Shown here: positions 1 to 64,000 of the stretch, piece after piece | How the letters are laid out: every line of letters starts with the position of its first letter | Numbering within the stretch: position 1 is the first letter of the stretch | Origin: Pleurocapsa sp. FMAR1 | GTDB taxonomy: Bacteria; Cyanobacteriota; Cyanobacteriia; Cyanobacteriales; Xenococcaceae | Direction of reading: 5' to 3' | DNA: 64,000 bases | Assembly (NCBI RefSeq): GCF_963665995.1 | Contig: NZ_OY762512.1 | Span: 2,418,001 to 2,482,000 of the forward strand | Made by a program: the position numbers and the translations under genes | The notes under the pieces: generated by a model | What the model saw: only the letters and a program-made list of their open reading frames with translations | The model's database searches: none | What the model was told of the DNA's origin: nothing

Positions 1-1
1 G

Positions 2-1642
2 GAAAAGCAATTACAAGCTTCTTTAGAACAAATTATTGCTAAAACCAGAGCAGATGAACCAGTTTGGGAAGATTGGCAGACTTTTTGGCAACGGTGTCAA
101 GAGTTGTTAGCTGCGATCGCCCATGTATATAATCCCAATGTTAAACGTCCTCTGCTTAATATTTATATTCCCCAAGCTTACGGCTTGATCCGTGGGACGG
201 TAGACGACACGGATCGCATGATGCAAAAGCTTTCCCCTGTTTTAAACCGAGTTTCCATCGGACAGGCTTATGAAGCTTATGAAGTGTACCGTAGACTAGA
301 GCCATCGGCGCGAAAATTAGGTCAGGTATTTAATTGGTCACAATGGTGGCTCAATCCCGCAGCAGCAGTAGCCAATCAAGCCACCAAAAAATTTAGTAAT
401 CAGGCAAATCAGGAATTATTGCTTAATTTGGGTCAATTAATGCGAGAAACGGCATTAAAGAATTTGGCACAACAGGCGATCGCGCTTTATGGTGACGAAA
501 CTATTACTATTCCTGAAGTCGCACCTAGTTATGCCTTGCCCAAAACCGAAACCCAAACTCTCAAACAAATATTAGAATCAGCCCAATCACCCCAAGAAGT
601 AGATCGAAAGCCTGTCAATATTATTTTAGTTGGGCGTACTGGGGCGGGGAAAAGCAGCTTAATTAATACTCTTTTTCAAGCCGACAAAGCGGAAGTAGAT
701 GTTTTGCCCAGTACCGATAAAATTCAAAACTATCGTTGGCAAACTCCTAGCAAAGAAGTTTTAAATTTGTTAGATACTCCTGGTTATGAACAGGTAAATC
801 ATCCTGAATTGCGGGAACAAGTTTTAGACTATGCAGCTACAGCAGATTTACTTTTACTGGTAACTCCCGCTCTCGATCCTGCTTTACAAATGGATCTTGA
901 TTTTCTAGAAACCTTGAAAAAAGAGCTTCCTGATTTAAGTGCCGTGGGAATAGTTACCCAAGTCGATCGCCTGCGCCCAATTCGTGAGTGGAATCCACCT
1001 TATAACTGGCAGGAAGGGACGAAACCCAAAGAAAAATCTATTCGAGAAGCAACTGTTTATCGTGCTGAATTACTGGGAAATATCTGCGATTTAATTTTAC
1101 CAATAGTCACAGAAGATCGGACAAACAATCGTTTTGCTTGGGGTGTAGAAGCTTTGTCTTTGGAGTTGATTCAGGCGATCGCACCAGCTAAACAGCTTCG
1201 TTTAGCAAGATTTTTGCGAAATTTGGAAGCTCGCAGCCAAGCAGCAGCAAAAATCATCGATCGCTATACTCGTCAAATGGCAACCAGTCAGGGTTTAACT
1301 GCCTTTCTAAAAAGTCCCGTACTGCAATTTATTTCGACTATGACTACAGGAAATCCTGCTCTGGCCTATGTTTTAGCAGAGCAAATTCCTGTAGAAGAGT
1401 TACCCATAGTCATTGGTAAATTACAAATGGCTTATGACCTATATATGTTGCTCAACGATGAACCTAATCTGGGCAACTTCGATTTACGTTCTTTATGGTC
1501 TTTGTTATTAGACGACAATAAAGCAAAAAATCTCAACACCTGGGCTTTTGGTCACGCTTTAGTAGAATATTGGACTAAAAATCTTAATTCTGCACAACTG
1601 CGCGATCGCTATCAATTTTATCTGCAACAAAAACCATCTTAA
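2..1642 (+). CDS. Era/Dynamin-like GTPase, 5'-truncated by window edge
   Basis: The reading frame is open from base 2, so the true start lies before the window; the first internal start codon is a TTG at 104, which is unlikely to be the real one. The P-loop reads GRTGAGKSS (G1), followed by LLDTPGYE (G3) and TQVDR (G4), the signature of a TRAFAC-class GTPase related to Era/EngA. The N-terminal part (about 150 residues) and the C-terminal part (after about residue 370) are helical and do not match anything I can name with confidence; similar cyanobacterial proteins are annotated as GTPases with a DUF697-like region. Cellular role unknown; the helical flanks would fit membrane association. A strong hairpin follows the stop codon. 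Confidence 0.85.
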   Translation, partial: EKQLQASLEQIIAKTRADEPVWEDWQTFWQRCQELLAAIAHVYNPNVKRPLLNIYIPQAYGLIRGTVDDTDRMMQKLSPVLNRVSIGQAYEAYEVYRRLEPSARKLGQVFNWSQWWLNPAAAVANQATKKFSNQANQELLLNLGQLMRETALKNLAQQAIALYGDETITIPEVAPSYALPKTETQTLKQILESAQSPQEVDRKPVNIILVGRTGAGKSSLINTLFQADKAEVDVLPSTDKIQNYRWQTPSKEVLNLLDTPGYEQVNHPELREQVLDYAATADLLLLVTPALDPALQMDLDFLETLKKELPDLSAVGIVTQVDRLRPIREWNPPYNWQEGTKPKEKSIREATVYRAELLGNICDLILPIVTEDRTNNRFAWGVEALSLELIQAIAPAKQLRLARFLRNLEARSQAAAKIIDRYTRQMATSQGLTAFLKSPVLQFISTMTTGNPALAYVLAEQIPVEELPIVIGKLQMAYDLYMLLNDEPNLGNFDLRSLWSLLLDDNKAKNLNTWAFGHALVEYWTKNLNSAQLRDRYQFYLQQKPS

Positions 1643-1686
1643 ATAACGTGAGTTTAAACATCACGCATTTACCAACGCCAGAACAT

Positions 1687-1720
1687 AAAAGGAGATCTCT
1701 CTACAGGGAGATCTCCTTTT
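1687..1720. terminator. Bidirectional intrinsic terminator
   Basis: A perfect 13-bp stem (1687-1699 with 1708-1720) around an 8-base loop, A-rich on one side and T-rich on the other. It lies between two convergent genes (GTPase ending at 1642, carotenoid protein ending at 1734), so it can end transcription from both sides. Confidence 0.85.
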
Positions 1721-1733
1721 AAAATAGAAGAAT

Positions 1734-2210
1734 TTAGACTTTTTCTTCAGTACTTTGTGCTGCACCAAGACCAACTACATCCTTGATAAAGACTAGCTTA
1801 TTAGTAAAATCTAATTCTTTAACAGAGTCTAATAGTTGCTGTGCATCGGGGGATAACTGATAGTCATCGGGTACTTGAACTGCATTACCTCTTTCCATTT
1901 CTGATGCCAGACAGTACCAGAAAAAGAGTTTTTGATTGGAAGAATACTCTTTGTAAGTTTGAAATTCTGCCCTGTCTTTACCAATGATCAGATCGCGCTG
2001 CACCTGTAGTTGGTCTTCAGGAGACATTTGCTTGACTTGCTCGATTAAACCTGACGACTTTTCTAGATTTTCATCGGGACGTTCTGCTTCGGGAGTTATA
2101 TTCTCTTTAACAAAATCTCGGTAGACATACCAAAGAACTGCCAACTGTTCGTCTATATCTAGAGAATGAAGATGATAAACTTTTTGTTCGGCTGCTGATT
2201 GAGAACTCAT
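1734..2210 (-). CDS. Helical carotenoid protein (OCP N-terminal domain only)
   Basis: At 158 residues this is a stand-alone copy of the all-helical N-terminal domain of orange carotenoid protein, without the NTF2-like C-terminal domain. Diagnostic stretches are DIDEQLAVLWYVY, LIEQVKQMSPEDQLQVQRDL, LFFWYCLASEM and VPDDYQLSPDAQQLL; the aromatic residues in VLWYVY and LFFWY correspond to carotenoid-contacting Trp/Tyr positions of OCP. Such proteins (HCPs) bind a ketocarotenoid and quench singlet oxygen, some quench phycobilisomes. It probably acts in the cytoplasm near thylakoids. The downstream-lying DJ-1/PfpI gene has the opposite end nearby on the same strand (45-base gap), suggesting a stress-related two-gene unit with the PfpI gene first. 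HCP paralogue class cannot be assigned by eye. Confidence 0.85.
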   Translation of the reverse strand: MSSQSAAEQKVYHLHSLDIDEQLAVLWYVYRDFVKENITPEAERPDENLEKSSGLIEQVKQMSPEDQLQVQRDLIIGKDRAEFQTYKEYSSNQKLFFWYCLASEMERGNAVQVPDDYQLSPDAQQLLDSVKELDFTNKLVFIKDVVGLGAAQSTEEKV

Positions 2211-2255
2211 AAAATACTTCTTACTTGTTGTTGGGAAAATGGTTGAAATTTGTCT

Positions 2256-2819
2256 TTAAGCTGATTGAGACTTGACTTTTTGGCTGGAAAATAAAGCGAT
2301 CGCAGTATTGATAAATGCTGGTAGATCATCGGGGTTGCGACTGCTAACTAAATTACCGTTTATTACCACTTCTTGGTCCACCCAGCTTGCACCTGCGTTT
2401 TTTAGATCGGTTTTAAGTGAAGGCCAAGATGTAATTATACGTCCTTTGACCACATCGGCCTCAATCAGCGTCCAAGAACCATGACAGATAGCTGCAACTG
2501 GTTTGTCTGCCTCAAAAAAAGCTTTAATAAACTTGACGGCTGTTTCATTTGTCCTTAACTGATCTGGATTTGCTACACCGCCAGGAAGCAATAGTGCATC
2601 ATAATCTTCAGGATTAGCTTTGTCTAAAAGCAAATCAACTGCAAATTCATCTGCTTTATCAAAGTGATTCCAACCGCGCACCTGTTCCTCCATAGGAGAA
2701 ATAATATAGGTGCTTGCACCTTGATCATTAAAGGCTTGACGAGGCTGAGTCATTTCTACTTGTTCAAAACCGTCAGCGACTAAAATAGCGATGTTTATTC
2801 CTTCTAATTCTTGTGACAT
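2256..2819 (-). CDS. DJ-1/PfpI family protein (YhbO-like)
   Basis: A 187-residue single-domain DJ-1/PfpI protein. The nucleophile elbow is AAICHGSW, with the cysteine followed by the usual His, and the upstream LLLPGGVANPDQLR and GFEQVEMTQP stretches match the PfpI subfamily, where an acidic residue near the N-terminus activates the Cys. Family members are glyoxalases, deglycase-type repair enzymes or stress-induced proteases; I cannot choose between these from sequence. It is first in a probable two-gene transcript with the carotenoid protein gene, which fits a role in oxidative or photo-stress. Confidence 0.85.
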   Translation of the reverse strand: MSQELEGINIAILVADGFEQVEMTQPRQAFNDQGASTYIISPMEEQVRGWNHFDKADEFAVDLLLDKANPEDYDALLLPGGVANPDQLRTNETAVKFIKAFFEADKPVAAICHGSWTLIEADVVKGRIITSWPSLKTDLKNAGASWVDQEVVINGNLVSSRNPDDLPAFINTAIALFSSQKVKSQSA

Positions 2820-2986
2820 AGTTATTTTTCTCCTTGTATTTCGATAATTTGATTACAACTACTGAAGTAATGAAGCGACTTGGATTGCAGACCTAGCATC
2901 GGCATCTAAGGCTACAATCTAGCCGAACGGCTTGAAGCACCAAGAGTAAACTGCTTTAACTGTTGTTACTGTCTTAACTGTTATGA

Positions 2987-3505
2987 TTAGTTAGCTGAAA
3001 AATTGGCAGCATCATCAAACATTTGTTTGGTTCTTTCTAAAAGCTTGTTGTCAGGATCGCTGCGATCAATAGCTGTTTGTTTAACCGCAGGAATTTGACT
3101 AGGATCTTTTAATGCTCTTTGTCTCTGAGGACTAACGAATTCATCGACACTGTTCAAAGACTTGACTTCATCTGAGTCTGAATAGAGTAATCCCTCTACT
3201 TGATTATCATTGGTGGGATAGCTAGTTTCGCTCTTATTTGCTGTTGCCAAGAGCGATTCGGCTGGTAAGTTTGTTTGATCCTGAACTTTATTTAATTTAG
3301 AATCATTAACAGGAGATTTATATTGGCTCATACCATCTCCACCTGCTTTGTGAGGATTGTTTTGTCCGCCGAGTTGAACAGGGGGAACGTTCGGACGCGC
3401 ACCTTGTTTATCGCCACTATTACAAGCTGTGGTGAAAAATATAAAAGTTACTAGAACGAAAGCACTAGCAATTTTCTTAATTTGTAGTTTTTTGACAATA
3501 TTCAT
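2987..3505 (-). CDS. Hypothetical lipoprotein
   Basis: The N-terminus has basic residues, a hydrophobic stretch (AFVLVTFIFF) and a lipobox ending in TTAC, so the mature protein should be lipid-anchored at Cys about residue 28. The remaining 140 residues are polar, low in hydrophobic clusters and rich in Asn, Ser, Asp and Lys, with a small amphipathic C-terminal helix (LLERTKQMFDDAANF). No catalytic motif is visible. I do not recognise the family beyond general similarity to cyanobacterial small lipoproteins. It is transcribed alone. Confidence 0.6.
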   Translation of the reverse strand: MNIVKKLQIKKIASAFVLVTFIFFTTACNSGDKQGARPNVPPVQLGGQNNPHKAGGDGMSQYKSPVNDSKLNKVQDQTNLPAESLLATANKSETSYPTNDNQVEGLLYSDSDEVKSLNSVDEFVSPQRQRALKDPSQIPAVKQTAIDRSDPDNKLLERTKQMFDDAANFSAN

Positions 3506-3833
3506 AAATTTGGTTCTTAGTTAATTTCTGTTGTGAGATGATTTTTTGAAGTGCAATTTTTACGTAAACACGACATTAAACGTCTCAATAATTAAAATTT
3601 ATCTAGATTTTTTATAGATGGCTTCTAACTAAAGTTGCATATCAAAGATTATTAATTACTGATTACATCACGACAAATAGCTGAACACCTGATTTCTTGC
3701 TATAGAGCGATCGCAAGCTGGCTGATGGTCGGATTGAACGAGAGGGGTGCTGGGGTCATACTAAATCCCAATCGGATTTAGTATTAGATGTGGAAGTGCG
3801 CCTTTGTCCAATCGAGTTATTGAGTCTAAATGT
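3506..3833. other. Intergenic region with a hairpin repeat
   Basis: No gene seen. It holds a perfect 11-bp inverted repeat (3758-3768 with 3774-3784, loop of 5) just downstream of the acetate kinase stop codon on the minus strand. It lacks a T-tract, so it is either a weak terminator or a dispersed palindromic repeat. Confidence 0.5.
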
Positions 3834-5114
3834 TTATTTGCTGCTTTTAACTGCGATCGCCTCTGCTGACATTACTTCTTTAGCTGCGGTCGCAATTGCC
3901 CAATCTTCTTGAGTATGAATTACTAGTATTTGTACCTGAGAATTTTTGGTAGAAATATTAGTATCGACAGGATCGGCATCATTTTTAGCTAAATCTAGCT
4001 GCAAGCCTAAATAAGATAGACCTCCACAGGTTTGTTCCCGCAGCAAACTCTGATTTTCTCCTGCCCCCGCGGTAAATACCAAGGCATTTAAGCCGTCAAG
4101 ACTGGCAACCATTGCACCGATAGCTTTTTTGAGGCGATGAAGATAAATGTCATAAGCTAACTGTGCTTGAGTATTACCGTTACTCATTGCTTTGGCGATC
4201 GCTCTTAAGTCGTTGGATACGCCACTTACTCCCTTTAAACCAGACTCTTTATTGAGTACTTGGTTAATTTCTTCTACATCCATTCCATATTCCTGCATCA
4301 TATAGATAATAATCTGCGGATCGATTGAACCGCAGCGTGTACCCATCATCAATCCTTCTAAGGGAGAAAATCCCATCGTGGTATCGATACAGATGCCGTC
4401 TTTAATAGCAGCTAAAGAACAGCCATTGCCTAAGTGACAAGTAACTATTTTGAGAGAATCTAAGGGCTGTTGTAAGATTTGGGCAGTACGCTGGGCGCAA
4501 TACTGATGGGAAATACCGTGAAAGCCATAGCGTTGTATTCCCTGTTCATAATATTTATAGGGTATCGGGTAAACTTTAGCAGGTTCGGGAATTGTAGTAT
4601 GAAAAGCCGTATCAAAAACTGCTATTTGGGGTATTTTGGGTAATATTTTCTCAATGGTATTAATTCCTTCGAGATTAGCAGGATTATGACTGGGGGCAAG
4701 AGGAATCAGATCGGCGATCGCACTTTTTACATCAGCATCGATCTTCACAGGCTGGCTATATTTTGCCCCACCATGAACCACTCGATGACCAACTACATCG
4801 ATCTCATCAAGACTGTCTATAACCTTGGTTTCTCCTTCAATTAAAGTATTCAAGAGGATTTCTAAAGCCGTCTCACGATTTTCTAGCTTGATTTCTTGTT
4901 CGATATTATTGCTCTCAACGGTAAGAATGCCTCCTTCTTCCGATCCTGTCCAATCGATATCCGCCTCCCACAACGGTTCTAGGGGATTCTCTAGGATAGA
5001 TTTCCCAACACCGCGATTAGAGATGGTGAGGAGACCTCGCCCTCTCTCGCGGTCAAAATCGTAAAGACAACTTTTTTGGCTGCTAGAACCCGCATTGAAA
5101 ACTAAAACAAGCAT
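3834..5114 (-). CDS. ackA: Acetate kinase
   Basis: Converts acetyl phosphate and ADP to acetate and ATP (reversible). The N-terminal phosphate-binding motif is LVFNAGSSSQKS and the second ASKHA signature is VGHRVVHGG; FDTAFHTTIPE, GNGCSLAAI, DTTMGFSPLEG and RCGSIDPQ are all family hallmarks. At 426 residues it is slightly longer than the usual 400, owing to an insertion around residues 30-75. It carries HIP1 sites internally and reads as a native gene. In this window the obvious supplier of acetyl phosphate is the phosphoketolase at 18393-20804. Phosphotransacetylase is not present in the window. Confidence 0.95.
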   Translation of the reverse strand: MLVLVFNAGSSSQKSCLYDFDRERGRGLLTISNRGVGKSILENPLEPLWEADIDWTGSEEGGILTVESNNIEQEIKLENRETALEILLNTLIEGETKVIDSLDEIDVVGHRVVHGGAKYSQPVKIDADVKSAIADLIPLAPSHNPANLEGINTIEKILPKIPQIAVFDTAFHTTIPEPAKVYPIPYKYYEQGIQRYGFHGISHQYCAQRTAQILQQPLDSLKIVTCHLGNGCSLAAIKDGICIDTTMGFSPLEGLMMGTRCGSIDPQIIIYMMQEYGMDVEEINQVLNKESGLKGVSGVSNDLRAIAKAMSNGNTQAQLAYDIYLHRLKKAIGAMVASLDGLNALVFTAGAGENQSLLREQTCGGLSYLGLQLDLAKNDADPVDTNISTKNSQVQILVIHTQEDWAIATAAKEVMSAEAIAVKSSK

Positions 5115-5144
5115 GATTGGATGATGACTAATTACGATTATTAA

Positions 5145-5204
5145 TGGTGGGCATTAAGAACATTGCAAATTTAAAAACATAATTTATTTTTTTGCCCACC
5201 CTAC
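5145..5204. repeat. Degenerate MITE-like copy with TGGTGGGCA / TGCCCACCCTAC ends
   Basis: The ends read GGTGGGCATT and TTTGCCCACCCTAC, matching the inverted termini of the three ~150-bp copies at 39765-41092, but only about 60 bp lie between them. It looks like an internally deleted relative. It sits between ackA and the phosphatase gene. Confidence 0.5.
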
Positions 5205-5214
5205 TATCTAATTA

Positions 5215-5826
5215 CTAATTTAAATGAGAGCGATCGCATAACTTCTTAAGCAATGGACCGTGGGCGGTAAGCTCCACCAGGCTAATTGCCGCTACGGGCA
5301 TATCAAGGCGATCGCGGTAATGTCCGACATCAATTCCTAATAAAGAACATAACATAATCCGAATTGTGGCTTTATGGGACACGATCAATATATTTCCACT
5401 CTGATAAGTCTGCTCTATTTCTTCAATTACCTTTGAACTACGGCGAGCAATATCAACTGCTCTTTCTCCCCCTGGAGGTGCATTCCATCCAGGTTCGGAC
5501 TGCCAGCGTAGATAATCATCATGAAATTGACGATTAACATCTGCCTGAGATTTACCTTCCCATTCGCCAAAATCTATTTCTTTCAATTCCCTTCTTAGCA
5601 GCATTTCCATTCTTAGCAAATCGCATAAAGGTTTGGCGGTAGCAATGGTGCGACGCATCGGACTACAGAAAATGGTTTTCCAAGGTATAGACTGATAAGC
5701 CACAGCAAAGTCTTTTGCCATAACTATTCCTTCTGAAGTTAACTCAACATCAGAAGATCCACAAAATTCGTCTGTCTTGCTAGCGACGGTTTCGCCATGT
5801 CGAAGAAAATAAAGGTTTAAAGTCAT
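5215..5826 (-). CDS. Histidine phosphatase family protein (phosphoglycerate mutase-like)
   Basis: The catalytic LRHGET motif lies at residues 8-13 and the second catalytic His in VSHKATIR near residue 150; CSPMRRTIATA and KEIDFGEWEGKS are the standard supporting motifs of the branch-1 histidine phosphatases. Length (203 residues) fits alpha-ribazole phosphatase, fructose-2,6-bisphosphatase or general sugar-phosphate phosphatases; cyanobacterial homologues are usually annotated only at family level. It is upstream of ackA on the same strand with a gap of 100 bases that includes a repeat, so co-transcription is possible. Confidence 0.85.
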   Translation of the reverse strand: MTLNLYFLRHGETVASKTDEFCGSSDVELTSEGIVMAKDFAVAYQSIPWKTIFCSPMRRTIATAKPLCDLLRMEMLLRRELKEIDFGEWEGKSQADVNRQFHDDYLRWQSEPGWNAPPGGERAVDIARRSSKVIEEIEQTYQSGNILIVSHKATIRIMLCSLLGIDVGHYRDRLDMPVAAISLVELTAHGPLLKKLCDRSHLN

Positions 5827-6391
5827 TAATTGTTAAGCAATAATTAGCTTCTTTATAATTTATAGGTTCGTCTATCACGGATACCGCTTCGCGACACGGA
5901 GGGCGAAAAAGCATTGCGGGGGTTTCCCCCGTTGAGCTTATTGAGTAAGAAGTTAGTCCTTTAGGACATATAGGTATTCACTTTTCTATCAGGGATGCCT
6001 CTATGCGTATATAGCTTTCAGCTTAATATCTCTTGAAGTATAACTATGTTCAAATCCCTTAATAAACACTAATATCTATATCGTTTATGTCATTCGATTT
6101 TTGTAGATTTACTTTGTGAAGTAAATCTGTTTACAATTTTGCCAAATGCTATTTTTTACTCTAGGGCAATTACTATCCTATTGATGTGTGTCAATATACA
6201 GTGTAAATAATGTTGCACTTGAAGAATAAGCGATCGCACTTCATTTTCTCTCTATTCATCCTTTAGCTACCATTTTTTCAGCTAATAACTTTGATAAGAC
6301 AACCAAATATATTTTCGGCATTGCACAGTTTCGGAATGATTCTGAATAAAGAAGATTAATGATTCCCCTCGTCTTTTAGTCTCCCAGTCCC
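5827..6391. other. Intergenic region with GC-rich repeat remnant and a hairpin
   Basis: No intact gene seen. At about 5872-5945 a GC-rich stretch includes GCATTGCGGGGGTTTCCCCC, resembling part of the larger repeat island at 23090-23413. At 6105-6128 there is a perfect 10-bp hairpin with a TGTG loop. The remainder is AT-rich with one HIP1 site. Confidence 0.4.
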
Positions 6392-6523
6392 CTAGTTAAA
6401 CCTAACCATCTCACAATGATGCAACGCCATATTTTCAATCTGTTGACCAAGTAAAAAGCAAAAGTCTTGTTTGTCTCCAGTTAATAAATGAGTACATCTT
6501 CAAGCGATACCAACGGCAATACT
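6392..6523 (-). pseudogene. Remnant of a PIN-domain toxin (C-terminal end only)
   Basis: Reading the minus strand just after the DUF433 gene, one frame gives CTHLLTGDKQDF followed by about 20 residues ending in a TAG. LLTGDxxDF is the typical C-terminal motif of PIN-domain ribonuclease toxins (the Asp residues are active-site acids). An in-frame TGA lies two codons before the Cys, and nothing of the N-terminal two-thirds is present. The position directly behind an antitoxin-type gene is where a toxin partner would be expected. Too short to be certain. Confidence 0.45.
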
Positions 6524-6525
6524 TT

Positions 6526-6870
6526 CTAGTAAAGATTCTCATCCTTGATTTGTTGAGATAATAAACGAGAACGAATTAAACTCATATCAGATTGAGTCAA
6601 ATTGATACGCTGCTTTACAGATTCGGCTAACTCTTCTCTCTGATTTAAATATTCTTCTACTGAATCTTTATTTTTAAGATAGTAAGCGATCGCTCCATAA
6701 GTATCAGATAAAGTCAAAGTTGAGTAGCTATCGACAATAGATTCGGCAGAGGCATCATCTTGAAAAGCTCGAATCACTATTTCTAACAAAACTCTCGAAT
6801 TACCTACTCTAATTGCGCCAGTATTATCTTCTTCACGTGGTGGCTTATCACTTTTTAAAATAAGGTTCAT
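6526..6870 (-). CDS. DUF433 domain protein (antitoxin-type)
   Basis: A 114-residue protein with a segment typical of DUF433: GNSRVLLEIVIRAFQDDASAESIVDSY, then TLSDTYGAIAYYLKN. DUF433 proteins have an HTH-like fold and are commonly paired with PIN-like DUF5615 toxins. Here the DUF5615 gene lies upstream on the same strand with a gap of about 160 bases, rather than immediately downstream in the usual overlapping arrangement; directly downstream is only a PIN remnant. The C-terminal 35 residues (VEEYLNQREELAESVKQRI onwards) are a charged helix. Confidence 0.8.
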   Translation of the reverse strand: MNLILKSDKPPREEDNTGAIRVGNSRVLLEIVIRAFQDDASAESIVDSYSTLTLSDTYGAIAYYLKNKDSVEEYLNQREELAESVKQRINLTQSDMSLIRSRLLSQQIKDENLY

Positions 6871-7029
6871 AAACTATCTGCATCATTCACGCTTTCAGCA
6901 TAATTATAAATTTTAACTTAATGTTTTGAAACAGGTGAGATTGCTATTAGACAAATTACAATCGTAATCTTAATTTATTTTTTTGGCAAAAAGTAAGAAC
7001 AATCAGGGTATATATAAAACCTTTCTGTT

Positions 7030-7350
7030 TCATTCTTCTGGCTCACTATATACCGTGTAGAGTAGTAACTCATCAATGGCTTGTTTTATAGAAAGACGAT
7101 CATTAACTACAAACAATCCTCTCATCACCTCTTCTTTTGCCACACGTTCATAAGCAAAGTCGGGCATGGTTGCGCGATCATAAGTGATAACAATGCGTTT
7201 GTTGTCAGCAGCCCAGGATAAAATTGTTGAATCATCGAGTTCTTGCAAACCTACATCTTGAAACCGAAGTAAGTCGAGATCGGGTTGGCGCAAAAATAGT
7301 CCTCGAATTATGTTGCCGTCGAAATTTTCATCGCTTAACAAGCTCAACAT
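7030..7350 (-). CDS. DUF5615 PIN-like protein (toxin-type)
   Basis: The core starts LSLLSDENFDGNIIRGL and continues LRFQDVGLQELDDSTIL and RIVITYDRATMPDFA, matching the DUF5615/PIN-like nuclease family with its conserved N-terminal DEN(F) and central D residues. The frame is open for another 31 codons upstream to an ATG at 7443, but those residues are not family-like, so I chose the Met at 7350, directly before the first strand of the fold. It is divergent from the pPIWI-RE operon whose first ATG is at 7475. Presumed ribonuclease toxin controlled by a DUF433 partner; order of the pair is inverted relative to the common arrangement. Confidence 0.75.
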   Translation of the reverse strand: MLSLLSDENFDGNIIRGLFLRQPDLDLLRFQDVGLQELDDSTILSWAADNKRIVITYDRATMPDFAYERVAKEEVMRGLFVVNDRLSIKQAIDELLLYTVYSEPEE

Positions 7351-7474
7351 ATCTAACAAAAATATTTTCCGTAGTCCAGATGTTTTTACAACAGCTTTTG
7401 ACTTACACAACCCGATTATAGTTGCCGAGAATAAATTTGTCACCTTATAATGTTTACATCAATTGGTGTAAAAA

Positions 7475-9028
7475 ATGGATTTCGACGATATTAGAGATTG
7501 GCAAGGTACGGCGGAAAATCTTTTGGAAAAATTATAGCATAAAATCAAACAGCTAAATTTATCAGTTGAACCCCCTGCTGTCAGGACAATTCGTTCATGG
7601 AGAGGTAAAAAGCTTTTATCTCAACCGAAAGGGAAAAAATTTGGCTTTCGTCAAGTATTAGAAGGATTAGTAACTTTGCAGTTGTTGAAAAAAGGTTGGA
7701 CTTTAGTTGCGATCGCCGAAGTATTGTCTTCTCTCAACGACAAAGAATTGGAACAACAAATTTTAGCGATAAAAGACGGCGAAAAATCTGAGAACGATCA
7801 ACAATTATCTTTGTTTCCCCTTCAGCAAAACAAAAACAATCTTACTTTAGCTGAAGATGCTGTAATTCTTTTAGCTCAAGGGATTTTGGGACAATACGAT
7901 CGCGTTCTTATGGGTAGAAAAATTGTTAGACAGGATGACAAATTACCTTCAGAATTATATTCAGCAATGTGTAAAATTGGTCGTTTGTATCTAGAAGAAG
8001 GAAAATGCGATCGCGCTGCTTGTGTTCATGATGTATTGGAGCGTTCTCGATTTAGTTTGAATACTTATAAAAAATGGGATTTGAATATCTTTCGCGATTC
8101 AGAATTTCGCTTTGGTAATGTCCAATTGATTTATTCAGACTTACGAGTACCAACAGTAGATTGTGCTGATATTGCTAATCTTTCAGGAGGCTTTGGTGAG
8201 GATCAAGTTATCGAATATAAACTGTACCAATCAATTAAAATTGCAACTGAAAGTTTGGGAAGAAAGAAGCAACACAAAGCATACACTGCAATCAGAGAAT
8301 TATTAGGGAGGCGATGGCTGATTAGAGAAAGAGAGCTTTTGGATTATTTAGAAGAAAAAGATTTGACACCGCGACAAGAAACAGTCCTTGAATTTTTTAA
8401 TTCCGTTCCCGAAATTTGGTTGATCAATAATTGTGCGAATCGTTGCTATCACTGCGGGACTTTAATGCGACCTCATCACAATCGAGATCGCTATCCTCAA
8501 GGCTATTGTCCGATTCATCAATGTAACAGTAAATATCCGCCACAGGTGGGAGAGAAATTAAATCCAGAAGACGGTCGATTGTTAGTGGCAAAACCACAAA
8601 TACTAGCTTATTGGACTGCGCCTGCGATCGATGAATTAGCGATTTTTGATGAGGCAACAAATAATGATTTGGATGCAGAATTATATCCCGAATCAGATCT
8701 ATGTGATGTGGCAATTGGCGATCGCAACCTCGACAGTTCCTTCAAGTCGGGAGACCCGCCCAACGGACTGTCTCGCAATATTGGTATAGATGCCAAATCT
8801 TATCGCAGTCCCGTACTACTAGCACTAAAGCTCAATCGCAGTATCGGTGGACTAATTCATTACAAAAAGCGAATCGTCGCCATTACCGACGAATTAATTG
8901 AAGACTGTCCTGGCTATTTTTCTACTTTGCGTTCTTTGCTGGATGAAAAAAAGGAGACTAAAGGCTTGCAGATCATGTCCGTATCTTCAGTTATTGAAAA
9001 CATAGAGGAGGGTTACTATGCGAGTTAA
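7475..9028 (+). pseudogene. First gene of pPIWI-RE island, interrupted by an in-frame TAG
   Basis: The frame runs from an ATG at 7475 to a TAA at 9028 and would give 517 codons, but codon 21 (7535-7537) is TAG. No ATG, GTG or TTG follows in frame until 7676 (codon 68), which would remove a clear MerR-like winged-HTH segment (VRTIRSWRGKKLLSQP, then FGFRQVLEGLVTLQLLKKGW) that lies between the TAG and 7676. Further on, codons about 320-350 hold a Cys/His cluster (NCANRCYHCG then YCPIHQC), a likely zinc site. The C-terminal part ends in a compact alpha/beta region (KRIVAITDEL, LQIMSVSSVIENI) that could be the nuclease-like domain of the third member of pPIWI-RE triads, but I see no clear PD-ExK motif. 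The upstream 20 codons look native, so one C-to-T change of a CAG would explain the stop. Alternatives are a non-standard start (ATT/ATC) or amber readthrough. Confidence 0.7.
9005..9012 (+). promoter_or_regulatory. Strong Shine-Dalgarno before the 9018 start
   Basis: GAGGAGG ends five bases before the ATG at 9018, inside the end of the preceding gene. It supports real initiation at 9018. No comparable site precedes the ATG at 9201, the apparent start of the helicase ORF. Confidence 0.7.
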
Positions 9029-9200
9029 ATATGATTTTTGGAAGGGATATGATCGCATTGGTTGGCTTTGCGTGCTGATGGAAGAATTTATCGGTGTAAA
9101 TTCTTTAAAAAATTCTTCTGTGATTATGTCTGGAATGGCAAGTGTTTATAATGCGCCGAATTTAGAACGCGCACGACAGGCAATTTTTAATTTGCGTTAG
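9018..9200 (+). CDS. 60-residue ORF in frame with the helicase, ended by TAG
   Basis: Starts at ATG 9018 (11-base overlap with the preceding gene) behind a strong Shine-Dalgarno, and ends in TAG at 9198-9200, immediately followed in the same frame by the ATG of the helicase at 9201. It contains a mixed helical sequence (YDFWKGYDRIGWLCVLMEEF, ERARQAIFNLR) with no motif of its own. Two readings are possible: a small separate protein translationally coupled to the helicase, or the true N-terminus of the helicase cut off by a nonsense mutation. The matching frame and the ribosome-site pattern favour the second. Confidence 0.6.
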   Translation: MRVKYDFWKGYDRIGWLCVLMEEFIGVNSLKNSSVIMSGMASVYNAPNLERARQAIFNLR

Positions 9201-12200
9201 ATGTCTCTAAGCTATGTCACCAAAAACTCTCTGGAATATGCGATAGCTCTTTATATCGACGATCATTACCGAAAAGGGACTCAAGGGGTTTATCAGATAG
9301 ATGGTGAAACACTAAAGTTTGAAAGAACTGATTTTTTAGAAGATTCTAATATTGCCAAGGCAAAAGAAATCCTTGCTGCACCGATGGAGTATAAGACTCA
9401 TAATCAAATTGTGGCTAATCCTCAAGAAGAAATGGCGGTTGATATTGGTGATTTACAGCGTAAAATTGCTTCAGGAGATTCTGCTACATCAACTCGTTTA
9501 CCAATAAACCCTATTACTATACCATTGGCTAGTCGCAAGACTCACGATCTCAATCGAAAACCAAGAGGTGATATTTCAATTCCGCTTCAGGAATTACATC
9601 AGACAGCAGAAGAAATGGATCGCCAGGATCGAGAGCATCCCGAACGAAGATCTGGCAATTGGACTAAACGTCTGAAACAGTTTGTAGTGAAAGTACCAGA
9701 AGCAGATCGCGGTTTACGAGTCGAAAACGAAACGATAAATTTATCGGGAATAAAACACTTGATTGGTTTACCTGGTGCTGGTAAGACCACAATTTTGATG
9801 GTGAGTGCTGTCTGGCTGGGAAAAAAGAGTTACAAAGTGATGCTGATTTTTCCTTCTATTGAAGTCGCTAGACGTTACATGGGTGACTTAGAATTTTATG
9901 GAGTGAAAGTTGGAATGCTGGTAGGTCAAAACCCTACCACTAGACGTAATCATGCAGACCGTATCGCTGAAACTATAGCTGCATCGGGAGAACAAGGCGG
10001 ATTTGCCTATACTCTTGACGGTGCTGACTCCTTTGCTTTTAATTGTTTGCTTCCTGCTTATTCTCCCACAGAAACCTCTCTCTGGGGTTTTGGCAATGCA
10101 CCCTGCAACAGTATTTTGCAAAATTTATCTTCATCCTCTGGAAAAATAAAGCGATGCCTGTGTCCTGTCTGGACAATGTGCGGACGCAATAAAGCACCAC
10201 GAGATTTGATTGATGCCGACGTTTGGGTCGGTCATATCAGATCGATGGACACCTCCGTACCCTATCACGCAATTGATGAGCAGATTCGTTACTTTGAATT
10301 GATGGCTCGAACCTTCGATCTAGTTATCTTTGATGAAGCAGATATGGTTCAGTCTAATTTAGATAGTTATGGACTGTCACAGTTAAACCTTTCTGGTACG
10401 GATGACTCCATTCATCGGACTATTCTCAAACAAGTTAACGAACCCTTATCCAGAGATAAAACCTATCTGTTAGCAGATCGCACCATAGAACTATATAGTC
10501 GCAACATGGCTGAGTTTGGCAACCACAACACCTTCCTTGTTAGCCTATTGCAGCATATTCCTAAAAGATTAAAAGATCGCTTTGAAAAGCAATTATTGAC
10601 CGTATCCCAAATAATCACCGAAATCGTAGATGAATTTAAACCCATATCTAAAAGGGACAAACTAAGTAAAGAAGAACAGCAGAAAAGATCGAAAAAAATA
10701 CGCGCTTTAACTGATGTTTGGACAAGTGCTGCTTATGCAGCATTTTACGATCGCACTGGCACTGATACAACAAAGAAAAGTTTTAATCAGAGCTTTTGTT
10801 CAAAAAATTTAGATATAGATACAGATAAACTTGAATCTAACTGGAATGAACTCATTAGTCACTTTCGCCGTTATTTAGCTGAAAATTTAGTCAAAAAACG
10901 AGATGAGATTATTGATCGCATTGCTAGTTCGTTTCTAAAAATCTGTTTTCCTGATGGCGATTTTCCTCATCTGACTCGCGAGTCTATTACTCTTTTGGTG
11001 GGTATTACCTTCGTTATTTTGGGTTATCAAAGAACCGTCCCCGAAACTAGAACAATGGTTGCGGAGGGATTGATTAAAGAACCGATTTTAAATCCGTCTG
11101 TCTCCGATAGCTTGCACCGTTTCACTCCTGAGAATTTAATTGGATTTCTTTCTGGAGTTAAATATCGTTTTTCAGATGCTCGAACTAATCGACATAACTC
11201 TAGTAACGTAACTCTTTCCCACGTTACTTTTATGGGTGCGCCTCGGATGTTGATGCACCGCTTCAATCGTTTGTTAGAAGCCGATAGTAGAAAAGATGCA
11301 CCTGCGGTGTTGATGACTTCTGCTACTTCTTATTTAGAAGCTAGTCCCGCTTATCACATTGATGTAGCTCCAGATTATTTACTCAAACCCAAACCAGATG
11401 AAGAGAAAGAAAGTCAAAAAGATAGAGATAAAAGTAAATACGTTTTTCTCCGTTTCCAAGATAAAGACATCAAACACGAATTTAGACCATTGCGCTATAG
11501 CGGTGCAGGGGAGGCGAGAAATGAGAACCTTCTCAAGATGGTCGATAAATTAGTGGAAAACGGCGACAATTCTGAAGTTTGGAAAGCGATTAGGAATTTT
11601 GATGTTAGAAAAGGTATTCATCGCAAAGCTGCTTTTGTAGTTAATGGCTACAAGCACGTCAGAGCAATTAAACAACATATAGATCGACATTATCCAGAAG
11701 TCAGTAAAAGAACTAAGGCGGTTGTGCGCTACCTTGAAGAAGGAGAAAAATCATCAGATTATGTGACTACTTCTCAATGTGAAGCCTTGGGAGATGATGA
11801 AAGCTGCAATTTAATAATCTTTCCCATGATGGCTATTGGTCGTGGCGTTAACATTGTTTTTACCAAAGGAGAGAGAGAAAGAGATGCTGCTGTTGGTTCG
11901 ATCTATTTCTTAACTCGTCCTCACCCTAAAATTGATGACACTCAGCTTTTATCTAGTTTAGCGGGACGAGCTACCCAAGAATTCGATCGCCGTGAGTTTT
12001 CTGCAAACGAAGGATTAACAGATATTTTTAATGCTTGGAAAACCGCAAGAAGGCAAACATACAAAAATGTTGGGCGGCTGCTGCGCGAACCATTAATGGC
12101 TAGTCGTTTGGGAATAGAACTGTTTGAACCGTTTACCGCTAATCAGATGGTGGCAATTCTACAAACAATTGGGCGTGGTATGCGAAATTCTTGTCCTGTC

Positions 12201-12479
12201 TCGGTCTACTTTGTCGATGCAGCTTGGGCTATTCAAACGGCTATGGGGAAAACAGATTCTCCTCGCGACAGTATGTTGGTACAAATGCGGGTCATCTTAG
12301 AAAAATGTGTCAAATACGATGACCCTGTAATTAAAGAGATATACAAAGAACTCTACCTGGCTTTTCTCGAACCATTAAGGGACATGAAAATTAATTATCC
12401 CCCAAATTTATTTCAATCAGAAGATTCAGAGTATGAAGACGACGACTTTGAGGATTTTGACGCTTTCAACGATATGTAG
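9201..12479 (+). CDS. XPD/DinG-like superfamily 2 helicase of the pPIWI-RE island
   Basis: 1092 residues from ATG 9201. Walker A is GLPGAGKTT near residue 190, Walker B FDEAD near 380. Between them, about residues 280-326, lie five cysteines (C in NCLLPA, APCNS, KRCLCP, TMCGR), positioned as in the Fe-S-cluster insertion of XPD/DinG helicases. The C-terminal RecA domain carries MAIGRGVNIVF near 877 and QTIGRGMRNS near 990, the arginine-finger motif VI. The tail is very acidic (EDDDFEDFD). In the pPIWI-RE three-gene islands described by Burroughs, Iyer and Aravind (2013) a DinG-type helicase is the constant partner; presumed role is unwinding foreign nucleic acid for the PIWI protein. The N-terminus may continue upstream across the TAG at 9198. 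Confidence 0.8.
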   Translation: MSLSYVTKNSLEYAIALYIDDHYRKGTQGVYQIDGETLKFERTDFLEDSNIAKAKEILAAPMEYKTHNQIVANPQEEMAVDIGDLQRKIASGDSATSTRLPINPITIPLASRKTHDLNRKPRGDISIPLQELHQTAEEMDRQDREHPERRSGNWTKRLKQFVVKVPEADRGLRVENETINLSGIKHLIGLPGAGKTTILMVSAVWLGKKSYKVMLIFPSIEVARRYMGDLEFYGVKVGMLVGQNPTTRRNHADRIAETIAASGEQGGFAYTLDGADSFAFNCLLPAYSPTETSLWGFGNAPCNSILQNLSSSSGKIKRCLCPVWTMCGRNKAPRDLIDADVWVGHIRSMDTSVPYHAIDEQIRYFELMARTFDLVIFDEADMVQSNLDSYGLSQLNLSGTDDSIHRTILKQVNEPLSRDKTYLLADRTIELYSRNMAEFGNHNTFLVSLLQHIPKRLKDRFEKQLLTVSQIITEIVDEFKPISKRDKLSKEEQQKRSKKIRALTDVWTSAAYAAFYDRTGTDTTKKSFNQSFCSKNLDIDTDKLESNWNELISHFRRYLAENLVKKRDEIIDRIASSFLKICFPDGDFPHLTRESITLLVGITFVILGYQRTVPETRTMVAEGLIKEPILNPSVSDSLHRFTPENLIGFLSGVKYRFSDARTNRHNSSNVTLSHVTFMGAPRMLMHRFNRLLEADSRKDAPAVLMTSATSYLEASPAYHIDVAPDYLLKPKPDEEKESQKDRDKSKYVFLRFQDKDIKHEFRPLRYSGAGEARNENLLKMVDKLVENGDNSEVWKAIRNFDVRKGIHRKAAFVVNGYKHVRAIKQHIDRHYPEVSKRTKAVVRYLEEGEKSSDYVTTSQCEALGDDESCNLIIFPMMAIGRGVNIVFTKGERERDAAVGSIYFLTRPHPKIDDTQLLSSLAGRATQEFDRREFSANEGLTDIFNAWKTARRQTYKNVGRLLREPLMASRLGIELFEPFTANQMVAILQTIGRGMRNSCPVSVYFVDAAWAIQTAMGKTDSPRDSMLVQMRVILEKCVKYDDPVIKEIYKELYLAFLEPLRDMKINYPPNLFQSEDSEYEDDDFEDFDAFNDM

Positions 12480-12529
12480 GCAAAGTTCTCTACCTTACTT
12501 ACCAACAAAATTATTTTCTAATTTGTACT

Positions 12530-15500
12530 ATGACTAAACAAAATTTGCAGGCTAACCAGATAAACGAAAATCAATCGAATCAAAAATTTTATGTGAAATT
12601 AGGAACTGAATCTAAAAATAAAGATAAAAAAAGGGTTACTTTAGCTTTCACTATTCCCGACGATCTACAGCCTGTCATAATTGAAGGATTTGCTCTTACC
12701 TGGACTAAAGAGGCTTTAGCTAACTTAGCTCAAATTCATAGTGATGTGAGTAAGATTAAAAATTTGCCTTATGCTTCCTTGAGAGGTTTTTTAGAATTTA
12801 GATTATCTAATGTATCTCGTATTGAGCCTAGTATGGGGTTAAGTGGTTATACTGTTAGCCAACAAAAACAACAGTCTTTTGCTTTTATTAATGGTGGTAG
12901 TAAAAATCAGATTACAAAAGATTTAAAACCAGTTCTCAATGATTGGTTAGAAAATCATCTCGTTCCCTACGGACAAAAAGAAGATGTCTCAGAAGATGCT
13001 ATTGAAAGATTGAGAGAGTTACAAGCTAAGAATAAATTGCTAGTAATTAAAACATTCAAATCTCAAATATTTCCTTGGGACTGGGATAAAAATAGCGGTA
13101 CAACTCAGCGCAAAGATATTTTTTCTTTTCCGCAATTTGCCGACCATGTAGCAAGAACAGTTTTAGAAAATAAAAAAACTGAAATGTTCTCAGATTTAGG
13201 ACAAGTAAAACGAACTATCACCAGCAATGGTGGAATGAGTTCGGGAAAAGTAGAATTGTTAACAAAGCCTATTTGTATAGAAAACAAAGGCTTATTTAGC
13301 CTGAAAATTGAATTTGAACTTGTTACTTTTCCTTCTTTGCATCAGCCACTACTAACAATGGATGTTAAGAAAAGACGTTGGCTTAATAGTCTTAAAGAAA
13401 ATGTTTATAGTACTGGTGGTATCAATGGTTATATATTCTCAAAAAACCATAGCGATCGCGTTTTTAACTTCAAACTAAATCGTCGTAAAAATAATGAAAC
13501 TAATAAATGGGAATGGCAAGCAGATAGTTCCTTTTCTGTTTTACAAAGAGAATTAAATCTACCGTTAAATGTCTCAAACGCCAGTCAAATAGTTAGAGGA
13601 GAAGCAGATACAGATGATTGTCAAGTTCTTTTGACCTACCGCAACGGTATTCAAGACGAAAAAAAACACGGTATTGATGCTGGTGTCCCTCCTAAAGATA
13701 AACTGGAAGCTTTTGGAAATATAGCTAAAATTTTAGAACCTCAAGGAATTAGACCCTTTGATGGTTATTCAAAAGTGGAAATCAGTCATCCTGAAGATAA
13801 AAATGCTGCTCGAAGCCTTATCAATACTCCTACTGCTTTTCATGAGATTATAGAGAATTTACAAGCAGAAAATGAAGATATTCCTGATGAAGATAAAAAA
13901 TCTCTTGATGAAATGAGCGATCGCGATATTATCGAATGTTTAAAAGATACTTTTGATTTTGAATTAAGTGAAAAAGGTATTAAAGACCTACGTTTCAAAG
14001 AAACCAGCAAAAATAGAAAGAATCAGATTGAAGATTTGGAAACATTATTTAAAGCTAACAAAGAAGCTATTAAGCGACTATATCCAAATGAAACATCATT
14101 GCTAATTATTTTCTATGAAAATGAGCGCAGAAGAACTGCTGATTTTTTACAAGTAGTCATCAATATGCTCTGGGGAGAAACAATAGAAATAAAGCTACAG
14201 CGACTTCCAGAAAATACTCATGGTGCAAAAGAAACCTTGCCAGGAAGCGAACTAAATAATCAACAAAGAGCAGAATTACGAGTAGCAACCTGGACACCTA
14301 TAGCTGAACAAATTGCTAAAATAAAACGCCCAAAATTTTGTTTGGTGATGGCAAGAGAATATTATCCTCGTTCAGAAGATGATAAAAATGCTCCCCATGA
14401 CGACACAGTTAATAAACCTTCAACTTGTAAAGCACTAGCTTCAATTGGTCGTATTTGTGTACAGTTTATTCGTCCACCCGAAATAGCAAAATCAGGAAAT
14501 ACTAAGATACAAGACTTTATCATTCGCGCACAGGCAGCTACTAAAGATTTGATTTGGGCGCATTCAGGTCGAATTGATGATGTACAAGGAAAAGTTACTC
14601 GTTACTTTAGTGATATTGAGCTTGAAAATAGACCTCAAGAAATTATTGCTATTACTATTGTTCGTAGAAATGCAGGTAGAACTAGAGGAAGATGGGAAAG
14701 TACTTTTATTGCCGTGGCAATTAAAATTAGCGTAGAAACTGGTTTGACTCAAATGTGCTGTTGTTACAAAGATTCTCAAACAAAACAACCTGTCATTACT
14801 GATTGGAAACCATTTATTGAAACACTTTTTGATATTTCTAAAATCTCTCCTATATCTCTTGGGGAAAATCGATATTCACAAAGTTTGGGTTTTCAAACAT
14901 TTGTCAATAAAATTATTTCTGATTCTGTCAATAAAGGTAACAAGCCTATAGTTATGATTGATTCGTCTAATTGCTCCCAACTCTGGGGATGGCTAAGAGA
15001 CACTGATATTAATTTATCTGATATAGTCCTCGATAAAAAGGGAGGTACAAATATGCAGGAAAATTGGCAGGGAGCAAGAATTGTTCGTATCAGGCAAGAG
15101 CTAGCACCTGGAATTGTTGAAGATAAAGTTAAACGTTTAGCAGAAAGTTTTTTAGAGGATACTCGAACTGAAAAAGAGTTGGAAGCAGCTAAAGATAAGC
15201 AAATCAAATTATCTGTTCCATCTGGTCAAATTACTGGTTTATATAAACTAGATGTAGAAAATAATACTGGCTGTGTTCCTTATCTCTCAATTGGTAAAAG
15301 AAGCACAAATCAACAAAAAAGAGGTGCTAGCTGCTACCAAGAATTTGAGCAAGAAAAAGATTATGAGACTGAAGTTCAAAAAGATAATGATCGGAAAAGC
15401 AAACAAAAAGTAACAAACAAAGCTAATTTTCAGTTACAAATTATAGAAACAAAGCTACCACATATTAAGCAATGGTCAACGCCAAATCCTTTAGAGATAG

Positions 15501-15685
15501 TTGTTGCCTTGCGTCAAGAACAAGACGAGGCAGATAATATAGCTGGCTTAATTGAAGAACTCCGTTATGGATACGGTCATTTCAAAGACTGGACAAAATT
15601 GCCAGCACCACTATTCTTTGAGAGAGTTGTAAGAGATTATATCAGCGAATTTACACTGGAAGAAGAGGAAGAAACAGAAGATTAA
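12530..15685 (+). CDS. pPIWI-RE family protein (prokaryotic PIWI/Argonaute relative)
   Basis: 1051 residues. I read three parts: an N-terminal module to about residue 430 (pPIWI_RE_X-like, LPYASLRGFLEFRL and IEFELVTFPSLHQPLLTMDVKKRRWL), a MID-like part about 510-650 (LLIIFYENERRRTADFL, CLVMAREYYPR, KALASIGRICVQFI), and an RNase-H-like PIWI part about 700-1040 (IIAITIVRRNAGRTRGRW, IVMIDSSNCSQLWGWLRD, ARIVRIRQELAPG, and the closing LRYGYGHFKDWTKLPAPLFF). The arrangement, length and island context fit pPIWI-RE, named for conserved Arg and Glu; R-x-R-x-E in VRIRQELAPG is a candidate for those residues. The family is predicted to act on nucleic acid (possibly RNA-DNA hybrids) in anti-mobile-element defence. 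The gene is intact, 50 bases behind the helicase, with no clear Shine-Dalgarno. No database search was possible, so the family call rests on recognition. Confidence 0.78.
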   Translation: MTKQNLQANQINENQSNQKFYVKLGTESKNKDKKRVTLAFTIPDDLQPVIIEGFALTWTKEALANLAQIHSDVSKIKNLPYASLRGFLEFRLSNVSRIEPSMGLSGYTVSQQKQQSFAFINGGSKNQITKDLKPVLNDWLENHLVPYGQKEDVSEDAIERLRELQAKNKLLVIKTFKSQIFPWDWDKNSGTTQRKDIFSFPQFADHVARTVLENKKTEMFSDLGQVKRTITSNGGMSSGKVELLTKPICIENKGLFSLKIEFELVTFPSLHQPLLTMDVKKRRWLNSLKENVYSTGGINGYIFSKNHSDRVFNFKLNRRKNNETNKWEWQADSSFSVLQRELNLPLNVSNASQIVRGEADTDDCQVLLTYRNGIQDEKKHGIDAGVPPKDKLEAFGNIAKILEPQGIRPFDGYSKVEISHPEDKNAARSLINTPTAFHEIIENLQAENEDIPDEDKKSLDEMSDRDIIECLKDTFDFELSEKGIKDLRFKETSKNRKNQIEDLETLFKANKEAIKRLYPNETSLLIIFYENERRRTADFLQVVINMLWGETIEIKLQRLPENTHGAKETLPGSELNNQQRAELRVATWTPIAEQIAKIKRPKFCLVMAREYYPRSEDDKNAPHDDTVNKPSTCKALASIGRICVQFIRPPEIAKSGNTKIQDFIIRAQAATKDLIWAHSGRIDDVQGKVTRYFSDIELENRPQEIIAITIVRRNAGRTRGRWESTFIAVAIKISVETGLTQMCCCYKDSQTKQPVITDWKPFIETLFDISKISPISLGENRYSQSLGFQTFVNKIISDSVNKGNKPIVMIDSSNCSQLWGWLRDTDINLSDIVLDKKGGTNMQENWQGARIVRIRQELAPGIVEDKVKRLAESFLEDTRTEKELEAAKDKQIKLSVPSGQITGLYKLDVENNTGCVPYLSIGKRSTNQQKRGASCYQEFEQEKDYETEVQKDNDRKSKQKVTNKANFQLQIIETKLPHIKQWSTPNPLEIVVALRQEQDEADNIAGLIEELRYGYGHFKDWTKLPAPLFFERVVRDYISEFTLEEEEETED

Positions 15686-15805
15686 TTGGGAAATGCGATC
15701 GCTTTAACCGAATACCCTATTTTCTTATCGCGAAGCTACCCGAAGACATCGCGATCTTCCGAAATACAAAAAGCCACAAACTAGATTTGGATACAGGCAA
15801 ATTTA

Positions 15806-18299
15806 TTAATTAGCTTGCACATCCCAAATATCTTCGCAGTATTCGCGAATAGAGCGATCGCTAGAAAATTTACCCATCCGCGCTACATTGAGAATAGACA
15901 TCTTCGTCCAATCTTCTTGATTTTTATATGCTTGGTCTACCCGATCTTGGCATTCGATATACGATTGATAGTCAGCCAACAACAGAAAAGAATCTTGATG
16001 CAGCAGTTTATCTATAAGAGGCTGAAACAGATCTTTATTTCCATTAGAGAAAACTCCCGCACTTAGAGAATCTATCGCTGCTTTTAATTCTTTATTATTT
16101 TCATAATATTGGTAGGGTTGATAACCTTGGGCTTTTACTTCTTCTACTTCGCCACTTTTTAAGCCAAACAAAAAGAAATTTTCTGACCCTACTTCAGTGC
16201 GTATTTCGACATTTGCCCCATCGAGAGTACCGATAATTAGCCCACCGTTGAGGGCGAATTTCATGTTACCCGTACCCGATGCTTCTTTCCCCGCTAGGGA
16301 AATTTGTTCGGATAAATCGGCAGCAGGATATACTCGCTGTGCAAGTTTAACGTTGTAGTCTGGGAGAAAAACTACCTTTAGGCGATCGCCAATATCTAAA
16401 TCGTTATTGACTACCTCGGCTACAGAGTTGATTAGTTTAATAATTAACTTCGCCATGTAGTAACCTGGTGCAGCCTTTCCCCCAAAGAAGAAAGTGCGCG
16501 TCACAATATCTAGATCCCGATTATGCTTGAGGCGATTGTACAGGGTAACAATATACAGCACATTAAGATGCTGACGTTTATATTCATGGATGCGCTTTAC
16601 CTGGATGTCAAATAAAGACTCAGGATTAACTGTAACGCCTAGGTTTTGGGCAGTATAGTCGGTTAAATCTTGTTTGACTGCTTGCTGTGTATCCCGCCAT
16701 TGCTGTCTAAACTGGGCATCCTCAGCCAAAGGTTCGAGTTGTTTGAGTTGGCTTAAATCTTTAATCCAGCGATCGCCAATTTTTTCTGTAATTAAACTAC
16801 TTAATCTAGGATTACTCAACACCATCCAGCGACGGGGAGTAATACCATTGGTTTTGCTATTAAACTTTTCGGGAAACAGTTCGTAGAAATCTTCAAGAAC
16901 ACTTTGTTTTAGCAGCTTGGTATGTAGTTCGGCTACCCCATTAATAGAATGAGAACCAACGCAGGCTAAATGCGCCATGCGGACGTATTTTTCACCGCTT
17001 TCATCGATTAAAGATAAACTGGCTAGTTTCTCGCTGTTGTTAGGATATTCCCGCTTGACGCGATCAAGAAATCGCCGATTAATTTCATAGATAATCTCTA
17101 AGTGTCTGGGAAGCAAAGAACCAAATAAACTTAAAGACCATTTCTCTAGTGCTTCGGGCAACAGAGTATGGTTAGTATAGCCCAGAGTATTTTGAGTAAT
17201 CTGCCAAGCTTTATCACAAGCTAAATCGTGTTCGTCGATTAATAAACGCATCAATTCGGCAACGGCGATCGCAGGATGAGTATCATTAAGCTGTGCCGCA
17301 AATTTTTTGTGAAAGTTATCTAGGCTCTCAGATTCGGCTAAATGGATGCGAATCATATCTTGTAATGAACAAGAAACAAAGAAATACTGCTGCTGGAGAC
17401 GCAATTTCTTTCCTTTATTCAGTTCATCGTTGGGATAAAGAACTTTGGTCAGGTTTTCTGATACTACTTTGCTGTCTACCGCGCCGTAATAATCTCCCTG
17501 ATTAAACTTGCCAAAGTCAAAAGATTTACAGGCTTCTGCTTTCCACAGCCTCATCGTATTAACGGTATTTACCTGATAACCTGAGATGGGCGTATCACAG
17601 GGAATGCCTTGCAGAACATAGCCAGGTATCCAGCGCACTTGATAATTACCTGCAATTATCAGTATATGCTTCTGTATGCCCTTCAAACTTCACCTCTACC
17701 GTAGCTTCAGGACGGATAATCTCCCAAGGATTGCCATTTTGCAACCATTTATCGCTAATTTCTACCTGCCAGCCGTCTTTAATTTCCTGCTTAAAAATAC
17801 CGTATTCATAGCGGATGCCATAACCAATGGCGGGGACTTCTAAACTAGCCAGAGAGTCCATATAGCAAGCAGCTAAACGACCCAAACCACCGTTACCCAA
17901 TCCTGGTTCTTCTTCCTGTGCGACTAATTCACTAAAATTTAGCTGCGACTCTTCTACTGCCTGCGCTACCTGATTGTAGATATTCAGATTAATTAGATTA
18001 TTACTTAAATGAGGTTCTACTAAATACTCAGCAGAAAAATAGCAAACCACCTTAGTTTCTGGATCTAAATAAGTTTGCGCCGTAGCTAACCAGCCTGGCA
18101 TTAGGCGATCGCCCACTGTATAAGCCAAAGCTAAATAATAATCATTTAGGCTTGCCGTTTTTACTGATTTACCCTGAAGATAATACAAATTATCGGCGAT
18201 CGCTTTTTTAAGCGTAGCCGTATCTAAACCAGTGCGATCATTCTCAATTACACTCTGTTGCTGAGATCTGTCCTGAGATAATGTCATTTCATTTATCAT
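15806..18299 (-). pseudogene. glgP: Glycogen/starch phosphorylase, frameshifted
   Basis: Two overlapping frames make one phosphorylase. The N-terminal frame (18299 down to 17646, 217 codons) ends KFEGHTEAYTDNCR; the C-terminal frame picks up at AGNYQVRWIPGY and runs to 15806 with QLNDTHPAIAV, SKTNGITPRRW, DIQVKRIHEYKRQ and the pyridoxal-phosphate site EASGTGNMKFALNG. Removing one base near 17652-17656 would restore about 835 residues, the normal family length. Function if intact: phosphorolysis of glycogen to glucose-1-phosphate. It lies 93 bases behind the phosphoketolase gene on the same strand. A single-base sequencing error or a recent mutation are equally possible; both halves are otherwise well conserved. 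Confidence 0.9.
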
Positions 18300-18392
18300 T
18301 TAGCATTTATCAGTCAATTTTTAGTCGTGACAAGTTAAGAAAAAATAATTTTAGTCAACACACATCCTCAACCTGTCACCAGTGGTCAATGC

Positions 18393-20804
18393 TCAATGAT
18401 TTCCCCATGTCCAATCGGAAATTTCTGGCTTATCCATGCCGTGTTCTTTGGCATAAGCGAGGTTGTCGATAATTTCGTCCTTCATTCTTTCGCGGACGTG
18501 TGCAGCACGAGAACCCAAACTAGGAACGCGATCTATCACATCAATAACTAAGTCAAAGCGATCGATTCGGTTAATAATTGCTAGCTGTAGCGGAGTATTA
18601 ATATTGCCCTGCTCTATATAGCCTCGAACATGAATGCGAGCTTGATTAGTGCGACGATAAGCCAGCTTATGAATCAACCAAGGATAGCCGTGGAAGTTAA
18701 AGATTACTGGCTTTTCAGTAGTAAATAAAGTATCAAACTCTTTATGAGATAAACCGTGAGGATGTTCTTCTGATGACTGAAGCTTGTACAGATCGACCAC
18801 ATTAATAAATCTGACCTTGAGATCTGGAAATTCTTCGCGCAAAATGGCAGTTGCTGCTAATGATTCCATCGTCGGAATATCGCCACAGCAAGCCATAATT
18901 ACATCAGGCTCATCTGCCTGTATGCCACAGTCATCATTACTTGCCCAGTCCCAGATCCCAATACCTTTGGTGCAGTGTTTAACCGCTCGATCCATAGTTA
19001 AATATTGCAGGTGCATCTGCTTGTCAGCAATGATAACGTTGACGTAATCCTTACTTTTTAAACAATGATCGGCAACGGACAACAAACAGTTAGCGTCGGG
19101 TGGAAAATAGATGCGGGTAACTTCAGCACTCTTGTTTGTCACCACATCGATAAAGCCTGGATCTTGGTGGGAAAAACCATTATGATCCTGTCGCCAAACT
19201 ACCGAAGAGAGTAAGATATTAAGCGAGGAAACGGGAGCGCGCCAGGAAACTTTATTTTTACAGATTTCTAACCATTTTGCGTGCTGGTTAAACATCGAGC
19301 TAATTATATGAATAAAAGCTTCATAGGAATTGAGCAAGCCATGCCTGCCTGTAAGCAAATATCCTTCTAACCAACCTTCTAAGGTATGTTCGCTTAACAT
19401 CTCCATCACTCTGCCGTCAGGAGATAACATACTTCCGTCTTCATCTTCGGGTAGATAATCCGCCAGCCAGGTTTTTTTAGTAACATCATAAATGTCTGCC
19501 AAACGATTAGAAGCAGTTTCATCCGGACCAAAGACGCGGAAGTTGGTCATGTTGTTACGCATAACTTCCCGCAAAAACTTACCTAGTACCCTGGTGTTTT
19601 CTGCCATAACACCTCCAGGTTGGTCTATATCTACGCCAAACTCGCGAAAATCGGGCATTAATAAATTCTTACGTACTAAACCGCCGTTAGCTATCGGATT
19701 GGCACTCATACGGCGATCGCCTTTTGGTGCTAGCTCTTGTAGTTCAGGAATCAAAGTTCCTTGCTCATCAAATAACTCCTCTGGTCTATAGCTTTTCATC
19801 CACTGTTCGAGGAGTTGTAAATGTTCTGGGTTAGAGTGCATTCCCTCTAACGGTACTTGGTGAGCGCGCCAAAAACCCTCGACCTTTTTACCATCTACCC
19901 TATCTGGTGCTGTCCAGCCTTTGGGAGTACGGAGAATTATCATCGGCCAACGGGGACGAAAAGCCTTATTTTGGCTACGAGCTTCTTGCTGAATCTCGCG
20001 GATTTTAGTGATACACTCCTCCATCGTCTCTGCCATTTTTTGGTGCATTACTTCGGGGTCAGAACCTTCCACCACGTAAGGAGTATAACCGTAGCCTCGG
20101 AAAAGGCATTCTAATTCTTCGGAACTAATGCGAGCTAAGATAGTTGGATTGGCAATTTTGTAGCCGTTTAAGTTTAAAATCGGCAGTACCGCCCCATCAC
20201 GGATAGGATTGAGAAACTTGTTGGAATGCCATGCCGTTGCTAAAGGCCCCGTTTCCGCTTCTCCATCACCCACAACGCAAGCAGCAATTAGATCGCGATT
20301 GTCATAAACCGCACCGTAGGCATGGGAAAGACTGTAGCCCAATTCACCGCCTTCATGAATTGATCCAGGAGTTTCGGGGGTGCAATGACTGCCAATATAG
20401 CCAGGAAAAGAAAACTGTCTGAAAAACTTCTGCATCCCTTGTATATCTTGACTTTTGTCGGGATATACTTCTGAATATCTTCCCTCTAAATATACAGGCC
20501 CTAATACTCCAGGCGCACCATGTCCTGGCCCTGCAATAAATATCGAGTTGAGGTCGTATTTTTTTATCAGTCGATTGAGATGAATATAGCTGAAACTAAG
20601 AGCAGGAGATGCACCCCAATGTCCTAACAGACGTTGCTTGATGTGTTCTGCTTTTAAAGGTTCTTTGAGTAGAGGATTATCTCGCAGATAGATCATGCCA
20701 ATTGCCAGATAGTTACAGGCACGCCAGTAGGCGTCTATTTTTCTTAATTCTTCAGATGTTAAAATTGGCGATGTTTCTTGAGAACTAGCTGGGGTTGAAA
20801 CCAT
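18393..20804 (-). CDS. xfp: Phosphoketolase (xylulose-5-P/fructose-6-P)
   Basis: 803 residues, full length for the family. Thiamine-diphosphate motif [19 protein letters not shown], and family hallmarks [48 protein letters not shown] and [11 protein letters not shown] are all present. Splits xylulose-5-phosphate (and usually fructose-6-phosphate) with phosphate to acetyl phosphate plus glyceraldehyde-3-phosphate or erythrose-4-phosphate in the cytoplasm. Followed on the same strand by glgP after 93 bases. The long upstream region (20805-21270) should hold its promoter. Confidence 0.95.
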
Positions 20805-21270
20805 AATACTTTTTTTGATAAAGGTTCTTATTTATTTAATTTAAACGACGATCTGTTGATAAAAAACTCTAAAAAATTAAGACTTGATTAACAATTAGTT
20901 TCGTTTACTGTTGAATAAAACTAATTTTTTTCTAAGTGTTTTACTATATAAATTACCTCTGTCAAAAGTAATAAATTGAGCTATATTTGCGGACTTTGAG
21001 CAAATTTAATTCAGATGAAAAGCAAGATGTCGCTATTGCGGTTGAGCGATCGCAACTATCTAAAATAATGTATAGAGATCGCGACAAAATTGGTTCTTGA
21101 TACTAACTTTAAAGGCTTAAGGTTAATTGACAGTTAAGTATAAGTTTATTTAAATACCCATGTATTTAAAATTCGGTAATTTTGGTAACTTTCTTGGTTG
21201 TATATTAATAAATTACAATGTATTATTTTTACTACAAAGAGTGAATAGTTATTTGCTATCGATCAATAAT
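20805..21270. other. AT-rich intergenic region upstream of phosphoketolase
   Basis: 466 bases with no gene. It probably contains the xfp promoter. At 21116-21138, read on the minus strand, there are two TTAAC-type octamers about 11 bases apart that resemble half-sites of a cyanobacterial Pho box, but they are about 310 bases from the xfp start and I do not rely on them. Confidence 0.4.
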
Positions 21271-22005
21271 TTAACCAAAATGTCCGCTGGCATACTTCTG
21301 AGTTGATTCTTCTTGAGGATTATCAAAAATTTTTTCTGTTTTGTCGTATTCTACTAAGTAACCAAAGCGATTTCCTGATTCTCCTGCTTCAGCATTAAAA
21401 AATGCAGTCATATCTGCAACCCTGGTTGCCTGCTGCATATTATGAGTCACAATGATCATCGTATATTCTTGTTTTAAATCGTGAATCAAGTCTTCTACTT
21501 TACTAGTAAATACAGGATCGAGAGAAGAACAGGGTTCATCCATCAGTACTACATCGGGTTTTAGGGCAACTGCACGAGCAATACACATACGCTGCTGTTG
21601 ACCACCAGATAAAGATAAACCGCTTTGCTTGAGCTTATCTTTGACTTCATCCCAAATGGCTGCCTGTCTCAAAGACTTTTCCACCAAATCGTCCATATCT
21701 CCCTCATGACCGTTAATCCGCGCACCGTAAGCAATATTTTCATAGATTGATTTGGGAAACGGGTTGGGCTTTTGAAATACCATGCCAATCCGTCGTCTTA
21801 CTTCTACAGGATCGATATTGTCGGCATAGAGATTTTTATTGCGGTAAATAATTTTACCCTTTACTTTGCAACCATCGATTAAATCATTAAGACGATTAAA
21901 ACAGCGTATTAGAATACTTTTACCACAGCCTGAAGGTCCAATCAATGCCGTAACCTGATTTTTGGGAACTTCCATATAAACTCCTCGCAAGGCGGCAAAG
22001 TCATC
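21271..22005 (-). pseudogene. pstB: Phosphate ABC transporter ATP-binding protein, N-terminally truncated
   Basis: Residues match PstB from [14 protein letters not shown] onward: P-loop [12 protein letters not shown], signature [20 protein letters not shown], Walker [14 protein letters not shown], switch THNMQQA and the C-terminal QKYASGHFG. The usual first ~25 residues (with the YYG stacking motif) are missing, because the frame runs straight into pstC sequence at about 22004-22010. Only a TTG at 21990 could start it. The P-loop has Ile where PstB normally has Thr after GKS. Probably non-functional or producing a defective ATPase. Confidence 0.85.
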
Positions 22006-22618
22006 AACGGAGATTGTCTGGCAAGGAAGCTAGAGAATCGCGGGCGATCGCTGTAATTAAGGGCAAGATCATAATGGATAAAATTATTCCCGCAGGAAAC
22101 ATCCCAGGGCCAACATAGTTGGTTGAAAATAAGGGAATCCAGCCTAAATTATCATGTAACCAAGAGCCAATTGGCTTGAGAAAGGGGATCAATACATATA
22201 TTCCCCATAATCCATAGACTACGCTGGGAATCGCTGCTAGTAGCTCAACTAAAAATACTAAAATCAGACGCGCAGACTTAGGAATAAAGTTTTCACTCAA
22301 AACGATCGCATAGGCTACTCCAACAGGAAAAGCAATCAGTAAAGCAATAAGAGAACTAACTACCGTGCCGTAAATCATCGGCAAAATCGCATATTGTTTT
22401 TCGGGAGGATTCCAAGAACTGCCAGTTATAAATGGCCAACCAAATTCTTGGATTGCTGGCACAGCCTCAATACCCACCTGAATTGCGATCCAAACCAAAA
22501 CTCCTGCGATCGCAAATGCTAAGGCAGCCGTTAGCCAAATAAAACCGCGATCAATACTTTTTTCTGTAGAAAAACGTTTTTTATTGTCTGTTTTTGAATC
22601 AACAGTAGAAGAAGTCAT
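22004..22618 (-). pseudogene. pstC: Phosphate ABC transporter permease PstC, C-terminally truncated
   Basis: 204 codons from ATG 22618 give a normal PstC start: basic cytoplasmic tail, first membrane helix (FIWLTAALAFAIAGVLVW), NPPEKQYAILPMIYGTV, the permease motif FLVELLAAIPSVVYGLWGIY, and then [27 protein letters not shown] and a stop. PstC is normally about 310 residues, so the last ~110 are absent, and after the junction the sequence is PstB. The whole of pstA is missing in between. No pstS is present within the window upstream. Confidence 0.85.
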
Positions 22619-23089
22619 AATTTTGTAAAAAGGTTTCTAATTTGCATTTTTAATAGCTTTTATTAGGCAATTATTAATTATTATCGAAATTAAAAACCTA
22701 TAGTCAGACAATAATAATAATTTTTAAATCTGAGAATTATTATCTTTCTTTGCGTTCAAATATAATTTAGAATATTAAAAATATTTTCTATCTGAAGATA
22801 GATATGTTTTATAAAAAGTAATATCAAAAAAATTATTGTTTTCTTAATTTGCTGTTAATTAAAATGTGCAGCCGAACTATATTGTCATTGTTTAATGACT
22901 AGCTTTTCTCGTATTAAGTCAAATATTCCTTGAATATCGAACTGTTAGATTGTTTTATAGTGTAATACTAAAATAATTATTCTTAGTGTCGTATAGCATT
23001 ACGTGTAAACGTGATAGACATTTCTTAAAACTCGTTACTCGTTACTCATTACTTGTTACTTGCGAGCAAATAACTTTAAATATGTCCTG
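22619..23089. other. AT-rich intergenic region upstream of pstC remnant
   Basis: About 470 bases without a gene. Ends with a run of CGTTACTC-type short tandem variants at about 23033-23060, leading into the GC-rich repeat island. I see no convincing Pho box. Confidence 0.4.
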
Positions 23090-23413
23090 TCTTGGTGCGC
23101 GTTCCCTAGCGCCGTAAAACGACGCGGTGAGACAGTTGCGGTGGTGAGACACTTGCGTTGCGGGTCTGTGACCCGTTGGGAGACAAAACCGTTGCGGTGA
23201 GGCAGTTGCGTTGGTGAAGCATTGCGGTCTTGGGGGTTTCCCCCATGAGCAAATGCTGAAAGGCTTCCCCGACTTGAGCAAAGGCACGAACCCGAAGGGG
23301 GGTTCCCCCCGTTGAGGTACCTGCGGGGGGTACCCCTTGGTTGTCGAGGGCGAGCAAAGTGTCGAAAGGTTTCCCGGCATAAGCAAACTGTTGAACCATG
23401 CGCGGGGGTCGCA
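23090..23413. repeat. GC-rich repeat island
   Basis: A stretch much richer in G and C than its surroundings, made of short reiterated units: GTGAGACAGTTGCG variants at about 23128-23215, then GGGGGTTTCCCCC-type and GGGGGGTTCCCCCC palindromes. Its right end (about 23389-23413) is an inverted copy of the left end of the island at 25626 (GCGACCCCCGCGCATGGTTC). The open frames across it are low-complexity and I do not regard them as genes. Confidence 0.7.
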
Positions 23414-23520
23414 CCGCTAATTTAACTTGGTACGGCTATATATTGTCTGGATGTTAATCATTGCGAGATACATTTGTGATAGAATTTTGGCATTATTTTT
23501 TAGATTGAGGTTTTTCAATT

Positions 23521-23540
23521 AGCTTGACGAGCGACCCCCT
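23521..23540. repeat. Short repeat core GCTTGACGAGCGACCCC
   Basis: Shares GACGAGCGACCC with copies at 25018 and 25629. The following bases to about 23690 are non-coding; no gene is seen from 23414 to 23878. Confidence 0.5.
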
Positions 23541-23878
23541 AAAGGGAAGGACTAGATGCGGGAGACTAGATGCTGGGAGTACCTCTTTCTTGCCTATAAA
23601 GCCTCAACGGTAACGAAGGGATTAACGGCATATAATGCTCACCTAGCAAGACGAAGGGTATGCGCGTAGTCATGACCCCTTTTTTTTGCCATTTCTCTCC
23701 TACATCCAACTCTTTATATCGCTTTTTGGTTTTTTGTCACCCCGTAAGCAAATTTGTAAAATTAGCCGAACCTTATCAAGAAATTTTCAAAGCTTAGATT
23801 AGATTGTATATACTATGGGCAATATTTAAATTGTTTCAGTAAGATAGTCGCAATTAAAACTTACAACAAGAGAAAAAT

Positions 23879-24061
23879 ATGAAAGTTAAATATCTGGGAA
23901 CTCTAGTTGCTGCATCCGTATTAAGTTTAGGTTTAGTGACTTCTTGTGCTACTCCTGACTCTGGTGGAACTAATACTGGTGATGATGCAACTCAAACCGC
24001 CCCTGCTGATGGAACTGTTAATCCCTGTGCAGGGACAGCTAAACCCGACGCTGATAAATAA
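23879..24061 (+). CDS. Small lipoprotein
   Basis: 60 residues: short basic start, hydrophobic signal (LGTLVAASVLSLGLVTS) and a lipobox ending in Cys at about residue 23, then a low-complexity Gly/Asp/Thr/Ala-rich tail that includes one further Cys (NPCAGT). A purine-rich AAGAGAAA lies before the ATG and a strong terminator follows, so it is a real monocistronic gene. Function unknown; similar tiny lipoproteins with NPC motifs occur in cyanobacteria. Confidence 0.7.
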   Translation: MKVKYLGTLVAASVLSLGLVTSCATPDSGGTNTGDDATQTAPADGTVNPCAGTAKPDADK

Positions 24062-24096
24062 GTTAGTTAGCAATAACTAGACAGAATCAATCTCAA

Positions 24097-24156
24097 AGAG
24101 GGATCTGAAGTAATGTATCTAGGAATTCAATCCTGCCTTCAGATTTCTCTTTTTTT
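24097..24156 (+). terminator. Intrinsic terminator of the small lipoprotein gene
   Basis: A 14-bp stem (24097-24110 with 24137-24150, two G-T pairs) followed by a run of T. Loop of 26 bases. Confidence 0.75.
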
Positions 24157-24428
24157 ATTCAAGAAAAATTTAGTTATTTTTAGAAGGAGACATTTGATTC
24201 GATCTTGGATTAAATTTAGTTCTTACAACAAATAGTAAAGACAATGCTAGTAAAAATAAAAGTTTGATTTGTAATGGAATCCGACCATCTTTTTTGACGA
24301 GAGAAGACTATAGCAATTTATCAACAGATCTAGATTAAGTGAATTTTTTAATTAAAGTATTTATCTATATCTAAAAACCAAATTTTTGTTGAAGCGAAGT
24401 AATTTTAGGTTTCTTGACAAATAGCTAC
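24157..24428. other. AT-rich intergenic region, nothing recognised
   Basis: No gene, RNA or repeat that I can support between the two terminators. Confidence 0.4.
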
Positions 24429-24457
24429 TAAAAAATAGAGGCGAAAATATCGCCTCT
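24429..24457 (-). terminator. Intrinsic terminator of the DUF2996 gene
   Basis: On the minus strand a GAGGCGA stem (24450-24456 with 24438-24444) is followed by TATTTTTTAG. Confidence 0.75.
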
Positions 24458-24496
24458 CGATTCAGATTATTAATATTTGTAAATGATGCTCAGCGT

Positions 24497-24982
24497 TTAA
24501 TTTCTAGTCAACCATTTTTGCGCGTTAAGACGTTGCACGGTATACATGACCAACAGTTCTAAATTAACTCTTCTCTCATCAATCATAAAAGATTCAATGG
24601 TGCTGGGCTTGTTCCCATAGGTAGAATAAGAGAAAGCTTTTTGACCTGTAATATCCTCATCAGGAAAATAAAGATTGAAGGCGCGATCGCCATCTTGCCA
24701 TTTCCCTACTACTTGCCAACAGGGTTCATTTGAGTTAGCACTTTTAATTGGCACACCTTGTTCTACAAAGGTCAAGTCTAGGTCTTCAATTCCTTCGCTA
24801 GCCATTGCTTCTTTTAATGCTGGAAGATAGTGTTCTTGAATAAATTCACTAAACGGTTTGTCTTCTAATTTAGGTGGCTTTTCTTTCTTGGTTGCTGCTT
24901 TGGCAGCAGGTTTAGCAGTATCTTTTTTTGCTGCTGAAGATTTTGCCGGATCCTGATCTTTTTTGTTTGTTTCCTCTGCCAT
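24497..24982 (-). CDS. DUF2996 family protein
   Basis: 161 residues. The first 40 are a Lys/Ala-rich, low-complexity, probably disordered tail. From about residue 38 the sequence is DUF2996-like: FSEFIQEHYLPALKEAM, LTFVEQ, CWQVVGKW, FNLYFPDEDITGQKAFSYSTYG, ERRVNLELLVMYTVQRLNAQKWL. The family is conserved in cyanobacteria and plastids. I do not know its function with certainty. Transcribed alone with its own terminator. Confidence 0.85.
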   Translation of the reverse strand: MAEETNKKDQDPAKSSAAKKDTAKPAAKAATKKEKPPKLEDKPFSEFIQEHYLPALKEAMASEGIEDLDLTFVEQGVPIKSANSNEPCWQVVGKWQDGDRAFNLYFPDEDITGQKAFSYSTYGNKPSTIESFMIDERRVNLELLVMYTVQRLNAQKWLTRN

Positions 24983-25014
24983 GTTGCACCAATTTTACAG
25001 CTTGAGCTAGGGTT

Positions 25015-25070
25015 TTGCTTGACGAGCGACCCTGCGCGCGGTTAACGCGCGAGTCGTGAGTGTTATTCTA
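25015..25070. repeat. Repeat copy with GACGAGCGACCC core and inner palindrome
   Basis: Starts with GCTTGACGAGCGACCC as at 23523, followed by the palindrome GCGCGCGGTTAACGCGCG. Lies upstream of the DUF2996 gene. Confidence 0.55.
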
Positions 25071-25111
25071 TCACGGCTGTTTTTAGGCAGGTGAACAAAA
25101 ATAGTCAGCAG

Positions 25112-25459
25112 TTAAAGATATAAGGCGATCGCTTCTCTAAAAAAGAAATAGGCATCCCAAATTATATAGCTGTAGATTGCCATTACCCCAACCGTGATTG
25201 CTAGCTTTTTGTCGGTAGCTACTTCCTGACTCACATAAGCTAGCCAGTAGATTATAAAAGGAGTGGTTAAATAACAAAAGAACCCATAGCCTAGACATTT
25301 GAAAATTATTTCAATCAATTTGTATTCAATGCTGTTTGATACTTTTAAAACAATTAGTATAGACAATATCCCCGCAATAAACTGGACGATACTATTTTTT
25401 AGCAATAAGAATAAAATACCCTTGTTATCCTGAGAATTTTTCATTATTTTGTAAATCAA
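25112..25459 (-). CDS. Hypothetical membrane protein
   Basis: 115 residues with about three predicted membrane helices (VQFIAGILSILIVLKV, CLGYGFFCYLTTPFIIYWLAYV, LAITVGVMAIYSYIIWDAYFF). No recognised motif. AT-rich codon use like other small orphan genes here. An isolated gene on the minus strand between two repeat copies. Confidence 0.5.
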   Translation of the reverse strand: MIYKIMKNSQDNKGILFLLLKNSIVQFIAGILSILIVLKVSNSIEYKLIEIIFKCLGYGFFCYLTTPFIIYWLAYVSQEVATDKKLAITVGVMAIYSYIIWDAYFFFREAIALYL

Positions 25460-25625
25460 TCTCTTTGGTTAGATTCACAAAGAAGATTTGTATTATTAAA
25501 GAATTATAATTCTGTAATTATATCTAGGTAATTATCCGTATTTGTTAAAGAGTCTAAGAAGTTTTACCGAGAAATATGTAGACAATATGTACTTCTCGTT
25601 TAAGCTTTGTTATCGATTGCAGCAG

Positions 25626-25950
25626 TTGGACGAGCGACCCCCGCGCATGGTTCGACAGTTCCTTCAACAGCGCGATTATTCAAGCGGAACTAAATTCCGC
25701 GAATCTCGCGCTCAAGTCGGGGAAACCGCCCACCCTCGGCAATAGCTTCAACGCGACGGGGCTTATAAAGGGCGCGATGCAATCACGCCCACAGCCCCTT
25801 GGAAACCCGCGCAACGCTTTGCCTCGCAACGGACTGTTTCACCGCGTCGCGCGAACTGGAGTTCGCCGCCGTTCCGAAGGAACGTCGAGGCTCTCCAGAG
25901 CCTGGCGCAAGACGAAGGCTTTAGCCGCAACTGTGCGCGAGGGAGGCAGT
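25626..25950. repeat. GC-rich repeat island
   Basis: Begins GTTGGACGAGCGACCCCCGCGCATGG, an inverted match to the end of the 23090-23413 island, and continues for about 300 bases of GC-rich sequence with inner inverted repeats (GAACTGGAGTTC, GGAACG). Short open frames through it have no protein-like features. It ends about 40 bases before the creatininase gene. Confidence 0.65.
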
Positions 25951-25988
25951 TAAGATAGTAAGGGCTAATATTTATAAAATGTGGTTCT

Positions 25989-26795
25989 ATGATGCACGGC
26001 TTTATTCCTCCTCAACGCTATTTCTCCTATTTATCCTGGACAGAAATAGAGCAGATGCCTAATAAAGAAAACGTAGTCATCATTCAGCCTATTGGTGCAA
26101 TTGAGCAACATGGTCCCCATTTACCGATCGCCGTAGATTCTGCTATCAGTTTAGGAGTACTTGGCAAAGCTTTAGAGCAATTAAAATCAGATATTCCTGC
26201 TTATGCCCTTCCCTGTCTATATTATGGAAAGTCCAATGAACACGATGGCTTTCCTGGCACAATTAGCCTCACAGCCACTACTCTACTGTTGGTAATTAAA
26301 GAAATGGCAGCCAGTATTTATCGCTCAGGATTTCGTAAGCTGGTGCTAATGAATTCTCACGGAGGTCAACCGCAAATTATGGAAATAGCTGCTAGGGATT
26401 TGCATCAGCAACATCTTGATTTTGCTGTATTTCCTCTATTTACCTGGTGCGTGCCTCATTCAGTAGGCGATCTGCTTACAGAACAAGAGCAAGAATATGG
26501 AATTCATGCAGGAGACGCAGAAACTAGTATTATGCTCTCGCTGTTGCCAAAACAGGTCAAAATGTCTCAGGCAGTCAAGGAATATCCCCAAGGTTTGCCC
26601 CAAGATAGTCTTTTAGATATGGAGGGAAAGTTACCTTTTGCCTGGCTAACTAAAGAATTAAGCAAAAGTGGGGTTATGGGAGATGCTACGGCTGCGACAA
26701 AAGAGAAAGGCGATCGCATTTTACAATCTGTTGCCGATGGTTGGGTACAGGTAATTCAAGATATTTATAAATTTCAACAGCCTAAAATTGGTTAG
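25989..26795 (+). CDS. Creatininase family protein
   Basis: 268 residues with the metal-binding motifs of the creatininase/creatinine amidohydrolase fold: QPIGAIEQHGPHLPIAVDS (Glu and His ligands, Asp), KSNEHDGFPGTISL, MNSHGGQ and the late Glu in GIHAGDAETSIML. Members hydrolyse cyclic amides (creatinine, formamidopyrimidines, pre-mycofactocin); the substrate here is unknown. Start chosen at the first of two adjacent ATG codons. The 3' end overlaps the convergent HEAGH gene by 14 bases. Confidence 0.85.
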   Translation: MMHGFIPPQRYFSYLSWTEIEQMPNKENVVIIQPIGAIEQHGPHLPIAVDSAISLGVLGKALEQLKSDIPAYALPCLYYGKSNEHDGFPGTISLTATTLLLVIKEMAASIYRSGFRKLVLMNSHGGQPQIMEIAARDLHQQHLDFAVFPLFTWCVPHSVGDLLTEQEQEYGIHAGDAETSIMLSLLPKQVKMSQAVKEYPQGLPQDSLLDMEGKLPFAWLTKELSKSGVMGDATAATKEKGDRILQSVADGWVQVIQDIYKFQQPKIG

Positions 26796-27489
26796 CTATT
26801 AGTTTATCGCTGTCTGCATCGCAGTGCTGCTGAATCACTGCATAACATTCTTCTACAGAAGCTCTTTGTTCCATTGCTTCAATTAAAGCTTGGTATGATT
26901 CTTGATGTCTAGTCAAAAGGTTGGTTGCCTGTAGTTGGGCCCAACGTTCTTTTTGGGAATAACCTACTTCTGGTAACCCCGCCATCATCAAAGCTTGTTT
27001 TAACTGTTGTCGATCTTCTGCACCACCTTGAGCATTACCATAGGCGATTTTTTCCGCTGCTATTCCTGCCATCCAGACTGTACATAAACGTTCTAAGGTT
27101 AAACGCATTTTTTCAAATTCAAATGGTTTGGCGGTTAAGCTTTTTGTATCAAAGCTCACCCCGCCTCTACCTAACTGCCCCTGTTTTAAGACTTCCCAAG
27201 CGGTTAGCGTATAGCCAGTGATGGGTATGCCTAAAAAGTAAGCAGTTAGGAAATGTCCTGCCTCATGGCAAATAATACGCTGACGTTGTTCAGCCGATGC
27301 AAACAAGTCTAATAGCAAGGAAACTCCTCTACTATTCCAGCTTAAAGTATCTACTGTAGCTAAACTCAAAATACCAAAGGTAACCGCAGCAGGAACAACG
27401 GGGGGAATATGAAAAATTGGTCCCAATAACGATGTCATAGTCATCAAAAAAATGGCGATCGCAATCAAATTTAAGGCAGTTTGAGACAT
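26782..27489 (-). CDS. Membrane zinc metallopeptidase-like protein (HEAGH, FtsH peptidase-related)
   Basis: 235 residues. Two N-terminal membrane helices (ALNLIAIAIFLMTMTSLLG and VVPAAVTFGILSLATV) are followed by the zinc motif ICHEAGHFLTAYFLGIPI and GRGGVSF, then a helical region with AGIAAEKIAYGNAQGGAEDRQQL, which resembles the M41 peptidase domain of FtsH (third metal ligand Asp/Glu in the GGAEDR part). No AAA+ domain is present. Cyanobacterial homologues are annotated as ATP-dependent Zn protease-like; the partner and substrate are unknown. Confidence 0.75.
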   Translation of the reverse strand: MSQTALNLIAIAIFLMTMTSLLGPIFHIPPVVPAAVTFGILSLATVDTLSWNSRGVSLLLDLFASAEQRQRIICHEAGHFLTAYFLGIPITGYTLTAWEVLKQGQLGRGGVSFDTKSLTAKPFEFEKMRLTLERLCTVWMAGIAAEKIAYGNAQGGAEDRQQLKQALMMAGLPEVGYSQKERWAQLQATNLLTRHQESYQALIEAMEQRASVEECYAVIQQHCDADSDKLIANQF

Positions 27490-27683
27490 TTATTAATATA
27501 TGTATACCAATGTTTAAATATTATAAGTATCTCAATTCTATAGCAACTCTCATAATTGGAGTTGTTGAATTAATAGAAGTATTGCAGGTAGAGAAGATGG
27601 AGAGGGTAGAAGAGATGGAGAGGTGGTGGAGTATTATCTATTACCCCACTACGACCCTACCCTAAACACCCCCACTACCCCAA

Positions 27684-28370
27684 TTACTTATCTTGATTAG
27701 ATGGAGGCACTGGAGTAGGACTTGGGGTTGATTCTGGTTTGGGAACAGGTTTAGTTTTTGTAGTTTGGTTAACAGGAGTTGGTTTAGGCGTGTTAATCTC
27801 AGGAGGTGGTATAACAAAGAATGCCCCTGCTGCCACTGCCAAGCTGGTAAAGCCAAGTACTACAGGAGTTAATCTTTGTGCCAAGGGTTGTTCTGGTTGA
27901 CGATAACGCTTACTTACAGACTGTAGTTCTAGACTCATATTTGGCAAGGTAGTTCGATCTGCATAAAATTGATCGATCGCATCTACCAAATCAAATAATT
28001 CTACCGTAGTTAAATTAACCTCTGTCCTAGTTTCTTCTCCTGGTTCTAGCTCATAGGTTAAACGATGGCAATGTTGCTCGGCAACTTGTTCAATCGATAT
28101 TCGGGGATATTGGCTAGTTTTTTTATGGGGCTGAGACAGTCCACTCAAAAATCCTTGAGCATAGTTACTGACAGCCTTAGACAGGTTAGCTAAGAAAACG
28201 CTACCACCACTCAACTGTTGATTGGAATTAAAAAAGTTGCATTCAGCATTAATCAAAATAGACATAGGAGACTTTCCATCCAAGATATCAACGCTCTGGG
28301 GATCGACATTTTCCATGCCTTCTAAAACTAAATTGCAGTTGGGTAGGCTGTACTGTCGCTTAGTGTTCAT
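27684..28370 (-). CDS. DUF4335 domain protein
   Basis: 228 residues. N-terminal region RQYSLPNCNLVLEGM and PMSILINAECNFF are typical of DUF4335; residues about 100-140 are a conserved helical stretch, one membrane helix lies near 180-195 (VVLGFTSLAVAAGAFFVIP), and the C-terminus is a Pro/Thr-rich tail. It overlaps the DUF3038 gene upstream by 4 bases (ATGA-type), so the two are translationally coupled; this pair is a recurrent cyanobacterial gene couple of unknown function. Confidence 0.8.
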   Translation of the reverse strand: MNTKRQYSLPNCNLVLEGMENVDPQSVDILDGKSPMSILINAECNFFNSNQQLSGGSVFLANLSKAVSNYAQGFLSGLSQPHKKTSQYPRISIEQVAEQHCHRLTYELEPGEETRTEVNLTTVELFDLVDAIDQFYADRTTLPNMSLELQSVSKRYRQPEQPLAQRLTPVVLGFTSLAVAAGAFFVIPPPEINTPKPTPVNQTTKTKPVPKPESTPSPTPVPPSNQDK

Positions 28371-28996
28371 GTTACTTCTCCATCAAATAAACTCACCCAA
28401 ACTCGCTCTAGCCCTCTTGTTCCCGTACAAAACAGCAGCTTGTTTAATAGGGACAAAGCTAGTTCATTTAATTGTTCTTCCGAGGCAATGTATGCAGACA
28501 CTTTGGCACGGCGGGAGTTCATGCGACTGCGAAAATGGGCGCGGAATCTTTCTAAATACTCTGAAAGACGAAAATGATTATCAACTGGCAGATTTTTTAC
28601 TCGCATTTGCTGTTCGGCTACCAGTAGTTGTCTAATAATTACCATTAGATCTTTGGCTCGATAACCTGCAATAATTACCAGCGCCTTTGCCTGTTCCAAG
28701 CTTAAATAATCTCTAGTATAAGAACGTCTCCAGGGGTTGCTACAGCGCAACCGCCAGAGATTAACGCGATTTTTAACAATTTTATCTATGCCCAACTGTC
28801 TTGCCATCGCCAGCATCTGTTCTGATGCACCCAATTCTAAAGCCTCTAGAGCGAGCAACAGCAAATCAATTTGCTGCTGGGTATAAGGAGAACAACCCTT
28901 AGAAGGAAGATATATGTCTGGTAAAGTATTTAAGACTGAAGCCGATTGATCCACTGGTACGGGGAAATCGGATTCTAAACTTGCAGATTGGCTCAT
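28367..28996 (-). CDS. DUF3038 domain protein
   Basis: 209 residues, all-helical: QIDLLLLALEALELGASEQML, NRVNLWRLRCSNPWRR, LSLEQAKALVIIAGYRAKDL and LNELALSLLNKLLFCTGTRG. No catalytic residues are evident. Forms a coupled two-gene unit with the DUF4335 gene, and lies divergent from apt. Confidence 0.8.
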   Translation of the reverse strand: MSQSASLESDFPVPVDQSASVLNTLPDIYLPSKGCSPYTQQQIDLLLLALEALELGASEQMLAMARQLGIDKIVKNRVNLWRLRCSNPWRRSYTRDYLSLEQAKALVIIAGYRAKDLMVIIRQLLVAEQQMRVKNLPVDNHFRLSEYLERFRAHFRSRMNSRRAKVSAYIASEEQLNELALSLLNKLLFCTGTRGLERVWVSLFDGEVT

Positions 28997-29125
28997 TATA
29001 AAATCAAATCCATATTCTGGTTATATATTATTCTTTGTCGAGGATAACAAATTAATCTCTGGTGCTATGATGCCACAGCTATTGAAAACACAGACTAATT
29101 TAATTTACTTTATTGACGTTTATTT

Positions 29126-29644
29126 ATGGAACTACAGTCTCTAATCCGCGACATTCCCGATTTCCCCCAGCCAGGAATTCTTTTTCGGGACATTACTACT
29201 TTATTGAATAATCCTCAAGGCTTAAGATACACCATCGATCTGTTAACGCAAAAGTGTCGAGACGCAAATTTAGTACCAGACTACATTGTCGGCATAGAAT
29301 CGCGAGGCTTTATTTTTGCCACTCCCTTAGCTTATCAATTAAATGCTGGCTTTGTTCCTGTACGCAAACCTGGAAAACTGCCAGCCTCAGTGCATTCAGT
29401 TACTTACGAACTCGAATACGGCACTGATAGTCTGGAAATTCATCAAGATGCGATCGCCCCTGGAGCAAAAGTTTTAATTGTCGATGATTTATTGGCTACG
29501 GGAGGAACAGCCAAAGCTACTTGCGAATTATTGACTCAAATAAAGGCAAAAACTATCGGCTGTGCGTTTGTCATTGAGCTAACAGCTTTAGGAGGCAGAC
29601 AAAAGCTACCTAATATGCCAATTATCAATTTAGTTGAGTATTAA
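29126..29644 (+). CDS. apt: Adenine phosphoribosyltransferase
   Basis: 172 residues, normal length. PRPP-binding motif [16 protein letters not shown] near 112-127; [17 protein letters not shown] at the start, [16 protein letters not shown] and [11 protein letters not shown] are characteristic of type I Apt. Salvages adenine with PRPP to AMP in the cytoplasm. Transcribed alone. Confidence 0.95.
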
Positions 29645-29931
29645 CGCTGATTGCCTAGGTGAGCGGTGGTTTACAATATTTCTCAGCTAAAGATACCGTA
29701 GCTTTTTGGCTTTGTCATAGACTGCTCTGATTGGTCAATAAGCTCATTTTAATGTCTATTTAAACCCACTTTGGGGTATAGTAATCATGAATTTTAATAG
29801 TTTCACGATCGTCAAATCCTAGAGTGACTGTACTGCTTAAGAGTTGACAAAAATGTTCTCAGAGCCACAATAGCGGTTATAGAATTATCTATATTTTTGA
29901 TTCAGGAATTATTGCAAATAAGGAGTGAGGA

Positions 29932-31665
29932 GTGGGTAAGATCAATCAATTTATTAAAATTATAGGTATAGGCTCAGTAATATTGGTTACTAACGCAGCT
30001 ATAGCTAGTGCGCAAAATATAGCCAGTCATGATTCTAGCAATTCAGTTGGCAAAAATTTAACTGCCAACCAGAAAAAAAATATAGTATCTAATAGTAAGT
30101 TGCCTTCATCAGTCTTACCAGAAAAAAATAGCCAGCTATCTAATTCAGATGCTGTTTTCCAAGAGTTAACATCGGGAAGAGTGGCTCAATCTTCAGGTTC
30201 AACTTCAGATGCTACGGCAGATATTATTAAACCTGCACAAAAACCAATTCTTAATCTAGACCAACTCAACCCTAGTCCCAATCCGCTTTCATTTCCTACT
30301 AAACCAATTGAGGTAAAAGTTGATACTCAAAAACCGATTACTTTAGAACAGGCGATTGAATTATCCCTTAAAAACAATAAACAGATAGAAGAAGAAAGAA
30401 TTCAAGTAGAGCGATCGCAAGCAGTAGTTAGACAAGCAAAGGCGGCACTATTCCCCACTGCTACTTTTAGTACTGGATTTAGTTATGGTAACTCTGTCTT
30501 CCTTGATAGTATCAATAACCAAGTAATCAATCAACGGGTAAATGATGCCCCACCAGGTACAACTAGACAACAGGTAGAGAACCAACTATCTCAAAATAGT
30601 ATCTCTGGTAATAATTTTAGCAATCAAACAGCTAGCTATAATACAGATGTAAGCCTCAACTATAATATTTACGATGGCGGTAATAGAGGAGCTTCTATTC
30701 GTGCAGCCGAAAAACAACTACGTAGTACGAGGTTAAATTTAGAAGTAGTTGTCGAACAGGCTCGTTTTGAAACGGCTAGAGACTATTATAATCTGCAAAA
30801 TGGCGATGCTCAGGTAAAAATTGAACAGGCGGCCGTGGCAGATGCCAGACAAACCCTAAAGGATGCCAGATTGCTAGAAAAAGCGGGTTTAGGCACAAGA
30901 TTTGACGTATTGCGGGCAGAAGTAGAATTGGCACAGGCACAACAAAGACTAATTACGGCTCAAGCCAATCAAAATATTGCTCGCAGACAGCTAGCAGAAA
31001 CCCTCAGTGTTTCCCATAGTACTGGTCTAGCCACGGCAGATCCCATCGCCGAAGCTGGAGCTTGGAAACTTTCTTTACCACAATCAATCGTTCAAGCATT
31101 TAAAAACCGTGCTGAATTAGAGCAATTCTTGTTACAAAGAGAAATTAGTGCCGAACAACGTCAGATTGCTTTATCTCAAATCAGACCAACAGTCGGAGCG
31201 ACTGCCCAATATCAAATAAGCGATGACTTCGAGGATAGTTTCAATCCTAGCGATAACTATGCCGTGGGTTTAAATATTAGCTGGCGATTCTTTGACGGAG
31301 GTGCTGCTCGTGCTAGCGCGCTACAATCAGAAAAAGATATTGAAATCGCCCAAACTCAGTTCGCCGACCAGCGCAATTTGATTCGTTTTGCCGTAGAACA
31401 AGCTTATTTTGGTCTAAAGTCTAACCAGAAAAATATAGGTACAGCTACCAAACAGGTACAATTGTCAGAAGAAAGTTTGCGCCTGGCTAGATTACGTTTC
31501 CAAGCTGGTGTAGGTACTCAAACAGACGTAATTGATGCTCAAACCCAGTTAACTACCTCTCGTGGCGATTTGCTTTCTTCAATTATTGATTACAATCAGT
31601 CCTACGCTCAATTACAAAGAGGAGTTTCTAATACTCCTGACAATGGTTTACAAGATTTGCCATAA
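29932..31665 (+). CDS. TolC family outer membrane efflux protein
   Basis: 577 residues from a GTG start preceded by AAGGAGTGAGGAG. Signal peptide of about 27 residues ending ASAQN, a Ser/Asn/Gln-rich linker to about 120, then two outer-membrane-efflux repeats: ITLEQAIELSLKNNKQIEEER ... and the second beginning about 370, with beta segments (YNTDVSLNYNIYDGGNRG, YAVGLNISWRFFDGGAAR) and long coiled helices. Resembles the cyanobacterial HgdD/TolC proteins used in export of metabolites, toxins and glycolipids. No inner membrane partner adjoins it. Intact. Confidence 0.9.
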   Translation: MGKINQFIKIIGIGSVILVTNAAIASAQNIASHDSSNSVGKNLTANQKKNIVSNSKLPSSVLPEKNSQLSNSDAVFQELTSGRVAQSSGSTSDATADIIKPAQKPILNLDQLNPSPNPLSFPTKPIEVKVDTQKPITLEQAIELSLKNNKQIEEERIQVERSQAVVRQAKAALFPTATFSTGFSYGNSVFLDSINNQVINQRVNDAPPGTTRQQVENQLSQNSISGNNFSNQTASYNTDVSLNYNIYDGGNRGASIRAAEKQLRSTRLNLEVVVEQARFETARDYYNLQNGDAQVKIEQAAVADARQTLKDARLLEKAGLGTRFDVLRAEVELAQAQQRLITAQANQNIARRQLAETLSVSHSTGLATADPIAEAGAWKLSLPQSIVQAFKNRAELEQFLLQREISAEQRQIALSQIRPTVGATAQYQISDDFEDSFNPSDNYAVGLNISWRFFDGGAARASALQSEKDIEIAQTQFADQRNLIRFAVEQAYFGLKSNQKNIGTATKQVQLSEESLRLARLRFQAGVGTQTDVIDAQTQLTTSRGDLLSSIIDYNQSYAQLQRGVSNTPDNGLQDLP

Positions 31666-31691
31666 CAACTTTCTTTAATTATTTAAATTGC

Positions 31692-32993
31692 ATGAAAGTT
31701 AGCAAAAGCAACGGCTTGTTTAATGACTATTCTCAACAAAGCTCAGATTGGACATGGTTATGTTTTAGTCTTAGTATTTTTGTTTTACCGCTTTTTCCTA
31801 CCCTAGGAACAGTGGGACTATTAATCATAATCATCAAGTCTGGACAGGATAATTTACGTAAGATCATAGCCAATCGCCATAACCAAGCCCTGGCTATATT
31901 GTCTATTTTATTCATTGTCAGTTCGGCTTTGGCAGAACAACCCAAGGACGCTTGGCTAGGGCTAGCTAATTTTCTGCCATTTTTTTTACTGTTTGCAGCT
32001 TTGAAACCTTTAATCAGGCATCCTGTTCAACTGAAGCAGCTGTCTTGGTTGTTAATCCTTCCTTCCTTGCCAATTGTGGTTTTAGGCTTTGGTCAGCTAT
32101 TTGCTGGCTGGTATACTCTTCCTTTAGTAAAGTCTATTTTAGGTTGGAAGCTAGTGGCACAAGGAGTGCCGACGGGAAGGATGTCAGCAGTATTTAACTA
32201 TACTAATTTTCTGGCTATTTATCTGGCGATCGCCTTTAGTTTAGCTTTAGGATTATGGTTAGATACTTGGCAAGCTTGGCGAAAAAACCCAGCCAGTAAA
32301 AAGTCTCAGATATTATCATTGCTTACCATAATTTTGCTAGCAGATATTAGCGGATTAATTCTTACTAGTTCTCGCAACGCTTGGGGGCTAGCTGCGATTA
32401 GCTTTATGGCTTATGTCGCATATATGGGTTGGCGTTGGCTAATATATGGCGTAAGTAGTGCTGCTACGGCAATTCTTTGGGCATCTTTTGCCCCCAATTT
32501 AGGCGGCACTCAATTAAGAAAGGTTGTTCCTAGCTTTTTTTGGGCAAGACTGTCAGATCGAGATTATCAACGCCCTGTAGAAACTCTACGCATTACCCTA
32601 TGGGAATTCTGCTGGGATCTAATTAAACAACGCCCTTTATTTGGTTGGGGTTTGAGAAACTTTACCCCTCTCTACGAAGCCAAAACAAATTTTTGGTTTG
32701 GACATCCTCACAATTTATTTTTAATGCTCGGTGCAGAGACAGGAATTATTGCTGTTTTATTGATTATCTGTATTGTTGGCTCAATTATGGCTCAGGGGGT
32801 AAAATTGCTTCTCGATTGGTCTACAGATGATTCTAGGCTGATCTTTTTTAGCTATCTAGTCACCTTTACGTGCTGCATTCTTTTTAATCTTTTTGATGTG
32901 ACTATTTTCGATTTACGAGTAAATGTTATTGGCTGGGTACTTCTTTCTGCTATTAGTGGTGTAATTACGGCAAAACAATCAGCAAAAGCATAG
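31692..32993 (+). CDS. O-antigen ligase/polymerase-like membrane protein (Wzy_C family)
   Basis: 433 residues with about ten to twelve membrane helices. The central loop SRNAWGLAAISF and the later GWGLRNFTPLYE ... GHPHNLFLMLGAETGI are Wzy_C hallmarks (the Arg and His of the periplasmic loop). Cyanobacterial proteins of this family include IctB and exopolysaccharide polymerases, and cannot be separated here. It follows the TolC-like gene by 26 bases, so the pair is probably co-transcribed, which would suit surface polysaccharide export. Confidence 0.8.
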   Translation: MKVSKSNGLFNDYSQQSSDWTWLCFSLSIFVLPLFPTLGTVGLLIIIIKSGQDNLRKIIANRHNQALAILSILFIVSSALAEQPKDAWLGLANFLPFFLLFAALKPLIRHPVQLKQLSWLLILPSLPIVVLGFGQLFAGWYTLPLVKSILGWKLVAQGVPTGRMSAVFNYTNFLAIYLAIAFSLALGLWLDTWQAWRKNPASKKSQILSLLTIILLADISGLILTSSRNAWGLAAISFMAYVAYMGWRWLIYGVSSAATAILWASFAPNLGGTQLRKVVPSFFWARLSDRDYQRPVETLRITLWEFCWDLIKQRPLFGWGLRNFTPLYEAKTNFWFGHPHNLFLMLGAETGIIAVLLIICIVGSIMAQGVKLLLDWSTDDSRLIFFSYLVTFTCCILFNLFDVTIFDLRVNVIGWVLLSAISGVITAKQSAKA

Positions 32994-33100
32994 TTTAATA
33001 AATTATGCACATCCAAACTATACTGTTTTAGTTATCAGCTTTTTTTGGGATTATAGTAAATAAATAGTGAAGCAATTGATTGATTCATTGCTCATTGAAA

Positions 33101-33814
33101 ATGGAAATACTTATTGTTGAAGACGAACAAGAAATTGCTCAATTAATAGAACAAACTTTGACTAGGGAAAGTTTTGCTTGTCGTGTTGCTCATGATGGAT
33201 TGACCGCACTAGAGATATTTAAGCAGCAGCAGCCAGATTTAGTAATTCTCGATTTAATGCTTCCTGGTTTAGATGGATTGGAAGTATGTACCCGCATTCG
33301 TCAGCAGCCATATAACAAAGATCCCTATATCCTAATGCTCACAGCTAGAGGAGAAGAAATAGATCGAGTAATTGGGCTTTCTACTGGGGCTGATGATTAT
33401 TTAGTTAAGCCATTTAGCCCTAGAGAATTGGTTGCTAGAGTTCGAGCCTTATTAAGGCGTAGTTTGCGGCACGACGTACAAGAAACATCTCAGATTTATC
33501 GCACTAAACATTTTTCCGTCGATCTAGATCAACATTTAGCAACAAGACAGTTAAATACCCAAACTTCTGACGAACTAGACTTAACGACTTTAGAGTTTAA
33601 TTTATTAGCAACCTTTTTAAGCTATCCTGGTCGAGTTTGGAGTCGTACCCAACTAATCGACAAACTTTGGGGCAATGACTTTTTTGGTGATGAAAGAGTT
33701 GTTGATACCCATATTAGAAGACTGCGTAAAAAAATTGAGCCAGATTCAGCCAATCCAACATTTGTCAAAACAGTGGTAGGAGTTGGCTATAAGTTTGAAG
33801 ATGACAATGTTTAA
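33101..33814 (+). CDS. OmpR-family response regulator
   Basis: Receiver domain (MEILIVEDEQEIAQL; phospho-Asp in LVILDLMLPGLDG; TARGEEIDR; Lys in VKPFSPRE) followed by a winged helix (LTTLEFNLLATFLSYPGRVWSRTQLIDKLWG; VVDTHIRRLRKKIEP; VVGVGYKFE). A TTG 21 bases upstream would extend it, but the receiver domain begins exactly at the ATG at 33101, so I start there. No histidine kinase lies beside it, so it is an orphan regulator. Target unknown. Confidence 0.9.
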   Translation: MEILIVEDEQEIAQLIEQTLTRESFACRVAHDGLTALEIFKQQQPDLVILDLMLPGLDGLEVCTRIRQQPYNKDPYILMLTARGEEIDRVIGLSTGADDYLVKPFSPRELVARVRALLRRSLRHDVQETSQIYRTKHFSVDLDQHLATRQLNTQTSDELDLTTLEFNLLATFLSYPGRVWSRTQLIDKLWGNDFFGDERVVDTHIRRLRKKIEPDSANPTFVKTVVGVGYKFEDDNV

Positions 33815-34000
33815 TTAACCACAAGTGAATAGTTAGGAGTCGGATTTAAAAGAAAATTTTCTTGGATCTGCATTAGACTCTATAAAAGTATTTAATTCTT
33901 CCACTTTTAGTTTTCAGCCTTTTATTTTTACTTTTTCATATTTGATTCCTGATTGCTATAGTTAGTTTCCTATATTTTTTGACATAATGAAAATTACTAT

Positions 34001-34112
34001 GTCAATTGTAAACAAAAATCGCATTTTTGATGTGTGAAAATAGAAAAGCGATCGCATTTTTGAGTTAATAAGTTATTTGGTTTTTATCTCGCGCACCAGA
34101 TGCAAAGACGCA
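34001..34112. repeat. Direct repeat copy 1 flanking hicBA
   Basis: About 112 bases starting GTCAATTGTAAACAAA and ending CCAGATGCAAAGACGCA, with one HIP1 site. The second copy at 34610-34722 is nearly identical apart from a few substitutions and a short indel. The end is related to the dispersed TGCGTCTTTGCGCGAGA repeat seen at about 36185 and 60715. Confidence 0.85.
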
Positions 34113-34161
34113 GAGGAGTTATAGGTTTAGGAGAATAGCGATCGCTTTAATTACTAATCAA

Positions 34162-34368
34162 TTACAACTTATTTTCAGAGATACCAGAAACTTTGAGAAA
34201 ATGTTTTAATAAGCCAGTTTTTAATGTTTAATTACCGTGTATCGGAACAGAAATTCTCTGAGGATTACCAGATTTGCCGAAAATATGATGACTACCACTT
34301 ACTCTTAAAAGCACCCATCCATTTTGCTCTAATAATTTAGCAAATTTTTTCCCGTTAACAGACTTCAT
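34162..34368 (-). pseudogene. hicA: HicA toxin, interrupted by an in-frame TAA
   Basis: Starts at ATG (34368-34366), overlapping the end of hicB in an ATGA. The frame reads a HicA-like KFAKLLEQNGWVLLRVSGSHHIF with the catalytic His in GSHH, then SVPIHGN, and stops at a TAA (34228-34230) after 46 codons. The same frame goes on past the TAA with TLKTGLLKHFLKVSGI and a second stop at 34162-34164. Restoring the TAA to AAA would give a normal 68-residue HicA. The gene is too short for usual ORF thresholds. As it stands the C-terminal helix is lost, so the toxin is probably inactive. Confidence 0.85.
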
Positions 34369-34568
34369 ACTGCAATTTCTAAAATTTGAGCATTACTATC
34401 TAATTCAAGATCGGCTTCATTTACAGATAAACATCCTTCGACTGCTTCATAAATATTTTGCAGCAACTCTTCAAAACTCTCACCTTGCGTAGCACAACCA
34501 GGAATAGCAGGTACTTCTGCCCAAAATCCGCCTTCTTCGGCTGTATGAATAATAACTTTTAATTTCAT
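34365..34568 (-). CDS. hicB: HicB-like antitoxin
   Basis: 67 residues with a partial RNase-H-like HicB fold: KVIIHTAEEGGFWAEVPAIPGCATQGESFEELLQNIYEAVEGCL, a classic HicB signature. It precedes hicA and overlaps it by 4 bases. The antitoxin is intact while the toxin is interrupted. The pair lies between two ~112-bp direct repeats. Confidence 0.85.
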   Translation of the reverse strand: MKLKVIIHTAEEGGFWAEVPAIPGCATQGESFEELLQNIYEAVEGCLSVNEADLELDSNAQILEIAV

Positions 34569-34609
34569 AGTGAGTTTTTCAGATGTTTTGATATATCAGA
34601 AAATGATAC

Positions 34610-34722
34610 GTCAATTGTAAACAAAGATCGCATTTTTGATGTGTAGAGGTGGAAAAAGCGATCGCATTTTTAAGTTAATAAGTTATTTGGTTTTTATCTC
34701 GCGCACCAGATGCAAAGACGCA
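34610..34722. repeat. Direct repeat copy 2 flanking hicBA
   Basis: Second copy of the repeat described at 34001-34112, same orientation. The distance between copies is about 609 bases, enclosing the hicBA module. Confidence 0.85.
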
Positions 34723-34741
34723 AAGAAAGAAAGCAGAGATT

Positions 34742-35119
34742 TTATAAATTATTAACGATGCGAGTAATACCATTTTTAATGAGATCGGTATTAAAGTTGA
34801 TGAGTAAACCTAAATGCTTGTTAGTAAGACGAAGATAAGTTAAAAGTTGTTTCTTATGAACTGGAGCGATATGTTCTACAGACTTCAACTCAATAATTAC
34901 TAAATTCTCTACAATAAAGTCTGCCCTAAAACCTTCTCCTAAGTGCATCCCCTCATAAACCACAGGAATGGGCTTCTGTCTCTCAAACCTTAAACCTCGC
35001 TTCTGCAACTCATAAGCCATCACTACCTCGTAAACTGACTCCAACAAGCCCGCACCCAGTTTCGTATGAATCTGATACGCAGCATCCACAATCTCCTTAC
35101 TAATCCCATTCTCCCTCAC
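34742..35119 (-). CDS. GxxExxY family protein
   Basis: 125 residues with the signature YQIHTKLGAGLLESVYEVVMAYELQKRGL, then ADFIVENLVIIELKSVE and LLTYLRLTNKHLGLLINFN. This PD-(D/E)xK-like fold is widespread in cyanobacteria and others; the D...IELK residues fit a nuclease core. Biological role not established. Usually a dispersed single gene, as here. Confidence 0.85.
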   Translation of the reverse strand: MRENGISKEIVDAAYQIHTKLGAGLLESVYEVVMAYELQKRGLRFERQKPIPVVYEGMHLGEGFRADFIVENLVIIELKSVEHIAPVHKKQLLTYLRLTNKHLGLLINFNTDLIKNGITRIVNNL

Positions 35120-35120
35120 A

Positions 35121-35180
35121 GATCAATCCCTTTGCTTCCTTCTCTTACAATTCCCAAGACCAAATAAAAAATCTCTCTGC
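35121..35180. repeat. Diverged direct repeat, copy 1, beside the acyl-carrier-like pair
   Basis: Shares CCTTTGCTTCCTT..TACAATTC and a trailing CTCTGCGT with 36121-36190 in the same orientation. The two copies bracket the genes at 35257-36052. Confidence 0.55.
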
Positions 35181-35256
35181 GTAAAATTTACTTAGACTAT
35201 TTCTACTGTATTTTTTCACATACTATATCTACAGATTTCTTTTACTATAATAGATT

Positions 35257-35520
35257 CTAATCGTGAGTAATCGATCCACAAATACAAGAAATCCAATTAG
35301 TTCCTGTAAAATCATCTGGTATTTCTATATCGAACTCTTTTTCTATTGCCTGTATAATTTCTACTGTATCTAAACTATCTGCACCTAAATCTTTGCTTAG
35401 AATAGAATCTATTGTTATTATTCGTTCCTCAATGCTATCTATAAATCTTAACTCCTTCAATATAACCCTCGTCACTGTAATTGGAACTAGAACTATCCCA
35501 ACTAAAATGATAAATTTCAC
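35257..35520 (-). CDS. Acyl-carrier-protein-like ORF
   Basis: The core [34 protein letters not shown] is a textbook acyl carrier domain with the phosphopantetheine Ser in GADSLD, but it is confined to the middle of the frame. The first 20 codons (from the ATG at 35520) overlap the preceding gene in another frame and look like a chance hydrophobic segment, and the last 15 residues ([14 protein letters not shown]) do not continue the ACP fold. Real start unknown; a TTG at about 35460 or fusion by frameshift to the upstream ORF are possible. May be a degraded gene. Confidence 0.5.
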
Positions 35521-36052
35521 CTATGCCTAGATCGTCGTTTAGTATAGTATTTAAAGTTATTTGCTCCTCTTCTACTTCTAAATTCTCTATAATTAGGTTT
35601 TTTATTCTTATGAAGGTATTAAGTTCTTTATAATCATTTATCTGAATATTAGGATTAGCTTCTTTAAATTCATGTATTTTTTTTAGCTCTTCCTCTTCTC
35701 GTGCTTTTTCAATTCTTCTCTCTTCAGCTTCTTTTTCTTTCCTAATTCTTTGCTCTTCAGCTTCTCTTATTCGCTTTTGAATTTCTAATTCTGCTTTAAT
35801 TCTCTCTTCTTCTGCAATTTTGTTTCGTAATGGCTCGATCCTTAAATTCAGGATATCTTTAATGAACGAAAAATCTATTTGATGTCCACTTTTAGTATGT
35901 ATATCTGTCGCTACTCTCCAGACAACTTCATTACTTTGATCAAGAATTACACTCAAAGCATCTTTACTACTATTAGGCAAAAGCTGATTAATAGATTGAT
36001 TAACAGCGTACTCTAAAATCTCAAGTTTATAATTTTCGTTTTGAATAGCCAT
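35435..36052 (-). CDS. Hypothetical coiled-coil protein with half an acyl-carrier-like segment
   Basis: 205 residues. N-terminal 75 residues are globular, about 78-142 is a highly charged Glu/Lys/Arg coiled coil, and the C-terminus ([27 protein letters not shown]) looks like helix I and the following loop of an acyl carrier protein but lacks the DSL site and turns into a Ser-rich end. It overlaps the next ORF by 86 bases in another frame, and that ORF continues with a full ACP core. I do not recognise the family. Confidence 0.5.
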
Positions 36053-36120
36053 AAAAAAATAAAAAGAAAATCACTCATACAAATATAATTCCCTTTTTTT
36101 ATAAAACCGCAACAAACATA

Positions 36121-36203
36121 GATAAATTCCTTTGCTTCCTTATCCTACAATTCTCAACACCAAACAGAAAAACCCTTCGCGCCTCTGCGTCTTTGCGCGA
36201 GAC
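36121..36203. repeat. Diverged direct repeat, copy 2, ending in dispersed TGCGTCTTTGCGCGAGA repeat
   Basis: Matches 35121-35180 over its first part (36121-36190). The end, GCCTCTGCGTCTTTGCGCGAGA, is a dispersed element also present near 60715 and, reversed, at 34089-34112 and 34697-34722. Confidence 0.6.
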
Positions 36204-36233
36204 AAAAAAAATCCCCCTAAAACTAGGAGGATT
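36204..36233 (-). terminator. Intrinsic terminator of pntB
   Basis: On the minus strand a 9-bp stem AATCCTCCT / AGGGGGATT (one G-T pair) with a six-base loop is followed by a run of T; it lies just behind the pntB stop codon. Confidence 0.8.
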
Positions 36234-36253
36234 CAAAAATAACTTAAGCTGTT

Positions 36254-37669
36254 TTAAGCAGCAACCAATTCTTTCTCAGTCTTAGACAACTCATTCAACA
36301 ACGCGCTAACATTAGCTTTCGCATCGCCGAATAACATTTGATTGTTATCCATATAGAACAAAGGATTATCTACTCCTGCATAACCAATACCCAGACTACG
36401 CTTCATAACTACAACGTTTTGAGCTTTCCAAACTTCCATTACGGGCATACCTGCAATGGGGCTGGTAGGATCGTCCAAGGCGCTGGGGTTAACGGTGTCG
36501 TTAGCTCCAATTACCAAGACAACATCTGTATTAGATAAATCGTCGTTAATTTCGTCCATCTCTAACACGATGTCGTAGGGAACATTAGCTTCTGCTAACA
36601 GTACGTTCATGTGTCCAGGCATTCTTCCCGCTACGGGATGGATACCAAAGCGGACTTCTTTGCCTTGTTTGCGGAGGATTTTAGTAATGTCGGAAACAGA
36701 ATGTTGTGCTTGGGCAACTGCCATACCATAACCAGGTACGATAACCACACTTTTAGCATCGTTGAGCATTTCTGCCACTTCTTCGACGTTAGTGGCAGTA
36801 GCTTCGCCCATAGGTTTAGCTTCGCCTGTAGGTGCAGCAGCAGAACCTTCCCCAAAACCGCCTAAAATTACGCTGATAAAGGAACGGTTCATGGCTTCGC
36901 ACATAATGTAGCTGAGGATCGCACCACTGCTTCCGACTAACGCACCAGTTACAATTAGTACGTCATTGGAAAGCATAAAGCCAGCAGCAGCAGCAGCCCA
37001 ACCTGAATAGCTGTTGAGCATGGAGATAACTACGGGCATATCTGCCCCACCGATACCCATAACGAGCAGGAAACCAAGAATACAGGCTAATGCAGTCATG
37101 ATTAACAGTGGCTGTAAGCCGTCGGCTGTTTGCATAAACTGCACGCCCAAAACTACAGAACCAACTAACAAAGCGATATTAATTAAATGACGGGCAGGTA
37201 GCATTAGCGGCTTGCTGCCAAAAGAACCGTTTAGCTTACCAAAGGCGACTACAGAACCAGCAAAGGTAATAGCACCAATAAAGATACCGATATAGATTTC
37301 GAGTTCGTGAATGGTAGCTTCAACCCCAGTCAAGCCATTTTCAGGCTGAAGATAAGTTGCCAAACCAACTAACACAGCAGCTAAACCTACAAAACTATGG
37401 AGAATAGCTACAAGTTCGGGCATAGAAGTCATAGCTACTCTAGCAGCGAGAACTGAGCCGATAATAGCCCCAGGAACGATCGCACCAACTAGAACTCCGT
37501 AACCGTTTACCTGGGCGCTGAGGGCAGTAGCGACAAATGCGATCGCCATACCAATAATTCCGAACAGGTTACCCCGACGGGCTGTTTCCTGGTTGGATAA
37601 TCCTCCCAGGCTGAGGATAAATAAGGCACTGGCTGCAATATAAGCAACCGCCACAAGATTATTTGTCAT
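36254..37669 (-). CDS. pntB: NAD(P) transhydrogenase subunit beta
   Basis: 471 residues. N-terminal two-thirds are membrane helices (domain II), the C-terminal third is the soluble NADP(H)-binding domain III with [47 protein letters not shown] and [17 protein letters not shown]. With PntA it transfers hydride between NADH and NADP+ coupled to proton movement across the (thylakoid or plasma) membrane. 86 bases behind pntA on the same strand; ends with a terminator. Confidence 0.95.
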
Positions 37670-37708
37670 ATTGATAAGAATGAAAAGGTCAATTATGAAA
37701 ATGTATCG

Positions 37709-37736
37709 GTAGGGGCGATTCGCGAATCGCCCTTAC
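37709..37736. repeat. Palindromic repeat between pntA and pntB
   Basis: A 28-bp near-perfect palindrome centred on TTCGCGAA, flanked by GTAGGGGCGA and TCGCCCTTAC arms with one mismatch. This GTAGGGGCGATTCGCG motif type is commonly dispersed in cyanobacteria. It could also form a hairpin in the intercistronic mRNA. Confidence 0.7.
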
Positions 37737-37755
37737 GAGATTGTAGATAGATAAA

Positions 37756-39345
37756 TTATTTCTGGAACATTTTGAGCATCCGTTGGGTAACAAGGAAGCC
37801 ACCAGAGATGTTGATTGTGCCGACTAAAATTGCGATCGCGCCTAGAATTACCGAGGGTGAAGTTATTTCTCCTGAGATCTGCAACATACCGCCCAGGATA
37901 ATGATGCCACTAATAGCGTTAGTCACACTCATCAAAGGTGTATGTAAGGCAGGAGAAACGTTCCAAATTACTTGGTAGCCGATAAAGCAGGCTAAGACAA
38001 AAACGGTAAAGTGAGACAAGAAAGAGCTTGGCGCACCGATACCAATTCCCAAGAGTGCTAAACCAGCTACAACTACCCAAAGAACACCGCTAGATTTTTT
38101 CTTTTCTGGAGTGATGGGGGTAATTACAGACTTTGCCTGGGCAGGAGGCGTAGGCGAAGGGTTGTCAATTTTTGGCGGAGGCCAAGTTACTTTGCCTTCG
38201 TGAACAATCAGCGCACCTCGCACAACCTGATCTTCGTAGTCAACTTTATAGTCTTCTGCCCCACCCATGTCTTTGAGTAAGTGCCAAAGGTTTGTCCCAT
38301 ATAGTTGACTAGACTGGGCAGCCATCCGACTGGGTAAGTCCGTTAAACCAACAATAGTTACGCCGTCGTATTTATAAATTTCGTTGGGTTTAGTTACCTC
38401 GCAGTTTCCACCCTGTTCGGCTGCCAAATCTACGACTACAGAACCTTCCTTCATCATTTCTACCATGTCGGTCAGAATGAGTTTTGGTGCTGGTCTGCCT
38501 GGAATTAGGGCAGTAGTAATAATAATATCGATTTCTTTAGCTTGCTCTCTAAAGAGTGCCATCTCGGCATCGATAAACTCTTTGCTCATAGTTTTGGCAT
38601 AGCCACCAGCACCAGAACCGTCTTCTTCAAACTCAAGCTCAAGAAATTCTGCACCAAGGCTTTCCACCTGTTCTTTTACCGCAGGACGAGTATCAAAAGC
38701 ACGCACTATTGCACCAAGACTTCTGGCTGCGCCAATGGCTGCTAAACCTGCTACTCCAGCACCAATTACCATTACTTTAGCAGGAGGAACTTTACCCGCA
38801 GCGGTGATTTGCCCTGTAAAGAAGCGACCAAAGTTGTTAGCAGCCTCGATAACTGCCCGATAGCCCGCAATATTAGCCATCGAAGATAAGGCATCCATTT
38901 TTTGGGCGCGACTGATTCTCGGCACTGCATCCATCGCTAAAACTGTTGCTTGGCGATCTGCTAGCTTGTTTAATAATTCTTCATTTTGTGCGGGCCAGAT
39001 AAAGCTAATAATAGTTTTACCTTCGGGCATCACCTCAATTTCCGCATCTTCGGGAGCGCGAACCTTAAGGATAATATCCGCTTCTGACCAAAGAGAGGCT
39101 GCATCACTGACAATGGTACAGTCTGCTTCTTGATAGGCTTGATCTGTAAAATTAGCTGCTGCCCCTGCATTGCTTTCTACTAAAATTTCAAAGCCGAGTT
39201 TTTGTAGCTTTTTAACCGTATTAGGTGTGGCTGCGACACGGCATTCATTGTTATATATTTCTTTTGGTATGCCAATTTTACGAGGAGCTTGCTTACCTTG
39301 TGGCTGATTGCTATCCTGTGTTTGCCTATCGACGGTTGCAGTCAT
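37756..39345 (-). CDS. pntA: NAD(P) transhydrogenase subunit alpha
   Basis: 529 residues, alpha1 and alpha2 in one chain. Domain I (NAD-binding) covers about 1-380: [67 protein letters not shown] Pro-rich linker near 395-415 leads to a membrane part of about four helices (domain II). First gene of the pntA-pntB unit. Start at the ATG before TATVDRQTQ. Confidence 0.95.
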
Positions 39346-39695
39346 AAATTCTCCTAAGAATGTGAATGTACGAAATAATATAAGGACTAAAAAATCTTCT
39401 TATTAAAATTAAGCAATGCTAAAGCTATAAATTCCCCCAAGTAATTGATTCTAAAACGATCCCCCAGTTTTGTAGCCTATTCTTTAACTTGTCTTAGTAA
39501 TTATTAAATATATCTCCAGCTTTTTCTCAAGATATAAGAATCTACCAAATACTTGTAGGATATATGTTCTGATAATTGAATTGATGGTTAATAACGTCTT
39601 GGTAACAAAAACTTTTGTTAAGTATTTATTTCTATCAAAAATTAGGTTTGTCTATGGTGCGATCGCATAACCGATTGAACAGATCGCTTTCGAGA
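39346..39695. other. AT-rich region upstream of pntA
   Basis: No gene seen; probably contains the pntA promoter. Confidence 0.4.
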
Positions 39696-39747
39696 CTTGA
39701 AACGATAATTAGCTTGTGCTGTTTTCTGTCTTACAGGCGATCGCTCT
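39696..39747. repeat. Partial right end of the MITE-like repeat
   Basis: Matches the last ~50 bases of the copy at 39765-39915 (CTTGAAACGATAATTAGCTTGTG ... CAGGCGATCGCTCT), but the terminal inverted repeat is degraded. Suggests the array once had another copy. Confidence 0.6.
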
Positions 39748-39764
39748 GGCGGTGCTAGCAAAAC

Positions 39765-39915
39765 GTAGGGTGAGCATTGGAAAGATATGTAGAGGGAAAA
39801 GATTAATATTATAATGCCCACCATCGCAACCAAGTATAGATGATGGGTAAATTTGGTGGGCAGCAAGCTATTCTTGAAACGATAATTAGCTTGTGCTATT
39901 TTTTGCCCACCCTAC
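39765..39915. mobile_element. MITE-like element, copy A
   Basis: 151 bases with inverted ends GTAGGGTGAGCA and TGCCCACCCTAC. The interior has AAGATATGTAGAGGGAAAAG and a GGTAAATTTGGTG segment shared with copies B and C. No coding capacity for a transposase. Confidence 0.75.
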
Positions 39916-39945
39916 AGGCGATCGCTCTCGCGGTTCTAGCAAAAC

Positions 39946-40095
39946 GTAGGGTGGGCATTGGAAAGATATGTAGAGGGAAAAGATTAATATTGTAATGCCC
40001 ACCAACGCAACTAAGATAAATAATGGGTAAATTTGGTGTGCAATAAGCTGTTCTTGAAACGCTAATTTGCTAGTATCATCCTTTGCCCACCCTAC
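39946..40095. mobile_element. MITE-like element, copy B
   Basis: 150 bases, ends GTAGGGTGGGCA and TGCCCACCCTAC (perfect 12-bp inverted repeat). Starts 181 bases after the start of copy A with the same 30-base spacer (CAGGCGATCGCTCT.GCGGT.CTAGC), so A and B form a tandem unit. Confidence 0.8.
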
Positions 40096-40138
40096 AGGCG
40101 ATCGCTCTTTGATAGCAGCTCCAAATGATAATTTACAT

Positions 40139-40660
40139 CTAGGCATCAATGAATTTGAAAGCAGCTTCAAAATTCCCGTCGGGCATAGTAGTCTGACCGA
40201 CATAGGCATTGGGACAGCGAATGCTTCTGGGTTGACCTTCTGGCAAGATGATTTTGGCAAGATTAACTTGGAAGATAAGGCTGTCTTGAAACAAAGTCCT
40301 CGTCAAATTAGCATTAAAGAGGTCTGTTTTGACCAGAGTAGCCCCAGTCAAGTCAGCATCAGTCAAATCAGCTTTCCACAAGCTGGCACGAACAAAATTG
40401 GCTCCAGTCAGATCGGCATCCCTTAGATTAGCCAAGTTCATTCGAGAACGAAACAAGTAGGTTCCAACCATTTTAGCTCCGCTCAAATTAACTCTATCCA
40501 TAATGAAGGATTCCAGGTTAACTCCACTCAAGATAATATCACTCAGATTGGCTTCTTGAAAAGCTCCGACACTAGAATTAGCAGGAAACTGAACGCCAGC
40601 GAAGTTTCTTTCTCCAGTGGCATAGCGTTGGAGCAAATCGTCAGGGGTAATGTAGGTCAT
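40139..40660 (-). CDS. Pentapeptide repeat protein
   Basis: 173 residues. From about residue 35 there are roughly 17 tandem A(D/N)LxX-type pentapeptides (EANLSDIILSGVNLE ... LANLRDADLTGANFVRASLW ... ADLTDADLTGATL), forming a right-handed beta helix; N-terminus (TPDDLLQRYATGERNF) and C-terminus are non-repeat. No function can be read from the sequence. Flanked on both sides by MITE-like copies; its 3' end is 44 bases from copy B. Confidence 0.9.
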   Translation of the reverse strand: MTYITPDDLLQRYATGERNFAGVQFPANSSVGAFQEANLSDIILSGVNLESFIMDRVNLSGAKMVGTYLFRSRMNLANLRDADLTGANFVRASLWKADLTDADLTGATLVKTDLFNANLTRTLFQDSLIFQVNLAKIILPEGQPRSIRCPNAYVGQTTMPDGNFEAAFKFIDA

Positions 40661-40666
40661 TTTAAC

Positions 40667-40984
40667 GATATTGAAATAATTAATGTCCTCAATAATAGCG
40701 CAACCAATATCTGGTCAAATTTAATCCAATCCGAAACAGAATTAGACATCGATTTTCAAATAATCGACTTACCCAAAGGACAACTAGCCGAAGCTACCAT
40801 CACTGACTTTGATGACTCGGCAAAACCCAACGCAGGAACAATTCTCATCGACCGTGATGCCAACGGGAGCGGCTGGTTTATCGATGAAACACCCTTAGAT
40901 AACTCAGAATTCACCGCCCAAAACACAGCGGTTCTAGCAAAACGTAGGGTGGGCATTGAAAGATATGTAAAGGGAAAAGATTAA
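40667..40984 (+). pseudogene. Fragment of a secreted/surface protein gene, truncated by MITE copy C
   Basis: The frame encodes ATNIWSNLIQSETELDIDF, NAGTILIDRDANGSGWFID and ETPLDNSEFTAQ, which resemble the N-terminal part of large secreted cyanobacterial proteins related to matrixin-like metalloproteases. It has no signal peptide, its upstream end overlaps the start of the divergent pentapeptide gene, and downstream it runs into MITE copy C, whose first bases supply the last residues (KRRVGIERY). No catalytic HExxH is left. A remnant. Confidence 0.5.
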
Positions 40985-41092
40985 TATTGTAATGCCCACC
41001 AACGCAACCAAGATAGATGATGTGTAAATTTGGTGTGCAATAAGCTGTTCTTGAAACGCTAATTTGCTAGTATCATCCTTTGCCCACCCTAC
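40944..41092. mobile_element. MITE-like element, copy C
   Basis: 149 bases with perfect ends GTAGGGTGGGCA / TGCCCACCCTAC; differs from copy B by only a handful of bases. Lies between the truncated gene fragment and tyrA. Confidence 0.8.
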
Positions 41093-41192
41093 AGGCTACA
41101 GGCTATAAATTTTCTTCAAAAGCTAATTCTAGCTGCTATCCTAAAACGATCCCCAGTTTTGTATCCTATTCTTTTGAGCAATAAAATTGATA

Positions 41193-42029
41193 ATGAAAAT
41201 TGGTATTGTGGGCTTGGGTTTAATCGGTGGTTCTTTGGGCATCGATTTGCGATCGCAAGGACACCAGATCACAGGCATTTCCCGTCAAGAAACTACCTGT
41301 AAGACTGCCATTGCTAAAGGCATTGTGGATCGAGCTAGTACCAAATTTGATTTGCTGCAAGATTTAGAGCTAATGATTGTCTGTACTCCTATTTCGGCGA
41401 TCGCATCTACCATTAAACAAATAATTCCCCATCTTAATACCGATACTATCATTACTGACGTAGGTTCTGTCAAATCGCCAATTGTTAAAGAATGCAGTCA
41501 GCTATGGTCAAACTTTATTGGTGGACACCCCATGGCAGGAACAGCCGAAAGCGGTATTGAAGCAGCACAGGCAAATTTGTTCACAGGTGCAGCCTATGTA
41601 TTTACGCCTACGGAACAGACTAAGCCTGAAAATATAGCCAAATTAAAAGCGATCGCCTTAGATTTAAATGCTGTTCCCTATATTTGCGATGCTCAAATAC
41701 ACGATCGCGCCGTTAGCTATATTTCCCATTTGCCCGTGATGATCAGTGCAAGTTTGATACAGGCTTGTCTACAAGAACCACCAGACACATTACAATTAGC
41801 TCAAATACTTGCCAGTTCAGGCTTTAGGGATACCAGTCGTGTTGGTGGTGGTAATCCAGAATTAGGGGTAATGATGGCAAAATATAATCGAACTGAGTTA
41901 TTGCGATCGCTTTACAGTTACCGAGATAATCTAGATGAAATTATTGATTTGATTGAAGCGGAAAGTTGGGATAGTTTGGCAGGAGTATTAAAGGTAAATG
42001 GAGAGGAAAGATCGAAGTTTTTGAATTAA
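41193..42029 (+). CDS. tyrA: Prephenate/arogenate dehydrogenase
   Basis: 279 residues from the ATG at 41193; a TTG two codons upstream is also in frame but the dinucleotide-binding strand (KIGIVGLGLIGGSLG) begins at the ATG. Other hallmarks: VCTPISAI, ITDVGSVKSPIV, GGHPMAGTAESG, and the helical dimer domain with HDRAVSYISHLPVM and GFRDTSRVGGGNPEL. In cyanobacteria this enzyme is usually NADP-dependent arogenate dehydrogenase, making tyrosine. Transcribed alone. Confidence 0.9.
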   Translation: MKIGIVGLGLIGGSLGIDLRSQGHQITGISRQETTCKTAIAKGIVDRASTKFDLLQDLELMIVCTPISAIASTIKQIIPHLNTDTIITDVGSVKSPIVKECSQLWSNFIGGHPMAGTAESGIEAAQANLFTGAAYVFTPTEQTKPENIAKLKAIALDLNAVPYICDAQIHDRAVSYISHLPVMISASLIQACLQEPPDTLQLAQILASSGFRDTSRVGGGNPELGVMMAKYNRTELLRSLYSYRDNLDEIIDLIEAESWDSLAGVLKVNGEERSKFLN

Positions 42030-42085
42030 TTTTGATTACTACTGAATATTTTTGAATCGATATAGATAATTAATTTGCTTGAAAA

Positions 42086-42553
42086 ATGGAAAAATCATTA
42101 TCTTCTGTATGTATAGACGAATCGTTACAGCCTTTAGTATGGTTTGGCTACTATCTTCTTGTGAAGTGGGCTTCTGAGGGAATAAAAAGTATTATGAATA
42201 ATAAAAAGAAAAATTATTTTCCTTTATACTTTAGCTTGACTACAGTTGCTATCTTGACGTTTTTTGCCAAATACACTTATATAAGTTCAATTATTATGGG
42301 AATATCCATATTCGCACATGAAGTTTTATGGAAAGAAAATAAATATGCTGCGTCGATAGTTTTTTTATTTCTAGGTATAGCTTTTACTTTTAGCTTAATT
42401 GAAACAACAATTTTGCATTCTATAATAGGATTAACATTTGTGTTGTTGAGCTTTATACTTATCAAAAATGAAAAAAGAATAAATTTTTTTATTAGAGTAT
42501 TAAGATCCAAAAAAATAAGTTTTAAATCATTAGATATAGTACTTTTTTTATAG
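42086..42553 (+). CDS. Hypothetical membrane protein
   Basis: 155 residues, about four membrane helices (FPLYFSLTTVAILTFFA, YISSIIMGISIFAHEVL, AASIVFLFLGIAFTFSLIE, HSIIGLTFVLLSFILI). Very AT-rich and unlike any family I know. It precedes the potassium channel gene by 75 bases on the same strand. Confidence 0.5.
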   Translation: MEKSLSSVCIDESLQPLVWFGYYLLVKWASEGIKSIMNNKKKNYFPLYFSLTTVAILTFFAKYTYISSIIMGISIFAHEVLWKENKYAASIVFLFLGIAFTFSLIETTILHSIIGLTFVLLSFILIKNEKRINFFIRVLRSKKISFKSLDIVLFL

Positions 42554-42627
42554 TTAAAGTTAAAAGAAATCGCACCGTTAGCTGGATTTATCATTTACAT
42601 ATAGTCCATATTTTCTTAAAAAGTATA

Positions 42628-43473
42628 GTGTTACCAGAAGATCTAGTAGTAACAGAAGAGTCCAAAATCAAATCACTATCATTACGTCGCAAAATAGCTT
42701 TTTATTTAGAAGATACTGAAACTAGTTTAGGTTTGTGGTTAGATTTAGTTATTTTAGGATTAATATTATTATCTTCAGGAATATTCGTTGCCCAAACATA
42801 TCCTATTAGTCAACAATTACAAACGATATTAAGCAATATAGATTTAATAATTTTGATTATTTTTACTATTGAATATCTAGTGCGTTGTTGGTCAGCAGAT
42901 AATCCTCAAAAATACTTTTTTAGCTTCTTCGGGTTTATAGATTTAATTTCCGTTTTGCCATTGCTTTTAGGATGGATTAATGTTGGTTACTTGCGGATAT
43001 TTCGTTGGTTTCGGATTTTGCGAATTATTAGATTTTGGAAAATAGAAAAACTTTTACCAGGTATTCAAGCCAAAGACAGCATTGTTTTAATACGCATCTT
43101 TCTAACTCTATTTACCATAATTTTTGTTTATGCAGGATTAATTTATCAAGTAGAATATCAAATAAATAGCGATCGCCTAAAAAACTTTTTTGATGCTCTT
43201 TATTTCGTGGTGGTAACCATGACAACTGTTGGCTATGGCGACGTTACACCCTTATCTCAGCCAGGAAGAGTTATGACATTATTAATGATTTTTACAGGAG
43301 TTTTATTGATTCCTTGGCAACTGAGTGAATTAATTAGACAAATAGTAAAAAGCTCTATAGTCAAAACCTCTAGCTTTATAGAGCATAAATGTAGTAACTG
43401 TAATTTATCTCGCCACGATTCTGATGCTCAGTTTTGTAAACAATGTGGAGCTAAATTAGGAATAAAAATTTAA
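42628..43473 (+). CDS. Voltage-gated potassium channel-like protein with C-terminal zinc ribbon
   Basis: 281 residues from a GTG start. Six membrane segments: S1-S4 with an Arg-rich S4 (LRIFRWFRILRIIRFWK), pore loop with selectivity filter TTVGYGDV near residue 200, then S6. The C-terminus ends in two CxxC pairs (HKCSNCNLS and FCKQCGAKL), a zinc-ribbon rather than an RCK or CNB domain. Predicted homotetrameric potassium channel; the ribbon may be a sensor or an oligomerisation element. The start could be later but no ATG precedes the first helix. Confidence 0.85.
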   Translation: MLPEDLVVTEESKIKSLSLRRKIAFYLEDTETSLGLWLDLVILGLILLSSGIFVAQTYPISQQLQTILSNIDLIILIIFTIEYLVRCWSADNPQKYFFSFFGFIDLISVLPLLLGWINVGYLRIFRWFRILRIIRFWKIEKLLPGIQAKDSIVLIRIFLTLFTIIFVYAGLIYQVEYQINSDRLKNFFDALYFVVVTMTTVGYGDVTPLSQPGRVMTLLMIFTGVLLIPWQLSELIRQIVKSSIVKTSSFIEHKCSNCNLSRHDSDAQFCKQCGAKLGIKI

Positions 43474-43639
43474 ATATAGTTCACAACTTGGAAGGTTTAT
43501 AAATTTTAGAAAAGTTCAAAGTTATAATCATCAAATTAAATACTCAATAGCTCAACTATTGCTTTGAGTTTGACCCCCTAAATAGATTACAGTTAGTTAC
43601 TAGGTTTTATTAGCCTCAAGAAATTCCCAAGCGATCGCC

Positions 43640-45667
43640 ATGCCTGCTGTAACTACTGCCCCTAAAAATTTTAACTTTCCCTTAACTGCCGTTGTTGGAC
43701 AAGAATCTATCAAGCTGGCTTTATTGTTGTCGGCTATCGATCCAGAACTGGGAGGAGTAGCGATCGCTGGTCGTCGAGGAACGGCTAAATCGGTTATGGC
43801 ACGGGCGATTTACAATCTTTTGCCCCCGATAGAAATTATCAAGGGTTCTCTTTACAACTGCGATCCGTCTAAGCCTCAAGATTGGGATGATGATACCGTT
43901 GCTCAGTATGGCAATATAGCCTTAGAAGATATTCCAACTCAGATAGTGCCTGCGCCTTTTGTGCAGATACCATTGGGAGTCACAGAAGACAGGTTAGTTG
44001 GCTCAGTGGATTTAGAAGAGTCGGTTAAGCAGGGCGAACCCATATTTCAACCAGGGTTACTGGCTCAGGCGCATCGCGGGGTTTTGTATATTGATGAAAT
44101 TAATCTTTTAGACGAGCAAATTGCCAATCAACTACTGACAGTTTTAACCGATGGACGTAACGTAATTGAACGCGAAGGCATTAGCTTTCAGCATCCCTGT
44201 AAGCCAATTCTCATTGCTACATATAATCCTGAAGAAGGAGTACTGCGGGAGCATCTTTTAGATCGAATTGCGATCGCTCTTTCTGCTGATCGTGCGTTAT
44301 CCCTCGAACAAAGAGTAGAAGCAGTAAATCAGGTGATCGACTTTACCAGTTCTCCCCAAGAATTTGTCAATGCCTATGAAGAAGACACCGATAGTCTCCA
44401 AACTGATATTATTTTGGCGCGGGAATGGCTCAAGGAAGTCAAAATAACGCACGAGCAAATACTCTATTTAGTTCAAGAGGCCGTCAGGGGAACAGTAGAG
44501 GGGCATCGAGCCGAACTGTTTGCCGTTCGGGTAGCCAAAGCCTGTGCAGCCTTAGACGGTAGAGATAACGTTACTGCTGATGATTTACGCAAAGCGGTAG
44601 AATTAGTAATTGTTCCCCGTGCCACTACTATCGAAGCACCCCCTGACGACGCACCGCCTCCACCACCGCCACCACCCGAACAGCAGCAGCCTGATGAGGA
44701 ACCAAATCAGGATCAAGATGAGGATGAATCAGAAGAAGAGGAGCAAGAAGAACCCGAACAAGAACCTCCTGCTATTCCTGATGAGTTTGTCTTTGATATT
44801 GAAGGGGTAGTATTAGATCCAGAAGTGCTTACCTTTGCCCAAACTATGCAGCGTCAGGGTAAATCTGGGGCGCGGAATTTAATCTTCTCAGAGGATCGCG
44901 GACGCTATATTAAGCCGATGATTCCCAAGGGCAAAGTTAAAAGGATTGCCATAGATGCCACGCTGCGTAATGCTGCTCCTTACCAGAAAGCTAGGCGAGA
45001 ACGTAATCCTGGGCGCAACGTCATTGTTGAGCAAAGCGATTTACGCTCTAAGCGTATGGCACGCAAGGCTGGTTCGTTAATTATCTTTGTAGTTGATGCC
45101 TCTGGTTCGATGGCACTGAATAGAATGCAGTCAGCTAAAGGTGCGGTGATGCGCCTTTTGACAGAAGCTTATGAAAACCGCGACCAAATATCTTTAATTC
45201 CGTTCCGTGGTGAACGGGCTGATGTTTTGTTGCCTCCTACCCGCTCAATAACTATGGCAAAAGGCAGATTGGAAAGCCTTCCCTGTGGTGGAGGCTCTCC
45301 TTTATCTCATGGTTTAACCCAAGCGGTAAACGTGGGTATTAACGCCCAAATGTCGGGAGATATCGGACAGGTAGTTATTGTAGCCATTACCGATGGTCGA
45401 GGTAATATTTCTCTGTCTCGTTCTTTGGGTGAAACTCCAGAAGCAGGAGCAGAAAAACCAAATATCAAAGAGGAATTACTTAATATAGCGGGAAAAATAC
45501 GCGCTATAAACATGAAACTGCTGGTAATTGATACAGAAAGCCGTTTTGTCTCGACTGGATTTGCCAAGGAACTAGCTAAACAGGCTGGTGGAACATACTA
45601 TCATTTGCCTAAAGCGACGGATAAGGCGATCGCCGATATGGCTAGAGGCGCAATTTCTAATCTCTAG
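43640..45667 (+). CDS. chlD: Magnesium chelatase subunit D
   Basis: 675 residues in three parts: an AAA+ domain (1-330; [43 protein letters not shown]) with a degenerate P-loop as usual for ChlD, a Pro-run plus acidic linker (about 335-385), and a C-terminal von Willebrand A domain with MIDAS motif VVDASGSMA near 487. With ChlI and ChlH it inserts Mg2+ into protoporphyrin IX, the first committed step of chlorophyll synthesis. Intact and of normal length. A repeat hairpin follows the stop. Confidence 0.95.
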
Positions 45668-45694
45668 AGTGCAGTAATCAGTAACTACTCGGCT

Positions 45695-45771
45695 AAAACT
45701 TACGCACCTGCCCCCTAGCCCCTAAAGTTGGGGGCTAGGGGGAGGGAATTTACTAGACTGCGTAAGTCCTA
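45695..45771. mobile_element. Short palindromic MITE-like element between chlD and porin gene
   Basis: Nested inverted repeats: outer ACTTACGCA / TGCGTAAGT and an inner perfect 12-bp stem CCCCCTAGCCCC / GGGGCTAGGGGG with a short loop. TCGGCT at 45689-45694 and 45772-45777 could be a target duplication. The TTACGCA ends resemble the element at 50049-50150. May also serve as a terminator for the convergent genes. Confidence 0.65.
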
Positions 45772-45777
45772 TCGGCT

Positions 45778-47331
45778 TTAAAATCTAAAAATGGTTCGTA
45801 TAGTGCCAACATAAATAGTATCGTTATCAGAGTTGCCATCAGGATTAAACAGAACGTAGCCACCAGGGGTAAGCATAATAAAATCGTTGAGGTTATATTG
45901 ATATTCTACGTCAAGCAAATAAGGGTTATCTGCGTCATCTGGCAGGGCATCGCCACCAGAACCAGTTAAAGTTGGCGTTTGACCAAAACTAACGATAAAA
46001 CTCGAGCCTTCTTTTAGTAGATCGCTATAGGTGAGGTAAGCATTCCAATTGAAAATATCCGCATTGGCATTGTCATCAATCGTTGATGCGGTAGTATAGC
46101 CAACATATCCGCCTACTGTAAGGGGTTTTAAAACCTGGAAACTAGCAGCAAGACCATAATTATTGGAGGAATTGGCGCGATTTTCAAAAGGATCTGATGC
46201 TGCCGGTGTCCCCACAAAGCCAGCCAAATTGTAGTCAGTTTCAGCACCCTGATAAGCTCTTAGGTAAGCTAATGCTAGATTTAAGCGATCGTCTAAAAGG
46301 GCTATATTTAGATTTGCACCAGTAACATAGTTACCATTAAATAAACCATTGCCTGGAGTAGAGTCAGAGGGGCTAGTTGCCCAGTAGCCTACTGCTAAAT
46401 TTACCGCATCTGAGAAATCATAATCCAAGCCAACCGCAGCACTACCACCATTAGCGTTGTCATAAATCAAATTATTGTAGGCACTAAACAGAGAGAGAGA
46501 GTCATAAGCTACTCCCATTGTAGGAACTACATCAAAAAAATCATCGACATCAACCCCATTTGTGCCGACAAAACCTGTGAGTTTTTCACCAATGGGAAAA
46601 GTGTAGTACAAAGCATTTATTTCAAAACTGTTACCATTATCACCTTCATAATTCAAAGCTAGAGCATTACTACCGCCAGAGGTAGAAGGACTGGTAATGT
46701 TCCTCGCCTGTAGGCGGACTCTCAAAAAATCTTCTCCTGTAAAGCTGCTATCAAAGTTGAGACGAACTTGACTGCTCAAGGTAATCTGATTGTCAACATC
46801 AGTACCGTCTGGCTTTTGACCGCCAAAAGTTCCCAGCACATAGCTGACAATCTCGGTATTTAGTTTGGTAGTAGTAGAAAAAGCATTGTCTTCTACAGCA
46901 GCAGTTCGGCTTTCAAGTTCATCGACTCTACCGCCTAGGGTAGCTAATTCTGCCTTATATTCTTGGCTTAATCGCTGTATAGTAGCAAGATCTTCGTCTG
47001 AAACTGAGCCAGAACTGGCAATCAAACGTTCAATTTGATTTAGGCAGCTATTTAATCCTGCTGCAAACTCATAGCGAGTCAAAGGCTGACTACCGCGAAA
47101 TGTTTGATTAGGATAGCCAGCAATACAGCCATAGCGATCTACCAAACTTCTAAGTGCTTCATACGCCCAGTCTGTAGGAGCAACATCCCTTAGTTGCTGG
47201 ACGTTGGTAACTTGACCGAGATCATCTTGATAGTTATTTTTTGGTACGGCGATCGCGCGATCGCCCGTTACCAAAACAACACCCAAAGCTATTGCACCCA
47301 TAGGGAGCAAATTAATTACATGATTCAACAT
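45778..47331 (-). CDS. Iron uptake porin (SLH domain plus OprB-type barrel)
   Basis: 517 residues: signal peptide, an SLH domain about 45-105 (TDWAYEALRSLVDRYGCIAGYPNQTFRG, LTRYEFAAGLNSCLNQIE), a coiled-coil spacer, then a beta barrel ending in aromatic Phe (IRTIFRF). This is the common cyanobacterial major outer membrane porin architecture (SomA/SomB, Slr1908-like); the SLH end binds the peptidoglycan-linked polymer. Start at ATG 47331. Upstream 45 bases away on the same strand is the amino-acid transporter gene. Confidence 0.9.
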   Translation of the reverse strand: MLNHVINLLPMGAIALGVVLVTGDRAIAVPKNNYQDDLGQVTNVQQLRDVAPTDWAYEALRSLVDRYGCIAGYPNQTFRGSQPLTRYEFAAGLNSCLNQIERLIASSGSVSDEDLATIQRLSQEYKAELATLGGRVDELESRTAAVEDNAFSTTTKLNTEIVSYVLGTFGGQKPDGTDVDNQITLSSQVRLNFDSSFTGEDFLRVRLQARNITSPSTSGGSNALALNYEGDNGNSFEINALYYTFPIGEKLTGFVGTNGVDVDDFFDVVPTMGVAYDSLSLFSAYNNLIYDNANGGSAAVGLDYDFSDAVNLAVGYWATSPSDSTPGNGLFNGNYVTGANLNIALLDDRLNLALAYLRAYQGAETDYNLAGFVGTPAASDPFENRANSSNNYGLAASFQVLKPLTVGGYVGYTTASTIDDNANADIFNWNAYLTYSDLLKEGSSFIVSFGQTPTLTGSGGDALPDDADNPYLLDVEYQYNLNDFIMLTPGGYVLFNPDGNSDNDTIYVGTIRTIFRF

Positions 47332-47376
47332 AACTTCTCACACCTAAAAATTGTTGATTTTTACTTTTGATACTGA

Positions 47377-48921
47377 TTAACTTGCTAATTGTTCTGAACT
47401 AGAAGCAAGTCGAGCATCTTTTTTATTGGCACGACGCACAGGATTTAGGCGTTTTTCTAGCCAGCTAAAGACTCTAGAGGCGATAAAGGTTAAAATCAAG
47501 TAGATCAACGCTACTGCTGCATAAATTTGAAAAGCACGATAAGTTGTTGCCACCATTAGCTGTCCTTGACGGAATAGTTCCTCAAAACCAATAATCGCTA
47601 CTAAGCTAGTGTCTTTGAGCAGAGTAATAAACTCATTGCCCAAAGGAGGTAACATCCGACGAAAAGCCTGGGGAAAAATTATATGACGCATGGTTTGCAC
47701 CCATCCCATCCCCATCGACTGGGAGGCTTCCCATTGTCCTCGATCGATTGATTGAATACCACCGCGAATAATCTCGGCTAAATAGGCAGCAGAATTAAGA
47801 CTCAAAGCCGTAACCGCAGCAGCAAAGCGATTAAAGGTAAAGTCTAAGCCTGCCGCCTGCAAGAGAGAAGGTAAGCCAAAGTAAATCATGAAGATCTGTA
47901 CCAGCAGAGGCGTACCGCGAAAGAAATCTATATAGATACGACTGAACCAACCCAAAGGTTTAAAGTCTGAGATGGAGGCTGTTGCCAGTAAAGTTCCGAT
48001 GATAGTGCCAAAAAATGTCGCAAAGGCCGTCAGCATTATTGTCACTAAAGCTCCTCGCAAAAGTGTAGGCAGCATTTTGCCCCAGCTAAATGTAGCACCT
48101 TCACCTTCTAAAGCAGGAGCAACTAGAGGTAACTTGGGTGGCTCTCCTGCAAACCATTTTTGATACAGTTCGCGATATTTATCACCTTTGAGCAATTCAT
48201 CTATGGCAGCATTGACTTTTTTTAAATTGGGAGAACCCTTGGGTAAAGCAATTCCATAATATTCCTCGGTTAGTAATTCCCCAACCACCTCAACATTACC
48301 AAGATTGCCAACTTTGATGGCATAAAGAGTTACGGGGGCATCGTTAACTACCGCATCTACATTACCATTGCTTAATTCTTGAAGAGCTAAGGCAGAATTA
48401 TCAAAGGTAGAAACCGCTACTCCTGGTATTTTTTGGGCTTCTTGCGCTCCTGTCGTTCCAATGGCAACGGCAACCTTTTTGTTTTCTAAGTCATCAAAGC
48501 TTTTGATTTTCCCTTTATCATCTTTTCTAACGGCGATCGCCAAACCAGATTGAAAATAAGGGCGAGTAAAATCAATGGTTTGGGCGCGCTCTGGGGTAAT
48601 AGTCATGCCGCTAATTGCTGCATCGATATTCTTTGCCTGCAACGCGGGAATTAGTCCATCAAAGGGCATACTTTGAAACTGAATATCCAAACCACTTTCT
48701 TCACCAATTGCTTTGAATAAGTCTATATCAAACCCAGTAAAACCTTTGCCATTCGGTGCCTGCATTTCAAAAGGCGGAAAGGCAGGTTCAGTTCCTACTT
48801 TTAAAACTCCTTGAGCATGAAGAGGGGCAAGTAAATAATTGTTCAAGCTAGTCACTAATAGTAGTCCGACTAAACCTAAACCTAATCTTCGTAAGCAAAA
48901 AATAAATTTATTTTGATTCAT
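47377..48921 (-). CDS. bgtB: Amino acid ABC transporter: fused substrate-binding protein and permease
   Basis: 514 residues. Signal/anchor helix, then a periplasmic binding domain about 35-265 (LKVGTEPAFPPFEMQ, GFTGFDIDLFKAIGEESG, AISGMTITPERAQTIDFTRPY) and a His/Glu/Gln/Arg-type permease about 275-500 (FFRGTPLLVQIFMIYFGLP, EIIRGGIQSIDRGQWEASQSMGM, EFITLLKDTSLVAIIG). The same fusion is known as BgtB in Synechocystis (basic amino acids and glutamine). The ATPase gene is divergent at 49295. The porin gene follows 45 bases downstream. Confidence 0.85.
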   Translation of the reverse strand: MNQNKFIFCLRRLGLGLVGLLLVTSLNNYLLAPLHAQGVLKVGTEPAFPPFEMQAPNGKGFTGFDIDLFKAIGEESGLDIQFQSMPFDGLIPALQAKNIDAAISGMTITPERAQTIDFTRPYFQSGLAIAVRKDDKGKIKSFDDLENKKVAVAIGTTGAQEAQKIPGVAVSTFDNSALALQELSNGNVDAVVNDAPVTLYAIKVGNLGNVEVVGELLTEEYYGIALPKGSPNLKKVNAAIDELLKGDKYRELYQKWFAGEPPKLPLVAPALEGEGATFSWGKMLPTLLRGALVTIMLTAFATFFGTIIGTLLATASISDFKPLGWFSRIYIDFFRGTPLLVQIFMIYFGLPSLLQAAGLDFTFNRFAAAVTALSLNSAAYLAEIIRGGIQSIDRGQWEASQSMGMGWVQTMRHIIFPQAFRRMLPPLGNEFITLLKDTSLVAIIGFEELFRQGQLMVATTYRAFQIYAAVALIYLILTFIASRVFSWLEKRLNPVRRANKKDARLASSSEQLAS

Positions 48922-49294
48922 AATTATCCATAATTATTTTCGATTGCAATCTATTTCTAAATAAGAGCAAACAAAGCGATTTTGCTATTAAAAGCTATTA
49001 GCAGCCGCTTAAATATATTGATGAGTTCATAACAATTAATATTTTGGATTAAGCCTTGCTTACTATTTTGTTTAATTACAATACGCTATCCAGGTGCATT
49101 TTTTGCTTATCTGGAACAAACTATATTTAAAAATATATATTTGTTGATATTTTTAATAAAATGCAGCAGATCGAGTTTATATGTTGGATAAATTATGAAC
49201 ACAAACCGATTATAATAAATGTGATTAATTTAACAGTTAATTAAAAATAAATAAGCTATTTTCCATTTAGAATTACTTTGTAAAGCAAAATATT
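48922..49294. promoter_or_regulatory. Divergent promoter region of the amino-acid transporter genes
   Basis: 373 AT-rich bases between the divergent bgtB- and bgtA-like genes, with no ORF. Likely contains both promoters; GTG-N-TAC-like nitrogen-control sites were not identified. Confidence 0.4.
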
Positions 49295-50047
49295 ATGTCT
49301 ACTGCCGCTCCTGTTGTTTCCTTTGATAATCTTAGAAAAAGCTATGGTTCATTAGAGGTGTTGCGCGGAATTACGGCAACTCTTTATAAGGGTGATGTTG
49401 TCTCAATAATTGGCACTTCTGGCTGTGGAAAAAGCACTTTATTACGCTGTTGTAATCGCTTAGAAGCTATTAATGGCGGAAAGCTAAATGTAATGGGGAT
49501 CGATCTTTCCCAACCCAAAATTAGCTCACAAAAGCTAAAGCAGCTAAGGACTAAAGTAGGCATGGTTTTTCAGCAGTTTAATTTATTTCCGCACCTGAGC
49601 GTGTTGCAAAACTTAATGCTAGCTCCTGGTGAAGTGTTGAAAGAGTCAAAAGCAGAATGTCGCGATCGCGCCTTACACTATCTAGACAAAGTAGGTTTGA
49701 GTAATAAAGCTAACTCCTATCCCGAACAGCTATCTGGGGGACAAAAGCAGCGTGTAGCGATCGCCCGTAGCCTCTGTATGAAGCCTGAAATTCTTTTATT
49801 TGATGAGCCTACTAGCGCCCTCGATCCAGAGCTAGTCGGGGAAGTATTAACCGTAATGAAGCAGCTAGCTGAAGAAGGGATGACAATGGTAGTAGTTACC
49901 CACGAAATGCAGTTTGCTCGTGAGGTTGCCAACCAAGTTCTTTTTCTTAATCAAGGAGTTGTAGAAGAACAGGGAAACGCTAAAGACGTACTAACTAATC
50001 CTCAGTGCGATCGTCTCAAGGCTTTTCTCAGTCGGATGAATAACTAA
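49295..50047 (+). CDS. bgtA: Amino acid ABC transporter ATP-binding protein
   Basis: 250 residues, complete: Walker [12 protein letters not shown]-loop [15 protein letters not shown], signature [15 protein letters not shown], Walker [13 protein letters not shown] and H-switch [10 protein letters not shown]. Belongs to the GlnQ/HisP subfamily. Partner of the divergent fused transporter. Its stop codon is inside a target-site duplication made by a small mobile element. Confidence 0.88.
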
Positions 50048-50048
50048 G

Positions 50049-50150
50049 TGATGTTACGCACTCATCGATCTGTAAGGCTTGAGGACGGTTCAACTAGACT
50101 ACGCTTCTCGTCACCTCGTCACCCCAGTTAGATTAAATGCGTAACGTCAG
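50049..50150. mobile_element. MITE-like element with target-site duplication at the bgtA stop
   Basis: 102 bases with near-perfect inverted ends TGATGTTACGCA / TGCGTAACGTCA, flanked on both sides by TAACTAAG (50041-50048 and 50151-50158), an 8-bp direct duplication. The left duplication contains the stop codon TAA of bgtA, so insertion left the protein unchanged. Confidence 0.75.
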
Positions 50151-50185
50151 TAACTAAGCTTTGTAGAACTCTACTTCATTACCCC

Positions 50186-50657
50186 TATCTGGTTTCTAAA
50201 CGATCGACTTGTGGTGTAAAATACTGAATTTTGTGAATGCCATAGAAGCGTTTCCAGAATTTATCCCTTACCCAGGTGGGTAAAACTTTGTTCATCATGA
50301 AAACTAGGGTATTAACGCCTGTAGCTAGAATATAGCGTGGTTTTGGGCGTGATTTGGCGGTTACTCTGGCTGTTTTTTCTGCCAGGCTGCGCGAAAAAAG
50401 TCAGTCACCACAGGACTAGGTTCAACGACGCTAACCTGGATGTTAAAAGCCTTCAATTCCATGCGTAACAAATCACTAAGGGCTTCTAAGGCAAATTTGG
50501 AACAGCTATACATACCCGCTGCGGGAAAAGGAATACGCCCACCAAGGGAACTAACGTTAATAATTTTACCGCCCCCATGCGATCGCATTACAAGAATTAA
50601 AGCCTGAATTAATACCAGAGGTGCATGAAAATTAAAGCGATCGCAGAAAATACTCAC
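50186..50657 (-). pseudogene. Short-chain dehydrogenase, N-terminally truncated and frameshifted
   Basis: The frame from 50657 gives the middle of an SDR: FNFHAPLVLIQALI, GGGKIINVSSLGG (Ser of the active site), AAGMYSCSKFALEALSDLLRMEL (YxxxK present) and VSVVEPSPVVTDFF, then stops at 50361. In another frame the end follows (AKSRPKPRYILATG ... VLPTWVRDKFWKRFYG) to a TAG at 50186. The NAD-binding Rossmann N-terminus (TGxxxGxG) is missing. One shift near 50365 and a 5' truncation at the rplL terminator. Confidence 0.75.
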
Positions 50658-50686
50658 AAAAAAAGGATGTTCAAAAAAACATCCTA
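50656..50686 (-). terminator. Intrinsic terminator of the rplKAJL block
   Basis: On the minus strand AGGATGTT pairs with AACATCCT across a short loop and is followed by eight T. Lies behind rplL. Confidence 0.85.
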
Positions 50687-50711
50687 CAATAATTGAATTT
50701 AAATTAGTTGA

Positions 50712-51092
50712 TTACTTAACGGTAACTTTTGCACCAGCTTCTTCCAATTTCTTCTTGGTTTCTTCTGCATCCTCTTTAGGAACACCTTCTTTAAGAGCTT
50801 TAGGTGTAGATTCAACCATATCCTTAGCTTCTTTTAGACCCAAGCCAGTGATGGTACGAACCACTTTGAGAATGGCAATTTTCTTGTCTTTAGGTACTTC
50901 TTCTAAGACTACGTCAAATTCAGTTTTCTCTTCTTCAGCCTCAGCAGCAGCAGCAGGAGCAGCCATAGCTACACCAGCAGAAGCAGCAGCACTTACGCCG
51001 AAAGTTTCTTCAATTTGAGAAACCAGTTCAGAAGCCTCTAAAAGACTTAAAGTTTTCAACTTTTCGAGAATTTCATCAGTTGCAGTAGACAT
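50712..51092 (-). CDS. rplL: 50S ribosomal protein L7/L12
   Basis: 126 residues: N-terminal dimerisation domain ([21 protein letters not shown]), Ala-rich hinge, C-terminal domain ([40 protein letters not shown]). Multicopy stalk protein binding translation factors. Last gene of the rplK-rplA-rplJ-rplL block, 57 bases behind rplJ, followed by a terminator. Confidence 0.97.
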
Positions 51093-51149
51093 AATTTTAC
51101 TCCGTGTTCTAGATAGTGATTAATTGCGTAAATAATTGGCGAAAAACGT

Positions 51150-51674
51150 TTATTCTTCTTTTTCGGAAACAGCTTTGATAGCTCTTGCCAGTCCATTAGG
51201 AACTTCTTTAACACCCACAGCAAGTTTGGTTGCCAAAGCGTTAATTGAGCCAGCAATTTGAGCATATAGCTCGTCTTTGGTAGGCAAGTCGCCTAATGCT
51301 TCAACCTGCTCTTTACTTAAAGCTCGACCTTCCATTACGCCACCGCGCAATTCAGTCTTTTTGGTATCCTTCTGGAATCCTTTATAAGCTTTAACAGCTG
51401 CGCCTATCTCTTCTCCAGTAAAAAGAAAAGCAGTGGCATCGTTAAGCAATTCAGCCATTGGCTGCCAATTTTCATCACCATCAATGGCAATGTTCATCAG
51501 GGTGTTTTTGGTAATCTTACAGCTAGCACCGCTAGGGCGTAGACGATTACGCAAATCGGTAATTTCTGCTACCGATAACCCTTCATAATTGATTACAAAA
51601 CCTAGCTCTGCCTCTCTCAAGGCTTCCTTGAGATCGGTTACTATTTCTTTTTTGTTAGCCAGGGTTCTCCCCAT
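51150..51674 (-). CDS. rplJ: 50S ribosomal protein L10
   Basis: 174 residues, MGRTLANKKEIVTDLKEAL start and NYEGLSVAEITDLRNRLR core are standard. Anchors the L7/L12 stalk to the 50S subunit and usually autoregulates via the leader before it. Good Shine-Dalgarno (AAAGGAGGT) precedes the ATG. Confidence 0.97.
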   Translation of the reverse strand: MGRTLANKKEIVTDLKEALREAELGFVINYEGLSVAEITDLRNRLRPSGASCKITKNTLMNIAIDGDENWQPMAELLNDATAFLFTGEEIGAAVKAYKGFQKDTKKTELRGGVMEGRALSKEQVEALGDLPTKDELYAQIAGSINALATKLAVGVKEVPNGLARAIKAVSEKEE

Positions 51675-51675
51675 C

Positions 51676-51900
51676 CTGTACCACCTCCTTTGTAATGGTT
51701 ATTTTTATGGGTCAACGCTATACAGTCATAAAACGACAAAACCTCTAGCTTCTTGCCAGAGGTTGCCTAGTCATTTATCTCAATTTCTAACTAAAGAAAT
51801 TGCTCGATAAGACTGATGGACATTGACCTCGGCAGGAAATTAAGCGTACGCGCCTGCTGTCTTTGGTATTAGTCGTCTAAGAAATGAATATTTATTTGTA
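51676..51900 (-). promoter_or_regulatory. Probable L10 leader region
   Basis: About 225 transcribed bases between rplA and rplJ, without a gene and with several hairpins, including ACCTCT/AGAGGT arms at 51741-51763. Position and length fit the ribosomal-protein L10 leader, where L10(L12)4 binds its mRNA. A covariance-model search was not possible. Confidence 0.5.
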
Positions 51901-51920
51901 CTGTTCGTCAAAAATTTCCT

Positions 51921-52640
51921 TTAGGCTGCCTCAATCAAACTTAAATCTCGCAAAGCACTCGCATCAACCTGAATTGATGGACCCATGGAAGCGGAAATGT
52001 AGACAGTACGCCAGTAACGACCCTTTGCTCCCGAAGGACGATTGCGGTCAACGGTTTCCTGTAAAGCTTTTAAATTAGCTAGCAAATCTTCCGCTGAAAA
52101 AGACGCCTTACCAAACATAACATGAACGATGCCACTTTTGTCAGCCCGAAACTCTAATTTACCAGCTTTGAATGCCTGAACGGCTGGTTCTAGATCGGCA
52201 GTGACCGTTCCTGCTTTAGGAGATGGCATTAAACCTTTTGGTCCTAAAACACGACCTAGTTTAGCTACTTTGGGCATCATATCAGGAGTAGCAATTAGAA
52301 TATCAAAATCCATCATGCCTTTGGAGATGTCTTCGATTAGTTCTTCAGAACCATAGATTTCTGCACCAGCTTCTTCTGCCTCTTTGACCTTTTCGCCACG
52401 AGCTATTACTGCAACTCTAACGGTTTGTCCTGTGCCTTTGGGTAAACTGACGGTAGTTCTAAGCTGTTGGTCAGTGTACTTAGGATCGATGCCTAGCTTG
52501 AGGTGAGCTTCTGCTGTCTCATCAAATTTAGCTGTAGCAGTCTCCTTGAGCAAGTTTAAGGCTTCAATCGGCTCGTATGCTTTGTCTTCGTCAACTTTTT
52601 TGATTAACTCTCGCATTCGGCGAGACATTTTGTTGGTCAT
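51921..52640 (-). CDS. rplA: 50S ribosomal protein L1
   Basis: 239 residues; [42 protein letters not shown] and [14 protein letters not shown] are L1 signatures. Binds 23S rRNA at the L1 stalk. Third gene of the block after nusG and rplK. Confidence 0.97.
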
Positions 52641-52730
52641 GGTTAAATCTCTCCTTGGGTAACTAGCGAAGTGGTTTGCTTCTCCCCATTAAATTTGTAA
52701 GTAATAAGTTTTTGATTGCTGGAAATATGC

Positions 52731-53156
52731 TTAATCGGCGATCGCCACACCCATATTTTTTGCTGTTCCCGCCACAATTTTCATTGCTGCTTCGATATCA
52801 TTGGCATTAAGATCGGGCAATTTGGTTTGAGCAATTTCTTTTAGCTGATCTTTGCTGATCGTTGCCACTTTTTGCTTGTTAGGCTCACTTGCTCCCTTTT
52901 CTATGCCTGCTGCCTTTTTAATTAAAACAGATGCAGGAGGAGTTTTGAGGATAAAAGTAAAGCTTCGATCTTCAAATACAGAGATTTCTACAGGAATTAC
53001 CAGTCCTACTTTCTCTGCTGTTTTGGCATTGTATTCTTTACAAAATGCCATGATATTGACACCGTGTTGACCCAAAGCAGGACCAACTGGAGGTGCAGGG
53101 TTAGCTTTACCCGCAGGCAAAGCTAATTTAATTAACGCTACAACTTTTCTAGGCAT
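52731..53156 (-). CDS. rplK: 50S ribosomal protein L11
   Basis: 141 residues; [27 protein letters not shown] and [15 protein letters not shown] are family hallmarks. Starts 3 bases after the nusG stop codon. Confidence 0.97.
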
Positions 53157-53159
53157 TTT

Positions 53160-53798
53160 TTAGTTTTGTTTCTCAACTTGATTAAACTCCAATTCTACTG
53201 GAGTATCTCGCCCAAAAATAGACAGTAAGGCTTTTAGCTTACTTCTTTCTGGGCTAACTTCAATTACTTCCCCTTCAAACTCTTTAAATGGACCAGAAAG
53301 GACGGCAATCTTATCGCCAATTTCCATGTCAATTTTCATGACAGGCTCTTGTTCTTCAGCTTGCTTGAAGATGCGCTCTACTTCAGCGCGAGACAGTGGC
53401 AACGGCTTGACATGACCTCTGCCTCTACCATAACGACGCTTTTGTTCGGCACCTACAAAGTTAATCACATTAGGGGTGTTTTTGACTATCTGCCAGGCAT
53501 CATCATCCATCAGCATTTTCACTAGAACATATCCAGGGAAAACTTTTTCGTCGCTGGTATAGCGTGAACCGTCTTTACGAATTTTGACGCTAGGAGTTTG
53601 GGGAATCTGTACCTGCATGACGCGATCGCCTATGTCTAGGGTTTGAATCCGCATTTCCATATCGGTTTTAACACGCTTTTCACATCCTGAAGCTACCTGT
53701 ATAGCGTACCAGCGAGGACTACCTTTAGTTTTTAGATTAGCCTGTACCTCTTCTGTCTGCTGATTATCTTCTTCTGGTATGTCTGCGGCATTAGTCAT
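53160..53798 (-). CDS. nusG: Transcription termination/antitermination factor NusG
   Basis: NGN domain (WYAIQVASGCEKRVKTDMEMR, FPGYVLVKMLMDDDAWQIVKNTPNV) and C-terminal KOW domain (GDKIAVLSGPFKEFEGEV). I start at the ATG at 53798 (MTNAADIPEE), 2 bases after secE, rather than at a codon 27 bases upstream that would overlap secE. Confidence 0.95.
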   Translation of the reverse strand: MTNAADIPEEDNQQTEEVQANLKTKGSPRWYAIQVASGCEKRVKTDMEMRIQTLDIGDRVMQVQIPQTPSVKIRKDGSRYTSDEKVFPGYVLVKMLMDDDAWQIVKNTPNVINFVGAEQKRRYGRGRGHVKPLPLSRAEVERIFKQAEEQEPVMKIDMEIGDKIAVLSGPFKEFEGEVIEVSPERSKLKALLSIFGRDTPVELEFNQVEKQN

Positions 53799-53800
53799 AA

Positions 53801-54037
53801 TTAAAATACTTTTCCTGCTCCCCAAGTAAAGAATTTATCGATTAGATAAATTATTGTAGACACTAAAATAACCATCAGAATTACGGCTGCCGACTCACTG
53901 ATCAACTGTTGACGAGAGGGCCAAACAACTTTTCCTAATTCTTCTTTTGTCTGAATGGCAAATTCGGTAGCACCGTTGCCACCTGCTGATTCTTTAGCTG
54001 CTGGCGTGTCTTTTTTTACTATATCTTTTTTATTCAA
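53801..54037 (-). CDS. secE: Preprotein translocase subunit SecE
   Basis: 78 residues: charged N-terminus, the conserved KEELGKVVWPSRQQLISES amphipathic helix, and one membrane helix (AVILMVILVSTIIYLIDKFF). Stabilises SecY. Immediately upstream of nusG and downstream of the tRNA-Trp gene. Confidence 0.95.
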   Translation of the reverse strand: MNKKDIVKKDTPAAKESAGGNGATEFAIQTKEELGKVVWPSRQQLISESAAVILMVILVSTIIYLIDKFFTWGAGKVF

Positions 54038-54300
54038 AACTGTTACCTCGCGAAGGTATTCGCTGAAAATAATTTATATGCTACTGTCTTTAAAATATTA
54101 GCTTCAAAGCGAAATAATCAAATTGCGACTATCTAATCACTGCTTGATAACTTCATTTTTTACTCACCAAAAATCTGCTGATAGCTGTTATTAAGCTTAA
54201 CCAATTATTGAGGAAATAGCTGATGGGGATTAGCGAGTTGGTTGGACTTTCCTAATCCTTAATTCTTCAGGCTTGTTCTTAGCAACCAACTTGGGAAATA

Positions 54301-54373
54301 CGCGCCTTGAAGGACTTGAACCCTCGACATCCGGTTTTGGAGACCGACGTTCTACCAACTGAACTAAAGACGC
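54301..54373 (-). tRNA. trnW: tRNA-Trp (anticodon CCA)
   Basis: Minus strand: 7-bp acceptor GCGTCTT/AAGGCGC (one G-U), D arm TTAGTTCAGTTGGTAGAA, anticodon loop CTCCAAA, T arm GGGTTCAAGTCC, discriminator G. CCA tail not encoded. Precedes secE, the usual bacterial position. Confidence 0.95.
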
Positions 54374-54475
54374 ATCTATTTAACTGACTTTAACCAATGG
54401 TCAGTCGTTCCCAATTATATCCCATTTGTGCATTTTTCAATTAAAAAAATAGCTTCTAAGTTTTTGCGGGAAAAC

Positions 54476-54838
54476 TTAAATAGGGCGATCAAAACGCTGT
54501 TTGATTCTAGTAGCCTTACCTACGCGATCGCGTAAATAATAAAGCTTGGCACGACGAACCTTGCCGCGACGCTCTATTTTAATCTTAGAAATCATAGGCG
54601 AGTGTAAGAGAAATATTCTTTCTACCCCTACTCCTTGAAACACTTTACGCACGGTGATAGTTTCATTAATACCACCATTTTGTATGGCGATTACAGTACC
54701 TTTGTAAGGCTGTACTCGCTCTTTGTTTCCTTCTGTAATTCTGACACCTACTTCTACAGTGTCACCAACATAAATATTAGGCAAATCTGATTTAAGATGT
54801 TCGGCTTCTATTGAACGTATTATGGCTTCGGCATTCAT
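54476..54838 (-). CDS. rplS: 50S ribosomal protein L19
   Basis: 120 residues; [42 protein letters not shown] and [23 protein letters not shown] are typical. Lies upstream of trnW-secE on the same strand, the common order in cyanobacteria. Confidence 0.97.
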
Positions 54839-54957
54839 GGCTAGTATAAAAACTCACGATTTACCATGATAGCTTTTTTTCAGCCAATGGGAAAGAGGAG
54901 ATCACAGCAACTCACATTAAAGTATTAAAAAGTATTCTATTTCCACAGAATTTAGTA

Positions 54958-56430
54958 TCATTCTTGGCTCTCGACATCATTCCCGATTGGCAGAGAAACG
55001 GTGAACTTGGTTTTACCAGGAAGTGTAGCTTTGTCTGATAAAACATTTACTGTAATACTACCTTCATGATGTTCAATTATTTGTTTGGCAATTGTCAATC
55101 CTAACCCTGTGTTGTCACCAGAAAATTTGGTAGTGAAAAAAGGATCGCACATTTTTTGCACTACTTCTGGCTCTATTCCTTCTCCTGTATCAATAATATC
55201 TACTATAAGATTGTTTTGCTGCTGGTAGAGATTTATAGTTAATATTCCCAGTGAACCTATAGCCTCTAGGGCATTTTGAATTAGATGAAACCAAAGCTTT
55301 TGTAATTCTTCTGGGTAGCAATAAATAGCTGGAAGATTGCCGTAATTCCTCATGATTTGAATACCTTTAGGCATCTGTTTGGCAAGCGAGCTTAAAGCAA
55401 TTTCGATAGTGTTTTTAAGATGAGCCTGGCGTTTTTGAATATTAGTTTTTTGACTATCGGCATAGTTATCAAGAGCTTCGATAATCTTGGTGAATTTATC
55501 AGTCGAATCAGCAATGTGTTCTACACTTTTGTGCAAATTATTAATTAGGTAAGCATTTTCTAAAATTGCTAAATAGTCTTTGTCTGTCAATAGGGGTAGA
55601 AACTCTTCTATTTCTTCATCAGAACCCAAGTTTAAGAGAATATCGGCGGTTTTCTCGGTTGCTGCAATTTTAAATCTTTCCAGTTTGGCAATAATTTTAG
55701 CTTTTAGTTCTTGTTTTTCTGCCGTTGACAACAGCAAGTTAACGTTTCTACTTCTAGCTTGTTTTAATAATGCTATGAAATATTTTTGTTGCTCAGGTGA
55801 GAGTTGCTGCAAGAAAATAGGCAGATCTTTCAAGCTAGACTCACTAAATTGATTTAACTCTGCTAAAGAACTTTTGATTTCTAATAGGGGATTATTAACT
55901 TGCTGACTAATACCTGCGGTTATTTTTTCTAAGGCTAAATATTTATTTACTTTAATTATTTGCTTTTGATTTTTCTTAAGCTGATTTACTGTTTCATTTA
56001 GTTGCTCATTTCTAGCTTGTAACTGATCTTTTAAATTGACTAAAGCAAGCTGATTTTTGACTCTAATTAAAACTTCGTGCATCTGAAATGGTTTTTGAAT
56101 ATAGTCAGCACCACCAATAGCAAAAGCCTTAACTTTATCTACCGATTCATTAATAGCACTAATAAAGATTACGGGAATATGTTTAGTTTTAGGATTGGTT
56201 TTCAACTGTTTACATACCTGATAACCATCTATATCTGGCATCATAATATCTAATAAAATTAAGTCTGGAGGATTTATTTCGGCTGCGGAAAGCGCAAGTT
56301 TGCCGTTAGGAACAGGTCTTACTTTATATTCATATTTAGTCAAAATATCTACTAGTAAATGTAAATTTTGAGGAGTATCATCTACAACTAAAATATTGTT
56401 TAACTCCTGTGCTACCATTAAACTTCTCAT
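54958..56430 (-). CDS. Receiver-histidine-kinase-type protein lacking the phosphoacceptor His
   Basis: 490 residues. Receiver domain 10-130 (ILVVDDTPQNL, phospho-Asp D61 in LILLDIMMPD, Lys in IQKPFQ), a coiled linker, a dimerisation-like helix near 165-195, a helical insert to about 340, and a C-terminal GHKL ATPase (N box FHLIQNALEA, G1 VDIIDTGEGI, G2 NTGLGLTIAKQI). At the H-box the common GIAHEINNPL is GISQQVNNPL, with Gln at the phosphoacceptor position (residue 176). It lies 21 bases behind the Amt-kinase fusion gene, so the two are co-transcribed; this protein could receive phosphate on D61 from the fusion kinase. ATG at 56430 or at codon 5 are both possible starts. Confidence 0.85.
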   Translation of the reverse strand: MRSLMVAQELNNILVVDDTPQNLHLLVDILTKYEYKVRPVPNGKLALSAAEINPPDLILLDIMMPDIDGYQVCKQLKTNPKTKHIPVIFISAINESVDKVKAFAIGGADYIQKPFQMHEVLIRVKNQLALVNLKDQLQARNEQLNETVNQLKKNQKQIIKVNKYLALEKITAGISQQVNNPLLEIKSSLAELNQFSESSLKDLPIFLQQLSPEQQKYFIALLKQARSRNVNLLLSTAEKQELKAKIIAKLERFKIAATEKTADILLNLGSDEEIEEFLPLLTDKDYLAILENAYLINNLHKSVEHIADSTDKFTKIIEALDNYADSQKTNIQKRQAHLKNTIEIALSSLAKQMPKGIQIMRNYGNLPAIYCYPEELQKLWFHLIQNALEAIGSLGILTINLYQQQNNLIVDIIDTGEGIEPEVVQKMCDPFFTTKFSGDNTGLGLTIAKQIIEHHEGSITVNVLSDKATLPGKTKFTVSLPIGNDVESQE

Positions 56431-56451
56431 TATTTTCTCCTCGTATAAATA

Positions 56452-59301
56452 CTAATTTTGTATTAATAAATTTAAAATATGTTCGTATTCAAAATTGTCA
56501 ATATATTGATTTATTGTCTGTGCCAGCAACTGATTTTCATCAGCAATTTTCTCGATAGTTTGATTTATTTGCTCTAAATCTATTGCCATAATTGATTGCT
56601 GAAGCTCTAAGATTAATTCAGCCGATAAAGTATCAAAAGAATCGGCATTAAGTGGCGATAATCCTAGCGACATGGCTTCTTGACGCAATTCTTTGGTTAT
56701 TATACTATCTGTCTCCGCATAGGTATAACACACACCTAAATGCTTCGTCATCATCGCCAATAGTTCTTCCGCTTGAAATGGCTTGCGCATAAAGTCATCA
56801 CAGCCCGTATCTATAATAACTGCTTTTTCTGACTGCATGGCACTAGCAGTAAGGGCAATAATTTTGGTTTTAGATAACTTGTCTGTCTTGATCCTGCGTA
56901 CAGCTTCGTAGCCATTCATGTTAGGCATTTTAATATCCATAAAGATTAAGTCTGGCTGCCATTCTTGCCATAAAGCGATCGCTTGTTCTCCATCTGCTGC
57001 TTCTTGAACAGCAAACCCCAAAGGCTTAATTAACTCTACTAGCAACTCACGATTATCAGATTTATCATCCACAACTAAGATGCGGTATTGAGGTTGATTT
57101 GCCTCTAAACCAATAACTTTTCTTTGAGGTTGTTTAGCGGGTATTTGTTCTGGGGTGCTTATCTGCACTAGCACTTCAAATTTAAAGACGCTGCATACAT
57201 TTTCTATTGAGCGAACCTGAATATCTCCTCCTAAAAGCTGAACAAATTTACGGCTAATAGCTAAACCTAATCCCGTTCCTTCCTTAGCTTCTCTTCCAGC
57301 CTCAGTTTGGGCAAACGGTTCAAATAATGAATCTATTTCTGCTGCTGCAATACCCTTACCTGTATCTTCTACGGTAAAGACAAGCTTGATATCTGTATAG
57401 GGTTCAATCTCATCAGCATTATCCTTAACAGGCATAACTCTCAGTACCACGCTGCCTTGATTGGTGAACTTGAGCGCATTATTAAGTAAATTAATTAGAA
57501 TCTGGCGTAATTTACCTTGATCTGTTTTGATATATTGCGGTGTCTGTTCTGCAACTTCAAAATTAAGCTGTAACCCTTTATTGCGAGCTTTGAGAGCAAA
57601 CATTTGCTTTAAATCGTTCAAAAACTCGTAGAGATCGAAGTTTATTTGTTCGAGGGTGAAACGTTCTGCCTCTATTTTAGATAAATCTAAAATGTTGTTA
57701 ATCAACCCTAACAAATGTTCTCCACTACGGCTAATAATTTTTAAATGCTTTTGTTCTTCTTTGGGTAAAGCCTGATTGCGAGTTATCAGTTGCGCAAAGC
57801 CTAAAATAGCATTTAGAGGTGTTCTGAGTTCATGACTCATGTTGGCTATAAAAGTACTTTTAGCTTGATTAGCCACCTCCGCTTTTTCTTTAGCGGTAGA
57901 TAATTCAGCAGTGCGCTGTTCTACCTTTTGTTCTAAATCAGCATTAAACTGTTTTAACTTTAAGGTTGAGGTTTCTAAACTATCAATTACCTGATTATAG
58001 TGATTTGCCACGTGACCAATTTCGGTGAAGGGTTCTACAGGAACTCGTAAACTCAAATCTTGATTAGCTGCTTGCAGATTCATTACCTGCAACATTTGGT
58101 AAACAGTGTTTTTAGCATAGTGTTCTGAAATATTTAGTCCTCTCTCCTCGTCTATGGCTGAGACTCTTAAGGGTGTAAAGCGATTGATAATCTTGAGTAC
58201 AATCCAAGTTATGCTAAATGCCCAAATACCACATATTGCTACACCCAGCATTTGAATCAAAAGCTGATTTAAGCGATCGCCCGCAGGTAAAAGTTCTAAG
58301 TTGCCAAATAAAGCAACGGCGAGAGTTCCCCAAATACCCCCACCCAAATGAACGGGAATTTTATCAATAGCATCATCTATTTGCCAGTGCTGTAGAAGGT
58401 AACTGCACCAAATACAGATAATTCCGCCAATAAAGCCAATAATAATGGCAATTTGGGGGTTAACTAGATTACAAGCAGCAGAAATTGACACTAATCCCGC
58501 CAGAGATCCATTTATCAAGAATTCAACTCTAATGGTTTTTAATCTTTGCCAACTAACAAATCCTGCACCAAACATTCCTGATGCACTAGCTAGCATCGTA
58601 TTGAGGATGATTAAAGCAACTTTGCTAGTTAAAGCCAAAACGCTGCCACCATTGAAACCTAGCCATCCCAGCCAAATCAACATCGCCCCCAAAACAGAAA
58701 AAGGTAGATTTGAACCATGAATTTGAACTGCTTTGCCTGATGGCGTAAAACGTCCTGTTCTCGCACCGATGATTATAACCACTGCCAGAGAAACCCAACC
58801 ACCTACGCTATGAACTACCGTTGAACCTGCAAAGTCAACAAACCCTTGACGCGCCAAAAAACCAGTCACATTGTCTGTATGCAGACCATTCCAGGCCCAA
58901 TGGCAAAAAACAGGATAGATTAACCCAGAAACAAGAACGGTAATAATTACATAGGCTCTAAATCTTAAACGTTCTGCGGTAGCACCAGAAACAATAGTGG
59001 CGCAAGTGCTACAAAACATCATCTGGAAAATAAAATAGACAATTTCTCTAGCGGAAAAGGATTCTGGGTTGAAAAAGAAATTATTTGTACCAATCAACCC
59101 CGTGGCTGAAATGCCAAATGCTAAAGCATAACCAAATGCCCAGAAAAGCATAATGGAGATGCCTAGATCTATCAGATTTTTGATGGCGACATTAATACTA
59201 TTTTTGCTTCTGGTAAGCCCAGACTCTAAGCACATATAGCCTGGCTGCATTAGTAAAACCAGAAACGTGCAAAATAGCAACCATAAGTAATTAGAATTCA
59301 T
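56452..59301 (-). CDS. Ammonium transporter-histidine kinase-receiver fusion
   Basis: 949 residues. An Amt/Mep/Rh-type channel (about 1-395) with both pore histidines in recognisable motifs (VHSVGGWVSL and KIPVHLGGGIWG) and FAGSTVVH; then a linker and coiled coil (LEQKVEQRTAELSTAKEKAE), a HisKA domain with H490 (NMSHELRTP), HATPase_c (NNALKFTNQG, VEDTGKGI, GTGLGLAIS), a receiver with D789 (LIFMDIKMPN), and a C-terminal helical tail. Such Amt-sensor kinases are known in some bacteria and are thought to sense ammonium (or its transport). Probably cytoplasmic-membrane located. No P-II gene in the window. Confidence 0.9.
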   Translation of the reverse strand: MNSNYLWLLFCTFLVLLMQPGYMCLESGLTRSKNSINVAIKNLIDLGISIMLFWAFGYALAFGISATGLIGTNNFFFNPESFSAREIVYFIFQMMFCSTCATIVSGATAERLRFRAYVIITVLVSGLIYPVFCHWAWNGLHTDNVTGFLARQGFVDFAGSTVVHSVGGWVSLAVVIIIGARTGRFTPSGKAVQIHGSNLPFSVLGAMLIWLGWLGFNGGSVLALTSKVALIILNTMLASASGMFGAGFVSWQRLKTIRVEFLINGSLAGLVSISAACNLVNPQIAIIIGFIGGIICIWCSYLLQHWQIDDAIDKIPVHLGGGIWGTLAVALFGNLELLPAGDRLNQLLIQMLGVAICGIWAFSITWIVLKIINRFTPLRVSAIDEERGLNISEHYAKNTVYQMLQVMNLQAANQDLSLRVPVEPFTEIGHVANHYNQVIDSLETSTLKLKQFNADLEQKVEQRTAELSTAKEKAEVANQAKSTFIANMSHELRTPLNAILGFAQLITRNQALPKEEQKHLKIISRSGEHLLGLINNILDLSKIEAERFTLEQINFDLYEFLNDLKQMFALKARNKGLQLNFEVAEQTPQYIKTDQGKLRQILINLLNNALKFTNQGSVVLRVMPVKDNADEIEPYTDIKLVFTVEDTGKGIAAAEIDSLFEPFAQTEAGREAKEGTGLGLAISRKFVQLLGGDIQVRSIENVCSVFKFEVLVQISTPEQIPAKQPQRKVIGLEANQPQYRILVVDDKSDNRELLVELIKPLGFAVQEAADGEQAIALWQEWQPDLIFMDIKMPNMNGYEAVRRIKTDKLSKTKIIALTASAMQSEKAVIIDTGCDDFMRKPFQAEELLAMMTKHLGVCYTYAETDSIITKELRQEAMSLGLSPLNADSFDTLSAELILELQQSIMAIDLEQINQTIEKIADENQLLAQTINQYIDNFEYEHILNLLIQN

Positions 59302-59417
59302 GGATATTCAAGTCGAGTGGGAGTGATAAGATTAATCCTCGGTTCAATTATTCCCTCTTTTTTGGGAATTGGCACCAATGTCGCTATGCTCAAGTAGGGA
59401 ATAACTTGTTGGTTTAA

Positions 59418-60569
59418 ATGGCTTTAATTTTTTTGGTTGGTTTGTCTTTGGTTATTTGGCTATTTTTGTTGTTGTTTTGGGGTGGGTTTTGGCTATCTAA
59501 TCAATGCCTAAAGGATAGTGATTACAAATTAAAAAAATATCCTACCGTTTGGGCGATTGTTCCTGCTAGAGATGAGGCGGAAGTATTGCCTGTAAGTTTG
59601 CCTTCTTTGTTAAATCAAAACTATGAGGGTAAATTTTATGTTGTTTTGGTTGATGATAATAGTTGCGATCGCACCTCTGAAATAGCCCAGCAAACTGCCG
59701 AAAAACTGAATAAAGCAGATAAATTAAAAGTTATTAACGGTAAAACTCTTGCTAATGGCTGGAAAGGCAAGCTTTGGGCAATGGAGCAGGGAACTAGCTA
59801 TGCTCAACAGTTAGATCCTGATTACTTACTATTTACTGATGCAGACATTAAACACGATCTTAATAATTTGAGCCAGCTAATTTTTAAAGCGGAAACAGAA
59901 AACTTAGATTTGGTTTCTCTAATGGTATTGTTGCGCTGCGAAAGTTTTTGGGAAAAGTTATTGATTCCTGCTTTTGTCTTCTTTTTTCAGAAGCTTTATC
60001 CTTTTGCCTGGGTTAATAATCCTCATAAATCCATAGCTGCTGCTGCGGGAGGCTGTATTTTGATTAGCAATCAAGCTTTGTTAGACATTGGCGGTATTGC
60101 AGCTATCAAAGATGCTCTAATCGATGATTGTGCTTTGGCAACCGCCGTCAAATCTCAAGGCAAAAATATTTGGCTAGGGTTAAGCAAAACAACTATTAGC
60201 CTGCGCCAGTACGATAATTTAAAAGTAATTTGGGATACTATTGCCCGTACCGCTTTCGATCAGTTGCACTATTCTTTTTTGTTACTGGTTGGCACAGTTA
60301 TTGGCATGAGTATTATTTATTTAGCTGCACCTATATGTTTGGTTATAGGAATAATAACTACTAACTGGCTATTAACAGGAATGGCATTACTTACTTGGTT
60401 GCTGATGGCTTGTGCTTACATACCAACCCTGAGACTATATAATTTATCAGTTCTTTGGGCATTTAGCATTAGTGCGATCGCCTTTCTATACACTTTGATG
60501 ACTATTGATTCGGCAATTAAATACTATCAGGGCAAGGGAGGTAGTTGGAAGGGAAGAACTTATCAATAG
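59418..60569 (+). CDS. hpnB: Glycosyltransferase family 2, HpnB-like
   Basis: 383 residues. N-terminal membrane helix, then a GT-A domain (VWAIVPARDEAEVLP, VVLVDDNSCDRT, LLFTDADIKH as the DxD), AAAGGCILISNQALLDIGG and DDCALATAVK, then three to four C-terminal helices. The closing YQGKGGSWKGR and the overall arrangement match hopene-associated glycosyltransferase HpnB. In hopanoid producers it is proposed to act on hopanoid sugars; no other hopanoid gene is confirmed here. Confidence 0.8.
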   Translation: MALIFLVGLSLVIWLFLLLFWGGFWLSNQCLKDSDYKLKKYPTVWAIVPARDEAEVLPVSLPSLLNQNYEGKFYVVLVDDNSCDRTSEIAQQTAEKLNKADKLKVINGKTLANGWKGKLWAMEQGTSYAQQLDPDYLLFTDADIKHDLNNLSQLIFKAETENLDLVSLMVLLRCESFWEKLLIPAFVFFFQKLYPFAWVNNPHKSIAAAAGGCILISNQALLDIGGIAAIKDALIDDCALATAVKSQGKNIWLGLSKTTISLRQYDNLKVIWDTIARTAFDQLHYSFLLLVGTVIGMSIIYLAAPICLVIGIITTNWLLTGMALLTWLLMACAYIPTLRLYNLSVLWAFSISAIAFLYTLMTIDSAIKYYQGKGGSWKGRTYQ

Positions 60570-60674
60570 TACTAAAGTCACTTGTTCAGAAAAAACATAA
60601 TGCTTATTAACTTTTTTCTGGTTTTGATTTTTTTAAGATTATGAGTGAAAAACTAGGCTTATACCGAGTTGCAT

Positions 60675-61004
60675 TCAAACCTGTAATTTTATTCTCTGCC
60701 TCTTTCTTTGCGTCTTTGCGTCTTTGCGCGAGATAATCTTGTCTCTTTGAAAGCGACTTGGTATTAATATAGGCTGGCTAAAAATCTTGATAATTACGCC
60801 AATCCCAATAGTTATAGTCAACCACTTGATAGTCAAAATAGCAGAATATATCTTGTCTACTTTTTGCTGTAAAGTATCTATCTTTTCGATCTTAGGTTCA
60901 ATTATACTGAAGTTCAATTCAATTACTGAAGGCTTTTCGGCGTTTTTGACAAGCTGGTTAAATATCGCCCCTTCATATTGGACTTTGGTTTCTGGGTTGG
61001 TCAT
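60675..61004 (-). CDS. Hypothetical membrane-anchored protein with repeat-derived end
   Basis: 109 residues. An N-terminal cytoplasmic part with a short coiled coil (KIEKIDTLQQKVDKIYSAI) and one membrane helix (WLTITIGIGVIIKIF). The last 25 residues (SRKDAKTQRKRQRIK) are translated from the dispersed TGCGTCTTTGCGCGAGA repeat, so the original stop was probably lost to it. Function unknown. Confidence 0.55.
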   Translation of the reverse strand: MTNPETKVQYEGAIFNQLVKNAEKPSVIELNFSIIEPKIEKIDTLQQKVDKIYSAILTIKWLTITIGIGVIIKIFSQPILIPSRFQRDKIISRKDAKTQRKRQRIKLQV

Positions 61005-61388
61005 TGCTATTGTTAAATTAAATTGTGAAAAGGCATTCTTTAATGATTAGTAATTGTAGAGAATGCCTTGATTATATTTGTTAATTTACCTTTTACAGTT
61101 TTTTAAGTCAAAGATGCTAAAAATGCAATTTAAAATTAATTCAGTAAAACTATGTTAGCAATGCCAAAAAAAGCAAATATAGATAATTCGACTCATAAGG
61201 TAAGTATGCACAATTAAGTTAAAAACAAGGTGAAGTACAGGGGCAATTAAGGCAGGGAGAAAATAAAAAGTTTTTATTTTATGTTCAAATTTACCTAGCT
61301 ACTTACTAAAATCTTAATCCTAAAACTAACCAAGATTAAGTTACCCTCAGATAGATTACGTTTTTTTATATACGATAATTTATCAAAA
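61005..61388. other. Intergenic region upstream of the radical SAM gene
   Basis: 384 bases without a gene. It holds a 10-bp inverted repeat (61030-61039 with 61060-61069) near the start of the hypothetical gene, otherwise AT-rich; the promoter of the radical SAM gene is presumably in the last 100 bases. Confidence 0.4.
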
Positions 61389-62984
61389 ATGCGCGCTTTG
61401 CTAATCTATCCTCTCTTTCCTAAAACCTTTTGGTCATACGACAAAATTTTAGAACTAGTTGACCGCAAGGTATTACTACCACCTTTGGGAATGCTTACCG
61501 TAGCTGCTATTTTGCCCCAGGAGTGGGAATTTAAATTAGTTGACCGCAATATTGGAAAAGTCACTGAAGCTGAATGGGACTGGGCAGAAATAGTAATTTG
61601 TTCTGCTATGATTGTCCAAAAGCAAGATTTATTAGAACAAATTCGAGAGGCGAAGAGACGACGTAAATTAGTGGCTGTAGGTGGTCCCTATTCTACTTCT
61701 TTACCCGATGAACCAAAGGCAGCAGGCGCAGACTTTCTCATTTTAGATGAGGGAGAATTAACCTTACCAATGTTTGTCGAAGCTATAGCCAGAGGCGAAA
61801 CCAGCGGTGTCTTCCGCGCTACGGAAAAGCCCGATGTGACTACTACTCCTGTCCCCCGCTACGATTTACTACAGCTTGATGCCTATGACTCTATGTCGGT
61901 ACAGTTTTCCCGTGGTTGCCCGTTCCAGTGCGAGTTCTGCGATATTATTGTTCTCTATGGTCGCAAACCCCGTACCAAAGAACCAGCACAGCTATTAAGA
62001 GAATTAGATTACCTTTATGAATTAGGCTGGCGACGTTCGGTCTTTATGGTAGACGATAACTTTATTGGCAACAAGCGCAACGTCAAGCTGTTTCTTAAAG
62101 AATTAAAAGTCTGGCAAGAGAAACATCAATATCCTTTTGATTTTAATACAGAGGCTTCGGTAGATTTAGCTGCCGACTCTGAATTGATGGAATTGATGGT
62201 GCAGTGTAATTTTAACGCTGTCTTTTTAGGAATTGAAACTCCTGATGAATCAAGTTTACAGTTAACAAAAAAATTCCAAAATACTCGTAGTTCTTTAGCA
62301 GAAACTGTCGATACTATGATTAGGGCCGGGTTGCGTCCGATGGCGGGATTTATTATCGGTTTTGATGGCGAGAAAACAGGTGCTGGTCAACGAATTATTG
62401 ATTTTGTAGAGTCAGCAGCAATTCCCACTGCTATGTTTGGGATGTTGCAGGCTTTACCTTTAACTGCTTTGTGGGCGCGTTTAGAAAAAGAAAATCGTTT
62501 GCGAGACAGTAACCAGCAAGACATCAACCAAACTACCTTGATGAACTTTGTGCCTACTCGACCCATTGAAGAAATTGCCCATGAATACATTGAGGCATTT
62601 TGGACGCTGTACGAGCCAAAAACCTATTTAGATAGAGTTTATCGCTGTTTTCTAAAGTTGGGAGCAGCAAAACACGAAGCACCCTTTACCATGCCTAATT
62701 GGGTAGACATTCGCGCCTTAGGGATTGTTATTTGGCGACAGGGCGTTAAACGAGATACTCGCTGGAAGTTTTGGCATCATCTATTTGGTATTTTCCGTCA
62801 TAATCCTGGGGTTTGGGAACATTACCTAACCATGTGCGCTCATAACGAGCATTTCCTCGAATACCGGCAAATTGTCAAAGATGAAATTGAAGCGCAGCTA
62901 GCAGAATTTCAGACACAAGAAAGGCAGTTACAGCCAGCAGATTTTGAAAAGGTGAATGCGATCCTTGAGCTACGTAAAGCTTAA
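61389..62984 (+). CDS. B12-binding radical SAM protein (DUF4070)
   Basis: 531 residues. Cobalamin-binding-like Rossmann domain about 1-160 (LPPLGMLTVAAILP, LVAVGGPYSTS), radical-SAM domain with RGCPFQCEFCDI (the three-Cys cluster motif) near 174-185, and a DUF4070-type C-terminus. It belongs to the HpnP/HpnJ-like branch of the superfamily, but I regard it as the common cyanobacterial paralogue and not proven HpnP (hopanoid C-2 methylase); the neighbouring HpnB-like gene keeps that open. Substrate unknown. Confidence 0.8.
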   Translation: MRALLIYPLFPKTFWSYDKILELVDRKVLLPPLGMLTVAAILPQEWEFKLVDRNIGKVTEAEWDWAEIVICSAMIVQKQDLLEQIREAKRRRKLVAVGGPYSTSLPDEPKAAGADFLILDEGELTLPMFVEAIARGETSGVFRATEKPDVTTTPVPRYDLLQLDAYDSMSVQFSRGCPFQCEFCDIIVLYGRKPRTKEPAQLLRELDYLYELGWRRSVFMVDDNFIGNKRNVKLFLKELKVWQEKHQYPFDFNTEASVDLAADSELMELMVQCNFNAVFLGIETPDESSLQLTKKFQNTRSSLAETVDTMIRAGLRPMAGFIIGFDGEKTGAGQRIIDFVESAAIPTAMFGMLQALPLTALWARLEKENRLRDSNQQDINQTTLMNFVPTRPIEEIAHEYIEAFWTLYEPKTYLDRVYRCFLKLGAAKHEAPFTMPNWVDIRALGIVIWRQGVKRDTRWKFWHHLFGIFRHNPGVWEHYLTMCAHNEHFLEYRQIVKDEIEAQLAEFQTQERQLQPADFEKVNAILELRKA

Positions 62985-63166
62985 TCGCAGACTATTTTTG
63001 CTCGAACATAATATAAAACAGATTACAGATCTGTAAAGATGCTCACAGAATTTGATATTTTGCACCTTAATCAAATAAAGAATATCAAGATCAGTTAAAA
63101 TTCAAACTGAGGTAGTTAATCAATAATTAATTACCTCTTTTAACTTCAAACAGTAAATATCTTTTA

Positions 63167-63991
63167 ATGATCTGGCCGTTTAATAAAACTAAAAAACAAA
63201 TTGCGCGCATTGAAATCACTGGTGCGATCGCTTCAGAGACTCGTAAACACGTTCTTAAAGCTTTTAAAACCATTGAAGAAAAGAAATTTCCTGCCCTATT
63301 GTTACGCATCGATTCTCCTGGGGGGACAGTGGCAGATTCTCAAGAAATCTTTGCCGCCCTTCAGCGATTGCAGTCTGAAAAAGATGTTAAAGTTGTCGCT
63401 AGCTTTGGCAATATCTCTGCTTCAGGAGGAGTTTATATTGGCGTAGGCGCAAAGCACATTGTTTCTAACCCAGGTACTATCACAGGCAGCATTGGCGTAA
63501 TTTTGCGTGGTAATAATTTAGAAAGATTGTTAGATAAAGTAGGAGTTTCTTTTAAGGTTATCAAATCTGGACCCTATAAAGATATACTGGCGTTTGATCG
63601 CCAATTGACCGAGGAAGAAGAAGTTATTCTCCAACAGTTAATTGATGTTAGCTATGGTCAGTTTGTCGCCACCGTAGCTAAAGGTCGTGGCTTAGACGAA
63701 GAGACAGTCAGAACCTTTGCTGATGGTCGGGTATTTACTGGTGAACAGGCTTTAGAACTAGGTCTAGTAGATCGCTTGGGTACAGAAGAAGATGCCCGAC
63801 GATGGGCAGCAGAATTAGTCGGGCTAGATCCTGAAAAAACCGAATGCTTTAATATTGAAGAACCAAAACCGTTTATTAATCGCTTTATTCCTGGTAGAAG
63901 CCAAGTTAGGTCTGGCATTGGCATGGCAATAGATTCACTACAGTTCGATCTTGCTACTAGTGGTTTACCTCTGTGGCTATATAGACCTTAA
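63167..63991 (+). CDS. sppA: Signal peptide peptidase SppA, short form
   Basis: 274 residues; LLLRIDSPGGTVADSQEI, GNISASGGVYIG with the nucleophile Ser86, and SGPYKDI with the catalytic Lys138, as in the single-domain SppA enzymes. There is no strong N-terminal signal anchor (MIWPFNKTKK start). Cyanobacterial short SppA degrades cleaved signal peptides or, in light stress, antenna fragments; function not proven here. ATG at 63167. Confidence 0.88.
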   Translation: MIWPFNKTKKQIARIEITGAIASETRKHVLKAFKTIEEKKFPALLLRIDSPGGTVADSQEIFAALQRLQSEKDVKVVASFGNISASGGVYIGVGAKHIVSNPGTITGSIGVILRGNNLERLLDKVGVSFKVIKSGPYKDILAFDRQLTEEEEVILQQLIDVSYGQFVATVAKGRGLDEETVRTFADGRVFTGEQALELGLVDRLGTEEDARRWAAELVGLDPEKTECFNIEEPKPFINRFIPGRSQVRSGIGMAIDSLQFDLATSGLPLWLYRP

Positions 63992-64000
63992 GTAAGCCAG

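Follow-up and report, generated by a model that had tools for sequence, protein, structure and literature searches.

The closest described relative of the locus discussed here is the pPIWI-RE system (Burroughs et al., 2013; PMC3702460). In the part of that paper available to us, the PIWI module is proposed to sense DNA-RNA hybrids and to recruit the DinG helicase, letting the REase cut. PsPIWI-RE of Pseudomonas stutzeri likewise has a DinG helicase gene and a nuclease gene as neighbours (PMC10991935, available text). According to the same text, PsPIWI-RE is both an RNA-guided DNA nuclease and a DNA-guided RNA nuclease and needs two catalytic Asp residues, while its deletion raised sensitivity to ciprofloxacin and gave long cells. 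Its findings concern nuclease activity and sensitivity to ciprofloxacin rather than defence against phages or plasmids, and no defence phenotype for pPIWI-RE is reported in the open-licence literature searched.

A second point of comparison is the plasmid-elimination system DdmDE, whose guided Argonaute brings a helicase-nuclease to plasmids (PMC12904381, as far as the available part goes; the names DdmD and DdmE appear to be swapped there relative to the PDB titles).

We analysed a stretch of 64,000 nucleotides from Pleurocapsa sp. FMAR1 (the window). It is concluded, with a probability of roughly 60%, that a pPIWI-RE triad has been inserted into a carbon-metabolism cluster of a cyanobacterium of the Xenococcaceae type, that such triads carry out guide-directed restriction in relatives where they are intact, and that the copy in the window was recently disabled. 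The features are listed in Table 1. The system itself is known; what is new is the presence of two premature stops, a repeat insert, an empty site and a second, decayed locus.

Table 1. Features of the triad and its immediate surroundings (positions in the window)
Feature	Position	Strand	Evidence
Small ORF resembling DUF433	6526..6870	-	PF04255 23.4 bits, just under cut-off 23.6
DUF5615-domain ORF, small and divergent, next to the triad	7030..7443	-	PF18480 36.2 bits, cut-off 23.8
REase-fold gene, first of the triad	7475..9028	+	PF18154 41.5 bits, cut-off 26.1; PADLOC PprRE; alignment with relatives
In-frame TAG in REase gene, codon 21	7535..7537	+	Alignment; sense codon in 24/24 relatives
51-base insert (17 codons) in REase gene, window only, between catalytic D and DxK	8723..8773	+	Window-only columns against 24 relatives
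Helicase gene of the DinG type, Z domain at the N-terminus; stop at codon 61	9018..12479	+	PF18155; PADLOC PprDinG; motifs
In-frame TAG in helicase gene, with ATG 9201 directly after it in frame	9198..9200	+	Sense codon in 27/27 relatives
pPIWI-RE gene, 1051 aa, fully open; X 39-434, MID 543-684, RNase H 705-1039	12530..15685	+	Pfam; AlphaFold model; PDB comparison

Family membership and domain structure

Three consecutive genes on the forward strand (7475-15685) make up the pPIWI-RE triad described by Burroughs et al. (2013). A sequence-only reading of the window had recognised them as such, and the call is borne out by Pfam, PADLOC, the predicted Argonaute-like fold of the third protein, and the gene order, which is REase, DinG, PIWI with close or overlapping ends, as in the described triad. 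The matches to PF18154, PF18155, PF13111, PF18157 and PF13032 all lie above the curated cut-offs, and PADLOC names the genes PprRE (E = 1.2e-100), PprDinG (E = 4.1e-261) and PprPIWI, while no NCBIfam family scored above its cut-off for any of the three. The two checks that the sequence-only reading had proposed as possible refutations, on family hits and on the predicted fold, both turned out in its favour. Because the family is present in public libraries, the system is less "little-described" than had been supposed. The same reading was right that three co-directional genes lie here, but overlooked that two of them are interrupted by stops.

The window copy shares with the Burroughs system, to the extent of the available text of PMC3702460, the three proteins and their order, the X, MID, RNase H, Z, zinc ribbon and REase domains, and the conserved R and E. 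It differs in its two premature stops and its repeat insert; furthermore, the N-terminal HTH of its REase is unconfirmed, and domain Y (PF18156) is undetected at E ≤ 0.01.

The homologous start of the REase gene is ATG 7475, the start chosen in the sequence-only reading, although the coordinates given there run straight through the TAG at codon 21. The zinc ribbon and the REase domain both lie in the open part (7538-9028), and the four zinc-ribbon Cys and the D...DxK are invariant in the alignment with 24/24 relatives. The description of this gene as an HTH/Cys-cluster protein therefore holds for the four Cys, while the N-terminal HTH is only suggested, by sub-threshold Pfam matches (MerR_1, E = 0.15; DUF1836, E = 0.03); the gene is a REase-fold member. 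Among 21 REase homologues scanned, no HTH family was matched at E ≤ 0.01, and 10 of the 21 have domain Y. The AlphaFold model of the REase (pLDDT 61.7, pTM 0.53) is weaker than that of the PIWI protein, with a confident C-terminal part. Structural proof of a REase fold was sought with Foldseek, which gave no match at E ≤ 0.001, and a profile search of solved structures had no relevant match.

Homology in the helicase gene begins in frame at ATG 9018, upstream of the ORF as listed (9201-12479, 1092 aa). The stop splits the Z domain, such that profile positions 63-167 are matched instead of 4-167; the open part alone scores 40.4 bits against PF18155 (cut-off 25), and with X in place of the stop the score is 95.5 bits. 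The helicase motifs picked out by eye are genuine: Walker A, DExD, QxxGRxxR and four Cys are unvarying across the 27/27 aligned relatives. From its sequence, the four-Cys region is predicted to be an Fe-S region. A profile search of solved structures matched solely the ATPase region of reverse gyrases.

The third gene fits the earlier description of a protein with a PIWI RNase H end and a MID middle, since Pfam places X, MID and RNase H there above cut-off (PF13111, 160.9 bits; PF18157, 63.4; PF13032, 165.3). An AlphaFold model from 26 sequences (mean pLDDT 71.0, pTM 0.51) had 27 matches among PDB chains at E ≤ 0.001, all of them belonging to Argonaute, PIWI or DdmE entries. With low TM-scores (by query 0.17-0.29, by target 0.23-0.40), these matches back the fold only. 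A profile search of solved structures found two unrelated weak matches and none of relevance. R850, R853, R855 and E989 are invariant in 27/27 relatives; E989 supplies the conserved E of the family, and the three Arg are candidates for its conserved R. No Asp occurs at five columns of the first RNase H strand in the alignment of the window protein with its 27 relatives, and by eye it is absent also in wider subfamilies. In this the window protein differs from classical Argonautes, with which it has the overall fold in common, and whose catalytic tetrad includes a first-strand Asp. PsPIWI-RE cuts and needs two Asp (PMC10991935, available text), and the PIWI domain in the window is therefore predicted not to cut.

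We infer guide binding, the type of target, the partnership of the three proteins and a role in defence. The PIWI protein would hold a short guide and, without itself cutting, recognise invading nucleic acid, probably as an RNA/DNA hybrid or R-loop; opening and tracking the DNA would fall to the DinG helicase, and cutting it to the REase partner. It seems most likely that the triad combines a non-cutting, guide-holding sensor with helicase and REase effectors. DdmDE, whose DdmE chains are among the fold matches of the PIWI model, is the nearest working analogy, the presumed likeness being that of a guided Argonaute-fold sensor joined to a helicase and a nuclease. However, in the available text of PMC12904381, DdmD is a single helicase-nuclease protein, whereas in the window helicase and REase are encoded separately, by genes of other families, and the PIWI protein has RE and X features.

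Interruptions and constraint in the window copy

Neither stop was found in the aligned relatives, which have a sense codon at the REase site in 24/24 and at the helicase site in 27/27, counts that are not independent, since the set includes relatives close to one another. Intact copies of the triad exist in relatives. The REase gene also carries a window-only insert with, as read by eye, a direct repeat of 5 bases at its flanks. The core of the insert is a dispersed repeat with a 27-base core (window 8748-8774), lying in frame inside the gene and present at five places in the genome including this one; the other four (G000:C1 192011, 754889, 1450423 and 5349922) have 2 mismatches, and a reversed control gave 0 matches in the genome. 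In the REase model, residues 397-412 at the insert have pLDDT below 50 and lie between the strands bearing the catalytic residues. The two TAGs, taken with the repeat insert, indicate that this copy has most likely been recently disabled.

The proteins otherwise still look constrained, so decay, if it took place, is recent. Changes found only in the window at otherwise invariant columns number 2/144 in the REase, 16/368 in the helicase and 6/155 in the PIWI protein. At outgroup-invariant columns, the window helicase has 51 changes against 38-47 in four near relatives, and neither the REase (12 against 11-13) nor the PIWI protein (32 against 24-34) stands out. So little loss of constraint, as judged from the sequences, fits recent inactivation or continued function, and not long decay.

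Continued function would mean that the helicase restarts at ATG 9201 and the REase at an internal start, giving catalytic cores without N-termini. The position of that ATG, directly after the TAG and in frame, suits this, as do the low loss of constraint, the presence of every catalytic residue in the open parts, and the REases of a second subtype described below, which have no N-terminal part (381-383 aa in L044 and L045, against about 500). On the other hand, the helicase stop falls within the Z domain, the REase stop is followed by no ATG or GTG until a TTG at 7676, and all aligned relatives of the window's subtype retain their N-terminal parts. We consider a still-working cassette unlikely.

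It is rather improbable that both stops are sequencing or assembly errors in an intact cassette. A single assembly lies behind both of them, the remainder of the three proteins is well conserved, and the neighbouring glgP also looks frame-shifted; against this, the assembly is a single contig of 5.43 Mb and 99.88% complete, and two separate base-level errors, both giving TAG, would be needed in one operon.

Recoding of amber codons was considered and rejected. No tRNA with a CUA anticodon was present among the 39 tRNA matches in the genome (150 of 407 first-look candidates were scored, so one may have been missed), which include one tRNA-Gln (TTG); of 38 stretches in the window that run for at least 180 codons from stop to stop, 10 end in TAG; and at both sites the relatives have sense codons. 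The same three observations count against the idea that the TAGs form a programmed read-through switch, keeping the cassette off until needed, as does the presence of TAA in other broken copies. Such a switch would account for the same stop codon in two genes of one operon, each near the N-terminus, and for the TAG that interrupts the L044 helicase of the other subtype, and yet is very hard to credit. Recent disablement is the reading we retain for the window copy.

Genomic position and distribution

The triad sits between glgP and gpm, in a cluster that we take, by recognition, to consist of xfp, glgP, a phosphoglycerate-mutase-like gene (gpm) and ackA; NCBIfam scored the gpm-like gene below every cut-off. 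The related genome G005 has glgP and gpm close together on each of two contigs, with gaps of about 160 and about 470 bases; in G004, what we presume to be a glgX-like ORF lies between the two genes. The triad is absent from all three of these places. In four other genomes of the genus (G012, G011, G006 and G002), glgP is not near gpm. From the triad-free places in G005 and G004, the triad and the two small ORFs beside it look like the occupants of an insertion site. The DUF5615 and DUF433-like ORFs are perhaps part of the same inserted block as the triad. DUF5615/DUF433-type pairs can be toxin-antitoxin modules; such a pair was not found near the triads of L033 and L036.

The glgP beside the cassette (15806-18299, reverse strand) is split into overlapping frames, 15806-17686 and 17646-18299. 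A related genome has glgP as one frame of 861 aa, and a further copy is found in the window's genome at C1:161769. A phosphate-transport operon (21271-22618, reverse strand) also looks damaged, with a seemingly shortened permease ORF that is presumably pstC-like, followed directly by what we take to be a pstB-like ORF with a short front.

PF13032 was matched in 35 of 150 related genomes, including the genome studied here. The matches total 42, one of them under the family cut-off and three with a stop inside the domain. All three genes are present, each as one unbroken stretch, at 22 of the 35 named loci; the remaining 13 are truncated at contig ends, incomplete, divergent or broken. Among 72,556 plasmid records, 15 carry homologues, with a coverage of at least 80% in 9 of these. 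Carriage by phages was rejected: none of 50,697 phage records has a homologue, and the 10 candidate stretches from a pattern-based scan of viral contigs include no relative. A fourth gene tied to the window's subtype was also sought, and none recurs across independent contexts; the clusters found reach at most 6 of 26 loci and look like shared chromosomal neighbourhoods.

The distribution bears on the suggestion that replication or upkeep of the chromosome, and not defence, is the task of the triad. The ciprofloxacin sensitivity and long cells that follow deletion of PsPIWI-RE, as given in the available text of PMC10991935, point in that direction. Accessory defence is a better fit to the patchy occurrence among relatives (35/150), the presence on plasmids, the insertion where a related genome has an empty site, and the frequent breakage, and we regard an upkeep role as distinctly improbable.

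A second subtype with XRE and ImmA-type genes

The same genome contains a second, divergent pPIWI-RE locus at C1:3621440 (L003:3081-9337, equivalent to G000:C1:3616080-3622336). It is of another subtype and is decayed: it lacks the REase and about the first 478 residues of the helicase, and a TAA at L003:7874-7876 interrupts its PIWI gene. This subtype occurs also in G008, G112, G081, G128, G123, G011, G100 and G486. Where complete, it has REase, helicase and PIWI in the same order as in the window, but differs in its divergent sequence, in a shorter REase (381-383 aa in L044 and L045, lacking the N-terminal part) and in a divergent pair of genes directly upstream, encoding an XRE-type HTH protein and an ImmA/IrrE-type peptidase. 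In a class-wide search of 388 genomes, a REase of this kind was found in 6, three of them of this subtype.

PF01381 and PF06114 are above cut-off in both loci tested for them, L044 and L003. The pair is present in 9/9 second-subtype genomes in which the upstream region is covered (L003, L044, L045, L153, L155, L156, L159, L160 and L161; L046 is another contig of the L160 genome and ends before this region). No such pair turned up at three divergent loci (L043, L154, L157), among 45 loci belonging to other subtypes, several of which have short upstream DNA or come from the same organism, or beside 5 distant REase loci taken with flanks of 1,500 bases. Insertion of the two genes into the second locus was considered and discarded, because related loci share the pair in the same upstream place; what distinguishes L003 is instead missing DNA.

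The L044 helicase (6369-9920; G008, same genus) has an in-frame TAG at 9186-9188, which indicates that breakage of these systems recurs.

The link of this subtype to XRE and ImmA genes may be new. The available text of PMC3702460 mentions a rare metallopeptidase domain fused to stand-alone pPIWI-RE, and the word ImmA is absent from that text; a literature search for XRE/ImmA-linked pPIWI-RE gave no other title on pPIWI-RE among the matches listed.

Taking the two loci together, we tentatively suggest, as a possibility that we would not favour, that cyanobacterial pPIWI-RE cassettes are kept under dedicated guards because their unguarded activity harms the host. The guard of the window's subtype would lie in the N-terminus of the REase; in the second subtype it would be an XRE repressor with an ImmA-type peptidase, making an inducible five-gene system, and both copies in this genome would have been disabled separately.

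The XRE/ImmA-linked subtype is the most interesting by-product of the analysis and suggests how the system could be silenced and switched on. More generally, guide-dependent restriction by pPIWI-RE is a prediction, and the one experimental study found in the open-licence literature searched is that of PMC10991935, taken from its available text. The intact and broken copies collected here provide named material for a direct test.
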